Source: Campylobacterota bacterium (GTDB lineage Bacteria > Campylobacterota > Campylobacteria > Campylobacterales > Arcobacteraceae). Taken from it: 53,959 bases of DNA. Location: the NCBI GenBank assembly GCA_003643835.1, contig QMKX01000009.1:1-53959 (forward strand), read 5' to 3'. A program made the translations under genes and the position numbers. This document shows, one piece after another, positions 1 to 53,959 of this stretch. The stretch's first letter is position 1; the number at the start of each line of letters is the position of its first letter. The notes under the pieces were generated by a model. It saw nothing but the letters and a program-made list of their open reading frames with translations, was not told where the DNA came from and ran no database searches.

Positions 1-351
1 ATTATATGTATTTAAAGTCCATTGAGCATATAAAGTTAAATCAGCTTCTGCGGTATAGGTAGCTCCATCGGCATAGGCTGTGCCTGTGCCATTTGCTATT
101 GTATTCCAACCTGTAAATGTATTACCAGTTTTTGTGAAGCCATTGGTTGTCAATGTTGCATCTGTGCCATGTGTTTTTGTGTTGTTGGCAGTTGTGCCTG
201 AACCTGTATTGGCATCGTAAGTTATAGTGTAGGTTGTTGGATTGTTGCTACCCCCCCCGCTACTACTACTACTACCGCAACCAGCTATTGTGAAAGATAG
301 AGCAGTGATCAATATCAAACTCTTGCTTATTTTATATATTTGTTTTAACAT
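1..351 (-). CDS. Lipoprotein with InlB/Listeria-Bacteroides-type repeat (partial)
   Basis: The gene starts at ATG 351 and runs off the left edge, so 117 codons are visible. The N-terminus is a lipoprotein signal: a short basic start, a hydrophobic stretch and the lipobox FTIAGC, so Cys is the likely lipidated residue. A low-complexity linker of five Ser and three Gly follows, encoded by AGT repeats and a run of eight G (251-258). The rest reads YTITYDANTGSG...FTGWNT...DLTLYAQWT, which matches the Listeria-Bacteroides (Flg_new, InlB B-repeat) surface domain. It is probably a surface-displayed lipoprotein. The homopolymer inside the linker is a candidate phase-variation tract. No partner gene is visible on this side. 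Confidence 0.8.
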   Translation of the reverse strand, partial: MLKQIYKISKSLILITALSFTIAGCGSSSSSGGGSNNPTTYTITYDANTGSGTTANNTKTHGTDATLTTNGFTKTGNTFTGWNTIANGTGTAYADGATYTAEADLTLYAQWTLNTYN

Positions 352-390
352 CTTTTATCCTTTTTTTATCGAACTTTTTGTTTTGAATGT

Positions 391-399
391 TGGTATAAT
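391..399 (+). promoter_or_regulatory. Candidate extended -10 promoter, rightward
   Basis: TGGTATAAT is a perfect extended -10 (TGnTATAAT), the usual strong promoter signature in Campylobacterota, which rely little on a -35 box. It would drive rightward transcription toward leuS at 616, leaving a leader of about 210 nt. Weaker -10-like sequences lie closer to leuS, around 583-596, so this may not be the only start. Confidence 0.4.
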
Positions 400-421
400 T
401 TATGATCAAAACGATCATAAA
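399..421. promoter_or_regulatory. Inverted repeat between facing promoters
   Basis: TTTATGATC and GATCATAAA form perfect 9-bp arms separated by five bases. The repeat lies directly downstream of the rightward -10 and inside the leader of the leftward lipoprotein transcript. It could be an operator or an attenuating hairpin. No regulator gene is visible nearby. Confidence 0.45.
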
Positions 422-471
422 AACACACATAAGCACACAAAATTTGTATGCACACATCTTGCTTGTTTGTT

Positions 472-480
472 ATTATACCA
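472..480 (-). promoter_or_regulatory. Candidate extended -10 promoter of the lipoprotein gene
   Basis: On the minus strand this reads TGGTATAAT, a perfect extended -10. It would give the lipoprotein mRNA a leader of roughly 115 nt that contains the inverted repeat at 399-421. It faces the rightward candidate promoter at 391-399, so the two transcripts would overlap. The rest of 352-615 shows no gene. Confidence 0.5.
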
Positions 481-615
481 TAAAATACTTAAAAAAGGCT
501 AATTTTTGTCATATTTCGTCATATTATTTTAAAATTCTGTGAAAATGTTGATTTGAAGCTATCTTAAAAGGTGCCTTAAAGCATAATACGATACAATACA
601 CAAAAAGGCGATAGC

Positions 616-3072
616 GTGTCATCTTATAATTACAAATATATAGAAAAAAAGTGGCAGAACTATTGGACTAAAAACAATAGTTTTGAACCTCAAGATGAAA
701 CAACAAGTAAAAAACCCAAAAAATATATCTTGAGTATGTTTCCATACCCAAGCGGCAAGATACATATGGGACATGTGCGAAACTATTGTATAGGTGATGT
801 ATATGCGAGGTATTATAGAAAACAAGGTTTCAATGTCCTACATCCTATAGGTTGGGATAGTTTCGGTATGCCCGCCGAAAATGCAGCTATCAAAAACAAA
901 CTACATCCAAAAAAATGGACTTATGAAAATATATCATATATGACCCAAGAGCTTACAGGCTTGGGTTTGTCGTTTGCTGTATCGAGACAGTTTGCCACAA
1001 GCGATGAGTTATATACCAAGCACGAACAACAATTCATAGTCAAGATGTATGAAAAGGGCTTGTTGTATAGAAAAACAACTTCTGTAAATTGGTGCGATGA
1101 TTGCCAGACGGTTCTAGCAAACGAACAAGTAGAAGATGGCAAGTGTTGGCGGTGCGACCACGAAGTTTTGCAAAGAGATATGCCCGGATACTACATAGCT
1201 ATCACCAAATATGCCAAAAGATTGCTTGATGATTTGGAAGTGTTAAAGGACAAGTGGCCCAAACAGGTTTTGACTATGCAAAAAAACTGGATAGGCCAAA
1301 GCACGGGCTTGCAGTTTGATATGTGGTTTTGTGATAAAAGCAAAATAAAATTAGACAATAAGTTTGATAAATTTTCAGTATATACCACGAGACCTGATAC
1401 AATATATGGTATAAGCTATTGTGCTTTGGCATGTGAGCATGAAGTGGTGCGATATTTGTGTGAAAACAAACTCCTAAATAATAAAACTATAAACAAAATC
1501 AAACAGCTACAAAATCAAACACAACAACAAAAAGATACCGATGAAAAAATAGGTTTTGATACAGGCTTGTTTGTGTTACATCCAATAACTAAAAAAAATA
1601 TACCAGTATGGATAGCAAATTTTGTGTTGGTATCATATGGTGGAGGGGCTGTTATGAGTGTGTCTGCACACGATATAAGAGACCACGAGTTTGCTACAAA
1701 ATATGACTTACCTATCATAAAAGTTATAAAAAATAACAAAAAAAATGAAGCATATGTAGGTGATGGCAAGCTTATAAATAGTGGCATATTTAACTCACTT
1801 GATAGCAAAGAAGCGAGAGAAAAAATCGTGCAATATTTTGAGACACACAACATAGGAGCCAAAAAAACAAACTACAAGTTAAGAGATTGGGGTATATCGC
1901 GACAGCGGTATTGGGGGGCTCCTTTGCCTTTTGTGCATTGTGGTTCTTGTGGTTTGGTAGCAAGCAAAAATTTGCCAGTAGCTTTGCCAGACGATGTCAA
2001 AATCACTGGCGAAGGCAATCCGCTTGAAAATCACGAAACATGGAGCAAAACTACTTGTCCTAAGTGTGGCAAAAAAGCTAAAAAAGAGACCGATACTATG
2101 GATACATTTGTGCAAAGCAGTTGGTATTTTTTGCGATATGCTACCAACCCAAACAGATGGCAAAACGAAGCTATAAGCAAACAAGACAGCGACTACTGGA
2201 TGAATGTAGATCAATACATAGGCGGTATAGAGCATGCTATATTGCACTTGCTATATGCTAGGTTTTTCACCAAAGTGTTACACGATATGGGATACACCAA
2301 AGCAAATGAGCCGTTTGAAAACTTACTAACACAAGGTATGGTGTTGAAAGATGGGTTTAAGATGAGTAAATCTAAAGGTAATGTAGTAGATCCTGGCTAT
2401 ATCATAGACAAATACGGAGCCGATACGGCGAGACTATTTATGATGTTTGCAGCACCTCCAACCAAAGAGCTGGAGTGGAATGATAGTGCTGTGGAGGGAA
2501 GCTACAAGTTTATAAAAAGATTTTATGAGTTAAGTTGCTGTGTTGAAAAAATAGACACCCAAAAGATAAAAAACATAAACCACGACAAACTAACACAAAA
2601 TGAAAAACAAACAAGAGTCAAGCTATATATGGCTATGAAAAAACAACACGAAGTGATAAATAAAACACAAAGTTTTAATACTCTCATAGCTTCATGTATG
2701 GAGGCGGTCAATGAGCTAAAAAATATCAAAAACAATCTTGTATTAAATGAAGGATTTTATATTCTTTGTGATATACTTGAACCTATCGTGCCGCATCTTT
2801 GCTGGGACATTTCAAATAGACTTTTTGATAGAGTAAATTTTCAAGACAAGTTGGCTGTAAATGAAAAGATATTTCGAACAAACACAGTGTCTATGGCGAT
2901 AACAATAAATGGAAAAAAACGGGCAGTCATAGATATGTCAAAGAGCTTGTCAAAAGAAGATATTTTAAAAACTGTCAAACAACACGAGAATATCAAAAAA
3001 TGGCTTGAAAACAAAATCGTGCTCAAAGAGATAATAGTGCCAAACAAACTTGTAAATTTGGTGATAAAATAG
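616..3072 (+). CDS. leuS: Leucyl-tRNA synthetase
   Basis: This 818-residue class I aminoacyl-tRNA synthetase charges tRNA-Leu. The HIGH motif appears as [14 protein letters not shown] near residue 45 and the KMSKS loop as [10 protein letters not shown] in the last third. Between them lie the zinc-type cysteine pairs (CDDC...CWRC) and the CP1 editing domain with TTRPDT. Length is normal for bacterial LeuRS. The start is GTG 616 behind AAGGCG. The stop TAG shares its G with the GTG start of lptE, and leuS-lptE-folC is a familiar Campylobacterota order. Products are essential and cytoplasmic; nothing is missing. Confidence 0.97.
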
Positions 3073-3566
3073 TGAGGTATTTAGCATTTGTATTTTTTGT
3101 ATTTTTAGGTTGTGGATACAAACCAGTTAGCACTTATACAAAACAAGAGATAAACCAAAAAGTGTATGTGCAATTAAAAATAAACAAACAAGATGTAGTA
3201 AATAGTATGATAATAAAAGACAATATAAATAATCTAATCATAAGCAGATTTGGGGCATCGATAGTAAATGACAAAACAAAAGCAGATACGATTATGAATA
3301 TAGAGTTGCCAAGTATAAAATTTTCTCAAATACAATACAGCGAACAAGGCTTCACAAGTGTATATAGGATCAATATAGAAGTGAAAATAATATACAATAA
3401 AAACGATAAACAAAGGGTTGTTAAGGTTATTGATTTTTATGATTTTGTAGTGCAGGGCGATAGTATAGTTTCAGATACAAAAAGGCAAACAGTAGTTAAA
3501 AATGCAGTATCAAGAGCACTCGAAGAAGTAGAAGCAAAAATAGCAATAGAGTCATTTCGTCAGTGA
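3072..3566 (+). CDS. lptE: LptE-like LPS-assembly lipoprotein
   Basis: A 164-residue secreted lipoprotein. The N-terminus has a short hydrophobic signal ending FLGCGYKP, so Cys14 is the likely acylation site and GYKP is typical of LptE. The following region alternates strand-forming and charged stretches. LptE plugs the LptD outer-membrane pore during lipopolysaccharide export. The start is GTG 3072, overlapping the leuS stop, and the end overlaps the folC GTG by four bases, so it should be translationally coupled to both. Sequence conservation in this family is low, so the call rests on the lipobox, size and position between leuS and folC. Confidence 0.75.
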   Translation: MRYLAFVFFVFLGCGYKPVSTYTKQEINQKVYVQLKINKQDVVNSMIIKDNINNLIISRFGASIVNDKTKADTIMNIELPSIKFSQIQYSEQGFTSVYRINIEVKIIYNKNDKQRVVKVIDFYDFVVQGDSIVSDTKRQTVVKNAVSRALEEVEAKIAIESFRQ

Positions 3567-4720
3567 ATTTAAAAAAGTTTTTAGATAGTAAGCCACTGTA
3601 TTATGACAGTATTGACTATGAGTTTTTTCCAAAAATTTGGACAAAATACAAACACAAACTAAAAACAAAAGCAAAGGTAGTTCACATAGTTGGAACCAAT
3701 GGCAAAGGAACTACGGGCAAAACTATATCTACATATTTAAGTAGAACAAACTACAAAGTAGGACATTTTAGCTCGCCATTTTTGTATAAATGGTGCGATA
3801 TTTGGACTATAAATAACCAGCTTATAGATGATGATGTATTGAAAAAAGCACATAAGTTTTTGCAAGGTTTATTAAATCGTGATGAGATAAAACATATAAG
3901 TCGTTTTGAGTATAGCACATTGATGTGCTTTAAACTATTTGAGTTTATGGATTTTGTGGTTCTTGAAGCTGGTTTGGGTGGCGAAAAAGATGCCACAAAT
4001 GTGCATAAAAAGTATTTGTCGGTTTTTGTATGTATTGGTTTTGATCATACTGAATTTTTAGGCAAAACTGTAAATAAAATAGCCACTACCAAACTAAATA
4101 GTATGGATAAAAATATGATAATTGGTTGTCAAAAATATGATGAAGTTATCAAAATAGCTACCAATATAGCAAAACAAAAAAATACAAAATATCACAACTT
4201 AAGCATATTGACAAACAAAGAAAAACAAAAAATACAAAAATATTTTTCTGTCTTGCCTAAATTTTTGATACAAAATATATCTTTAGCAGTTGCTGCTACA
4301 AAACTATTGGGTATGGATATAAAGATATCAAACTTGAAAAACTTGAAATTTGAAGCAAGGTTTGAACAAATAAACGATAACATAATCATAGATGTAGGAC
4401 ACAATAGTTTATCTGCTATGGCTATAAAGGATTTCATAAAACAAGGGACGATTTTGATATACAATTGTTTGTATGACAAGAATTTTAAAGTTATTTTAGA
4501 TATACTCAAACCAAAGATAAAGATGGTTTATATATTGAATATAAAAGATAAAAGAGTTGTAAATATAAATACACTTAAAAAAGAGATAACATCTTTGGGT
4601 ATGGGTGTAGATTTATTTGAAAACAACACTCTAAAAAAAGAGAACAACTACTTGGTATATGGGTCATTTGTGGTTGTGAGAACTTTTATGAAAGGTAAGT
4701 ATTGGAAAAAGATGATATAG
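3563..4720 (+). CDS. folC: Folylpolyglutamate synthase / dihydrofolate synthase
   Basis: A 385-residue Mur-ligase-family enzyme that adds glutamate to dihydropteroate and folates. The P-loop is GTNGKGTTG at about residues 44-52, and VLEAGLGGEKDATN is the second conserved motif. The C-terminal domain contains IIIDVGHNSLSA, corresponding to the family DGAHNP motif but with G in place of D at that position. The start is GTG 3563 inside the end of lptE. The last 19 bases overlap the reading frame of cysE. It is a cytoplasmic one-carbon metabolism enzyme, complete and in a compact operon. Confidence 0.93.
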   Translation: MNLKKFLDSKPLYYDSIDYEFFPKIWTKYKHKLKTKAKVVHIVGTNGKGTTGKTISTYLSRTNYKVGHFSSPFLYKWCDIWTINNQLIDDDVLKKAHKFLQGLLNRDEIKHISRFEYSTLMCFKLFEFMDFVVLEAGLGGEKDATNVHKKYLSVFVCIGFDHTEFLGKTVNKIATTKLNSMDKNMIIGCQKYDEVIKIATNIAKQKNTKYHNLSILTNKEKQKIQKYFSVLPKFLIQNISLAVAATKLLGMDIKISNLKNLKFEARFEQINDNIIIDVGHNSLSAMAIKDFIKQGTILIYNCLYDKNFKVILDILKPKIKMVYILNIKDKRVVNINTLKKEITSLGMGVDLFENNTLKKENNYLVYGSFVVVRTFMKGKYWKKMI

Positions 4721-5433
4721 GTTTGTGGAGTAAAATCAAAGAGGATTTTAGTTTACCGAAAAAAAACGACCCAGCTTTATATACTCGGTTTGAAGTATTC
4801 TTCAATTATCCTGGAGTTTGGGCTGTAGTGAATTATAGAGTAGCAAATATATTGTATAAAAAAGGCTTTAAAAGATTTGCTAGATTTTTAAGTGGCGCTA
4901 GTCAAATATTGACCAACATAGACATACACCCAGCTTGCTATATAGGTAGGCGAGTATTTATAGACCATGGATTTGGTGTGGTTATAGGACAAACTGCTAT
5001 CGTAAATGACGATGTGCTTATATATCAAGGTGTGACATTAGGAGGGGTTAGTTTAAGCTGTGGCAAACGACACCCAACTGTGCATAGCTTCACGACTATT
5101 GGTGCTGGAGCAAAGGTGCTTGGCGACATAACTATAGGCAAGCATGCTAAAATAGGAGCAAACTCAGTTGTAGTAGAAAATGTCAAAGCAAACTGCACTG
5201 CTATTGGTGTGCCAGCTAGGGTTGTGAGACAAAAAAGAAGGACAAAAACCGATGAGATATCGCTTGATCATAATGTATTGCCAGATATATCCAAGCAGAT
5301 GTTCGCATATCTTATAAAAAGAGTTGCTATACTAGAACATGCAGTAAAAATACAAGACAATATAGATGTATCAAAAGAGGATGAAGAGTTAGAAAAAATT
5401 TACAAAAACTTCATAACCGCCATGCAACAATAG
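4702..5433 (+). CDS. cysE: Serine O-acetyltransferase
   Basis: A 243-residue enzyme that makes O-acetylserine, the acceptor for sulfide in cysteine synthesis. The C-terminal half is a left-handed beta helix of hexapeptide repeats, with VFIDHGFGVVIGQTA and VLIYQGVTLGGV; the catalytic His and substrate-binding loops are present. The C-terminal tail after the helix extends about 60 residues. I keep TTG 4702, which follows AAAGGTAAGTA, although TTG 4723, after the folC stop, is also possible and would shorten the protein by seven residues. It overlaps folC and abuts rsmG with no gap. Confidence 0.93.
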   Translation: MEKDDIGLWSKIKEDFSLPKKNDPALYTRFEVFFNYPGVWAVVNYRVANILYKKGFKRFARFLSGASQILTNIDIHPACYIGRRVFIDHGFGVVIGQTAIVNDDVLIYQGVTLGGVSLSCGKRHPTVHSFTTIGAGAKVLGDITIGKHAKIGANSVVVENVKANCTAIGVPARVVRQKRRTKTDEISLDHNVLPDISKQMFAYLIKRVAILEHAVKIQDNIDVSKEDEELEKIYKNFITAMQQ

Positions 5434-6021
5434 ATGACAAATCTTAAAAATAGCTTAAGAGATGTTGGCTTGAGTTTTGACGATGATTTTTTTGAGAAAA
5501 TCAAAATATTTAAAACAATTTTAAAACAATGGGGTGCGACACACAACCTAACTTCAAGTTTAGATGATATATTTATAGAAAAAAACATAGTTGATAGTTT
5601 ATATGTTTTAAAATTTTTGAAACAATTTGATAGTTTTGCTGATATTGGCACAGGAGCCGGATATCCCGGACTGATACTTGCCATAGCAAAACCAGATACC
5701 AAATGTTATTTGATAGAGCCAAATAGGAAAAAATCAGCTTTTTTGGGATTTGTAGTTGCGAGTTTGAAGCTCAAAAATACCAAGATAATATCTAAAAAAG
5801 TAGAGCTTTGTAACGATATAAAACCACAACTTGTATTTAGTCGTGCTGTGACAAATGTAAAAGAACTTTTAAAAATAAGCTCAAACATAAGCAACAAAAA
5901 TACCACACACCTGCTATACAAGGGCAGCAACTACAAAGATGAGATAGAGGGTATAAATAAAAATATAAAAGTAATAGACGGCTTAAACCACAGGCGATAT
6001 GTTGTTTTGAAACAGATTTAA
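5434..6021 (+). CDS. rsmG: 16S rRNA (guanine527-N7)-methyltransferase
   Basis: A 195-residue SAM-dependent methyltransferase (GidB family) acting on G527 of 16S rRNA. The SAM site is ADIGTGAGYPGLILAIA, followed by CYLIEPNRKKSAFL, both diagnostic. The N-terminal helical part (LTSSLDDIFIEKNIVDSLY) matches the family LT..... H..DSL region, with N where most members have H. ATG 5434 follows the cysE stop TAG without a gap. Its own stop codon lies inside the left copy of an 18-bp direct repeat that recurs upstream of guaA, marking the edge of the ATPase/nuclease insert. Confidence 0.93.
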   Translation: MTNLKNSLRDVGLSFDDDFFEKIKIFKTILKQWGATHNLTSSLDDIFIEKNIVDSLYVLKFLKQFDSFADIGTGAGYPGLILAIAKPDTKCYLIEPNRKKSAFLGFVVASLKLKNTKIISKKVELCNDIKPQLVFSRAVTNVKELLKISSNISNKNTTHLLYKGSNYKDEIEGINKNIKVIDGLNHRRYVVLKQI

Positions 6022-6034
6022 GTATTTTTAGATA
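6017..6034. repeat. 18-bp direct repeat, left copy
   Basis: TTTAAGTATTTTTAGATA occurs here, spanning the rsmG stop codon, and again exactly at 7606-7623 just upstream of guaA. The two copies bracket the two-gene module at 6059-7595 with a period of 1,589 bp. Removing one copy and the module would join rsmG directly to the guaA leader. Confidence 0.85.
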
Positions 6035-6058
6035 TATTAATACAAAAACGGATAAAGA

Positions 6059-7099
6059 ATGAAAATAAAACTTGAAAACATAGGTGCACTAAAAAAGGCA
6101 AATGTTAAAATTGATGGTTTGACCGTGATAGCAGGAGAAAACGATACTGGTAAAAGTACATTAGGTAAAGCTTTGTATTATGGATTGAGAGTGATTAAGA
6201 TAATCCATAGCCTACCCAATACAGAAAAATTTTCTTTTGAACATGCGACTGCAGCGCAAAAATGTGGTGAAATTTTCAATGTAAATATTATGAAAGGTTT
6301 AAATGTTGATTTTTTGGTTGCCAATAAAATAGATATAGATATTGATAGTATAACCATACCTACAATAATAGCAGATGGTTCAAAAAATGCTGTATCTTAT
6401 AATGATATAAAACCAAAACTAAAAAACATAAAAAAAGTTCCAGATGTGCTATTTATTGAAACACCGATTAGTTTGAATTTTTTTGATTTTTTCAATGATA
6501 TAAATACTCTTGAAAAGAGAGTAAATAGCTACGGAGAAAATATATCTATAGACAGACCTCATTTGTTGTTTGATTTGGATTATCATCTAAAGATAAAACA
6601 AAAAGATACTGATATCTGTTTTGTCCATGAGGAGATTAAAAATATAATAGATGGTGAGTTTGTAGTAGATGATATGGGAAAGCTTGTATTTTTAAAAAAT
6701 AACAAAAAAATAGATATCGTCAATACTGCTACAGGCATCAAAGCATTTGGTATTTTGCAGATATTATCAAAAAATAATCGTTTGAATAAAAATATGATAC
6801 TGGTGCTTGATGAGCCTGAAGTTCATCTGCATCCAAAATGGCAGTTGGATATGGCAAGAATTATTGTAAAACTTGTAAGCAGCGGTGTTAAAATTGTAGT
6901 AAACTCTCACAGTCCCTACATGATAGAAGCACTTCATAGATATACAGACAATAAAAAATTAAGAGATAAAAGCAACTTTTATCTAGCAAAAGATGGTGCT
7001 ATAAAAGACGAAAATAATATATCGGAGATATTTGAGCTATTGTCGCAACCATTTGATGAGTTTGATAAAATGGATAGCGATATTTTAAATGCTAAATAG
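6059..7099 (+). CDS. AAA ATPase of the ABC/OLD-like type, putative defence module
   Basis: A 346-residue stand-alone ATPase of the AAA_15/AAA_21 (SMC/OLD-like) kind. Visible motifs are Walker A GENDTGKST (26-34), a signature-like TATGIKAFGIL (223-233), Walker B ILVLDE with D251 and E252, HLHP (256-259), and NSHSP with the switch His at 283. The stretch between is too short for a coiled coil and there is no C-terminal Toprim domain. ATPases of this sort are the sensor subunit in several two-gene anti-phage systems (Gabija, Septu and PARIS are examples of the architecture). The start is ATG 6059. The 3' end overlaps the nuclease-like gene by 11 bases. Function as defence is inference from architecture and context. 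Confidence 0.75.
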   Translation: MKIKLENIGALKKANVKIDGLTVIAGENDTGKSTLGKALYYGLRVIKIIHSLPNTEKFSFEHATAAQKCGEIFNVNIMKGLNVDFLVANKIDIDIDSITIPTIIADGSKNAVSYNDIKPKLKNIKKVPDVLFIETPISLNFFDFFNDINTLEKRVNSYGENISIDRPHLLFDLDYHLKIKQKDTDICFVHEEIKNIIDGEFVVDDMGKLVFLKNNKKIDIVNTATGIKAFGILQILSKNNRLNKNMILVLDEPEVHLHPKWQLDMARIIVKLVSSGVKIVVNSHSPYMIEALHRYTDNKKLRDKSNFYLAKDGAIKDENNISEIFELLSQPFDEFDKMDSDILNAK

Positions 7100-7595
7100 T
7101 ATAGAAAATACATTAAAAGCAAAATTAAAAGACTGTATATCTACTTTCAAGCAAACAAGCTATGACAAGAACAATAAAATATATTTGTGCGATGATACCA
7201 AAACACAAACAGTATATAATTTTGATATATATTCAAAAAAACAAGATAAAGCTCAACAAAAAGCATCACCAGATGCTATATATTTAAATAAAGATACGAT
7301 ATATTGTGTAGAGTTTAAAAACTCAGAATTGAAAAATATCAAAGACAGAACTATGCAAAATAAGTTTAGAAGCGGTGCTAAACTATTAAAAAATTTGTTT
7401 AAAATACAAAACCTAAATGATTATCAATTTATTTTTTGTATAGTTTATAAAAAAACAGAAAGAGCTATATTTCCTGAACGATTCAAGAATTTTGGCTTAC
7501 AAGATATAAATAAAGAGCTAAACTATTTTTATGATAAAATAATTACAAAAGACATAGAATACTATAAAAAAGAATTCAAACAGCTCAAGTGTTAA
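7089..7595 (+). CDS. PD-(D/E)XK-like nuclease partner of the AAA ATPase
   Basis: A 168-residue protein I cannot assign to a named family. It contains SPDAIYL (P61, D62), then, twelve residues after D62, VEFKNSE with E75 and K77. This spacing (PD-x12-E-x-K on two predicted strands) is the catalytic pattern of PD-(D/E)XK nucleases. A downstream strand pair YQFIFCIVY fits the same fold. The start ATG 7089 overlaps the ATPase gene, so the pair should be co-translated. The natural reading is an effector nuclease controlled by the ATPase. Without a structure model the fold remains probable, not certain. Confidence 0.6.
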   Translation: MLNSIENTLKAKLKDCISTFKQTSYDKNNKIYLCDDTKTQTVYNFDIYSKKQDKAQQKASPDAIYLNKDTIYCVEFKNSELKNIKDRTMQNKFRSGAKLLKNLFKIQNLNDYQFIFCIVYKKTERAIFPERFKNFGLQDINKELNYFYDKIITKDIEYYKKEFKQLKC

Positions 7596-7605
7596 AATAG
7601 CATAT

Positions 7606-7623
7606 TTTAAGTATTTTTAGATA
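7606..7623. repeat. 18-bp direct repeat, right copy
   Basis: An exact copy of the sequence at 6017-6034, lying between the end of the nuclease-like gene and the guaA ribosome-binding site. With the left copy it frames the ATPase/nuclease module. Confidence 0.85.
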
Positions 7624-7643
7624 ATATATAAAAAAGGAACACA

Positions 7644-9179
7644 ATGCAAAAGAATCCTATAGTAGTGTTTGATTTTGGTAGTCAATATACACAGCTTATA
7701 GCAAAAAGTTTACGAAAACTTGGATACTATACTTTGATACTGCCATACTTTGAAAAATTGTCAACTATCAAAAAATTGGAGCCAATAGGGCTTGTGTTTA
7801 GTGGCGGGCCGGCATCTATATACGATAAAGATGCTTATAAAATAGATGATGATATATTTGATATGAACAAGCCAATTTTAGGCATATGTTATGGCATGCA
7901 ACTCATAGTTGATAGGTTTGGCGGTATAGTAGTGCCATCTAAATCTCGTGAATATGGCAAAGCACAGCTGATAGTTGACAATAAAAAGAAAACTATATTT
8001 AAAGATATGTCAAACTATAGTGTATGGATGTCTCACAGCGATAAGGTGCAAAAACTTCCAGATGGTTTTGAAAAGATAGCCTCAAGTGAAAACTCACCAT
8101 ATGCAATGATACAAAACACAGCTAAAAATATCTATGCTTGCCAATTTCACCCAGAAGTTACACATACTATCGATGGCGATAAAATACTTAAAAATTTTGC
8201 TAAATATATATGCGGTTGTGAGAAAAATTGGTCTATGGGAAACTTCGCTAAACATACTATACAAAATATAAAAAAAACAGTAACCAACAAAAAGGTATTG
8301 TGTGCAGTAAGTGGTGGTGTAGATAGTTCGGTTGTTGCTACGATATTATATGAAGCTATAGGTGAAAATTTGATATGTGTATTTGTAGACAATGGTTTGT
8401 TGAGAACAAATGAGGTCATAGATGTTCAAAATATGTTTCGCCATCTTAATATAAAACTTATCACCATAGATGCTTGCGAACAGTTTATGTTTAAATTGCA
8501 AGATGTAAGCGACCCAGAAGAAAAGAGAAAAATAATAGGCAAGATTTTTATAGATGTATTTAGTGTAGAAGCTGCCAAATATGATGACATAGAGTTTTTA
8601 GCACAAGGAACTTTATACACAGATATTATAGAATCAGTTTCAATCAAAGGTCCTAGCAAAACTATAAAATCGCATCACAATGTAGGTGGTTTGCCAGAAA
8701 ATTTAAGTTTCAAGTTAATAGAGCCACTCAAAGAGATATTTAAAGATGAGGTGAGACAACTTGGGGCTGAGTTGGGTTTGCCAAAACAGATGATAAACAG
8801 GCATCCATTTCCAGGACCTGGCTTGGCTATACGGATAATGGGATCTGTAAATAAACAATCCTTAAGTATACTAAGAGCTTGTGATACAATTTTAATAGAA
8901 GAGTTAAACTCGAGTGGGTATTATGATAAAACATGGCAAGCGTTTGTGGTGTTGTTAAATGTCCGTTCTGTTGGCGTCATGGGCGATAACAGAACATATG
9001 ACAATACTATTTGTGTGCGAATAGTAGATGCCATAGATGGTATGACAGCTACATTTTCAAAAGTTCCTTTTGATATACTTGAAGTGATAAGCCGTAGAAT
9101 CATAAACGAAACAAATGGTATAAACAGAGTGGTATATGATATCAGCTCCAAACCACCAGCAACTATAGAGTGGGAGTAA
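7644..9179 (+). CDS. guaA: GMP synthase (glutamine-hydrolysing)
   Basis: A 511-residue enzyme converting XMP to GMP. The N-terminal class I amidotransferase has the nucleophile in [10 protein letters not shown] and the His-Glu pair in FHPEVTH. The ATP pyrophosphatase domain begins with [11 protein letters not shown] (PP-loop), followed by the GMPS C-terminal dimerisation domain ending KPPATIEWE, the family's canonical end. ATG 7644 is preceded by AAGGAA. The stop lies within the ribosome-binding region of the next gene. Complete and of normal length. Confidence 0.98.
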
Positions 9180-9181
9180 TT

Positions 9182-10330
9182 TTGTTAAAAAAAGTCAGCA
9201 AAAATAATAAGCTTAAAATCACAAATGATATAGAAAGTTTAAATCTCGCACCACTTGGCGACAATATATATCACTATCAATACAAAACAAAATCACTATT
9301 GTCTATGATAAATAAAGGCATAGATAAAGAGTCATCGTCATATATAGCTTTGTATAATACATTTGTGGGAGCACTGTATGAAAATATAATATACGAGCAC
9401 CTACTCATATACGCTAAAACAAACGATTTTATAAGTAAATTTATACTCAAAGGCCCACACCAAAACGATAGTAGAAATATAAAAAATGGGTTTTTGATTG
9501 ATACAAAATCACAAATAGTTTTTAAATCTGGCTACAAAGATATAAGCGAGTTTGATGCTATGTTTTTCAGTGTAGATTCTGTATATTTTGTAGAGATGAC
9601 AGTGGTTAAAAGCACTGCAGATTTGAGAAAACGACTCAAAAAAAAGAGGTCGTTGCTTAAACTTTTGTTTCCAAAATTAGATATAAAATGTTTGGTAGTT
9701 GTCACAAAAGAGGCACTCGCTACACATTTGTTTCCTGATTTTTGTGTTGTGTGGATAACAGATACTTTAGATATATATCCTATATTGAAAAATATCAAAA
9801 ACAAAACTTATGAAAAAAAACAATTACAAATAAGCCACAACAATAAGATGATAAACATATATGATATAGATACGAGCAATTTCAAATACTACTCAACCCT
9901 CAAATGGATATTGTATAAAATAAGCAACAAAAATATAAAAAGACAAGCAGAATTCCTAAAATCAAAAAATATTGAGGATTATTATAATATATATTCAAAG
10001 ATATTTATAGCATATATAATCAAAGAGGATTTTGAAAAATTATATGAAAACAAAAAATCAAAACTCAAAGATATATTAAATCAAAAGTTCGCAGATGATA
10101 AAATATATGTAGCAGTGGAGAAAACATATCAAGATGATTATAAGATAGTGTATTATATAAAACTTGAAAAAAAACTTAAAAAAATAGAGCCGCATATAAA
10201 TGGTTTTAAGATAAGCGACAAGCAGCCCAAAGGTTTCACCTTTTCTGAGATAAAATTTTTGCAACATCTATTTAATGAAAAAAATAAAATAACAATACAA
10301 AATACAAAATTGTTTAAGGAGTTATTATGA
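9182..10330 (+). CDS. Unknown protein with a nuclease-like core
   Basis: A protein of 382 residues from TTG 9182, which has GGGAGT eight bases upstream; an in-frame GTG at 9170 would overlap guaA. I do not recognise the family. The middle has EFDAMFF followed by VYFVEMTVVKST, which looks like the paired strands of a PD-(D/E)XK core (D then E), but the usual Lys after E is Thr and a Lys comes three residues later. The C-terminal third is rich in Lys and Ile and ends with a helix-turn-helix-like stretch (FTFSEIKFLQHLF). Its end overlaps gatA by four bases, so it is embedded in a housekeeping operon, which suggests a conserved lineage protein more than a recent insert. Confidence 0.6.
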   Translation: MLKKVSKNNKLKITNDIESLNLAPLGDNIYHYQYKTKSLLSMINKGIDKESSSYIALYNTFVGALYENIIYEHLLIYAKTNDFISKFILKGPHQNDSRNIKNGFLIDTKSQIVFKSGYKDISEFDAMFFSVDSVYFVEMTVVKSTADLRKRLKKKRSLLKLLFPKLDIKCLVVVTKEALATHLFPDFCVVWITDTLDIYPILKNIKNKTYEKKQLQISHNNKMINIYDIDTSNFKYYSTLKWILYKISNKNIKRQAEFLKSKNIEDYYNIYSKIFIAYIIKEDFEKLYENKKSKLKDILNQKFADDKIYVAVEKTYQDDYKIVYYIKLEKKLKKIEPHINGFKISDKQPKGFTFSEIKFLQHLFNEKNKITIQNTKLFKELL

Positions 10331-11700
10331 TAAGTTTAAAAGAAGCTATAAAACTAGATAAAAATGGCTTGATAGAGCTATATGAAAAACTAGATGACAA
10401 CATAGCAAAAGGCACACAACACGGGGCATATATAGAGCAGTTGAAAAATCAAAAAATACAAAAACTACATAGTGGAGTGCCTATAGCTATAAAAGATATT
10501 ATCAATGTCAAAGACCAAGCGATGAGCTGTGCTAGCAATATATTAGATGGATACATAGCTCCATACAATGCTACAGTCATACAGAAGCTTCTAACTATCG
10601 GTTTAGCTCCATATGGCAGGACAAATATGGATGAGTTTGCTATGGGTAGCGATACTACTAGCGGGTATTTTGGCAAGACTACAAATCCACACGATAGCAC
10701 CAAGACAGCAGGAGGAAGTAGTGGCGGAAGTGCTTGTGCGGTAGCTAGCGGTCAAGCAATTGCCGCACTTGGCACTGATACAGGTGGAAGCATACGACAG
10801 CCTGCTTGTTATTGTGGAGTGGTGGGTATGAAGCCAACATATGGTAGAGTTTCACGATACGGTATCACGGCATACTCGTCGTCACTTGACCAGTGTGGTC
10901 CTATAACCAACTCGGTTGAAGATAGTGCTATTTTATACGATATAATAAGCGGATATGATGATATGGACAGCACATCAGCAAATATAAAATACAATAAAAT
11001 AGCACCAAACATAAACAGCAAGAGAAAATTGAAAATAGCGATAATAGACGAGTTTTTAAACGATGCCAGTAGTGAGATAAAAAAAGCATTTTATGAGGTA
11101 GTGGAGCTGTTGAAAAAAGATGGACACGAGATAATAAACCAAACCATGATGGATACTAAAAAACATATATCTACATATTATGTTATAGCCACCGCAGAAG
11201 CAAGTGCAAACTTAAGTAGGTTTGATGGTGTGCGATATGGCAATCAACAAGAAGCTTCAAATTTAAATCAACTTTACGAAAATACAAAATCAAAAGGATT
11301 TGGCAAAGAGGTTCAAAAACGTATTTTGTTGGGTTCATTTGTGTTGAGTAGTGGGTATTATGATGCTTATTATATAAAAGCACAAAAAGTTAGACATATA
11401 ATCAAAGATGAATTTGAGACAATTTTTAGCACAGCTGATTTGATACTTTCACCTGTCGCTCCTACTACTGCACCTAAAATAGGAGCATACAAAAACTCAC
11501 TTGATATGTATCTTAGCGATATATACACAATATCTACAAACTTAGCTGGCCTTCCTGCTATATCTGTGCCCGTATCAAAAGATAAAGATGATATGCCAAT
11601 TGGTTTGCAGTTTATAGGCAAGCAGTTTGATGAGCAAACTATATTTGATGGAGCAAAAAGATTAGAAGAGTTAGTAAATTTTAGAAAGGATTTAATATGA
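10327..11700 (+). CDS. gatA: Glu-tRNA(Gln)/Asp-tRNA(Asn) amidotransferase subunit A
   Basis: A 457-residue amidase-signature enzyme, the glutaminase subunit of GatCAB, which corrects mischarged tRNAs. The Ser-Ser-Lys triad elements are visible: Lys in VPIAIKDIINVK, and the Ser residues in AGGSSGGSACAVASG and GTDTGGSIRQPACYCG. The C-terminal motif LAGLPAISVP is also present. Subunits B and C are not in this window. ATG 10327 overlaps the preceding stop (ATGA), and the gene's own stop overlaps the next ATG the same way. Confidence 0.96.
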   Translation: MISLKEAIKLDKNGLIELYEKLDDNIAKGTQHGAYIEQLKNQKIQKLHSGVPIAIKDIINVKDQAMSCASNILDGYIAPYNATVIQKLLTIGLAPYGRTNMDEFAMGSDTTSGYFGKTTNPHDSTKTAGGSSGGSACAVASGQAIAALGTDTGGSIRQPACYCGVVGMKPTYGRVSRYGITAYSSSLDQCGPITNSVEDSAILYDIISGYDDMDSTSANIKYNKIAPNINSKRKLKIAIIDEFLNDASSEIKKAFYEVVELLKKDGHEIINQTMMDTKKHISTYYVIATAEASANLSRFDGVRYGNQQEASNLNQLYENTKSKGFGKEVQKRILLGSFVLSSGYYDAYYIKAQKVRHIIKDEFETIFSTADLILSPVAPTTAPKIGAYKNSLDMYLSDIYTISTNLAGLPAISVPVSKDKDDMPIGLQFIGKQFDEQTIFDGAKRLEELVNFRKDLI

Positions 11701-12869
11701 TATTATCAAAAAGAGTAGATAGATTGTCGCCATCGATGACGATAGCGATATCAACTTTGGCAAATGAGTTAAAAGCAAAAGGCAAAGATATACTAAGTTT
11801 TAGCGCAGGTGAGCCTGACTTTGATACACCACAAGCTATCAAAGATGAAGCTTGTGTTTCACTTGGACGCGGCGAAACAAAATACACAGCAGTAGACGGA
11901 ACACTTGAGGTCAAAACCGCTATCAAAAATAAACTAAAAAGAGAAAACGGGTTGGATTATGAGTTAGATGGTATTATGGTAAATGTAGGTGCAAAGCATA
12001 GTTTGTTTAATATATTTCAAGCTTTAGTTGACCACGGCGATGAGGTAATAGTGCCAGCACCGTATTGGGTAACATATCCAGAGTTGGCAAAATATTGTGG
12101 TGCAACACCAGTGATAATAAACACAAACGACAAGTCAAACTTCAAAATCACAGCCTCGCAACTACAAGAGGCGATAACCAAAAAAACAAAAATATTGATA
12201 CTAACAACCCCTTCAAACCCAACAGGAGCAGTGTATAGCAAACAAGAGTTAGAGAGTTTATCAGATGTTTTAAAAGACACTAGTATAGCAGTAGTAAGTG
12301 ATGAGATGTATGAAAAACTTATATTTGATGATATCAAGTTTATAAGCGTAGCTTCTATAAATGACGATATGCTAAATAGAACCATCACTGTAAATGGTTT
12401 GAGTAAATCAGTTGCTATGACTGGGTGGAGATTTGGTTATCTAGCGACAAAAAATAAAAATCTACAAAAAGCTATGAAAAAACTTCAAAGCCAAAGCACA
12501 TCAAATATCAATGCCACAACTATGGCTGCATCGATTATCGCACTTGATGGCAAGGTTGATGAGGATATAGAGTATATGAGAACACAGTTTGAAGCTAGGC
12601 GAAACAGTGCTATAAAGATGTTTAACGATATAGAAGGTCTGTCGGTCAAAAAACCAGATGGAGCATTTTATCTATATGTCAATATAGAAAAGATAGAAAA
12701 AGATAGCCTAAAGTTTTGTGAAAAACTGCTAGAATATACAGGTGTGGCAGTAGTGCCAGGTGCGGCATTTGGGCTTGATGGGTATTTTCGGTTTTCATTT
12801 GCTACGAGTTTAGAAAATATCATTGAAGGTATAAATAGAATAGAAAAGTTTGTCAAGGAGTATGTATGA
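11697..12869 (+). CDS. aspC: PLP-dependent aminotransferase (aspartate type)
   Basis: A 390-residue fold-type I aminotransferase. Motifs include FSAGEPDFDTP at the N-terminus, TTPSNPTGAVYS, and the PLP-binding lysine in VNGLSKSVAMTGWRFGY, typical of class I aspartate or broad-specificity aminotransferases (AspB type). It moves amino groups between aspartate and 2-oxoacids. The substrate cannot be fixed from sequence. It overlaps gatA and gap by four bases on each side (ATGA junctions), so the three are one translational unit. Confidence 0.9.
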   Translation: MILSKRVDRLSPSMTIAISTLANELKAKGKDILSFSAGEPDFDTPQAIKDEACVSLGRGETKYTAVDGTLEVKTAIKNKLKRENGLDYELDGIMVNVGAKHSLFNIFQALVDHGDEVIVPAPYWVTYPELAKYCGATPVIINTNDKSNFKITASQLQEAITKKTKILILTTPSNPTGAVYSKQELESLSDVLKDTSIAVVSDEMYEKLIFDDIKFISVASINDDMLNRTITVNGLSKSVAMTGWRFGYLATKNKNLQKAMKKLQSQSTSNINATTMAASIIALDGKVDEDIEYMRTQFEARRNSAIKMFNDIEGLSVKKPDGAFYLYVNIEKIEKDSLKFCEKLLEYTGVAVVPGAAFGLDGYFRFSFATSLENIIEGINRIEKFVKEYV

Positions 12870-13858
12870 TAAACATAGCTATAAATGGTTTAGGCAGAAT
12901 AGGGCGATGTGTAGCAAAAATAGTGGCAAAACAAAATAATATGCGACTTGTCGCTATCAATGCAACTGGCAGTGAATATATGATACAATACAACTTGCGA
13001 TACGACTCAGTGCATGGAGTAGACGAGAGCATAGTAGTCAAAGATGGATATGTATATATAGCTGACGAAAAGGCTAAACTGTTAAGCCAACGCAACCCAG
13101 TCAAGCTTGACTTTGCTTTTTGGAAAGCCGATGTAGTGCTTGAGTGTACTGGAGCATTTTTGACAAGTGAGCTTGTGCGACCATTTATAGAAAGTGGAGT
13201 TAAAAAAGTGATAATGTCAGCACCAGCAAAAGATGATACGCCTACATATGTTTTAGGAGCAAACGATAGCGAATATAAGGGCGAAGCCATAATATCAAAT
13301 GCATCATGCACAACCAATGGTTTAGCCCCTGTCGCAAAAGTTCTTGATGAAAATTTTGTTATAGTTGAAGCACTTATGACAACTATTCACTCATATACAG
13401 GAAGTCAACCGATTTTGGATAACAAACACGAAAAAGACCCAAGAAAATCAAGAGCAGGAGCTATCAATTTGATACCAGCATCTACAGGAGCAGCCAAAGC
13501 TATATCTAAAGTTTTGCCAAATCTCAAAGGCAAGATAAACGGACAAGCAATAAGAGTGCCTACTCCAAATGTATCTATAGTTGATTTGACAGTAACTTTG
13601 CAAAAAGAGGTTACAACAAATATGATAAACGAAGCATTTGTCAAAGCATCAAAAAACAGTATGAAGGGTATATTGGGTATTGATGATATGTTCCGCGTTA
13701 GTCAAGATTTTGTAGGTTCAAGTTATAGCACTGTCGTTGCTCTTGATACTACGCAAGTAGCTTCAAACAATATGGCAAAAGTCCTAAGTTGGTATGACAA
13801 CGAGTGGGGATATAGTAGTAGGCTTGTGGATATGGCAGCAAAAATTAGTAGCTCTTGA
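12866..13858 (+). CDS. gap: Glyceraldehyde-3-phosphate dehydrogenase, type I
   Basis: A 330-residue NAD(P)-dependent dehydrogenase of glycolysis and gluconeogenesis. The N-terminal Rossmann motif is INGLGRIGRCVAK, and the catalytic Cys lies in SNASCTTNGLAPVAKV. The C-terminal WYDNEWGYSSRLVD is the standard end of the family. ATG 12866 overlaps the aminotransferase stop. The gene closes the guaA-to-gap run. A small hairpin covers its stop codon. Confidence 0.97.
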   Translation: MINIAINGLGRIGRCVAKIVAKQNNMRLVAINATGSEYMIQYNLRYDSVHGVDESIVVKDGYVYIADEKAKLLSQRNPVKLDFAFWKADVVLECTGAFLTSELVRPFIESGVKKVIMSAPAKDDTPTYVLGANDSEYKGEAIISNASCTTNGLAPVAKVLDENFVIVEALMTTIHSYTGSQPILDNKHEKDPRKSRAGAINLIPASTGAAKAISKVLPNLKGKINGQAIRVPTPNVSIVDLTVTLQKEVTTNMINEAFVKASKNSMKGILGIDDMFRVSQDFVGSSYSTVVALDTTQVASNNMAKVLSWYDNEWGYSSRLVDMAAKISSS

Positions 13859-13877
13859 TTATAAACTATATAATCAA
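13855..13877 (+). terminator. Hairpin over the gap stop codon
   Basis: TTGATTATA and TATAATCAA form perfect 9-bp arms around a five-base loop, beginning within the stop codon of gap. The stem is AT-rich and is not followed by a T run, so it may act as a weak terminator or a 3' end stabiliser. Confidence 0.4.
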
Positions 13878-13928
13878 AAGCTATATAACTAAAATTATAC
13901 CTTTTTTTGAGCAACTTTTATAGTATTG

Positions 13929-13937
13929 TGTTATAAT
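13929..13937 (+). promoter_or_regulatory. Extended -10 promoter of the TAXI transporter operon
   Basis: TGTTATAAT is a perfect extended -10. It lies 27 bases upstream of ATG 13964, with a strong AAAAAGGAG ribosome-binding site between them. It separates the transporter genes from the housekeeping run upstream. Confidence 0.65.
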
Positions 13938-13963
13938 TTCCTACTTAAAAAAAAGGAGTAGAT

Positions 13964-14992
13964 ATGTTTAAACAAACTATCAAAATAATCGTATTGTTGT
14001 CGGTTGTTTTATTTGCATCAACAGGATGTGAACAAAAGCAAAAGGCTGAAGAGAAAGCACCAGCACCAGCTGTTGAGGCTAAAGCAGATGCACCAAAAGG
14101 CAATTTTGCTACAATTGGAACTGGCGGAGTCACTGGTGTGTATTATCCATCGGGTGGAGCTATATGTAGACTTGTCAATAAAAATAAAAAAGAACACGGA
14201 GTTAGATGTAGTGTAGAATCAACAGGTGGTTCAGTATATAATATCAACACTATAAGAGCAGGAGAGCTTGACTTAGGTGTAGCTCAGTCAGACTGGCAGT
14301 TTCATGCATACAATGGCACAAGCAAGTTTAAAGACAAAGGCCCATTCAAAGATCTAAGAGCAGTATTTTCACTTCACGCAGAACCATTTACCATGGTAGC
14401 AAGAAAAGATTCAGGTATCAAAACACTTGATGATATCAAAGGCAAAAGAGTAAACATAGGAAACCCTGGTTCAGGACAAAGAGGAACTATGGAGATACTT
14501 ATGAAAGCAAAAGGTTGGGATAACTCAGCATTCTCACAAGCATCTGAATTAAAAGCAGCAGAGCAAGCAAAGGCATTGTGTGATAACAAAATTGATGTTA
14601 TGGTATATGTAGTTGGACACCCATCTGGAGCTATCAAAGAAGCTACAACTACTTGTGAAAGCACTATTGTAAATGTAACTGGTCCTGAAGTTGATAAGCT
14701 TATATCAGACAATGACTACTATAGATCTGCTAAAATTCCAGGTGGTATGTATGCAGGTAACGATGCTGATGTTTCTACATTTGGTGTGGGTGCTACAGTT
14801 GTAACTTCAGCTAAAGTTCCTGAAAATGTTGTATACAATATAGTCAAAGCAGTATTTGAAAATTTTGATGCATTTAAAAAGTTTCATCCTGCATTTGCAC
14901 ATCTTTCAAAAGAACAGATGATTAAAGACAGTTTATCAGCTCCACTTCACGATGGTGCGGTTAAATACTACAAAGAAGCTGGCTTGATGTAA
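13964..14992 (+). CDS. TAXI-family TRAP transporter solute-binding lipoprotein
   Basis: A 342-residue periplasmic binding protein. The signal peptide ends [10 protein letters not shown], so it is probably a lipoprotein, followed by a flexible Ala/Pro/Lys linker (residues 25-47). The mature domain starts [18 protein letters not shown], the TAXI signature, and includes STGGSVYN and [10 protein letters not shown]. It captures an organic solute, likely a dicarboxylate or amino acid, and delivers it to the fused permease encoded next. The ribosome-binding site is strong. A stable hairpin between this gene and the permease would favour excess binding protein. Confidence 0.93.
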
Positions 14993-15006
14993 CAAAAGTT
15001 TTTTTT

Positions 15007-15036
15007 GTCTTGACTTTTAGTCAAGGCAAAAAAGCT
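15007..15036 (+). terminator. Hairpin downstream of the binding-protein gene
   Basis: CTTGAC and GTCAAG pair around a short TTTTA loop, preceded by a T run and followed by an A-rich stretch. It is the first of two hairpins between the binding protein and the permease. The order of base runs fits a bidirectional or weak terminator. Confidence 0.4.
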
Positions 15037-15040
15037 ATTT

Positions 15041-15083
15041 AACTTAAAATAAAACATCACAATGCGGTGTTTTATTTTAAGTT
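15041..15083 (+). terminator. 16-bp inverted repeat, likely attenuator in the TRAP operon
   Basis: AACTTAAAATAAAACA (15041-15056) is a perfect inverted copy of 15068-15083, with an 11-base loop. It stands 58 bases before the permease start and no second promoter is obvious. The position suggests partial termination or mRNA end protection that keeps binding-protein levels above permease levels. Confidence 0.6.
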
Positions 15084-15141
15084 ATTGATTTAGAAGTTCT
15101 TTTTATGTCTCTAAACTTTTTAAAACCCAAAAAGGATATAT

Positions 15142-17703
15142 ATGAGCAAAGAGATAAACATAGACAAATACGAGATAGGCACGAGAGACCCTACAAATAG
15201 ACTTGTAACAAATTTTATAATATATCTTGCGATAACTTGGTCGCTGTTTCAATTATATGTATCATCGCCACTTGTTTTAGAGTTCACTCCTTGGATGAAT
15301 ATAGACATGGTCAAGAAATTTCACCTCATGTTTGCTGGATTTTTAGCATATTTGACTTATGTTCCATACAAAAGAGCTCCTGTGGGTCACATACCTATAT
15401 ATGATTGGATTTTGGGTAGCTTACTTATAGTTTCAGTGTTGTATTTTATGTTTGAGCAACTTTTTGCTCCAGTTGCATTTGAGATGAGACTTGGAGTGCC
15501 AAATCAAATAGATATAATATTTGCTATCATTGGTTTGGTTCTTTTACTTGAAGCAACCAGACGATCACTTGGTCCCCCACTTATGATAGTAGCTACACTT
15601 GCTGTTGCTTATGCTTTGTTTGGAGCTGGTGATTATGGAGGATCATCTATATCTAAAATTGTATCTCATATGTGGATAACCACCGAAGGTGCATTTGGTA
15701 TCGCTATTGGTGTGTCTGCGTCTATGGTATTTTTATTTGTGCTTTTTGGTGCTTTGCTTGACCAAGCTGGAGCTGGTAATTATTTTATAAAAGTAGCATT
15801 TGCGCTTATGGGGCATTTTCGTGGTGGTCCTGCTAAGGCTGCTGTAGTTAGCTCCGCTATGACAGGTATGATATCTGGTTCATCTATAGCAAATGTAGTT
15901 ACCACTGGCACATTTACGATACCTCTCATGAAAAAAGTAGGCTTTAGTAAAGAAAAAGCAGGGGCTATTGAGGTAGCATCTTCTACCAATGGCCAACTCA
16001 CCCCTCCTATCATGGGGGCTGCTGCATTTTTGATGGTGGAGTATGTTGGTATACCATTTATAGAGATTATAAAGCATGCATTTTTGCCAGCTGTTATATC
16101 TTATATTGCATTGATATATATAGTTCACTTAGAAGCAAAAAAAGCAAATATGCAAGGGCTTCCACGGGTTCACAAGATGGACAAGTGGGGTAAGCTAATC
16201 GGTGTGCTTTCTGTTGTGTCTATTTTGGGTTTTTTGACATTTGTTTTGCCTCCATTGTTGGAGTTTCTGAAATCATTTGCAGGTGAAAATTATCTTGTGT
16301 TGGTGCTTTGCTTGATAGGATTGTTATATGTGTATTTGGTATATGTAGCAGCAAGGGTGCCAGACTTAGATAGAGATGACTTGGAGCATTTGCCGCAGGT
16401 TCGTCCTACTGTATTGTCTGGGTTGCATTTTTTATTGCCTATAGTTGTGCTTGTATGGCTTTTGACATATGAACGACTTTCACCGGATTTATCTGCTTTT
16501 TGGGCAACTGTATTTATGGTGTTTATCATACTAACTCAAAAACCACTTATAGATATGTTTCGCAAAAAAGAGAAAATATTTGGGCGTGTTAAAGATAGTA
16601 TAAAAGACTTTAAAGCTGGTTTGATTTCAGGTGCGTCAAATATGGTAGGTATCGGTGTGGCTACCGCTGTAGCTGGTCTCATCGTAGGCACGGTTACACT
16701 CACTGGCATAGGACAAGTAGTCATAGGTTTGGTTGAAACCGTAAGTGGTGGAAATATATTTATCATACTTGTCTTGACTGCGGTTATTAGTTTGATACTT
16801 GGCATGGGATTGCCTACAACAGCTAACTATATAGTAGTATCATCGCTTATGGCTCCAGTGATAGTCAGCTTAGGAGCATCTGCTGATATAGCTATACCTC
16901 TTATCGCTGCTCATATGTTTGTATTTTATTTTGGTATATTGGCAGATGATACGCCACCAGTTGGGTTAGCGGCTTTTGCTGCTGCTGCCATATCCAAAGG
17001 CGACCCTATAAAAACTGGTATACAAGGCTTCACATACGATATGAGGACAGCTATATTGCCATTTATGTTTATATTTAACACCCAACTTCTCATGATAGGC
17101 ATAGACAATATCTTTGAGTTTGTTATGGTGGTGATTAGTTCCATAGTAGCTATGCTTATATTTGCTGGTGCTACTCAAGGATATTGGATAGCTAAAAACA
17201 GATGGTATGAGACAATTGCTTTGCTTATTTTGACTTTTTTATTGTTTCGTCCTGGATTTATATGGGACAAAATCCAGCCACCATTTGATGTGCTCGATGG
17301 TGCTATGATATTTGAAGTGGCAAAAAACTTACCAAAAAATGAAAAACTACAATTTGTAGTTAGCGGCACAACTATTGATGACATAGATAGAAAATACACT
17401 TTTACAGTAGATTTGAAAGATGGTGCTACAGGTAAAGACAAGCTAATAAACTCTGGACTTATGATGGATACTATAGATGGACGAGCAGAGATTTTGATGG
17501 TAAATCCTGGTATAAGTAAACAGATGGAAGCTATAAAAGTAGCTGGAGTTGATAGTGGGTGGATTATAGAAAATGTCAAAGTAAAAGCAGATAGAATAAG
17601 CAAACAGATTTTATTTGTGCCTTTATTTATACTCATATTTTTATTGGGCTTTATCCAAGCAAAAAGAATGAAAAAAGATATAAACCAGAAACATGTGATA
17701 TAA
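15142..17703 (+). CDS. Fused TRAP transporter permease (4TM-12TM)
   Basis: An 853-residue integral membrane protein in which the small DctQ-like and large DctM-like TRAP subunits are fused, as is usual in TAXI systems. Many hydrophobic segments are visible from residue 25 on. Conserved DctM patches include SGSSIANVVTTGTFTIPLM, NGQLTPPIMGAAAF and GMGLPTTANYI. A soluble C-terminal region (about 720-820) precedes a last membrane segment and a short basic tail. It uses an ion gradient to import the solute bound by the upstream lipoprotein. Length is at the upper end for the family. Confidence 0.95.
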   Translation: MSKEINIDKYEIGTRDPTNRLVTNFIIYLAITWSLFQLYVSSPLVLEFTPWMNIDMVKKFHLMFAGFLAYLTYVPYKRAPVGHIPIYDWILGSLLIVSVLYFMFEQLFAPVAFEMRLGVPNQIDIIFAIIGLVLLLEATRRSLGPPLMIVATLAVAYALFGAGDYGGSSISKIVSHMWITTEGAFGIAIGVSASMVFLFVLFGALLDQAGAGNYFIKVAFALMGHFRGGPAKAAVVSSAMTGMISGSSIANVVTTGTFTIPLMKKVGFSKEKAGAIEVASSTNGQLTPPIMGAAAFLMVEYVGIPFIEIIKHAFLPAVISYIALIYIVHLEAKKANMQGLPRVHKMDKWGKLIGVLSVVSILGFLTFVLPPLLEFLKSFAGENYLVLVLCLIGLLYVYLVYVAARVPDLDRDDLEHLPQVRPTVLSGLHFLLPIVVLVWLLTYERLSPDLSAFWATVFMVFIILTQKPLIDMFRKKEKIFGRVKDSIKDFKAGLISGASNMVGIGVATAVAGLIVGTVTLTGIGQVVIGLVETVSGGNIFIILVLTAVISLILGMGLPTTANYIVVSSLMAPVIVSLGASADIAIPLIAAHMFVFYFGILADDTPPVGLAAFAAAAISKGDPIKTGIQGFTYDMRTAILPFMFIFNTQLLMIGIDNIFEFVMVVISSIVAMLIFAGATQGYWIAKNRWYETIALLILTFLLFRPGFIWDKIQPPFDVLDGAMIFEVAKNLPKNEKLQFVVSGTTIDDIDRKYTFTVDLKDGATGKDKLINSGLMMDTIDGRAEILMVNPGISKQMEAIKVAGVDSGWIIENVKVKADRISKQILFVPLFILIFLLGFIQAKRMKKDINQKHVI

Positions 17704-17761
17704 GATAGTCTGTAGCATATGTTTATTTGATAGAAACTTTGTATTTAACTTGAGGCATTGA

Positions 17762-19027
17762 TTGTTTATACATATAGATATAGATACATTCTTTGCATCC
17801 GCACATAGAATTGGCACAAATATATACGACGACATTCCTATAGCAGTAGGTGGCAGGAGCAATTTAAGTATATTTGATACAGCCAAACAAAATCGCAAAA
17901 TCAGTGGTATAGCTGGAGCATTTTCAAGTTCAATTTTAAGCTACAACAAAAACAAAAGTTTTGAAGAGTATTTTATAGATAAAGATGGTAGAATTAGAGG
18001 TATTGTCACTACAGCATCTTATGAAGCGAGGGCATACGGCGTGAAAACCGCTATGAGTATATCTGAAGCTTTGAAACTTTGTCCAGATTTGATAGTGCTG
18101 CCACCAAACTATCCTCTATATCACGAGCTTTCGTATCAGCTTAAAAAATTATTGGAAAAAAATATACCAATAGTTAGCCAGTTTAGTATCGATGAGTTTT
18201 TTTGTGATATATCTGGGTATATTGATGATGATAAAGCAGTAGCATTTGCTTTGAATTTACAAGCACTTGTATATAGAGAACTTGAAATACCAGTATCAAT
18301 AGGTATTTGCAAAGCGAAAATGTTGTCAAAAGTAGCTACAAATTATGCTAAACCATATGGTGTGAAATATATACAAAAAAATCAAATAAATGAGTTCATC
18401 AAAAATATAAATATATCAAAATTTCCAGGTATTGGCAAAGGATATTTCAAAAAATTATCAGCACTAAATATCAAAAATCTTATAGATATAAAACAACACA
18501 AAGCCACTTTGTATAGCTGGGGCAAACAAGGAATATGGCTGTATCAAGCGACACAAGGCTTGGATACAAATACTCTTGTCATAGATAACCAAAATAGAAA
18601 ATCAATAAGCATAAGCAGAACATTTGATGCTATATACGATAGAGTTGAGATACAAAGACGCTTGGCAGTGTTGTGTAGGCACATAAGTTTTTTGTGCCAA
18701 AACCGGTCACTATATCCAACTTGTTTTGAGCTTAAATTTATATATGAACATGGTTTAAAAAACAGAAACAATCATAAAATATATGAACCATATAGCGAAA
18801 TAGTTTTTAGAAAAACTATCAAAAAACTTTTCAACGATACCGATACCAATATATCAAGAGCGATCACTTATCTAAATATAACTGTCTCAAAATTCCACGA
18901 TAAGAAAGCTAAAAATACTTTGTTTGAAGAAAAATCAAACAATATAGACATATATATACATACTATCCGTCAAAAATATGGCATAGATATGTTTAAATTT
19001 GCAAGCGAGTTAAATAATTTGCCCTAA
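17762..19027 (+). CDS. Y-family DNA polymerase (DinB/ImuB-like)
   Basis: A 421-residue translesion polymerase. The palm motif is HIDIDTFFASAHR at the N-terminus and the second catalytic motif SIDEFFCDISG near residue 140, so both acidic clusters are kept. GICKAKMLSKVATNYAKP and FPGIGKGYFKKL mark the rest of the palm and the thumb HhH. Between AVGG and GIVTTASYEAR there is an extra segment of about 45 residues compared with E. coli DinB, which I associate with the Campylobacterota version. No LexA box or partner gene is visible. The start is TTG 17762 behind TTGAGG. Its stop lies just before a structured repeat. Confidence 0.85.
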   Translation: MFIHIDIDTFFASAHRIGTNIYDDIPIAVGGRSNLSIFDTAKQNRKISGIAGAFSSSILSYNKNKSFEEYFIDKDGRIRGIVTTASYEARAYGVKTAMSISEALKLCPDLIVLPPNYPLYHELSYQLKKLLEKNIPIVSQFSIDEFFCDISGYIDDDKAVAFALNLQALVYRELEIPVSIGICKAKMLSKVATNYAKPYGVKYIQKNQINEFIKNINISKFPGIGKGYFKKLSALNIKNLIDIKQHKATLYSWGKQGIWLYQATQGLDTNTLVIDNQNRKSISISRTFDAIYDRVEIQRRLAVLCRHISFLCQNRSLYPTCFELKFIYEHGLKNRNNHKIYEPYSEIVFRKTIKKLFNDTDTNISRAITYLNITVSKFHDKKAKNTLFEEKSNNIDIYIHTIRQKYGIDMFKFASELNNLP

Positions 19028-19086
19028 ACCAGAAAAGCGATAGCGGTTTGCGAAGCAAATTTCTCTGATAAGTAGTTTAGGGTTCC
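19021..19086 (+). repeat. 66-nt structured repeat, copy A
   Basis: Outer stem CCCTAAAC (19022-19029) with GTTTAGGG (19075-19082); middle stem AGAAA with TTTCT; inner hairpin TTTGC-GAA-GCAAA (19047-19059). It ends GGTTCC. Two other 66-nt copies at 50622-50687 and 52723-52788 keep the stems while changing bases on both sides. It sits at the 3' end of the polymerase gene and the first bases overlap the stop region. A further hairpin, GGTTCCAA (19081-19088) with TTGGAACC (19103-19110), follows and may act as a terminator. Confidence 0.8.
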
Positions 19087-19195
19087 AATATGGCTTTGAG
19101 TTTTGGAACCAAAAAATTTATACGAAGTCAAATATTAAAGGGCACATATAAAATAACTATAAATAGTAGCCAATTTGTATTTGATTGAAAGTATA

Positions 19196-19510
19196 TTAAG
19201 GTCACCTCTAAAAACCTCTATGCTCATAGCTTTAGGTTGCTTTTTCTTATTTTAAAGTTTTAGCTTGAAGGACTAACGGGTTAATTCAAAAGCTAAAACT
19301 TTAAAATAAGGAAAAGCGAACAAAGCCCGTAGGGAAGGGAAGTTTTCGCGAAAAAAGTTCATAAAATTTCTTGAATTAATTAGTTAACCCTTCAAAAGTA
19401 GCCGTGCCGATTTTTGCATAGCGAAAAACTTTCTGTGAAATTTTTATGAACTTTATACATCAAAAACCGCTCCTTCTATGAGCTATAGAGGCTTTTAGAG
19501 GTGCCCTTAA
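19196..19510. mobile_element. 307-bp MITE-like element with TTAA flanks
   Basis: Terminal inverted repeats of about 30 bp (19200-19229 and 19476-19506) begin GGTCACCTCTAAAA and, on the other strand, GGGCACCTCTAAAA. Both ends are flanked by TTAA (19196-19199 and 19507-19510), which fits a 4-bp target duplication. Inside are two more large inverted repeats: a perfect 21-bp pair (19246-19266 with 19290-19310, extendable to about 30 bp with wobble pairs) and a 16-bp pair with one bulge (19355-19370 with 19437-19453). There is no open reading frame. It is a non-autonomous element needing a transposase from elsewhere. The right TTAA supplies the stop codon of the neighbouring FISUMP gene. Confidence 0.8.
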
Positions 19511-20412
19511 GGCGTTTCATCTTTTATACAACGAACAGAAGCAGCAAAATTTTTAACCTTGTGATTTCTCAAAACTCCATCGTTGGTGTCGCTTAAATAC
19601 CAAAACCATGCACGGTTTGGATTGCCTGCGACTTGTGTAGATGTCCAAAAGCCTATACCTACATCTCTATCTACAAATTTACCAGAAGTATCTCTAAAGC
19701 CAGCATATCTCATATTCACACCATGCGGTCCACCATCTCTTATATTTTTGCCAATTGTTGTGCCAGTCCAACCTGTTTCGGTAAGACTTGTGCTAACCGT
19801 GTTATCGTATCCACTTCCACCTTTGTAGAAATTGACAAAAAAATTCCGAACTTCTGCATGAGAGGGTATATGCCAGCCATTTGGACATATGCCTTGTGCT
19901 TTTTCTGCTGTGCTACTTTTCATGGCTGCATTCCATTGATAAAGCAAGCCAAAATACGCTTGGCCTTGTCTGTTTGGTGGTTGGGATTCTATATTCACAT
20001 CTTTAAATACATCAGGATATGAAAATGTATTAGTTTCAGAGCCATTAAATGGGTGTTTTATAGGTGTGCCATCGGGGTAATTTTCTACGTAGCTATTTCT
20101 CACAGCCCATGATCTTCCTGTAGCTGGTTCTGTAAATGTCCCACCAGGAGGTCCGCTGTCAATAGATGGAGCTTGAAGTTTATCCACATTTATGAGTTTA
20201 TCTATATAGTTTTTCACATCTTGTGCGTTTATAGCATAGTTTTGTTTGCCATCTTTTTTTGAGTTGTATATATCTACTTCCTTGTTGGTGCCACTATTTA
20301 GGTTTTCGATACCAAAGCCAGACAGTTCCATATCAGCAGGACATGCACCATATAATCCGACTGATGAAACTATAAAAATAGCTGCGATTGTTTTGAAAAT
20401 AGTATTATTCAT
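19507..20412 (-). CDS. Exported FISUMP-domain protein, paralogue 1
   Basis: A 301-residue exported protein with a signal peptide ending near SVGLYGAC. Residues about 25-75 form a module with ELSGFGIENLNSG...VKNYIDKLI, resembling the N-x-I-x-N-L...A...K-x-Y-V-D segments of phage tail fibres. From about 90 onward is the Fibrobacter succinogenes major paralogous (FISUMP) domain: RSWAVRNS, YQWNAAM, GICPNGWHIPSHAE, GFWTST and the end ASVRCIKD. It is presumably surface or periplasmic; the ligand is unknown. Its TAA stop is the TTAA flank of the MITE-like element. It is the last of three consecutive paralogues. Confidence 0.8.
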   Translation of the reverse strand: MNNTIFKTIAAIFIVSSVGLYGACPADMELSGFGIENLNSGTNKEVDIYNSKKDGKQNYAINAQDVKNYIDKLINVDKLQAPSIDSGPPGGTFTEPATGRSWAVRNSYVENYPDGTPIKHPFNGSETNTFSYPDVFKDVNIESQPPNRQGQAYFGLLYQWNAAMKSSTAEKAQGICPNGWHIPSHAEVRNFFVNFYKGGSGYDNTVSTSLTETGWTGTTIGKNIRDGGPHGVNMRYAGFRDTSGKFVDRDVGIGFWTSTQVAGNPNRAWFWYLSDTNDGVLRNHKVKNFAASVRCIKDETP

Positions 20413-20477
20413 ATTTATTCCTTTTTAATTTTAAAGAGTGTTTAGATATCTTATGTTGTATCATAATTTTACAAATA

Positions 20478-21350
20478 TCAATCTTCTAAACACCGAACCG
20501 ACAACGCACGAGTTTTTGGTGCTATACCTTTATAAAAATTTGGTTCATTGATATCCATAGCCCAAAACCAAGCAGTATTGGTATCAGATTCATCAGATGT
20601 CCAATAACCCTCATTTTTGCTACGAAGTGAAAATTTACCTTCGTGGTTTCTCATACCAGCAAATACTATAGAACTACCTTTTGCATCGCCATACCTGATA
20701 TTTGAAGCTCCATTTGTGCCTGTCCATCGTCCAGCAACTTTAGTGGTGTCTACAGAAGGATCCAAAGCTTTAAAAAATGTTGCCATCTCATCAAATGTTG
20801 GTATATGCCAGCCATTTGGACAAACTCCTTGTTTTTGTTTGGCAGCGTTTCCACTTGAAGTATAATTAGCCGCATCCCACTGGTATAGATAACCCCAATA
20901 GTCGTTGTTTCTTGCCATCGGTGGGAGCGATTCTACATTTGAGCCTGTGTATGTTTCAGGATACGAAAATGTATCTGCGCTGCTACTAGAAAAAGGATGA
21001 GATATATCTGTATCATCGCTTATATATTTGCTGATACGAGTATTTTCTCTAGCCCATCTTTTTCCACCGATATCATAATATCCTCCAGCTGGCCCATCAG
21101 TTGGGATACCTATAAGTTTTTTTTCTGCTATCAAATCATCTATATAGTTTTGCACCTCTTTAGCACTGACGGCATGTTCTTCTGTATTGTCAGTTTTTGA
21201 TGTGAATATTTTAACCTCTTTACCGGTTTTCGTATTGAGATTTTTGATATTGTTTCCGTTCATATCTACACCTTCTATACAAGCACCAAATATAGCTGTA
21301 TTTATAAATATAGATATTATAAATGTAGTGCCTATGATATTTGTTTTCAT
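20478..21350 (-). CDS. Exported FISUMP-domain protein, paralogue 2
   Basis: A 290-residue paralogue of the downstream gene. The signal peptide ends NTAIFGAC, then comes the same fibre-like module (VDMNGNNIKNLNTKTG...VQNYIDDLI, to about residue 75). The FISUMP domain carries KRWARENT, LYQWDAAN, GVCPNGWHIPTFDEM, GYWTSDES, WFWAMD and ends ALSVRCLED. The two FISUMP genes agree in architecture but differ in many residues, so the duplication is not recent. The start is ATG 21350 behind AAAAGG. It is probably co-transcribed with the 65-residue gene upstream. Confidence 0.8.
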   Translation of the reverse strand: MKTNIIGTTFIISIFINTAIFGACIEGVDMNGNNIKNLNTKTGKEVKIFTSKTDNTEEHAVSAKEVQNYIDDLIAEKKLIGIPTDGPAGGYYDIGGKRWARENTRISKYISDDTDISHPFSSSSADTFSYPETYTGSNVESLPPMARNNDYWGYLYQWDAANYTSSGNAAKQKQGVCPNGWHIPTFDEMATFFKALDPSVDTTKVAGRWTGTNGASNIRYGDAKGSSIVFAGMRNHEGKFSLRSKNEGYWTSDESDTNTAWFWAMDINEPNFYKGIAPKTRALSVRCLED

Positions 21351-21371
21351 ATTTGTATTCCTTTTAATAGT

Positions 21372-21569
21372 TTATAAACCAAATCGTTGTTCTATATACT
21401 CTTTGACTGATTTTGCATTTATTATGTCATTTTTAGTAGTGGTTTGTATATCTACATCTGCCACAGCATGTATTTGGTTTCCATCCATATCTATGTCATT
21501 TGCACACGCACCATATAGCGAAGTGATAGACAAAAATGCTAAACACAAATAGACAAATATCTTTTTCAT
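21372..21569 (-). CDS. Short exported paralogue with only the N-terminal module
   Basis: A 65-residue protein: a signal peptide ending ITSLYGAC, then NDIDMDGNQIHAV and AKSVKEYIEQRFGL. These match the N-terminal modules of the two FISUMP proteins downstream and stop where their FISUMP domains would begin. There is no FISUMP remnant after the stop, only 21 bases before the next start. It may be a genuine short partner or the remains of a deletion. It has its own good promoter, so it is probably expressed. Confidence 0.65.
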   Translation of the reverse strand: MKKIFVYLCLAFLSITSLYGACANDIDMDGNQIHAVADVDIQTTTKNDIINAKSVKEYIEQRFGL

Positions 21570-21595
21570 ATATAATCCTTATTTATAATTCACAC

Positions 21596-21604
21596 ATTAT
21601 AACA
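21596..21604 (-). promoter_or_regulatory. Extended -10 promoter for the FISUMP cluster
   Basis: On the minus strand this reads TGTTATAAT, a perfect extended -10, 27 bases before ATG 21569. It separates the three exported genes from dnaG upstream. Confidence 0.6.
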
Positions 21605-21638
21605 TAATTTTACTTAAACTAATCTTAAATGGTGAAAT

Positions 21639-23255
21639 TTATGATTTTTTAAGCTCTTTTATCTTTTGTTGTAGCTCTTTTATCTTCTGAACTTTTTGTT
21701 TGAACTGCATATTTGTGTTTTGTTTGATTTTTAAAAGCTGTGCTTTGTAGTAGTTTGTGACCATCATAGATATTTGAAAATTTAACTCTTGGAGTGTTAG
21801 GATATTTATATCGTCGGTCAAGCTTATGCTTATGAGACTTTGGTCTGTTTTGTTTGTCAAAAGCATATTAAACTCATCTTTGTGGCATAAAAACATATCG
21901 CTGTTTAAGCCGTCTAAAACTATATCAAAGCACTCATCGTTTGATAGTGCAGTTTTTATGATACAAAGCTCTGCTATATCTTTGGATACAAACGATATGT
22001 CGTCTTCTCTTTTTCTTTGGAAGCTGTCTATTTTTATATGTTGCGGTTTGATATTTAGTTTGGTTGATATATATGTTTTGTATTCTTGTGCTACGATTTT
22101 GTTTAAGGTTCGCATATATGATGATATCTCATCGAGGCATCGTTTTTTTTGATATGGGTTTGCTGTATCATATGATAAAATTGTCTCATCTATGATATAT
22201 CTCACAAAAGGTATTTTGTCTAAAAATATCTCGCCGAGCTCTTCTATTTTGTTTTGTTTGACGATATCAGCCGGATCAACCCCTTCATCAAATAGCACGA
22301 CAGAGCCCTCAAGATTATTTGCCGATAAAAGATATGAAGCTTTTTTTGCAGCTTCTTTTCCTGCTTTGTCACCATCGTATGCCAATATAATCTCAGGCTC
22401 ACCCCTACAAAGCAAAGGCAGATGCTCTTTTGTCAAGGCAGTTCCCAATGTAGCAACACTATTTATAAATCCAGCTTGATGAAGCATGATGACATCAAGG
22501 TAACCTTCTGTTATGATTATTTGTTTATTTTTGTATATCTGTTTTGCTGCTTTGTCGTATGCATATAATATTCTTGATTTGTTAAATAGTTTTGTTTGTG
22601 GAGAGTTTATGTATTTTGCTTGATGTCCTGTGATAGTCCTACCACCAAAACCACATATTTTGCCACTATTTGTATGTATTGGAAATGTTATTCTGTCTAT
22701 AAATCTCGCATACAAACCATTGTCGCTGCTACCTATCAAACCAAACTCCACAGCGTCATTGAGGTTTAGCATATTTTGTTTTAAGAAGTTTATAGTATCG
22801 TTTGAACTATTTGCATATCCTATGCCAAATTTTTCTATAGTTGAGTGCCAAACACCTCTGTCTTCGAGATATTTTTTTGCTGTTTGGTTATGGTCAAGTT
22901 TATTTATATAGTGTGAGTTTAGTTTTTCTATTGTGCTAAAATCTTGTTTTTTATAGTTTTTGTCTTCGTATTCTAAAGTAATATTGTTTTGGTCTGCCAA
23001 TTTTTCCAAAGCTTCTGGATAGTTTAATTTTTCTAATTCCATGACAAATTTTATGCTATCGCCTCCTACTTGACAGCCAAAGCAGTGGTATATCTGTTTA
23101 GACGGACTTACTACAAAGCTTGCTGTTTTTTCATCGTGAAAAGGGCAATTTGCTTTGAAGTTTGAACCAGATTTTTTTAGCTGTATATATGACGATACAG
23201 TATCAACTATATCTATGGTATTTTTCAGGTTTTCTATGCTCGATTTGCTTATCAT
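21639..23255 (-). CDS. dnaG: DNA primase
   Basis: A 538-residue primase that lays RNA primers at the replication fork. The N-terminal CHC2 zinc finger shows CPFHDEKTASF and YHCFGCQVGGD. The catalytic core has EGYLDVIMLHQAGF and LAYDGDKAGKEAA, the Toprim acidic residues. The C-terminal helicase-interaction region is short and ends in a Lys-rich coiled coil. ATG 23255 lies in a 65-bp divergent intergenic region shared with pdxJ, which contains a GATAAAAT -10-like box for the opposite strand. Confidence 0.96.
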   Translation of the reverse strand: MISKSSIENLKNTIDIVDTVSSYIQLKKSGSNFKANCPFHDEKTASFVVSPSKQIYHCFGCQVGGDSIKFVMELEKLNYPEALEKLADQNNITLEYEDKNYKKQDFSTIEKLNSHYINKLDHNQTAKKYLEDRGVWHSTIEKFGIGYANSSNDTINFLKQNMLNLNDAVEFGLIGSSDNGLYARFIDRITFPIHTNSGKICGFGGRTITGHQAKYINSPQTKLFNKSRILYAYDKAAKQIYKNKQIIITEGYLDVIMLHQAGFINSVATLGTALTKEHLPLLCRGEPEIILAYDGDKAGKEAAKKASYLLSANNLEGSVVLFDEGVDPADIVKQNKIEELGEIFLDKIPFVRYIIDETILSYDTANPYQKKRCLDEISSYMRTLNKIVAQEYKTYISTKLNIKPQHIKIDSFQRKREDDISFVSKDIAELCIIKTALSNDECFDIVLDGLNSDMFLCHKDEFNMLLTNKTDQSLISISLTDDINILTLQELNFQISMMVTNYYKAQLLKIKQNTNMQFKQKVQKIKELQQKIKELKKS

Positions 23256-23320
23256 GGCCTATCTTATCATAAAATTATTTTATTTAGATAAAATATGTTT
23301 AAACTAAAAAGGACAAAAAT

Positions 23321-24106
23321 ATGAAACTTGGTGTAAATATAGACCATATAGCAGTGCTGAGAGAAGCAAGACAGATAAATGATCCAAATATAATAGATAG
23401 TTTGTATTTTTGTAAAATGGGTGGAGCTGACCAGATAACTATACACTTACGAGAAGATAGACGACACATAAAAGATAAAGATGTGTTGCATATATTGTCT
23501 CATACAAATTTGCCTATAAATCTTGAGTGTAGTTTAGATAAAAATATCTTGAACTTTGTTGCTACACACAAACCACATATAGCAACATTGGTGCCAGAAA
23601 ATCGCCAAGAGGTTACAACAGAGGGCGGATTAGATATAACAAAATTTGAAGATGACATAACAAAAGCTAAAAAACTTTTTGATAAAAATGCCATAGATAC
23701 TTCTGTTTTTATAGACCCAAATATAGATACTATAGATATGGTTTATAAATTGGGTATAACCAACATAGAGCTTCACACGGGGCACTATGCAAATATATAT
23801 GCTATGCTTTATGGAGGATTAAGGCACTCAAGTCACAATATAAAAGAGCTCGATATCTCAAATGAGAAATTAAAAATACTTTTAGATAAGGAGCTCAAAA
23901 AGATAAAAGCTTGTGTAAATTTAGCGAAATTTTACGGTATGCATATAGCAGTAGGGCATGGCTTGAACTACCAAAACATATCAAATATATTAGAAATAAA
24001 AGATATAGATGAGCTAAATATCGGTCAAAGTATAATAGCAAGGTCGGTATTTGTAGGTATTGAGCAAGCGATAAAAGATATGAAAGATTTAGTATCAAAA
24101 AGATAG
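23321..24106 (+). CDS. pdxJ: Pyridoxine 5'-phosphate synthase
   Basis: A 261-residue TIM-barrel enzyme that condenses 1-deoxyxylulose 5-phosphate with the PdxA product to form pyridoxine phosphate. Visible motifs are LGVNIDHIAVLREARQ at the N-terminus, ITIHLREDRRHI, the catalytic NLECS stretch, ELHTGHYA, and VGHGLNYQN with ELNIGQSIIARS at the C-terminus. ATG 23321 follows AAAAAGGAC. The end overlaps the extended pdxA frame, matching the usual pdxJ-pdxA pairing in Campylobacterota. Confidence 0.97.
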   Translation: MKLGVNIDHIAVLREARQINDPNIIDSLYFCKMGGADQITIHLREDRRHIKDKDVLHILSHTNLPINLECSLDKNILNFVATHKPHIATLVPENRQEVTTEGGLDITKFEDDITKAKKLFDKNAIDTSVFIDPNIDTIDMVYKLGITNIELHTGHYANIYAMLYGGLRHSSHNIKELDISNEKLKILLDKELKKIKACVNLAKFYGMHIAVGHGLNYQNISNILEIKDIDELNIGQSIIARSVFVGIEQAIKDMKDLVSKR

Positions 24107-25011
24107 CCATATCAGTAGGCGATATCAACGGTGTTGGCATACAGCTTATGCTTCAATCACACAAAACTATCTCAAAATTGTGTGAGCCAATATATTGTAT
24201 AAATGATATTATGCTTGAAAAATCTTGCTTTGCTTTAAATATAAAAAGACCAAAAAATATGTTGTTGTCGCAAATACAGGGTGATTTTGATATAAAGCCG
24301 GGTATAGTAGACAAAGATGCTGGCAAATATAGCTACTTGTCATTTGTAGATGCTATCACACAAACAATTGATGGCAAAGTTCATGCATTAGCAACCTTGC
24401 CTATAAACAAACAAAGTTGGAGCAAAGCAAATATTGGTTTTGTAGGTCATACACAGCTTCTTCGCGATAAGTTTTTGCAAAATAGTATTATGATGATGGG
24501 ATGTGAATATATGTTTGTAGCTTTATACACAGACCATTTGGCTATCAAAGATATATCAAATAAAATTATAAAAAAAGATATAGTTGAATTTTTGATAACC
24601 TTATATCACCGTTTAAATACAATAGATACAAATATAGCGGTGTTGGGCTTAAACCCTCATAGTGGAGACGATGGCATAATAGGATGTGAAGATATCAAGA
24701 TAACACAAGCGATAAACGAAGCAAACAAAATACTATCAAAAGATATATTTGTAGGACCAATAGTGCCCGATGTGGCATTTATAAAAACAAATAGACAAAA
24801 ATACAAACTTTTTGTAGCGATGTATCATGACCAAGGATTATCGCCGCTAAAAGCTTTGTATTTTGATGAGGTTATCAATATATCTTTGAGCGAAACAATC
24901 AAAAGAACAAGTGTAGGACATGGCACTGCTTTTGATATCGCATATAAAAAAGAGAACAACCTCTCAAGCAAAAGTTATATAAATTGTATCAAATATCTTG
25001 TAAATAGTTGA
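24094..25011 (+). CDS. pdxA: 4-hydroxythreonine-4-phosphate dehydrogenase, apparent non-AUG start
   Basis: This enzyme supplies the partner substrate for PdxJ. The first ATG (24148) lies inside the conserved region: the frame upstream reads KKIAISVGDINGVGIQL, the known PdxA N-terminus. Between the in-frame stop just after 24060 and that ATG there is no ATG, GTG or TTG; ATC 24094 stands exactly where the family's Met-Lys-Lys begins. I therefore set the start at ATC, giving 305 residues and a 13-base overlap with pdxJ. A -1 slip on the A5 run near the pdxJ end, making a fusion, is an alternative. Other motifs are FVGHTQLLRDKF, NPHSGDDGIIG and VAMYHDQGLSPLKAL. Gene identity is secure; the start is inference. 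Confidence 0.9.
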   Translation: MKKIAISVGDINGVGIQLMLQSHKTISKLCEPIYCINDIMLEKSCFALNIKRPKNMLLSQIQGDFDIKPGIVDKDAGKYSYLSFVDAITQTIDGKVHALATLPINKQSWSKANIGFVGHTQLLRDKFLQNSIMMMGCEYMFVALYTDHLAIKDISNKIIKKDIVEFLITLYHRLNTIDTNIAVLGLNPHSGDDGIIGCEDIKITQAINEANKILSKDIFVGPIVPDVAFIKTNRQKYKLFVAMYHDQGLSPLKALYFDEVINISLSETIKRTSVGHGTAFDIAYKKENNLSSKSYINCIKYLVNS

Positions 25012-25606
25012 TGTATTTAAAATAATCGTCATAAAATGGTTTTGTGATTTTTTCAAACTGTTTTTTGTTTTGATGTAGATTTACAACCCAGTTGTGTTTT
25101 ATGTTGTAGTTTTTTAGACAATCCAAACTCAATAAAGTATCGTTAATACAACCTAAATACGATGGTGCTACAAGCAAAGCTTCAAAGTCTTCAAAATAAT
25201 CTTGAAAATATTTTATCAAATCAATCATAAACAATTTTTGAGTTATAGGTGTTTTTAAGCCCCCTGCACCTTCTACTAATACAACATCATAAAGCTTGAG
25301 CAGATTTGCAGTTTTTTGCAACAAACAGTTGATATCTATATCTATATTTAAACTATTTGCGACAACAGGAGCTGCCGGCAAACTAAATCTATAATGCGAC
25401 ATCATATCTATAGTCGGTGTGTTGTTTTTGTTTAATTGGTTTAATAGATTTAAAATTTTGTTTGTATCACTACTATCATGTTTTATGCCTGTCTCTATAG
25501 GTTTGAAATATGCGACATTTAAACCTAACTTAAAATATTTTTTTATCAGTATCTCACATGCTTTTGTTTTGCCAATATTTGTGTTGGTTGCTGTGATAAA
25601 TATCAC
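24989..25606 (-). CDS. bioD: Dethiobiotin synthetase
   Basis: A 205-residue P-loop ligase that closes the ureido ring of dethiobiotin in biotin synthesis. The nucleotide site is ITATNTNIGKT at the N-terminus, followed by AYFKPIETG and VLVEGAGGLKTPI, all characteristic. GTG 25606 is the start. It is the last gene of the minus-strand run from the ferredoxin gene, five bases after the ispA stop. Its 3' end overlaps the convergent pdxA end by 23 bases. Other bio genes are not in this window. Confidence 0.93.
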   Translation of the reverse strand: MIFITATNTNIGKTKACEILIKKYFKLGLNVAYFKPIETGIKHDSSDTNKILNLLNQLNKNNTPTIDMMSHYRFSLPAAPVVANSLNIDIDINCLLQKTANLLKLYDVVLVEGAGGLKTPITQKLFMIDLIKYFQDYFEDFEALLVAPSYLGCINDTLLSLDCLKNYNIKHNWVVNLHQNKKQFEKITKPFYDDYFKYINYLQDI

Positions 25607-25610
25607 TTTT

Positions 25611-26483
25611 TTAGTTGTGTCTATGTAGGTAACCTTTCAAAGTGCCCTTTAAAGCAACCTGTAAGTTTGGTTGTAAGTTATTTATTTGCGATAAAATTTT
25701 ATCTGATAGCTTATTTGCTTCATCTATCGCACCATCTAATCCCAAAAGATTAACAAATGTATTCTTTTCGTTGTCTTTGTTTGTCGATTTGAGTGCTTGT
25801 TGGTCGTTTAGTGTATTGTCTAGTATATCGTCTTGTATTTGAAAAAGCAAACCAATATCCATACCAATATCGTATAGTTTGTTTGTCGTTTTGTCGCCTA
25901 ATTCACATATAATAGCACCTATTTTCAAGCTCGTAGCTATAAGCTTGGCAGTTTTGTTTAGGTGCAAGATCTTAAGTTCGTCTAAACCCAGAGTTTTGTT
26001 CTCAAAATATATATCAATAGCCTGTCCTACTACCATACCGTTTATACCACCGTCTAAGCTTAGTTGTTTTATGATATCAATTTTGGTCAAGCTTGATAGA
26101 GAACTATTTGCTACAAGATGAAAAGTGTGTGTATTTAAAGCATCGCCTACAAGTATAGCTGTAGCATCATCATATGTTTTGTGCAAAGTTTCGATGCCCC
26201 GTCTTAAAATCGCATCGTCCATAGATGGCAGGTCATCGTGTATTAGCGAATATGTATGAAATATCTCCAAAGCAACTGCGATGTCAAATGAGTTTTTCAA
26301 TAAAAGCGGCGATAGATTATCTACAATTGATAGCATAAGAATAGGGCGAAATCGTTTTGCTTTTGCTTTTATCATAACTTGCAAAGCTGTATTAAATGAT
26401 GGATGAAATGTTTGAACAGCAGGTAGATTGTTTTGCAAATAAGCTTCAAACTTATTTAAAAGTTCTTTGGAGCTATTTGGCAT
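25611..26483 (-). CDS. ispA: Polyprenyl (farnesyl) diphosphate synthase
   Basis: A 290-residue trans-prenyltransferase that extends DMAPP with IPP, probably to farnesyl or geranylgeranyl diphosphate. The first aspartate-rich motif is HDDLPSMDD and the second FQIQDDILD; KRFRPILML is the N-terminal substrate-binding Lys-Arg region. The two residues inside the first motif's insertion (PS) are typical of bacterial FPP synthases. The start is ATG 26483, one base after the ybaB stop. Confidence 0.92.
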   Translation of the reverse strand: MPNSSKELLNKFEAYLQNNLPAVQTFHPSFNTALQVMIKAKAKRFRPILMLSIVDNLSPLLLKNSFDIAVALEIFHTYSLIHDDLPSMDDAILRRGIETLHKTYDDATAILVGDALNTHTFHLVANSSLSSLTKIDIIKQLSLDGGINGMVVGQAIDIYFENKTLGLDELKILHLNKTAKLIATSLKIGAIICELGDKTTNKLYDIGMDIGLLFQIQDDILDNTLNDQQALKSTNKDNEKNTFVNLLGLDGAIDEANKLSDKILSQINNLQPNLQVALKGTLKGYLHRHN

Positions 26484-26484
26484 T

Positions 26485-26784
26485 TTATTTGGATTTGGTG
26501 ATATCGTTGAACATATTCATAGCTTGAGTTTGCTGGTTTGTTTTGGATTGATTTAAAACATCATTTATAACCGATATAAGTAGTATTTGTAGCGAATCTT
26601 TATCATTTAGTAGTTCGTCATCTATGTTTAACTCTATTATTTCGTTGTGACCACTTATGCTTATATCTACAAGACCGCCACCAGCAGATGCTTTGAAAAC
26701 AAGATTTTCAACTTCTTGTTTGGCATTTTTTGTTATCTCTTTGAATTTATCAAATATCTTGCTCATATCATCGGTATCATACAT
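26485..26784 (-). CDS. ybaB: YbaB/EbfC nucleoid-associated protein
   Basis: A 99-residue small DNA-binding protein of the YbaB/EbfC family. The core [21 protein letters not shown] and the helix with INDVLNQS match the family's central strand-turn-helix. It probably binds DNA as a dimer. It overlaps the end of panD by eight bases and is followed immediately by ispA. No recR neighbour is seen here, unlike in many bacteria. Confidence 0.85.
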
Positions 26785-27160
26785 ATTCGCCTCCTTTTAG
26801 CTCGTCTGATAAATTTACAATATTGTTATTTTCGTCTACTTGCAATGTAATTGGCTTGTAGTTTTTTAATTCATTTTCGTTATACGAGGCATATGCTATG
26901 ATTATAACTCTATCTCCTGCATGAACCAACCGTGATGCCGCACCATTTACACATATTTGTCGCCCACCTTTGCGACCTTTGATTATATATGTAGTAAAAC
27001 GCTCACCATTGTTTATATTTACTACTTCAACTTTTTGGCCAGCTCTTAGTTTTGCTTTGTGCAATAGTATTTCATCTATAGTGATTGAGCCTTGGTAGTG
27101 TAGATTTGCGCTTGTCACTGTCGCTCTATGTATTTTGCTATAAAGCATATCTATATTCAT
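26777..27160 (-). CDS. panD: Aspartate 1-decarboxylase
   Basis: A pyruvoyl enzyme making beta-alanine for pantothenate. I start it at ATG 27160 ([16 protein letters not shown]), the canonical PanD N-terminus, giving 127 residues; an upstream in-frame ATG at 27199 would overlap the ferredoxin gene and adds a non-conserved leader. The self-cleavage site is HYQGSITID, between Gly24 and Ser25, which yields the pyruvoyl group. Also present are [19 protein letters not shown]. It is complete. Confidence 0.95.
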
Positions 27161-27164
27161 AATC

Positions 27165-27518
27165 CTACAGCTCCACAGGCGAAGCCCAAAACTTCTCATC
27201 TATAAGGTATTTGCTAACTGGCTTTTTGCCTATGATGTGTTGTTCTATGATTTTATCTATTTTCTCTTTTGTTAGTTCTACATACATATAGTGACCTGGC
27301 TCTACTAACATCACAGGACCCATTTGACATCTACCAAGACAGCTTGTCCTTATAGGCTGAACTGGGCCCATGATACCTTTTTGCATCAAACTTTGTGCCA
27401 TATGGTTAAAAAGATCTCGGCTGTCGTCATTTACACACGATGGTTTTGGCATATTAACAGGCGAACTTTGTTCGCATTTGAGTATATAAAATGTTGGTTG
27501 CGGTATAGTCATATTCAT
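27165..27518 (-). CDS. Thioredoxin-like [2Fe-2S] ferredoxin
   Basis: A 117-residue protein of the thioredoxin-like 2Fe-2S ferredoxin family. The cysteines fall in [13 protein letters not shown] and [12 protein letters not shown], giving the C...C...C-x3-C arrangement of the fold. It is probably a cytoplasmic electron carrier, role unknown. It heads the five-gene minus-strand operon with panD, ybaB, ispA and bioD. A 16-bp palindrome lies upstream, between it and the divergent gene. Confidence 0.8.
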
Positions 27519-27561
27519 CGTTGATTATCCTTTTGATATTTTGAGTTAAAATACCCAAATA

Positions 27562-27577
27562 GTCTTAAACTTAAGAC
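27562..27577. promoter_or_regulatory. 16-bp palindrome in a divergent intergenic region
   Basis: GTCTTAAACTTAAGAC has perfect 7-bp arms with a two-base centre. It lies between the divergent ferredoxin and TIGR02757-like genes and directly precedes a GATAAAAT box on the plus strand. This placement suits an operator for a dimeric regulator. The regulator is not identifiable. Confidence 0.5.
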
Positions 27578-27599
27578 GATAAAATAACACAAAGGATAA

Positions 27600-28331
27600 A
27601 TTGTTAAAAAATTATTAGATAAGTTAGCCAAACAAAGAGACAACAAGCTTGAGCTTACATATGAAAAACCAGACCCACTCATGGTAGCAAAAAGAACAAA
27701 CGATGAGTTTGTATCGCTTATTTGTGCTTTGTTTGCTTATGGCAAAGCTTCTAGTATAGTTAAGTTTTTAGATAGCTTAGATTTTGATATTTTAGATCAA
27801 GATGAGACAACGATATGTAAAAGTTTAGAAAAAAAGTATTATAGATTTCAAAACACAAAAGATATTCAAACATTGTTTATAGTTTTGTCAAATATGAAAA
27901 AAACTTTATCGTTAAATAAACTTTTCATACAAAATTTTAGAGAAACAAACGACATAATAAACTCAATTCAATGTCTAATAAAAATTATTTATTCGCATAC
28001 GACATACAACTCAAGAGGCTTCAAGTTTCTAATAGGAAGCACAGACTCAAAAACAGCACCATACAAAAGGTGGAACTTGTATCTACGATGGATGGTGCGA
28101 TACGACAACTTAGATATGGGTTTGTGGAGCGGGTTGGATAAAAAACATCTGCTTGTGCCACTTGATACTCACACATACAATATAGGCAAAAAACTAAACC
28201 TAATCAAATCAAAAAGCTACAATCAAAAAGCCGTTTATGAGCTCACAAATAGTTTGAGAAAATATGATATATACGATCCTATAAAATATGATTTTATTTT
28301 ATATAGGATAGGACAAGAGGGGTTTGTATGA
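27600..28331 (+). CDS. TIGR02757-type protein, start codon unclear
   Basis: A protein of about 243 residues from the TIGR02757 family, function unknown. Family motifs are KPDPLMVAKR, SLICALFAYGKA, YKRWNLYLRWMVR, and DTHTYNIGKKL. The first ATG (27681) cuts the conserved KPDPL motif, which continues upstream in frame to codon ATT 27600, right after an in-frame TAA. Only ATT or GTT could serve as the start. Alternatively, TTG 27601 with a well-placed AAAGGA would read MLKKLLDKLAK if the A6 run at 27606 were A7, so a one-base deletion or sequencing error is possible. The next gene overlaps by four bases. Confidence 0.75.
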   Translation: MVKKLLDKLAKQRDNKLELTYEKPDPLMVAKRTNDEFVSLICALFAYGKASSIVKFLDSLDFDILDQDETTICKSLEKKYYRFQNTKDIQTLFIVLSNMKKTLSLNKLFIQNFRETNDIINSIQCLIKIIYSHTTYNSRGFKFLIGSTDSKTAPYKRWNLYLRWMVRYDNLDMGLWSGLDKKHLLVPLDTHTYNIGKKLNLIKSKSYNQKAVYELTNSLRKYDIYDPIKYDFILYRIGQEGFV

Positions 28332-28678
28332 GTTTGATAGATGACAAAATATCAAGAATCAAATACATAAGAGCTTTAAATAGATTTTTAAATTCCACGG
28401 TATCTGTATTGAAAACAAAAGAGTTTGATATAAATAAGTTTAAACAAAAAGTGAATACTCATTATGATTTAATATGTAGTTGTTTAGCAGTTAGGCTAAA
28501 CAATCCATCACACATAAAACTACTTGAATATGTCAATATGTGTTTAAAATATTGCGACAAAAAAAACTGCGATTTTGAATATGAAAAATCAATTTTGTTA
28601 AAGTTAGCAAACCAAATACAAAAAACAAACAAACTATCAAGTTACAAAAAAAATAAACACACCATAGAATATGATTAG
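28328..28678 (+). CDS. Hypothetical helical protein
   Basis: A 116-residue protein, rich in Lys, Leu and Asn and predicted mostly helical. I recognise no family. It contains four Cys residues (CSCLA, CLKYC, KKNC) without a clear metal-binding spacing. ATG 28328 overlaps the stop of the TIGR02757-like gene, so it is likely co-translated with it. The stop overlaps the convergent ABC ATPase end by four bases. Confidence 0.6.
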   Translation: MSLIDDKISRIKYIRALNRFLNSTVSVLKTKEFDINKFKQKVNTHYDLICSCLAVRLNNPSHIKLLEYVNMCLKYCDKKNCDFEYEKSILLKLANQIQKTNKLSSYKKNKHTIEYD

Positions 28679-29427
28679 AGTTTGATATTGATATGTTTAT
28701 TTATATCAAACATATTCATATGTTTTTTGTTTATCAAACACTTCATATGGTTTGTTGTGTGGTTTATATCTACAACTTTTGCTTGAATTTTATTGTCGTA
28801 AAAAACTTCGCCATCTTTTATAATTTTACCTCTACCAAACACTAAAAATCTATCGCAAATAGTTTGTATTTCATCAAAATTATGCGAAACAAATAGTGTT
28901 ATAGTTTTAAACTCTTTGTGTATTATTTTGATATTGTTGATTATCTTTGCTCTCATATCTTTGTGTAAATTTGAGAGAGGTTCATCAAGTAACATAATAG
29001 TTGGTTTTCGCATAAATGCCCTACACAAAGCTACTCTTTGTATTTGTCCTCCACTTAACTCTTGAATGTGTCTATTTTTAAGATTTAAAATTTCAGTCAT
29101 ATCAAGTAGTTTGTCGCACATTTTTTCATCTTTTTTGATATACATCAAGTTTTGTTTGACTGTCATATTTGGAAACACAGAGCTATCTTGCGGTATATAA
29201 CCGATATGCCTTTTTTGGGGTTTTAGAGTTTGATTTTTGTCTTGCCATACTGTATTTTCAAATATTATTTCACTTTGGCTTGATACTAAACCTGCTATTA
29301 TTCGCAAGGCAGTAGTCTTGCCACAACCGCTATCGCCACCAATAGCTACAATCTGTCCTTTGGGTATATTTATATCAAACTTCAAATTAAACTCTTTTAG
29401 TTGTTTATTTATATTTAACCGTAGCAT
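28675..29427 (-). CDS. ModC-like ABC transporter ATPase
   Basis: A 250-residue ATPase. Walker A is GGDSGCGKTTAL, the Q-loop YIPQDSSVFPNMTV, signature LSGGQIQRVALCRA, Walker B IMLLDEP, and switch His in LFVSHN. The stretch VWQDKNQTLKPQKRHIGY resembles ModC (molybdate/tungstate) proteins, but the C-terminal part after about 205 is too short for a full MOP substrate-sensing domain. No permease or binding protein is adjacent, so the substrate is open. It overlaps the deaminase gene upstream by 13 bases. Confidence 0.75.
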   Translation of the reverse strand: MLRLNINKQLKEFNLKFDINIPKGQIVAIGGDSGCGKTTALRIIAGLVSSQSEIIFENTVWQDKNQTLKPQKRHIGYIPQDSSVFPNMTVKQNLMYIKKDEKMCDKLLDMTEILNLKNRHIQELSGGQIQRVALCRAFMRKPTIMLLDEPLSNLHKDMRAKIINNIKIIHKEFKTITLFVSHNFDEIQTICDRFLVFGRGKIIKDGEVFYDNKIQAKVVDINHTTNHMKCLINKKHMNMFDINKHINIKL

Positions 29428-30635
29428 AGCTTGCCTTTTATATAAACTTGGTTTATGGATTTTTTATTTAAAATTATAGACAAACATAGATTCTCTTTTG
29501 TTGGTTCATCTTTGAGTGTAAGTGACAATATATCTGCCTGGAAGTTTTTGCTTAATTCACCAGAGTTTAGATTTAGGCTTCTTGCACCACCATGGGTCGC
29601 CATATATAAAAGTTTGTTTGAAAACATATTGATAGGCTCTTTACGGTGTAAAAAAAGAACAGTTTTGAGCTCATCAAACATATCTAAACTATCATTTGAA
29701 CTAAGCCCATCAGTGCCTATAGCGATATTTTCAAAACTATTTGTATTGAAAGTTTCTGAGCCTAATAATCTATTTGATTTAGCACAATGTATTATGTTGG
29801 CATTTTGTTTTTGCAATATGTTTAAGTGTTTTTTTGAAGCAAAACAACAGTGAGTATATGACATATTATTTATTGTTTTAAACATATTTAAAAATTTTTT
29901 CGCTTTTGATATTGCTTTAGTTTGTTTAAAAACTTCTTCAAAAATTTTTTTGAAGCTACCATCTGAATTTTTAAGCCAATTTTTTTCTGCACAAGATTCC
30001 ATAAAATGAGTCTGGACTATAAGTGCTTTTTTTTTCGCTACTTTTATGACCTTTTTGACAAGCTTTGGATGTGTAGCATAAGCACTATGTATAGCCACAG
30101 CCGGTATTATATTTGATTTTTCTAAAATAGCCTTTAATCTATCTTGAAAATTTTGAAAATTTTCGTTTACTTTCTCTTTTGTAGAGCCTAAAACTTCCAC
30201 AAAACAAACAGTATTTAAGCAACTATTGTCCAACGAGTCTATATCAAGCGAATATGAGCTGATAGCTCCTACTGATGTAGTGCCAGATTTTAGCATATCG
30301 TTTAGCTGGTTTTTTATTAGTTTGTCGTCCACTTTTGATAATAGTTTGTCCCTATTTGACAAAACAGAGTGAAGCCAAGCGGTAAAGTCACCATATACAA
30401 GCGTAGTGCTATTTGCTCCAAATTCCAAGTGTGTGTGAGCGTTGATAAGTCCAGGCATCAAAACGGAATTGTTGCCTTGGTGTTCAAACTTTGTGTTTGG
30501 GTATTGTTTTTTTATTGTTGAGCTGTCGCCAACATACGAAATATCTTTATCAAATACTACAAAACCATCTTTAATAATTTTAAACTCTTTATCGCATACA
30601 ACCACCCAGCTTGCTTGCAAATATCTAATACTCAC
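29415..30635 (-). CDS. mqnX: Aminofutalosine deaminase family amidohydrolase
   Basis: An amidohydrolase of the TIM-barrel superfamily. The metal motif is MPGLINAHTHLEFG, then VQTHFMESCAEKNW, and THCC, IHCAKSN and IGTDGLSSND carry the remaining metal ligands. In Campylobacterota this family deaminates 6-amino-6-deoxyfutalosine in menaquinone synthesis, which fits the MqnD-like gene two positions upstream. I choose GTG 30635 (MSIRYLQASWVVVCD), the usual start for such enzymes; an upstream TTG 30650 or ATG 30647 would only add a few residues and overlap more with the preceding gene. Confidence 0.82.
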   Translation of the reverse strand: MSIRYLQASWVVVCDKEFKIIKDGFVVFDKDISYVGDSSTIKKQYPNTKFEHQGNNSVLMPGLINAHTHLEFGANSTTLVYGDFTAWLHSVLSNRDKLLSKVDDKLIKNQLNDMLKSGTTSVGAISSYSLDIDSLDNSCLNTVCFVEVLGSTKEKVNENFQNFQDRLKAILEKSNIIPAVAIHSAYATHPKLVKKVIKVAKKKALIVQTHFMESCAEKNWLKNSDGSFKKIFEEVFKQTKAISKAKKFLNMFKTINNMSYTHCCFASKKHLNILQKQNANIIHCAKSNRLLGSETFNTNSFENIAIGTDGLSSNDSLDMFDELKTVLFLHRKEPINMFSNKLLYMATHGGARSLNLNSGELSKNFQADILSLTLKDEPTKENLCLSIILNKKSINQVYIKGKLCYG

Positions 30636-30843
30636 TGCATCGTCCATCAAACTTTGTCTTATCTATAAACTCAAACTTATTTATAGCCTCATTTATAATT
30701 GTATTTTTTTTGATAAGCGGCAACATCAAAGAGTTTTTTGTTTCAAGCGACATAGTTTGATTATTTACTATTTGTTCTATATCATTTTTTATCATTGTTT
30801 TTATCTGTTTTAAAGCTTGTGTGTATTGTTCGTAGTTTGACAT
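30625..30843 (-). CDS. Small hypothetical protein between menaquinone genes
   Basis: A 72-residue, largely helical protein of unknown function (SNYEQYTQALKQIKTMIKN at the N-terminus). ATG 30843 follows the MqnD-like stop without a gap, and the end overlaps the deaminase start by about 11 bases. The tight packing supports that it is translated. No motif is recognised. Confidence 0.6.
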   Translation of the reverse strand: MSNYEQYTQALKQIKTMIKNDIEQIVNNQTMSLETKNSLMLPLIKKNTIINEAINKFEFIDKTKFDGRCSEY

Positions 30844-31710
30844 CTATTTATCTCTTAGTGTTTTGTATTGTGTAGGCACAAAATAATCTTGACATCTGAT
30901 TTGTTTGTCATAAAATTTTAAGTCATAACCTATTTGAAATAGTTTATTTATAGCATTTTGCTGTGTTTGATCTAATGATATTGAATCGTGGTTTGCATAT
31001 AGTTCGAGATACTTTTGAAGTGTCTCACAATCCACACGCACAAGTTTTCTATCGAGAAGCATATCGCTTAATAGTTTTTGATTTTTATTTGCTACTTTTA
31101 CAGCGAGTGTCAAATACTCTTCACACAAAATAGCTTTATTCAAAGGAATACTTCTTCTTATACACATACCACCAAGCGGAAGTGGCAAACTATCTTTTGA
31201 TAATTCCACCCATATGTCATACAATTCACATTCAACAACAAGGGAGTTGTCATATGTCAATATAGACTCATGTATAAGAACTCCAGCATCTACATCGCCG
31301 CTTATGATAGCTTTTTCGATATCTAAAAAATTCATATATATGATTTTTGCTTGCGGATATTTTATCTTAAATAGCATGGCATTTGTGGTGTTTTCACCAC
31401 TTAAAGCACACTTAAAATTTGTATGAAGTTTTTTAGTTTCTTGTTTCATAAGTTTTGGCCCATATCCGTAGCCAAAACTTACTGCGGTTTTAAGCATAGC
31501 ATACTCATAACGCACATTTGGATACAAAGCGAAACTAATAGCACATATGTCATACAAGCTTTCAAGTGCGGCATTGTTTAGACTTTCTATATCTTTTGCT
31601 ATATTTTCAAACTTTATATTTCCCGTCGATATCCACCCAAATTTGATAGCGAAATACATAAATATATCGTCAGCATCGGGTGAATGAGCCAATGTATAAG
31701 ATGTAGTGAT
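30844..31710 (-). CDS. mqnD: MqnA/MqnD-family menaquinone protein, start uncertain
   Basis: A periplasmic-binding-fold enzyme of the futalosine pathway, most like MqnD (1,4-dihydroxy-6-naphthoate synthase). AHSPDADDIFMYFAIKFGW is the substrate-site N-terminus, followed by CAISFALYP and GYGYGPKLM; the His in GVLIHES is also seen. The gene begins right behind groEL. In-frame starts are ATC 31710 (one base after the groEL stop, 288 residues), TTG 31692 (which would drop the first strand), or GTG 31749 inside groEL. I list ATC by analogy with pdxA and trpE, but GTG or TTG cannot be excluded. Confidence 0.85.
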   Translation of the reverse strand: MTTSYTLAHSPDADDIFMYFAIKFGWISTGNIKFENIAKDIESLNNAALESLYDICAISFALYPNVRYEYAMLKTAVSFGYGYGPKLMKQETKKLHTNFKCALSGENTTNAMLFKIKYPQAKIIYMNFLDIEKAIISGDVDAGVLIHESILTYDNSLVVECELYDIWVELSKDSLPLPLGGMCIRRSIPLNKAILCEEYLTLAVKVANKNQKLLSDMLLDRKLVRVDCETLQKYLELYANHDSISLDQTQQNAINKLFQIGYDLKFYDKQIRCQDYFVPTQYKTLRDK

Positions 31711-31711
31711 A

Positions 31712-33355
<1,644 letters not shown>

Positions 33356-33363
33356 TTATTTCC

Positions 33364-33630
33364 TTATTTATAAATTCCGAGTATCTCTTTGGTTTTCAAT
33401 ACCAAATACTCTTTTTCGTCTATTTTGACATCTGAACTATCTGCATATTTTGCAAATAACACTTTGTCTCCTACTTTGACAGCTTTCACTTCGCTACCTA
33501 TTGCTACTACTTCAGCCAGTTGTGGTTTCTCTTTTGAAGCATTGTCAGGTATATATATACCTCCTGCTGTTTTGGTTAATTGTTCTTTAATTTTCAGCAA
33601 AACTCTATCACCTATTGGTGTAAATTTCAT
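33364..33630 (-). CDS. groES: Co-chaperonin GroES
   Basis: The 88-residue 10-kDa lid of the GroEL chamber. The start [13 protein letters not shown], the mobile loop [11 protein letters not shown] and the roof [10 protein letters not shown] match the family. It is the first gene of the groESL operon. The ribosome-binding site is GAAGGAAA. Confidence 0.98.
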
Positions 33631-33666
33631 ATTTTTTCCTTCTATATTTTGTAATCACTCATATAT

Positions 33667-33693
33667 TTAGCACTCCTAAACATAGAGTGCCAG
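33667..33693 (-). promoter_or_regulatory. CIRCE operator of groES-groEL
   Basis: TTAGCACTC, nine bases, then GAGTGC followed by CAG: the CIRCE consensus (TTAGCACTC-N9-GAGTGCTAA) with the last three bases changed. It lies 37 bases upstream of the groES ATG, next to a GATAAAAT promoter box on the minus strand. HrcA repression of the operon is expected; hrcA itself is not in the window. Confidence 0.9.
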
Positions 33694-33729
33694 ATTTTAT
33701 CAAAAAAAGCTTAAAATAACTTAAAAAAA

Positions 33730-34848
33730 TCAAACTTTTGAGTATTTTAAATTTGCCACACAATACACACACATAGCTTTACTATCACCTATGGTATCAA
33801 TCTGTTCATTTGTAGTAGCTTTTATATTTATATGGTTTGGTTTTATTTTTAGGATTTTTGACAAACTGTATCTCAACTGTTTTTTATGAGGCGATATTTT
33901 TGGTATTTGAGCTACTATCGTCATATCTATATTTACAATTTCAAAACCTGTTTTACTCACAAACAAAACTATATACTCAAGTAGTTTGACAGAGCTAATA
34001 TCCTTATATTTGTTATCATTGTCTGGAAAAAAGTCACCAATATCGCCAGCACCTATGGCACCTATTATGGCATCTATGACGCTGTGTATCGCCACATCAC
34101 CATCGCTATGGGCTTGAAGTCCAAATTGTGAGTCTATTTTGACACCACACAAATACAAAGGTTTGTTGTTTATAAATTTGTGTATGTCATAGCCAAACCC
34201 AACTAAAACTTTTTTGCTTGGTTTTTTCAAACAATCTATTTTTTTGATATCGTTTTTAGTTGTAATTTTATGTGATTTTTTATCTCCTTTTATATATAAA
34301 AGTTTGCCATCATTTGCCTTTATGGCACTACTTTCATCTGTGTAGTCTATATCACTTGATATCGCTTTTTTTAGCAAGGCGGTATTTGATAGTTGTGGAG
34401 TTTGCACAAGCTTTGTTTTATCTCTGTTTATATACTCATAGTTATAAACAATTGTATCGTTAATATCAATAGTTGGCACTATACAATCAGCTTTGAGATG
34501 ATTTTTTATCAGGTTTTTTACCACCTTTTTAGCAAAACAACATCTTGCTGTATCGCTTATCATTACATATTTTGTAGATATGTGTGTTATCGCATTTTGT
34601 ATTGACTTTTGTCTTGTTTGTCCACTTGCAACCATATCAATATCACAGCAAAAATTTGACATATAATTAAGCTCATCTTTGCTGCCAACGACAACTATTT
34701 TATCAAAACTATAATTTTTTTTAAATCTATTGACAACAAACAACCATAACGGTTCATCTTTTATATTTATCCACTGTTTTTTGGGATTTTGACCGAACCT
34801 TGTGGAGTTGCCACCAGATAAAATTATTAGAGATATATCATTTGCCAT
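33730..34848 (-). CDS. ispDF: Bifunctional IspD-IspF (MEP pathway)
   Basis: A 372-residue fusion of two isoprenoid enzymes. The N-terminal IspD part (about 1-210) has LILSGGNSTRFGQNPKKQW and ISDTARC for CTP-dependent cytidylyl transfer. The C-terminal IspF part (from VGFGYDIHKF, about 218) has LCGVKIDSQFGLQAHSDGDV and GDIGDFFPDND, including the Asp-His zinc ligands. IspD-F fusion is typical of Campylobacterota. The start overlaps the pyrG stop by 11 bases. Confidence 0.96.
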   Translation of the reverse strand: MANDISLIILSGGNSTRFGQNPKKQWINIKDEPLWLFVVNRFKKNYSFDKIVVVGSKDELNYMSNFCCDIDMVASGQTRQKSIQNAITHISTKYVMISDTARCCFAKKVVKNLIKNHLKADCIVPTIDINDTIVYNYEYINRDKTKLVQTPQLSNTALLKKAISSDIDYTDESSAIKANDGKLLYIKGDKKSHKITTKNDIKKIDCLKKPSKKVLVGFGYDIHKFINNKPLYLCGVKIDSQFGLQAHSDGDVAIHSVIDAIIGAIGAGDIGDFFPDNDNKYKDISSVKLLEYIVLFVSKTGFEIVNIDMTIVAQIPKISPHKKQLRYSLSKILKIKPNHINIKATTNEQIDTIGDSKAMCVYCVANLKYSKV

Positions 34849-36460
34849 TTAAACTAACTTGGATAAATTTATCGATGATAGGACTCGGGTATTCTAATGT
34901 GCTTGTAAATTCTGGATGAAATTGAACCCCTACAAACCACTTGTGAGATGGTATCTCAATCGCTTCTATTAGTTTGCCATTGTGTGCTGATATTATCATA
35001 CCAGCTTTTTCAAGCCTATCCTTATACGCAGGATTTACTTCATATCTATGTCTGTGCCGTTCACTTTTTTTGATAGTTTTGTATGCATCGTTTATTTTTG
35101 TATTTTTTTCTGTTTCGAACTCATAACTTCCCAGTCTCATGGTACCACCAAGCGGACTGATAGATGTTCTTAACTGTTTTTGACCTGTAGTGTTTATGAA
35201 TTGTTCTATAAGATATACTGCTGGTTCTTTTGTATTTTTATCAAACTCTACAGATGTCGCATCTTTGATACCAACAACATTTTGCAAATACTCTATATAT
35301 GCCAGTTGCATACCTAGACAAATACCTAGATATGGTATATCGTGGGTTCTGGCATATTTGATAGCTTCTATCTTGCCTTGTATTCCTCTGTTTCCAAAAC
35401 CACCTGCTACTAAAATACAATCACAACCGCTCAAGATATCTTTGACTCCTTGTTTTTCTATATCTTCACTATCGCACCAAACTATCTGGACTTTGATACT
35501 GTGTTTCGCTCCACTATGTGATATAGCTTCAAGCAATGATTTGTAAGCTTCTTTGAGTTTAAGATATTTACCTACAAAAGCCAATTTTATTGATTTTTGT
35601 GGTTTGAGAAGATTGTCCACCAACAAACTCCATCTTTTCATATCTGGTTTTTGGTTGTTTAGTTTAAAATGTTTGGCAAGTGGTTCATATATACCATCGT
35701 CCAAAAACTCCATAGGCACTGCATATATGGTTTTCGCATCTTTTGCTTGTATCACTGCATCTATATGGATATCACAACTAAAAGCTAACTTTTTTTTCAA
35801 CTCCTCTGGCAAGTTTTTTTCACAACGACACACAAGCATATCTGGTCGTATACCAATTCGCCGAAGCTCTTGGACACTATGTTGTGTGGGTTTGGTTTTT
35901 AGCTCACCTGCTGCTTTGAGATATGGCACCAATGTTACATGGATATTCATAGTTTGGTGCCTATCTTTTTCAAATATTATCTCACGAACCGCTTCGAGAA
36001 ATGGCATACCTTCTATATCTCCAACAGTGCCGCCGAGCTCTACTATCATAAAATCAAAACCTTTTGATGCCTTGTATATAGCAGTTTTGATCTCATCTAC
36101 TATATGTGGTATCACTTGTATCGTTTGACCTAAATATTTGCCTTGTCGCTCTTTTTTTATAACTTTACTATATATTTGACCTGTGGTTATGTTGTTTATT
36201 TTGTTTAAGTGGGTGTTTAGAAATCTTTCGTAGTGTCCTATATCAAGGTCTGTTTCTGCTCCATCGTGGGTTACAAAGACTTCGCCGTGTTCAAGTGGGC
36301 TCATGGTCCCTGGGTCTACATTGAGATATGGGTCGATTTTGAGCATAGTAGTATTGTAGCCGCTATGTTTTAGTATTGTTGCTACTGAAGCTGCTGTGAT
36401 ACCTTTGCCTAAACTACTAAGAACCCCACCAGTTACAAATATGATTTTACAGTTGTTCAT
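34838..36460 (-). CDS. pyrG: CTP synthase
   Basis: A 540-residue enzyme aminating UTP to CTP. The synthetase domain starts KIIFVTGGVLSSLGKGIT (P-loop) and has MSPLEHGEVFVTHDGAETD. The C-terminal glutaminase has VAGGFGNRG, the nucleophile in LGICLGMQLAY, and VQFHPEF. Length is normal. The product CTP feeds IspD next door. The start is ATG 36460 and the stop overlaps ispDF. Confidence 0.98.
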   Translation of the reverse strand: MNNCKIIFVTGGVLSSLGKGITAASVATILKHSGYNTTMLKIDPYLNVDPGTMSPLEHGEVFVTHDGAETDLDIGHYERFLNTHLNKINNITTGQIYSKVIKKERQGKYLGQTIQVIPHIVDEIKTAIYKASKGFDFMIVELGGTVGDIEGMPFLEAVREIIFEKDRHQTMNIHVTLVPYLKAAGELKTKPTQHSVQELRRIGIRPDMLVCRCEKNLPEELKKKLAFSCDIHIDAVIQAKDAKTIYAVPMEFLDDGIYEPLAKHFKLNNQKPDMKRWSLLVDNLLKPQKSIKLAFVGKYLKLKEAYKSLLEAISHSGAKHSIKVQIVWCDSEDIEKQGVKDILSGCDCILVAGGFGNRGIQGKIEAIKYARTHDIPYLGICLGMQLAYIEYLQNVVGIKDATSVEFDKNTKEPAVYLIEQFINTTGQKQLRTSISPLGGTMRLGSYEFETEKNTKINDAYKTIKKSERHRHRYEVNPAYKDRLEKAGMIISAHNGKLIEAIEIPSHKWFVGVQFHPEFTSTLEYPSPIIDKFIQVSLNGK

Positions 36461-36511
36461 TTGTCGCCTTTTTTTTGATTATATCCTATTTTGCTAAATT
36501 GGAGGTGCCCT

Positions 36512-37132
36512 TTATTTTGATGAATAGTTTAGTATAGAATAAACCTTTTTCATGTCATCAAAAACTATCTGTTTTTTGCTAGGATTTCTTAAGAGATAGC
36601 TGGGACTATATGTTTGCACAAGCTTGATATCGTCTATTTTTAACTCAATTTGTTTTGATATTTTATTTTTAAAACATACTATAACTTTAGGTTTTATGAT
36701 ATCTACCTCATTTTGAAGATAGTTTTGACATATCTCTATATTTTCTTTAGTTATAAAGCTACTATCAAAGATTGGGCATTTTATTATATTCGTCCAGTAT
36801 ATTTGTTCTTTTGTTAATTTAAGAACATTTAAACAGATATTTTCAAGCATCTTGCCTGCTTGTCCCAAAAATGGATCAAAACTATTTGTGCTAAAATCGT
36901 TGATTATCATTATGTCTATTTTTTGAGAATTTGTAGTTGTGTGTTTGTATTTACTTTGTTTGTGTAGCTCACACAAAAAACAATTTTTGACACTTTTGTT
37001 TAACTCTTTTATATTTGTAGCACTATCTAGCATAATATTTTCGTGCTTTGAGTTTGCTTTGATAGAGTCGTGATAATCAATACCAAACGATTTAAGTCGG
37101 TATAAGTAATTTAAAGTTTGATTTTTGTTCAT
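36512..37132 (-). CDS. Uracil-DNA glycosylase family 4-like protein with degenerate motifs
   Basis: About 206 residues, starting at ATG 37132. The UDG family 4 layout is visible: a CFLC pair, then NIIKC and EICQNYL supplying the four Cys of a 4Fe-4S cluster, and FLGQAGKML. However, the usual catalytic GEAPG-type motif before FLGQAG reads INDFSTNSFDP, and the usual HPS motif reads YSPSYLLR. The fold is probably kept but glycosylase activity is doubtful. Divergent from radA across a palindrome. Confidence 0.75.
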   Translation of the reverse strand: MNKNQTLNYLYRLKSFGIDYHDSIKANSKHENIMLDSATNIKELNKSVKNCFLCELHKQSKYKHTTTNSQKIDIMIINDFSTNSFDPFLGQAGKMLENICLNVLKLTKEQIYWTNIIKCPIFDSSFITKENIEICQNYLQNEVDIIKPKVIVCFKNKISKQIELKIDDIKLVQTYSPSYLLRNPSKKQIVFDDMKKVYSILNYSSK

Positions 37133-37140
37133 AAACAATT

Positions 37141-37157
37141 TTATCTAAATTAGATAA
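37141..37157. promoter_or_regulatory. Palindrome between the UDG-like gene and radA
   Basis: TTATCTAA and TTAGATAA are perfect arms around a single A. It sits in the 47-bp space between divergent genes and could be an operator shared by both, or overlapping promoter boxes. The location limits where promoters can be. Confidence 0.45.
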
Positions 37158-37179
37158 GATAAACAATAAAAGGAAAAAA

Positions 37180-38529
37180 ATGTCTAAAAAAAGATCAAAC
37201 ATATTTGAGTGCCAATTTTGTGGCCAACAATCGCAAAAATGGCTTGGAAAATGCCCCAGTTGTAGTAGTTGGGATAGTTTCGTAGAGCTAACTGCTTCAC
37301 AAGTTGAGCATATAAAACACACAAAAACACAAACAAATATCAAATCACACGCTGTGTCAATAGTAGATATAAAAGAAGAAAAAATCAAAAGATACAGCAC
37401 ATCAAACGAAGAGTTTGATTTGGTGTTAGGAGGCGGCATAGTGCCCGGAAGTTTGACTTTAATCGGTGGTAGTCCAGGAGTAGGAAAATCAACTTTATTA
37501 TTAAAGATAGCTAGTAATCTTTCATCAAACAAACACAAAGTTTTGTATGTGTCAGGTGAAGAGTCTATAGGCCAAATAAAACTAAGAGCCGATAGATTAA
37601 AAGCAAACCAAAAAGAGCTGTATTTGTTAGCTGAAATACAGCTTGACAATATCGTGCAAGAGATAAATATAAACAAGTTTGATATGGTAGTGATTGATTC
37701 TATTCAAACTATATATAGCGACAATATAAGCTCATCGCCAGGTAGTGTATCGCAAGTTAAAGAGATTACATTTGAGCTTATGCGACTGGCCAAACAAAAC
37801 AAAATCAGCATATTTATAGTAGGGCATATTACAAAAGATGGTTCCATAGCAGGCCCTAGGGTGCTTGAACATATGGTAGATACCGTGCTGTATTTTGAAA
37901 GTGAAACCAACAATGAACTAAGGATATTAAGAGGCTTTAAAAATCGTTTTGGTAGCACAAATGAACTGGGTATATTCAAGATGACCGAAGATGGTCTTGA
38001 TAGTGCAAAAGATATAAGTCGTAAATTTTTCACACTCAACAAAAACATAAGTGGAAGTTGTTTGACTGTGAGCATGGAAGGAAGTCGTGCTATAGTTTTG
38101 GAAGTTCAAGCACTTGTGACAAACAGCACATATGCAAATCCTAAAAGGTCTGCTACAGGATTTGATACAAATCGTTTAAATATGCTTCTCGCACTTTTAG
38201 AAAAAAAACTTGATTTACCATTAAATCAATACGATGTATTTATAAATATAAGCGGAGGTATCAAACTAAAAGAAAGCTCATGTGATTTGGCTATCGTAGC
38301 TGCTATTATAAGCAGTTTTCAAAACAGACCAATATCAAAAGAGACAGTATTTGTAGGCGAAGTTAGTTTAACAGGAGAGATAAAAGAGGTATCAAAGATA
38401 GAAAATAGACTAAAAGAAGCAGCATCTTTAGGTATAAGCAAAGTTATATTAGCAAAAAAAATCAAAACAAATAGCGACATCAAACTTTTTGCAGTAGAAG
38501 AAGTATCAAAAATGATAGAGTTGTTTTGA
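37180..38529 (+). CDS. radA: DNA repair protein RadA
   Basis: A 449-residue RecA-like ATPase that drives branch migration in recombination. The N-terminal zinc finger is CQFCGQQSQKWLGKCPSC. Walker A is GGSPGVGKSTLLL, and the RadA-specific KNRFGSTNELG motif follows. The C-terminal Lon-protease-like domain has GGIKLKESSCDLAIVAAI and ETVFVGEVSLTGEI. ATG 37180 follows AAAAGGAAAAAA. Confidence 0.97.
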   Translation: MSKKRSNIFECQFCGQQSQKWLGKCPSCSSWDSFVELTASQVEHIKHTKTQTNIKSHAVSIVDIKEEKIKRYSTSNEEFDLVLGGGIVPGSLTLIGGSPGVGKSTLLLKIASNLSSNKHKVLYVSGEESIGQIKLRADRLKANQKELYLLAEIQLDNIVQEININKFDMVVIDSIQTIYSDNISSSPGSVSQVKEITFELMRLAKQNKISIFIVGHITKDGSIAGPRVLEHMVDTVLYFESETNNELRILRGFKNRFGSTNELGIFKMTEDGLDSAKDISRKFFTLNKNISGSCLTVSMEGSRAIVLEVQALVTNSTYANPKRSATGFDTNRLNMLLALLEKKLDLPLNQYDVFINISGGIKLKESSCDLAIVAAIISSFQNRPISKETVFVGEVSLTGEIKEVSKIENRLKEAASLGISKVILAKKIKTNSDIKLFAVEEVSKMIELF

Positions 38530-38589
38530 TTGTGAGGTAAAATTAAGCACAAAATGATAAAATATGATAATTTTTTAAAAAGGTAGATT

Positions 38590-39015
38590 ATGGAAACAAA
38601 AACGATTGATAAGTTGCAAGATGCTCTGGAAAAACTTTTAGGTGCTTATGAGGAGCTACAAACCCAAAAAGATATAACAGACGATGAGAATATGAAATTA
38701 AAAGATCAAAACGATCTTATAAATAGCAAAATTTTTGAATACGAAAGAACTGACGGCGAAAAAGACATAGCAATCGGCGATATGTTAGACAAAATAGAAA
38801 CAGTTTTAGATGAAGATAACACAAGCCACGATACAAACTTAGATAGTGATATTGACGATAAAACAGACGATAATGATATTATAAAATTCGATGCAACAAA
38901 TGACGACAGTATAGTTCAAAATACAAATGACAACGACAAAGATACAAACAAAAATAAAACCAATGAAAAATTGGAACTAAACAGATTGGACAACCTTATG
39001 GAAGGTTTCCTGTAA
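38590..39015 (+). CDS. Acidic coiled-coil protein
   Basis: A 141-residue very acidic protein of unknown function. Residues 5-55 form a heptad-like coiled coil (TIDKLQDALEKLLGAYEEL), comparable to ZapB-like division proteins. Residues about 75-125 are a low-complexity Asp/Asn/Thr stretch, and the end is a short hydrophobic helix (LELNRLDNLMEGFL). ATG 38590 follows AAAAAGGTAG. It lies between radA and the methyltransferase. The ZapB comparison is only by shape. Confidence 0.6.
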   Translation: METKTIDKLQDALEKLLGAYEELQTQKDITDDENMKLKDQNDLINSKIFEYERTDGEKDIAIGDMLDKIETVLDEDNTSHDTNLDSDIDDKTDDNDIIKFDATNDDSIVQNTNDNDKDTNKNKTNEKLELNRLDNLMEGFL

Positions 39016-39025
39016 AATAGTATTT

Positions 39026-39742
39026 TTGGTGCTTTTGTATCAACCAAAAGATGGGTATTGTTACAATAGCGATACTCATATATTGTTAAGTTTTATCGCA
39101 AATATTTTTAAAAAATACAAAAATCTAAATAAAAATATTATAGATATAGGTTCAGGAGTTGGAGTGCTTGGCTTGTCGCTTAAGAGAGACTTTTGTAAAC
39201 TTAAACTCTCTTTTAGCGAGATACAAAACGAGTTTGTAAACTTTTTACAAATAAATTTAAATATAAATAAACAGCAAGCATATATATTTGAAGGTAATTT
39301 TTTAGACACATATTTTGAATTCAAGTTTGATATCGTGGTATCAAATCCACCATTTTATGATAAAAATGTTTTAAAAACACCAAACACAAATAAAAAAATA
39401 GCAAGATACAATGACAACTTGCCATTAAATAAACTTATAAAAAAAAGTTATGATATTTTAACAAACGATGGAAAATTTATATTTTGTTATGATGCTAAAC
39501 AGATTGATGATATTTTTTATTTGCTTATGACAAATGGCTTCAATATAGAAGTTGTGCAGTTTGTTCATGCAAAAAAAAATACAAATGCAAAACTTGTATT
39601 GATATATGCGAGAAAAAATTCAAACTCAAAAACTGATATTTTATCGCCAGTTGTATGTTTTGATAATCTTGGCAATACAAGCGATAGTATGAAATATATT
39701 TATGCAAAATCGAACATACATAGCATAAAAGCGACAATATAA
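39026..39742 (+). CDS. TrmN6-like adenine-N6 methyltransferase
   Basis: A 238-residue SAM-dependent methyltransferase. The SAM motif is IIDIGSGVGVLGLSL and the catalytic motif SNPPFYDK, an NPPF/Y motif of N6-adenine enzymes. The N-terminal LLYQPKDGYCYNSDT is shared with tRNA1(Val) A37 methyltransferases (YfiC/TrmN6). The target may be tRNA. TTG 39026, GTG 39029 and TTG 39035 are all possible starts. It follows the coiled-coil gene by 10 bases. Confidence 0.82.
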   Translation: MVLLYQPKDGYCYNSDTHILLSFIANIFKKYKNLNKNIIDIGSGVGVLGLSLKRDFCKLKLSFSEIQNEFVNFLQINLNINKQQAYIFEGNFLDTYFEFKFDIVVSNPPFYDKNVLKTPNTNKKIARYNDNLPLNKLIKKSYDILTNDGKFIFCYDAKQIDDIFYLLMTNGFNIEVVQFVHAKKNTNAKLVLIYARKNSNSKTDILSPVVCFDNLGNTSDSMKYIYAKSNIHSIKATI

Positions 39743-39841
39743 TTTGCAAGATACTTTATGGCGGGCATAATTTTTCATAAGATGTATAAAATGAAGTGAT
39801 AAAATAGCAGGAAAATAAAAAATATAAAGGAGAAATTTTAA

Positions 39842-41101
39842 ATGAAAAGTTCTATTCGTATAATATTATTTTTATTGTTTGTTTTTGTTGGCAATATTTA
39901 TGCACAAAATAAAGACTACGATGACAACACAAGGATATTGATGTTGGCACTTGATATGCAAAGACACAACTATACAAAAAAAAGTTTATATTCGTTTGAA
40001 TATCTTTTTGAAAAAGACAAAAAATATCTCTATTTTGCATATATTCTTAAATTGAACATTAGGCTTAAAAATTTTTATTATGTTATTGAATTATGTGACA
40101 AATACAGAGATATATTCCAAAAAAACGAAGAAACCATTTTTCAGTTTAAGATGAAAGCTCTTGTAAATACCGGCAAACTTGATAGAGCATTGGATATACA
40201 AAAGTATTTGGTCAAGCATTATAGGTCGCAGTTTAATCTTTTTGAATTGTCTAAAGTGTATTATCTTTTAGAAAACTACAAACAATCTCAAGTTTTCGCA
40301 AAACAATCTTTGCAAATAAAACCAAACACAAAAATTGCGATATTTTATACAAATATGTTGTTTAACAAGATGGCACAAAAAGATCAAGCTATAAAATATA
40401 TGAACAACTACATAAAAAACAATAAACCAGATATGTTGCTGTATCTTGAGCTTGTGAAGTTGTATATAAAAACAGAAGACAAACAAAACATAGCAAAAAA
40501 TTTAAAAAAAATGTATCTATCAATAAAATTAAACCACAACAACAATAAAATGATAGATTCTTTTTCAATACAACTAATAAAATTTTTAGACAAAAATCAA
40601 AAAGTTGATTTGAGACATTTTTTTGAAATAAATGAGATAAGAGGCGATATGCTTTTGTCTTTGTATTATAGCGAAAAAGATTTGATAAAAGCTTCGGCGC
40701 TGACAAAAGAGCTGTATGAAGAAACTAAAGAGATAAAATATTTTGCTCAAAATACTATGCTACAATACGAAATAGCAAAAGACAAATCAAAAGTATTAGA
40801 CGAAGTTATATCTGAGTTTAATTATATCATCAAAAAAAATAAAAATAGTAGTTATCTTAATTTTTTGGGATATATTTTGATAGACCATAACATAGATATA
40901 ATAAGAGGAACCAATCTTGTATCTAATGCATTGATAAAGAAGCCTAAAAATATAGCATATCTTGACTCGCTTGCTTGGGGGTATTATAAACAAAAGCAAT
41001 GCGACAAAGCAAAACAAACTATGGACAAAATATACAAACTAAAAAAAATTACAGACAAAACAATAATACAACACAACGATAAAATAAGGAGATGCAAATG
41101 A
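39842..41101 (+). CDS. Exported TPR-repeat protein
   Basis: A 419-residue protein with a cleavable signal peptide ([16 protein letters not shown]). The mature part is built of TPR-like helical pairs, the clearest being the last one, [20 protein letters not shown], which is a common C-terminal TPR ending. It probably forms a periplasmic or outer-membrane scaffold. ATG 39842 follows AAAGGAGAAA. The end overlaps trpC, with AAGGAG in its last codons serving trpC. Confidence 0.78.
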
Positions 41102-41886
41102 TATTAGAAAAGATAATCAAAAAAACCAAAGAAGATCTAGAAAAAACTAAAGTTGATTATCCTCTTGAGTGGTTGGGGCGAAGTTTGTCATACAATCCAT
41201 ATCCGCCACGAGATGTGAAAAACATTCTAAAATCAACAAACGAAAAAAAGATTAAAATCATAGCAGAGATCAAAAAAGCAAGCCCGAGCAAAGGAGTGAT
41301 TTGCGAAGATTTTGACCCAATACAAATAGCTTACAACTATAGCAAGGGTGGAGCAGATGCTATATCAGTGCTAACTGAACCACATTGGTTTGCTGGCGAT
41401 ATCGAGTATTTGACACAAATAAGGCGATACAGCCAAACACCACTTTTGCGAAAAGATTTCATAATAGACAAATATCAAATAGTCCAAGCACTTGTATATG
41501 GGGCGGATTTTATTTTACTTATAGCAAAAGCATTAAGCACAAAAGAGTTAAAACAGCTGTATGATTATGCTTTGTATGTGGGACTTGATGTGCTTGTGGA
41601 GATACACGATAAAGATGACTTAAAAAAAGCCATACGGTGTGGAGCAAATATCATAGGCATAAATCATAGAAACTTAGAGACATTTGAGTTTGATATGAGA
41701 CTGTGTTATGATTTGATACCTATGATACCAAATGGCAAAATAATAGTAGCTGAAAGCGGAGTTAATGATAGACAAACAATAGATGAAATTAGCAGTATAG
41801 GTGCAGATGCATTTTTGATAGGGGAGCATCTCATGAGGCAAAGTATTGACGACATAGAACACGAACTAAAAATTTTATGGAGTTAA
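41098..41886 (+). CDS. trpC: Indole-3-glycerol-phosphate synthase
   Basis: A TIM-barrel enzyme of tryptophan synthesis, 262 residues from ATG 41098. I prefer this ATG to 41092 since AAGGAG lies six bases upstream of it. Motifs: [14 protein letters not shown], the catalytic [23 protein letters not shown], and [10 protein letters not shown], then VAESGVN. It overlaps the TPR gene (ATGA) and tilS. trpE is on the opposite strand nearby; other trp genes are absent. Confidence 0.96.
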
Positions 41887-42839
41887 ACCTAAATATAAAC
41901 ACAAAAAAAAACTTGTTGGCATTTTCTGCTGGGGTTGATTCTACTGCTTTATTTTCCCTGCTTCAAGATTGTAACATACCATTTGATATAGTTATGGTTG
42001 ATTATGGCTTGAGAGAACAATCAAAAAAAGAGATACTTTATGCAAAAAATTTAGCAAAAGAGTTTCAAAAAAAAATATACATAGAAAATTTTCCAAAACA
42101 CTGCAAATTTAGTCAAAAAATTGGCAGAGATTTTAGATATAATTTTTTTGTCAAGATTTGCAAAAAATTTGATTATGAGAGTTTGATTACGGCACACCAA
42201 CTAAATGACAGATTTGAGTGGTTTATGATGCAACTATCAAAAGGCGCTGGTATAAGCCAGCTTATGAGTATGCAAAAAAGCTACAAAAAAGATGGCCTGT
42301 ATCATCTAAAGCCACTACTTGATATAACAAAAGATGAGCTCTTGAACTATTTGACACAAAATAAAATAAAATATTTTATAGACGAATCAAACAAAAACAG
42401 AAAATACAAAAGAAACGATATGAGATATAATTTCACAGATAATTTTTTGAAGCTTTATGAAAACGGCATAAAAAATAGTTTCGAGTATCTTGAGCTTGAA
42501 GCAAACTTATGGATTGGTTTTGAAACTACTATAAAAAGATATAAACAACTCGTAGTGATAAAATATAAATATATAAACAAAAAGCAGATAATTTGGCTCA
42601 TAGACCAAGAGCTCAAAAATAGAGGCTTGATGATGACAGCAAAAACAAAAAAGTATTTAGAAACACAAAGCCAAGCTGTGGTATCGCATAGATTTGTTGT
42701 ATCATATGACGAAAATAGATTGTGGGTAGCTCCATACAGCAAAACAACAATACCAAAAAAAAACAAAGAAGTTTATAGACTACAAAGATACCCAAAACTC
42801 ATAAGACCTTATCTTTATGATATTTGTTTTAAAATTTGA
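41877..42839 (+). CDS. tilS: tRNA(Ile)-lysidine synthetase
   Basis: A 320-residue N-type ATP pyrophosphatase that converts C34 of tRNA-Ile2 to lysidine, letting it read AUA. The PP-loop is [17 protein letters not shown], in which SAGVDS replaces the common SGGx[23 protein letters not shown] and the DESN...RNDMRYN stretch are diagnostic. C-terminal domains are short, as in epsilon-type TilS. ATG 41877 overlaps trpC by 10 bases. AUA codons are abundant in this window, so the enzyme is essential here. Confidence 0.93.
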
Positions 42840-42976
42840 TTTCAAAAACAAGCAATTTAGAAACTATTGATCAATTATTTGAGTGATGTTTGTGATATCG
42901 CAGGCGTTTATAGACTAAAACACAACAAAAATCGCTTTTTAATAAGTGAAAATATTTCTTTAAAATATCAAATAGT

Positions 42977-44371
42977 TTATAAATTTGCCAGCTCATCCAA
43001 TGTTGAGATATTTGCTTGAAGTTTGTTTATAACCTCTTCATATTCGTTTTGCGGTGAGCTATCAGCTACGATACCAGCACCTGCATGAAACACTATTTTA
43101 TCTTTGGTTATAAGTGAAGTTCGTATAGTGATAGCGCTGTCCATATTGCCATCAAATCCAAAGTATCCGATACTACCACTATAAAACCCCCGTCTTAGTT
43201 TTTCAAAAGTAGCTATAAGTTCCATAGCTTTTATCTTCGGTGCCCCTGTCATGGTGCCTGCGGTAAATGTAGCCTCAAACAGGTCAAACATATCGTATTG
43301 TTTGTCGCATATTGCTGTTACATTTGAAACAATATGCATAACATGCGAGTATTTTTCAACTTTCATAAAACTTGATACCTCTACGGTTCCAGCTTTAGCG
43401 ACTTTGCCTACATCGTTTCTACCTAAATCTACAAGCATAATATGCTCTGAAATCTCTTTTGGGTCATCTAGCAACTCGTGGCTTAACACTTCATCTTCTT
43501 CTTTTGTAGCACCTCTTTTCCTTGTACCTGCTATTGGACGAAGTGTTATGACACCGTTGTGTAGTTTTATCATAACTTCAGGAGAACTTCCAACTATACT
43601 ATAATCCTCGAACTCAAGCAAATACAGATACGGAGATGGGTTTTTTGATCTTAATACTCTATAAAAACTCAATGCATCTACAACAGCTTTTTGCACAAAA
43701 CGATTTGTCATAAGCACTTGAAATACATAACCATCGTGTATTTTTTGTTTACAAAGTTCAATCATATCAAAAAACTTCTCTTTTGAGTGATGAAACTTTC
43801 CTTTGTTTTGAATAGTAGCTTTTTTAAGTTTTGTATAATCATAAGATGTTTGAAGTATATTTTTTAGATGAATTATTTCGTTTTGTTTCTCTTCCAATGA
43901 TGTGATTATGACAAGTTTTGATGTCTTGTGGCAAAACCCGACTATGAGTTTAGGGCGAATTAAGTCCATATCATTTTCACCGATATCATCTTGTAGGTTT
44001 TTCATATATGGTTGTAGTTTTGGTTGAAATATCTTTGACATATCATAGCCGATATTACCTATAAAACCATCAGTAAAACCAAGCCCCGTTTCATTTGACA
44101 ATCGTTTGAAATAATTTTTGTTTATATTCTTATAATAATCCTTCAAAAACAAAAATGGATCTGTGGATATCATTTTTTTGTTGGCAAATCTATCTTTGAA
44201 ATAACTTTTGCCATCTTTGCTCCAAACTCTTTCCAAATCCCCTATAGTTATATATGAAAAATTTCCGTCATCTCCATTTAGAACAGATTCAAACAAAAAA
44301 GTGACATCATTTTTATATATGTCCTTTAGTTTTTCATAAACCGATACAGGAGTAAACTGGTCTAATATGAT
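42977..44371 (-). CDS. trpE: Anthranilate synthase component I, apparent non-AUG start
   Basis: A chorismate-utilising enzyme, first step of tryptophan synthesis. Motifs: SPSPYLYLLEFEDYSIVGSSP-type region, ITLRPIAGTRKRGAT, HIMLVDLGRNDVGKVA and HAGAGIVADSSP. The first permissible start in frame is TTG 44296, but the frame continues upstream with QFTPVSVYEKLKDIYKN, the family's N-terminal TPVS region, back to a stop at 44425. In that stretch there is no ATG, GTG or TTG in the frame; ATC 44371 is placed as the start (464 residues), with nearby ATA and ATT codons as alternatives. PabB is a less likely identity. Identity strong, start inferred. Confidence 0.88.
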   Translation of the reverse strand: MILDQFTPVSVYEKLKDIYKNDVTFLFESVLNGDDGNFSYITIGDLERVWSKDGKSYFKDRFANKKMISTDPFLFLKDYYKNINKNYFKRLSNETGLGFTDGFIGNIGYDMSKIFQPKLQPYMKNLQDDIGENDMDLIRPKLIVGFCHKTSKLVIITSLEEKQNEIIHLKNILQTSYDYTKLKKATIQNKGKFHHSKEKFFDMIELCKQKIHDGYVFQVLMTNRFVQKAVVDALSFYRVLRSKNPSPYLYLLEFEDYSIVGSSPEVMIKLHNGVITLRPIAGTRKRGATKEEDEVLSHELLDDPKEISEHIMLVDLGRNDVGKVAKAGTVEVSSFMKVEKYSHVMHIVSNVTAICDKQYDMFDLFEATFTAGTMTGAPKIKAMELIATFEKLRRGFYSGSIGYFGFDGNMDSAITIRTSLITKDKIVFHAGAGIVADSSPQNEYEEVINKLQANISTLDELANL

Positions 44372-44388
44372 TGTTTGATAATAATGTT

Positions 44389-44988
44389 TTATTTGAATAT
44401 GAATACACCTTTTATGTTTAACTTAGTTTTGACTGATTCCACATCATCCCTCGCTTTTTGTTCAGATTCATAAGGCCCTACAAGCACTTTAAAATACTCG
44501 ATGCCGTTTATATTTTTTTTGTATATCACAACTTTGTAGCCTTGCTTTTCTATATCGTTTGATACTTTTTTGGCTGGATATGTAGTGAAAGCTCCTACTT
44601 GAATATATACACCTTTTGGTTTCGTTTCTTCACCTAAAGCAGAGTTATCCGGTATATCATCAATATTTGTTTTATCATCAACCTCTGGCCGATCAACCGT
44701 ATCTGCTTTATCTTTTGTAAATAACTCATCGTCAATAGTAGTTTCATCCAATTTATCATTTGTGTCAATTTTGTCAAGTTTTTCTCCTACTTCTATAGGG
44801 TTACTTGGTTCTATTTTTTGTGTATTTTGTGAAAAATACATAATAGCTATAATTGTAAGTAAAAGAGCTATAATAATAGTAGATACATATTTTTTGTATT
44901 GTCTAAACCTAAATTGAGAGTCATTTTCATCGTCTAAAGATATATTATCCAATCTGTCATCATCTAAAAATCCATCATCTATACCCAT
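44389..44988 (-). CDS. Inner-membrane SPOR-domain protein
   Basis: A 199-residue bitopic protein: a cytoplasmic acidic N-terminus, a membrane segment (VSTIIIALLLTIIAIMYF, about 36-53), an acidic linker rich in Asp and Thr, and a C-terminal SPOR domain from KGVYIQVGAFTTY to the end. SPOR domains bind denuded septal peptidoglycan, so a role at the division site is likely (FtsN-like layout, but short). ATG 44988 lies 15 bases after the glyA stop. trpE follows. Confidence 0.82.
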   Translation of the reverse strand: MGIDDGFLDDDRLDNISLDDENDSQFRFRQYKKYVSTIIIALLLTIIAIMYFSQNTQKIEPSNPIEVGEKLDKIDTNDKLDETTIDDELFTKDKADTVDRPEVDDKTNIDDIPDNSALGEETKPKGVYIQVGAFTTYPAKKVSNDIEKQGYKVVIYKKNINGIEYFKVLVGPYESEQKARDDVESVKTKLNIKGVFIFK

Positions 44989-45003
44989 ATCATACTCCTT
45001 TTT

Positions 45004-46263
45004 TCAAAATGTAACCTGTTTGTATATAGGAAACTTTTTTGCTATAGCTATTAGTTCATTTTTTATTGTTTGTTGTAAAGTTTTATTTTCTATGTCGTCT
45101 AATATATCAGCTATATAGTTTGCTATTTGTTCGAACTGTGCTTCACCCATACCGCGAGTTGTCAAAGCAGCACTACCAATTCTTATGCCACTAGTTACAA
45201 AAGCACTTCTTGTGTCATTTGGAACTGAATTTTTGTTTATAGTTATACCTGCATTTTCAAGTGCCATATCTGCCATCTTGCCTGTGATATCTTTACCTAC
45301 AAACGATACCAACACTAAGTGATTGTCGGTGCCACCACTGACTATATCGTAACCTCTTTGCGATAAAATTTTGGCCAAAATTTTGCTGTTTTTGATGATA
45401 TCAAAAGCATACTTTTTCCACGAAGGGTCTAAAACTTCTTTAAATGCCACAGCTTTAGCCGCAATTATATGCACCAATGGGCCACCTTGTGTGCCGGGAA
45501 ATATAGCTTTGTCTATCTTTTTAGCGATTTGTTCGTCGTCACACATTATCACACCACCTCTAGGGCCTCTAAGAGTTTTGTGAGTAGTAGTAGTAACAAC
45601 ATTTGCATGACCAAATGGCGATGGATGCGCTCCACCAGCAACCAATCCAGCTATATGTGCTATATCAGCTACAAGCATAGCACCAACCTCTTGTGCTATA
45701 TTTTTGAATTTTTCAAAATCAATAACCCTCGCATAAGCAGACGCACCGCATATTATCATTTTTGGTTTGACAATTTTAGCTATATTTAACACATCGGTAT
45801 AATCTATCTCGCCGTTTTTATTGACACCATAAGTGAAAGCTTGATAGTTTTGACCTGAAAAACTTGGACTACTTCCATGAGTTAAATGACCACCGTGTGA
45901 TAAATCCATACCCAATATCTTGTCGCCGGCTTGCAGAAAAGCAGCATAAACTGCCATATTTGCTTGGCTTCCTGAGTGTGGTTGCACATTGGCATATGCA
46001 CAACCAAATATCTGTTTGACTCTACTTATGGCGAGTTGTTCTACCTTATCGGCATACTCACACCCACCATAATACCTTTTGTTTGGGTATCCTTCAGCAT
46101 ATTTGTTTGTAAACACACTACCCATAGCTTCCATCACAGCAGGACTTGTGAAATTTTCACTTGCTATCATCTCCAAGTGTTCTGTCTGTCTATTTTTTTC
46201 ATCGCAAATAATATCAAATACCTCTTTGTCGGCACTATTTAATCTATCATCTTTAATAAACAT
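45004..46263 (-). CDS. glyA: Serine hydroxymethyltransferase
   Basis: A PLP enzyme of 419 residues from ATG 46263 (an upstream TTG 46269 is also in frame) interconverting serine and glycine with tetrahydrofolate. Motifs: [33 protein letters not shown], the PLP lysine in [16 protein letters not shown] and VTSGIRIGS. Complete. It links to cysE and folC of this window through one-carbon and serine metabolism. Upstream, 46270-46352 holds only an AT-rich spacer. Confidence 0.98.
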
Positions 46264-46352
46264 ACGCAATAAATCCTTTTTGATTATAATATCTAAAAAA
46301 ACTTAAAAATATCTTTAAAAAATATTATTCAAAAAATAGAATAGTTTTTTAT

Positions 46353-48869
46353 CTATTTTATGAAGCTTATTTTTGGTTTGTCTAAGTTGCCATTGATATA
46401 TGTTCTTATGTATATATCTTCTGTTTTGCCTAAGAAAATTTTGTTAAATATAGGTATGTTTGATATGAGTTTTGATATATCTTTCAAAACTACTGCTTTG
46501 ATTTTGGCATCTATTTTTCTGTTTTGAAAATCAAATTTTGCTTCGCCTCTTAGATCCAATTCTCCACCCTTTGTGTATATTTGAGGCAAAGACAGTTGTT
46601 GAGTTTTCAAGTTGTAACTATAACTAATCCTGCCTTTTATGGCTTTGTAGCCATCAAATACTACATCGCCTTTGATCAATCTATACACAGTTGGAAATAC
46701 CAAAATAGGACTTGCTAAATACATGGTGCTATTTATTAGTGTCAAAGTGCTACTTAATACCGCAAAATCTCTAAATACAACATCTTTAAATGTCACTGTT
46801 CCCGACAAAACATCTTGGTTTTGGTTTTGGTTGCCACCTATTATATCTGCTCGCCCACCAGTAGAAAAGTATCCTATACCCAAAGCTGAATTTATAAATA
46901 TATCTTGTGTATTTTCAACTTTAAAAAATATGTTACCAAGCTCATCTTTGGAAAAAAACACAAAGGTATCTAAAAATTTTGATAAAAAATACAACTTTTT
47001 GCCATCTATTATTAGGTCAAAATCAGTCGCCAACAAAGCTTTTTTGTCTCCAAACTTTATGTTTGAGTATGTTGCTGATATTGTCGTCTTTTTTATCGTT
47101 GTGTTGTCATTTTTGCTTGGTTTTAGTTTTTGTGTGTTTATATCAATATCTTTTATATTAATTTTTGTTTCTTTGTTGTTTAAGTGTATTTTTATATTAT
47201 CATCAGTTGAAACAATATCTATGTTGTCATCTTTCAACTCACCATTTAGTTGTATTTTATCCACCATCAAAGGCGAATTATGTTTGTCTATGTTGAAAAA
47301 AAACTGTATATTTTTTTTGTTTATAAACTTCACAAATACACTGCCTTCGAGTATTTGTATATCTTGTAAAAGAGCACTTGTGTCATAAAATTGTTTTAGG
47401 TTATTTATATTTATATAAGATACGCCATCCTTTATCGCAGTGTATATATCTAAGTTCGGTGTGTCAATTGTTATGCCATTTTTATAGTTTATATCTAAAG
47501 TTGTTTGTCTATTTTTAAGTCCAATTATAGTGTTCTTAGCATCTTTTAAAGCAAGACTATTTATAAAAATATCGCTATTTATTTGTGATTTATTCGTATC
47601 TATTGTCATATTGTTTATGTCAAATTTCAGCATATTGCCGAGAAGTTTAGTGTTGGTGCTGTTTATATTTATGATGTTGTTGTCTATATTCACATGACCT
47701 TTTTTGACATATAGTTTCATATCAAACATATCAAAGTTGGCATCTTTTATCTCTATTTTGCCTTTTGTGTCTATGTCAAAATCTTTCAAGTTTATAGTCA
47801 GCATAATTTTGCTTTGCAAGATGCCATCTTTTTGAACTATTGGTAGTTTTATTTTATAAGTATGCAATATATTTTTGATGTTTTTATCAAATATCGCATT
47901 TGAGTTTATATTTAGTGTCAGTGTCAGTGGTTTGTCGCCTGTGAAGTTTTTGAGCTCTACTTTTGTGCCATTTATATCTGCACCCATATAAGTGCCATCG
48001 TTCAGGGTTATTTTTAGTTTTTCATTTTCGTATTTTATAGTTGCGTTTTTTGAATTTACTTGGTTTAGTTTGTTGTGAAACTTTATTTTAGCATCGGTTA
48101 CATTGGCATCTGCTTGTATCGTGTCTGTTATCAAGGTTTGGCTTTTGGTGTGGTATTTTAGTTTTGCTTTATTGATTTTGAGTTTCGCTTGTATATTGTC
48201 GTATAGCCATACTGATATATTTTTGTCTATTTTGGCAAATCTTTTTATAAAAAACAAATCTTTTAAGTAGCCAGTTTTTATATTTATATCTACATAATCT
48301 TTTTGATACGAGGCGATAGCGAAAAATTTATACTCATCATCAATAATAGCAGTGATATTTGTATCTATTTTATACTCATCTTTTGAGATATCAGTTTGTC
48401 CTGCGATATTTAGGTCATATTTGTTTATATACAAGTTTTTTGTGTTTATAGATATTTTGTTTTCTTTTATCAAGATATTTGTATTTATATCAAAATCTAT
48501 GGACGATAGTTTAAAATCCTTGCCATTTGTCCACACCTTAAGGCTGTATTTGTTTAGTTTTAAGTTTTTTATATCTATTGTCTCAATATAATCAAACAAA
48601 TAAAAATAATCTAAAACATATTTTCGTATATCGTGTATTTGGTCATCTACTGGTTTGCTTTTGTTGCTGTCGTTTGTTTTGAAGCTTATATCTATGGTGT
48701 TTGCTTTTATGTTCAATCTTTTATCAAGTTTTAGATACAATGAGTTTATTTTGATATTTTGGTAGTGGATATTTGGTATCTTTATGCCGAAAATTATAAG
48801 CGACAATACAGACAAAAGGAACAAAACAAAGATTATGAGAACAAACCAAAATAAGATATTTTTAACCAT
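46353..48869 (-). CDS. AsmA/YhdP-like envelope protein
   Basis: An 838-residue protein with one N-terminal membrane anchor (residues about 4-28) and a long periplasmic region of repeated beta-rich segments with many Asp, Asn and Lys. The C-terminal part (ALGIGYFSTGGRADIIGG...GTVTFKDVVFRDF...LRGEAKFDFQNRKIDAKI) matches the AsmA-like/DUF3971 C-terminal domain. Such proteins are bridge-like lipid carriers between membranes. Start ATG 48869. Its 5' end overlaps or abuts the divergent mltG, leaving no ordinary promoter space. Confidence 0.82.
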   Translation of the reverse strand: MVKNILFWFVLIIFVLFLLSVLSLIIFGIKIPNIHYQNIKINSLYLKLDKRLNIKANTIDISFKTNDSNKSKPVDDQIHDIRKYVLDYFYLFDYIETIDIKNLKLNKYSLKVWTNGKDFKLSSIDFDINTNILIKENKISINTKNLYINKYDLNIAGQTDISKDEYKIDTNITAIIDDEYKFFAIASYQKDYVDINIKTGYLKDLFFIKRFAKIDKNISVWLYDNIQAKLKINKAKLKYHTKSQTLITDTIQADANVTDAKIKFHNKLNQVNSKNATIKYENEKLKITLNDGTYMGADINGTKVELKNFTGDKPLTLTLNINSNAIFDKNIKNILHTYKIKLPIVQKDGILQSKIMLTINLKDFDIDTKGKIEIKDANFDMFDMKLYVKKGHVNIDNNIININSTNTKLLGNMLKFDINNMTIDTNKSQINSDIFINSLALKDAKNTIIGLKNRQTTLDINYKNGITIDTPNLDIYTAIKDGVSYININNLKQFYDTSALLQDIQILEGSVFVKFINKKNIQFFFNIDKHNSPLMVDKIQLNGELKDDNIDIVSTDDNIKIHLNNKETKINIKDIDINTQKLKPSKNDNTTIKKTTISATYSNIKFGDKKALLATDFDLIIDGKKLYFLSKFLDTFVFFSKDELGNIFFKVENTQDIFINSALGIGYFSTGGRADIIGGNQNQNQDVLSGTVTFKDVVFRDFAVLSSTLTLINSTMYLASPILVFPTVYRLIKGDVVFDGYKAIKGRISYSYNLKTQQLSLPQIYTKGGELDLRGEAKFDFQNRKIDAKIKAVVLKDISKLISNIPIFNKIFLGKTEDIYIRTYINGNLDKPKISFIK

Positions 48870-49827
48870 AAACAGCCTTTATGTGGTTATTATATCGTTA
48901 TTGTTTTATTTTTCCTCTACAATTTACACAAACAAGGTCATAAATATCCCAGCTGGGTCTGTTGGCGATACGATATCGCACCTCAACAAACAAAATCAGC
49001 CATCAAATATATTGGACAACATAGCTTTAAGACTGCTCGGCTCACCACAAAAAGGCTGGATAGATATAAAATCCACAAAGCTTACGAGACTTGATTTTCT
49101 AAATCGCCTAACTTCATCGAGATCTCCCGGAGTTTCTATCACTTTGATACCCGGTGAGACATATTATTTTTTTCTAAAAACATTATCTAAAAAATTAGAC
49201 TTATCATACGACAAACTACAAACAGCCTATGACAACCAATCATACAAACTTGATGGCAATATATTAGCCGACACCTACACACTACCATTGGGTATGACGG
49301 AAAGCCGAGTGATATATTTTTTGTTAAGTCACACAGAAAAAAGATATGAAAAGTTAAGTTTAAAGATATTTAAACACTACAACAAAACAAATTGGTACAG
49401 ATATGTGTCCATAGCTTCTGTGATACAAAAAGAAGCAGCATCAAAACAAGAGATGCCTATAGTTTCAAGTGTCATACACAACCGTCTAAAATTGGGTATG
49501 AGACTACAGATGGACGGCACACTAAATTATGGCAAATACTCACACACAAAAGTGACCGCACATATGATAGACCACGACAAAACCAGCTACAACACATACA
49601 AAAATACAGGCATACCAAAACACCCTGTGTGTGCTGTAGGTTTCGATGCTATAAGAGCAGCTATAAAACCAGCAAATACTGATTATTTATTTTTTGTGAA
49701 GATCAAAAATCAAAAAAAACACAAATTTAGCAAAACTCACAAACAGCACAACAATATGATACAACAAAATAAAAAAATTAAGCTACTTGAAACTTTTATA
49801 GAAACATTTTCACCTCGTGAAAACTAG
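48835..49827 (+). CDS. mltG: Endolytic transglycosylase MltG
   Basis: A YceG-like enzyme that cuts nascent peptidoglycan. It has a membrane anchor, VVIISLLFYFSSTIY, then a LysM-like part and the catalytic region SVIQKEAASKQEMPIV (catalytic Glu in QKEA), HNRLKLGMRLQMDGTLNYG, YNTYKNTGIPKHPVC and the end HNNMI. ATG 48835 would overlap the AsmA-like start by 35 bases; GTG 48883 avoids that overlap but lacks a clear ribosome-binding site; the first ATG in frame is 48784. The stop lies just after a hairpin. Confidence 0.92.
   Translation: MRTNQNKIFLTINSLYVVIISLLFYFSSTIYTNKVINIPAGSVGDTISHLNKQNQPSNILDNIALRLLGSPQKGWIDIKSTKLTRLDFLNRLTSSRSPGVSITLIPGETYYFFLKTLSKKLDLSYDKLQTAYDNQSYKLDGNILADTYTLPLGMTESRVIYFLLSHTEKRYEKLSLKIFKHYNKTNWYRYVSIASVIQKEAASKQEMPIVSSVIHNRLKLGMRLQMDGTLNYGKYSHTKVTAHMIDHDKTSYNTYKNTGIPKHPVCAVGFDAIRAAIKPANTDYLFFVKIKNQKKHKFSKTHKQHNNMIQQNKKIKLLETFIETFSPREN
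49807..49823 (+). terminator. Hairpin at the 3' end of mltG
   Basis: TTTTCAC-CTC-GTGAAAA is a perfect 7-bp hairpin ending two bases before the stop codon. No T run follows. It may stabilise the 3' end or pause transcription. Confidence 0.35.
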
Positions 49828-49845
49828 CCGTGGCGATTTTTGCCT

Positions 49846-49885
49846 GCAAAAAAGTTTCTGTGAAAAGCGATTCTCTTGTTCGGAC
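49846..49885 (+). repeat. Fragment similar to the MITE interior
   Basis: The stretch begins TAGCCGTG and continues CGATTTTTGC ... TTTCTGTGAAA, as does 19399-19440 inside the MITE-like element, with a few changes. It lacks the terminal repeats here. It marks a decayed or partial copy. Confidence 0.5.
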
Positions 49886-49893
49886 AAAATATA

Positions 49894-49969
49894 AAAATAG
49901 CAAGATATGTTATGTTCTGGGGAACCCTAAACTAGTTTAGGGCAAAATATGAAATAAAAAACAAAATAG
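49894..49969 (+). repeat. 75-bp dispersed repeat containing short hairpin D
   Basis: The first 27 bases are identical to 52614-52640 and the remainder nearly so. In the middle is a 23-nt hairpin, 49921-49943, with CCCTAAAC and GTTTAGGG arms separated by two bases. The hairpin looks like the 66-nt element with its interior removed, since both keep GGAACC at the same end. Confidence 0.7.
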
Positions 49970-49986
49970 AATATATTTCTACACTC

Positions 49987-50009
49987 GGAACCCTAAATTT
50001 ATTTAGGGT
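49987..50009 (+). repeat. Short hairpin E
   Basis: GGAACCCTAAAT-TT-ATTTAGGGT: a 23-nt derivative of the same family as hairpin D, with the stem sequence altered on both sides (AAAT/ATTT in place of AAAC/GTTT). The rest of 49828-50092 has no gene. Confidence 0.65.
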
Positions 50010-50092
50010 AAAATATTAAAATAGCGATATATGTCGGGTTGTTTATAGTTATATGTTAAATAGCTAAAAATGTTAGTTTATTTATGGTTGTA

Positions 50093-50203
50093 TCAAAACT
50101 TTTTTGATTCTATGTTTGTTTTTATTAGAAACAATACAAACATTGTAGTGATGACAAATATACCAATATATTTGATTATGTCTGTGGTGATTAGTTCGGT
50201 CAT
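50093..50203 (-). CDS. Tiny membrane protein, second of a pair
   Basis: A 36-residue protein (MTELITTDIIKYIGIFVI...NIESKKF) with one membrane segment and a basic tail. Its ATG at 50203 overlaps the stop of the upstream gene in an ATGA junction, so translation would be coupled. A comparable pair stands at 53119-53363. No function is known. Confidence 0.55.
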   Translation of the reverse strand: MTELITTDIIKYIGIFVITTMFVLFLIKTNIESKKF

Positions 50204-50427
50204 TTTAATTCCTTTGTGATTTTTGAGATTTTGACAATCTCCCCAATTAGAGACCACAACAACCATATACTTACACCAATACCAATAAAAAATAGCACAA
50301 TATCCAATACAAGCATGGTTGTGTTTTTGGTTATCAATCTAATAGTTCCACTACTTACAGCAATAGTAAAAAAAGTATAAACTATGACTAACATTCTATG
50401 ATTTAGCAGTTGTTCTTGTGTCTTCAT
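50200..50427 (-). CDS. Small two-segment membrane protein, first of a pair
   Basis: A 75-residue protein from ATG 50427, with two hydrophobic segments (LVIVYTFFTIAVSSG and VLDIVLFFIGIGVSIWLLW) and a basic, Lys-rich cytoplasmic tail (GEIVKISKITKELK). An upstream GTG 50442 would add five residues. It resembles the product read at 53119-53280. Together with the overlapping 36-residue gene it forms a compact two-gene unit among repeats. Toxin, holin or transport accessory roles are all conceivable; none is supported. Confidence 0.6.
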   Translation of the reverse strand: MKTQEQLLNHRMLVIVYTFFTIAVSSGTIRLITKNTTMLVLDIVLFFIGIGVSIWLLWSLIGEIVKISKITKELK

Positions 50428-50476
50428 GCTGTATGATAGCACAATAAACTTAAAATGTCCATGGTTTGTAAAGATA

Positions 50477-50513
50477 AAATAAAATCAAGATATTTTCATA
50501 TGTTTGGTTTGAA
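50477..50513. repeat. 37-bp exact dispersed repeat, copy 1
   Basis: Identical to 52516-52552. Similarity continues, less exactly, to the right of both copies (ATTRTTTCG and GCTTTGCCTC). It carries no gene and lies in the spacer next to the small membrane-protein pair. Confidence 0.75.
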
Positions 50514-50621
50514 GTTGAATTATTTCGCTTTGCCTCGCAATGTATAGATGATTGTTTGTAGTTTGAAAGTTTATTGTAGTCAATATCGTCTCTCGTCGCT
50601 TCTACCTCGTCCCTCATCTCT

Positions 50622-50687
50622 GAACCCCGCAACTACTTATCAGAGAAATTCGCCTTGCGAACCGCACCAGCTTTTCTGGTTCGGGGC
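50622..50687 (-). repeat. 66-nt structured repeat, copy B
   Basis: Reverse-oriented copy of 19021-19086. On the minus strand it has outer arms CCCCGAAC and GTTGCGGGG (one bulged base), the AGAAA/TTTCT stem and inner hairpin TTCGC-AAG-GCGAA. Length is exactly 66 nt. It lies 37 bases beyond the stop of the 74-residue gene at 50725-50949. Confidence 0.8.
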
Positions 50688-50724
50688 TATATGTAGAATT
50701 AGCAAGGTATGTTGGGTTGTTTAT

Positions 50725-50949
50725 CTAAATCTTGAAAAACTGCTCTGCTTTTTTTGCTTCTTGTACACCTATGAAAGTCAAGGTATCGTTCATAAATATT
50801 TTTTCATAAGATAGTTGCGATAGCAGTTTGTCAGTGTTAGCAACTGCACCGCTATTTTCAAGTTTGTTTAACACATCGGCTGTCGTCTCGTCTTGCGATT
50901 TTTTATATAAAGCCAAAACCAAGACCATCTTTTCGATATCTTGGCTCAC
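50725..50949 (-). CDS. Small hypothetical protein downstream of a HlyD-like gene
   Basis: A 74-residue soluble helical protein (SQDIEKMVLVLALYKKSQD at the start). GTG 50949 lies two bases after the upstream stop, but its ribosome-binding site would be crowded; ATG 50928 is a possible internal start. It shares a unit with the adaptor-like gene. The family is not recognised. Confidence 0.55.
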   Translation of the reverse strand: MSQDIEKMVLVLALYKKSQDETTADVLNKLENSGAVANTDKLLSQLSYEKIFMNDTLTFIGVQEAKKAEQFFKI

Positions 50950-50951
50950 CT

Positions 50952-51668
50952 TTATTTGAACTCTATCTTTTTCAAGCTTGAGAAGTTCGTAGGGCTATTT
51001 ATGATTATCTCACATTTATAAGATGATATATGCTTTTTGTCTGCTACTTTGTATAGCTTGTCTATCTTGTAGGCGGTTTTGATATCATCTATGTATATGG
51101 TTTTTGTTTTGATTTGGCCTGCTATATCTATAGGGATATATATAGTTAGCTTCGCTTTGCTTAAGTCGTGTGCCTCATATAGTGGCGAACCCATATTTAC
51201 CCACTCACCAACTTCTACTGCTATATCATATATATAATCACTTGACGATAGTAGAGTTTTGTTTGACACGGTCTCTTGAAGCGATGTTATGTTTGGTTTT
51301 ATATCGGCTTTTTGAGATTTAAGGTTAAGCAGTTTGGTTAGTTGTGCGTCTTTTTCCAATTGGGATTTAAACTTAAATTTTTTGATATGATTGTAGTTTT
51401 TTTGCTCTATGTTTATAAGTTTATTCAAGATATACAGCTTGTTTTGTAGCTGCTTTAGTCTCACCTTATCTACCTTGTCATCGATTTTGAGTATAGTTGA
51501 GTTTTTGGCAAATTTACCTTTGATGTCGTCATTTATATAAGTAATAGACCCAGAAACTTGGGATTTTATGATATATTTATGCAAAGGTTTAGAAGTGGAG
51601 TAAAACTTCAGTACACTGCTACTATACAAACCGCACGACAACAAAACTATCAAAAATATTTTTTTCAT
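50952..51668 (-). CDS. HlyD/RND-type periplasmic adaptor-like protein
   Basis: A 238-residue protein with a signal peptide (IFLIVLLSCGLYSSS). IIKSQVSGSITYIN and GKFAKNSTILKIDD form one half of a lipoyl-like beta domain; a helical hairpin (residues about 70-135) and the second lipoyl half VEVGEWVNMGSPLYEA follow. This is the order in HlyD/RND membrane-fusion adaptors, in short form. No inner-membrane pump or outer-membrane channel is adjacent, so its partner is unknown. Confidence 0.72.
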   Translation of the reverse strand: MKKIFLIVLLSCGLYSSSVLKFYSTSKPLHKYIIKSQVSGSITYINDDIKGKFAKNSTILKIDDKVDKVRLKQLQNKLYILNKLINIEQKNYNHIKKFKFKSQLEKDAQLTKLLNLKSQKADIKPNITSLQETVSNKTLLSSSDYIYDIAVEVGEWVNMGSPLYEAHDLSKAKLTIYIPIDIAGQIKTKTIYIDDIKTAYKIDKLYKVADKKHISSYKCEIIINSPTNFSSLKKIEFK

Positions 51669-51726
51669 AAGGTATTATATCGTTTTAAACTTAATTAGAT
51701 ACAATACAAAAAACTTAAGAGGATTT

Positions 51727-52347
51727 ATGAATTTAGCTGTATTTGATTTTGACTCAACTTTGATGGATGGCGAGACTATAGATATGCTTGGATTTGCACA
51801 CGGTGTAGGTGAAGGTATAACTGCTATCACTACTAATGCTATGGCAGGAGAGATTGACTTTTTTGAGTCACTTATAAGCAGAGTTAAGCTGCTTGAAGGT
51901 ATGCCATACGACCAAGCAGTAGCAGTATGCCAAAACTTACCATATATCAAAGGTGCCAAAACCATGATACAAAATCTAAAACAAAAAAATTACAAAGTAG
52001 TTTGTATGTCTGGCGGTTTTACGATAGCTACACATTATGCCCAAAATATATTGGGTTTTGATATAGAGTTCGCAAATACACTTCACCATAAAAATGGCAC
52101 TCTTACAGGCGAAGTAGGGGGTGAGATGATGTTCGAGTTTAGCAAAGGCGATATGATACACAGGCTTCAAAAGCTCCTCGATATACCAAAAAAGCGAACA
52201 CTATGTATAGGCGATGGAGCAAATGATTTAAGTATGTTCAAGCATAGCGGCACCAAGATTGCCTTTTGTGCAAAAGAGGTACTCAAAAATGAAGCAGATA
52301 TTGTCATAGATGAAAAGGATTTAAATAAAGTTTTGGCTTTTGTTTGA
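51727..52347 (+). CDS. serB: Phosphoserine phosphatase
   Basis: A 206-residue HAD-family phosphatase, last step of serine synthesis. HAD motif I is AVFDFDSTLMDGETID (both Asp present), motif II VVCMSGGFT, motif III and IV KGDMIHRL and CIGDGANDLSMF. It lacks the N-terminal ACT domain found in some SerB proteins. ATG 51727 is preceded by TTAAGAGG. Serine made here feeds cysE and glyA. It is the only clear housekeeping gene in the repeat-rich right arm. Confidence 0.94.
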   Translation: MNLAVFDFDSTLMDGETIDMLGFAHGVGEGITAITTNAMAGEIDFFESLISRVKLLEGMPYDQAVAVCQNLPYIKGAKTMIQNLKQKNYKVVCMSGGFTIATHYAQNILGFDIEFANTLHHKNGTLTGEVGGEMMFEFSKGDMIHRLQKLLDIPKKRTLCIGDGANDLSMFKHSGTKIAFCAKEVLKNEADIVIDEKDLNKVLAFV

Positions 52348-52450
52348 AACTTTTACTTTGTAATCTTTCACTCTTATGTACCTTTTTTAGAAAAAGACAC
52401 AAAACAAGAGAATCGCTTTGTCTAAAGTGAAATGTTTCTGTAAAAAACTC

Positions 52451-52482
52451 ACAAAAAACAATATAAAGATATTGTTTTTTGT
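52451..52482 (+). terminator. Strong hairpin downstream of serB
   Basis: ACAAAAAACAATAT and ATATTGTTTTTTGT are perfect 14-bp arms around AAAG. The T run lies in the 3' arm, as in many bidirectional terminators. It is about 100 bases past the serB stop. Confidence 0.6.
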
Positions 52483-52515
52483 TTAAACAGTTTGACACCT
52501 TTTCCGCAAATATTT

Positions 52516-52552
52516 AAATAAAATCAAGATATTTTCATATGTTTGGTTTGAA
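52516..52552. repeat. 37-bp exact dispersed repeat, copy 2
   Basis: Identical to 50477-50513; see that entry. The two copies lie about 2 kb apart in the same orientation on either side of the adaptor and serB genes. Confidence 0.75.
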
Positions 52553-52613
52553 ACTGAATTGTTTCGGCTTTGCCTCACAATGATAGTTTGTCCGCTTAAA
52601 GCGAAATACCAAT

Positions 52614-52688
52614 AAAATAGCAAGATATGTTATGTTCTGGGAAACCCTAAACTTGTTTAGGCAAAATATGAAATAAACAATAAAATAG
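52614..52688 (+). repeat. 75-bp dispersed repeat containing short hairpin F
   Basis: A near copy of 49894-49969. The hairpin within (52640-52662) reads AACCCTAAAC-TT-GTTTAGGC, with one arm base lost compared with D. Confidence 0.7.
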
Positions 52689-52722
52689 TGTGTATTATTG
52701 TTTGTAGTAGTTTGAAGCTTCA

Positions 52723-52788
52723 GCCCCAGACCAGAAAAGCGATAGCGGTTCACAAAGTGAATTTCTGCGATAAGTAGTCAGGGGTTCC
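52723..52788 (+). repeat. 66-nt structured repeat, copy C
   Basis: Outer arms CCCCAGAC and GTCAGGGG (one A-A mismatch), the AGAAA/TTTCT stem, and inner hairpin TTCAC-AAA-GTGAA (52749-52761). Same length and orientation as copy A. The stem bases differ from A and B on both sides. A CATATCGTCAC...CGTCGCTCCTG stretch follows, shared with 53780-53815. Confidence 0.8.
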
Positions 52789-52886
52789 GAGAATATAATA
52801 GTCCATATCGTCACCCGTCGCTCCTGTCTCGTCTCTCGCATGAGACAAATGATGAGAACAGAAAAACAAAAAACGGAGAACAATCT

Positions 52887-52914
52887 GTTATCAGGTATCC
52901 GTTATCTGCTATCC
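52887..52914. repeat. Imperfect 14-bp tandem duplication
   Basis: GTTATCAGGTATCC is followed directly by GTTATCTGCTATCC, differing at two positions. It lies between copy C and the first long right-end repeat. It carries no gene. Confidence 0.6.
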
Positions 52915-52915
52915 G

Positions 52916-53015
52916 AATGAGTGAGACATCTTATAGTAGCAACTCACTTGCTACCACTCATTAAGGAGCGATAGACAGGCTTTTTCCTGTCAAGCGATAG
53001 CACAAGTGAGACATC
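52916..53015. repeat. Right-end structured repeat, unit R1 (85-nt period)
   Basis: Two GTGAGACATC motifs (52921-52930 and 53006-53015) bound a unit with three stems: AATGAGTG/CACTCATT (52916-52923 with 52955-52962), GTAGCAA-CTCAC-TTGCTAC (52936-52954) and GACAGG/CCTGTC (52974-52991). It matches R2 at 53837 with paired base changes. No reading frame. It ends just before the small membrane genes. Confidence 0.75.
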
Positions 53016-53054
53016 TATTTTAGCTCGTTTAAGTTTATATTAGTAAAATGTCAT

Positions 53055-53280
53055 ATGAAAATTGATGAAGTAAAAGAGTTTATAGGTTTTTTGAAAGCTA
53101 TATTCATAACCTTAGATAGTGATAAATAGTTCGCTCATAGGTTGGGTATTTGGTAGTTTTTATTCGTTGGGATTTTATAAACTTGTATTAGCTATATTTA
53201 TAGTAGTATTTATAGGTCTTGCTATACTTTATCTTTTTGTAAAAATACTTCAAGAGATAAAAAAACTAAAGGATTTGTAG
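53055..53280 (+). pseudogene. Small two-segment membrane protein, apparently frameshifted
   Basis: Frame 1 (53055-53129) gives KIDEVKEFIGFLKAIFITL then four residues and a stop. Frame 2 (GTG 53119 to 53280) gives a 53-residue protein with INSSLIGWVFG, a second hydrophobic segment LVLAIFIVVFIGLAILYL and a basic tail EIKKLKDL. Joined near 53115-53119 they would make one protein of the same layout as the 75-residue one at 50200-50427 (hydrophobic, SS, hydrophobic, Lys-rich tail). A one-base shift would restore it. Alternatively, two overlapping genes are real, with the second starting at GTG. Confidence 0.5.
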
Positions 53281-53363
53281 TGGAATTTGCACTTATAGCA
53301 CTGGCTGTTGGGTTGGGAAGTTTGCTATTTATGATATATAAAATACACAAATTTCAATATTAA
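53280..53363 (+). CDS. Tiny membrane protein, second of a pair
   Basis: A 27-residue protein (MEFALIALAVGLGSLLFMIY then KIHKFQY): one membrane segment and a basic tail. The GTG start shares its G with the TAG stop of the frame before, so it would be translationally coupled. The arrangement copies the pair at 50093-50427 in the other orientation. Family unknown. Confidence 0.5.
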   Translation: MEFALIALAVGLGSLLFMIYKIHKFQY

Positions 53364-53482
53364 AGATAGAAAAAAACACTTCCGTGAAATGTAGGCCAAG
53401 TGGTAAATGTATCACTACTTAACATATAGTTTGTAACTTGCCCGGAGCAAAATGAACAAATATCATAAAAGCTTGATGCTTG

Positions 53483-53692
53483 TCAGCCAACCCACCCCAG
53501 CAAACTTATAGTTTTAGCTATGGCGAAAGTGCCTCCAAGTCCTACCGCTATACCATACATAGCCACTCGCCAAGCCTCGTAGCCTTTTTTAGATAACTCT
53601 ACATCAAATCGTTTCATATCAAGTGCTATGTCTTGTTTGAGTTTTTCTATCTCTAACATCTCTTTTTCAAATTGTTCGTTTGTCATAGTCAT
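53483..53692 (-). CDS. Small coiled-coil and membrane-segment protein
   Basis: A 69-residue protein: an amphipathic acidic/basic helix (FEKEMLEIEKLKQDIALDMK), then a C-terminal membrane segment (AMYGIAVGLGGTFAIAK). It would be a tail-anchored bitopic protein. ATG 53692 or the nearby in-frame ATG two codons later, after AAAAGGAT. It lies opposite the tiny membrane pair. Function unknown. The 119 bases between 53364 and 53482 hold no recognised feature. Confidence 0.6.
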   Translation of the reverse strand: MTMTNEQFEKEMLEIEKLKQDIALDMKRFDVELSKKGYEAWRVAMYGIAVGLGGTFAIAKTISLLGWVG

Positions 53693-53740
53693 ATAAAATC
53701 CTTTTATGTATTATAACACAATAAAATAAATTTAACAATT

Positions 53741-53815
53741 GGCCCCGAACGAGTTCTTTGGTTCCGAGAATAATGTTGTGCATATCGTCACTCGTCGCTC
53801 CTGCCTCGTCACTCG
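53741..53815. repeat. Degenerate hairpin element with shared flank
   Basis: GGCCCCGAACGAGTTC then GGTTCCGAGAATA: a shortened relative of the 66-nt element, with the GGTTCC end kept. The flank from CATATCGTCAC to CTGCCTCGTC repeats the flank of copy C (52804-52835) almost exactly, and that of copy B at 50581-50611 in part. It suggests duplication of the element with adjacent sequence. Confidence 0.55.
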
Positions 53816-53836
53816 CAAAGCACGAGTGAGACATCT

Positions 53837-53959
53837 AGTGAGACATCTATAGTAGCAACTCGCTTGCTACCACGAGTTAGAGAGCGAAACAGATTTTATA
53901 TCTGTGAAGTGATAGCACGAGTGAGACATCTATAGTAGCAACTCGCTTGCTACCACGAG
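53837..53959. repeat. Right-end structured tandem repeat, unit R2 (83-nt period)
   Basis: A 40-nt block beginning AGTGAGACATC at 53837-53876 recurs exactly at 53920-53959, where the window ends, giving a period of 83 bases. Within the unit are GTAGCAA-CTCGC-TTGCTAC (53852-53870), AACTCG/CGAGTT, and ACAGAT-TTTAT-ATCTGT (53889-53905). The array probably continues beyond the edge. No reading frame. Confidence 0.8.

Follow-up and report, generated by a model that had tools for sequence, protein, structure and literature searches.

The window, a 53,959-nt stretch of Campylobacterota DNA, contains three 66-nt copies (A, B, and C) of a structured repeat, together with several shorter palindromic units (Table 1). 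Copy A starts at the end of an ORF (17762–19027) with IMS (Y-family polymerase) domains, and the stop codon of this Y-family DNA polymerase-like frame lies within the copy A arm, while the protein of the sister species ends a few residues earlier, in a different sequence. A degenerate pattern run over the whole window matched only A, B, and C, each with 0 mismatches, which confirms the coordinates and strands assigned by the initial annotation; as 0 matches were expected in 100 shuffles, a chance origin of the copies was ruled out. An inverted GGAACC stands 18 nt from copy A, a possible remnant of a head-to-head dimer.

Table 1 Repeat elements identified in the window (CM R1, covariance model R1; Fam2 and Fam3, second and third families)
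Feature	Position	Strand	Basis
Long-form element, copy A	19021..19086	+	Pattern match; CM R1, 95 bits
18-nt spacer and inverted head GGAACC (19105-19110) opposite the copy A head GGTTCC (19081-19086)	19087..19110	.	Direct reading
Fam2 unit CAAAAGTAGCCGTGCCGATT-hairpin-AAACTTTCTGTGA, resembling the long-form loop module	19393..19438	+	
Second Fam2 unit, different hairpin	49826..49863	+	
Short-form palindrome GCCCTAAAC-TA-GTTTAGGG-TTCC, without loop module	49921..49944	-	
Short-form palindrome CCCTAAAT-AA-ATTTAGGG-TTCCGAG	49984..50009	-	
Long-form element, copy B	50622..50687	-	Pattern match; CM R1
Fam3 unit AGAGAATCGC-hairpin-GTTTCTGTAA	52407..52443	+	
Short-form palindrome, decayed	52643..52661	-	
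Long-form element, copy C	52723..52788	+	Pattern match; CM R1
Short-form palindrome GGCCCCGAAC-GA-GTTCTTTGG-TTCCGAG	53742..53768	+	

Other repeats are also present. A MITE-like stretch of ~310 nt (19199–19510) has terminal inverted repeats of ~30 nt (AAGGTCACCTCTAAAAACCTCTA... / ...TAGAGGCTTTTAGAGGTGCCCTTAAG) and contains a 35-nt inner inverted repeat (19232–19266/19290–19324) and one Fam2 unit; right ends like its own were found again elsewhere. MicroRNA-like Rfam matches fell on this separate inverted repeat (19232–19324) and not on the 66-nt element. A further family, GATGTCTCACTCGTGCTATCGCTT...GTAGCAAGCGAGTTGCTAC, occupies 52930–53019 and 53819–53959, and its inner hairpin is exchanged too (ACAGATATAAAATCTGT versus ACAGGCAAAAGCCTGT). 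The repeat ATTGTGAGGCAAAGCCGAAACAATTCAG at 52548–52610 recurs in the intergenic islands of the genome and resembles the GCGAGG...GAAGCAAT repeats of other bacteria.

Anatomy of the element and its relatives

The 66-nt element is a REP-like short palindrome in which a 43-nt module replaces the loop of 2 to 3 nt. At least 35 palindromes of the short kind, for example GCCCTAAAC-AA-GTTTAGGG-TTCCGAG, occur in the 726 kb examined, and every copy combines a variable, mostly self-complementary arm pair with a near-constant head (GGTTCCGAG). In the long form, the loop module, apparently a three-way junction, has two hairpins, a small GC-nnnn-GC one and an exchangeable one, framed by the unpaired letters CCAGAAAAGC and GATAAGT, which are almost unchanged between two species while the adjoining stem letters vary. 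Three of the 13 long copies in the source genome (L001, L009, and L010) carry arms of different types on the 5' and 3' sides, so the arms reassort. The inner hairpin types and GC-nnnn-GC loop types likewise occur in many combinations, and two copies (L086 and L081) hold ~50 to 60 extra nt nested inside the inner hairpin, which together imply that segments reassort and nest. A hammerhead-like core was considered and dropped, because CTGATAA is GCGATAA in many copies.

The three inner hairpins (TTTGC/GCAAA, TTCGC/GCGAA, and TTCAC/GTGAA) are present as first described. The outer arms also change jointly, as claimed, but those of copy B (CCCCGAAC/GTTGCGGGG) and copy C (CCCCAGAC/GTCAGGGG) are imperfect, their pairing being interrupted by a bulge or an A-A mismatch. 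Similarly, the three-stem fold that the initial annotation ascribed to all three copies is the consensus of 13 copies and the minimum free energy structure of A, but not that of B or C folded alone; the folding z scores of the lone copies are −2.3 (A), −1.2 (B), and −3.9 (C).

The second family resembles the loop module. An exact pattern located Fam2 units, GTAGCCGTGGCGATT-hairpin-AAACTTTCTGTGA, in three species, and the model found them in a fourth. The likeness between their flanking letters and the loop module scored 19.5, which was reached in 0 of 20,000 shuffles when the tandem 3' side was included and in 6 of 20,000 without it. Their hairpin is exchanged among unrelated stems, their outer pair is G-C in 18 and C-G in 15 of the 44 units, with other combinations in 11, and GTAG and CTAG alternate. 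In the sister species, Fam2 and Fam3 units alternate in a tandem array (L095, 1–260), joined at TTTCTGTGAAAA.

Compensatory change in the stems

Across 24 copies from two species, 89.8% of the base-pair cells are paired. Two-sided changes numbered 21, compared with 9.6 ± 2.4 after shuffling (0 of 500 shuffles reached the observed value) and 1 to 5 in controls with slid partners; because related copies are not independent, the counts in the shuffle tests overstate significance. Two further measures on these 24 copies, how many pairs show a two-sided change (131 of 500) and how many pair types occur (282 of 500), were not above the shuffles. When the arms of 63 long and short copies, delimited by eye, were permuted, the observed value of −8.57 kcal/mol was reached in 0 of 2000 permutations (−6.28 ± 0.23 kcal/mol), and restricting the test to the 33 distinct arm pairs, or to the sister species, gave the same outcome (0 of 2000). 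Sister copies scored higher with a structured model than with a sequence-only model (for example, 63.0 versus 47.4 bits and 57.1 versus 42.9 bits), the effective sequence numbers of the two models being different.

The view that this is not a passive repeat is supported, but compensatory change can be mimicked by gene conversion and template switching. Were the repeats passive, quasi-palindrome correction by template switching would copy one arm to the other and gene conversion would swap segments, with no need for a function. Multi-base compensatory changes can indeed arise by template switching (PMC8794818), and both the free reassortment of arms and hairpins and the swapping of entire hairpins in one step are in keeping with such a process. 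However, the unpaired module letters are near-invariant in two species beside varying stem letters, so that arm correction alone is insufficient and template switching would need a separate cause for them. Together with the fixed 19-nt head-to-head spacing described below, this makes a purely passive origin improbable.

The inner ends of the arms are AAC/GTT, GAC/GTC, AAT/ATT, AGC/GCT, or GGC/GCC in 57 of the 63 copies. Folded attC sites of integrons are imperfect hairpins whose arms are bulged, whose terminal hairpin varies, and whose inner ends read AAC...GTT, all of which have counterparts in our elements. However, the 2-nt loops of the short forms, the opposite orientations, and the absence of cassette-like arrays do not fit recombination sites of this kind. 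The source genome shows no sign of an integron integrase, and its one Phage_integrase gene (a 354-aa frame) is what one would expect of a chromosomal Xer recombinase. We therefore do not class the elements as attC sites and regard an attC-like role as extremely unlikely.

Distribution and genomic organization

The source genome (1.43 Mb in 40 contigs, 96% complete) holds 13 pattern copies of near-identical length and a few diverged ones, while a reversed control pattern gave 0. The initial annotation had proposed a covariance-model scan of this genome and its relatives; the model built from these 13 copies (R1) revealed about eight diverged copies in the sister species G001 (median protein identity to the source genome, 76%). 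Further copies therefore exist, and in both species the changes preserve the stems much more often than they disrupt them, the reverse of what had been named as evidence against structural selection. Among 397 genomes of the phylum searched with the covariance model, no other matched at E ≤ 1e-4. Judged by family size and gene content, the lineage probably belongs to Campylobacterota, perhaps to Arcobacteraceae. A match with three mismatches in G041 was no better than the reversed-pattern control, and scanning 84,980 species genomes with the pattern returned three matches, all in Ruminococcus and near the chance estimate of about two. Three matches were found in viral contigs by pattern scan, and the phage and plasmid records searched held no match to the element. 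Several contigs of the source genome end inside these repeats (L029, L031, L033, L038, L043, and the window end), so the assembly under-represents the repeats and its gaps may hide related genes.

Nearly all elements (46 of 47) are located outside credible ORFs, and of 22 neighbors no more than 150 nt apart, 16 have opposite orientations. Seven pairs are head to head; the spacer that separates GGTTCC from GGAACC (allowing a one-letter variant) is 19 nt in five of them and 20 nt in one. The elements are mixed in a mosaic-like manner with several other repeats in islands between genes. At both comparable syntenic sites, where the flanking genes are orthologous and adjacent, the element is absent from the sister, which could reflect loss. 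A recurrent carrier repeat has five empty occurrences and others that enclose an element, short or long; here, ~20 nt of similar AT-rich sequence flanks the element, either as a target duplication or as a recombination product. Neither a precise target-site duplication nor an excision event was observed. Gaps that contain an element seem to have more synteny breaks (3 of 11 are syntenic, compared with 347 of 392 short gaps), but gap length and contig ends confound the comparison.

In an alternative reading, the copies would be transcribed, often as gene 3' tails, into a structured small RNA or a cis-acting RNA element that binds a protein or ligand at its junction. The stems covary around invariant unpaired letters, copy A overlaps a stop codon and would be part of that mRNA, and tandem or convergent gaps hold 8 of the 11 classifiable long copies. 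However, the gene neighbors of the copies are not consistent, short forms without the module have the same arms, head, and clusters, head-to-head dimers exist, and the orientation of the elements to genes is mixed. The curated covariance models of Rfam likewise gave nothing for the element at gathering or relaxed thresholds, and judged from sequence, we consider an RNA function unlikely. The initial annotation had left a choice between a transcribed RNA and a hairpin recognized by a protein, which the organization tilts rather than settles: extragenic REP-like palindromes, fixed-spacing dimers, mosaic clusters, and differences between species favor a mobile DNA hairpin over an RNA gene.

A probable mobile DNA hairpin

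Overall, the 66-nt element is probably the long form of a REP/REPIN-like (BIME-like), nonautonomous family of palindromic DNA. Such an element would be copied in trans, now or recently, by a hairpin-reading enzyme that acts on single-stranded DNA, with replication forks as one possible site. This enzyme would read the unpaired letters and the shape, leaving the stem letters free to vary as long as they still pair. By analogy, the elements most likely resemble REPINs and tagged REPs in their working, as single-stranded DNA that folds and is read by an enzyme.

REPINs are inverted doublets whose spacers are constrained by length and hairpin and whose hairpins commonly undergo compensatory changes (PMC3116915, which also names the small dispersed repeats, SDR, of cyanobacteria). 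The elements described here are likewise short extragenic palindromes (46 of 47) arranged in clusters and mainly as inverted doublets (16 of 22) of constrained spacing, with compensatory arm changes. They share with GTAG- and CGTC-tagged REPs the 20- to 40-nt palindromes, the head-to-head and tail-to-tail dimers, the conserved head-to-head spacers, and the restriction of families to species (PMC3733652). Unlike REPINs and BIMEs, however, they have many arm types and a 43-nt structured module in the loop, and their copy number is low compared with REPs, in the tens rather than the hundreds. Moreover, a search for the cognate RAYT transposase (Y1_Tnp, PF01797) in four genomes of the genus, the source genome being 96% complete with contig ends in repeats, gave nothing above the cut-off, the sole weak match (15 bits) lying in a transporter-like frame. 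The tagged REPs differ as well: our elements have an unpaired head, TTCCGAG, and several sister copies have AAGTGC where those of the source genome have AAGTAG, so that the GTAG of the module, which overlaps the arm instead of forming an unpaired tag at the stem foot, is lost there (AAGTGCC, AAGTGCTT). Because RAYT was not found and the GTAG tag is not conserved, we do not claim REPIN or GTAG-REP membership. Cyanobacterial SDR are very small hairpin-forming repeats that are nested in other repeats and are not known to have a transposase; our elements are similar in this description but come from a different phylum. A reverse transcriptase was rejected as the mover: it is present in G000, G002, and G003 and absent from G001, which carries elements.

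More tentatively, the elements may represent a RAYT-independent class of mobile hairpin, with a fixed unpaired frame and stems swapped as cassettes, also between families, that would be mobilized by a putative single-strand hairpin enzyme of the genus. In any case, they provide a natural collection, in a genus with no detected REP transposase, of dozens of copies that differ in their stem letters but keep the fold and the unpaired letters. With such a collection, one can ask whether REP-like spread requires RAYTs and whether selection or template switching is the source of compensatory change in DNA hairpins.
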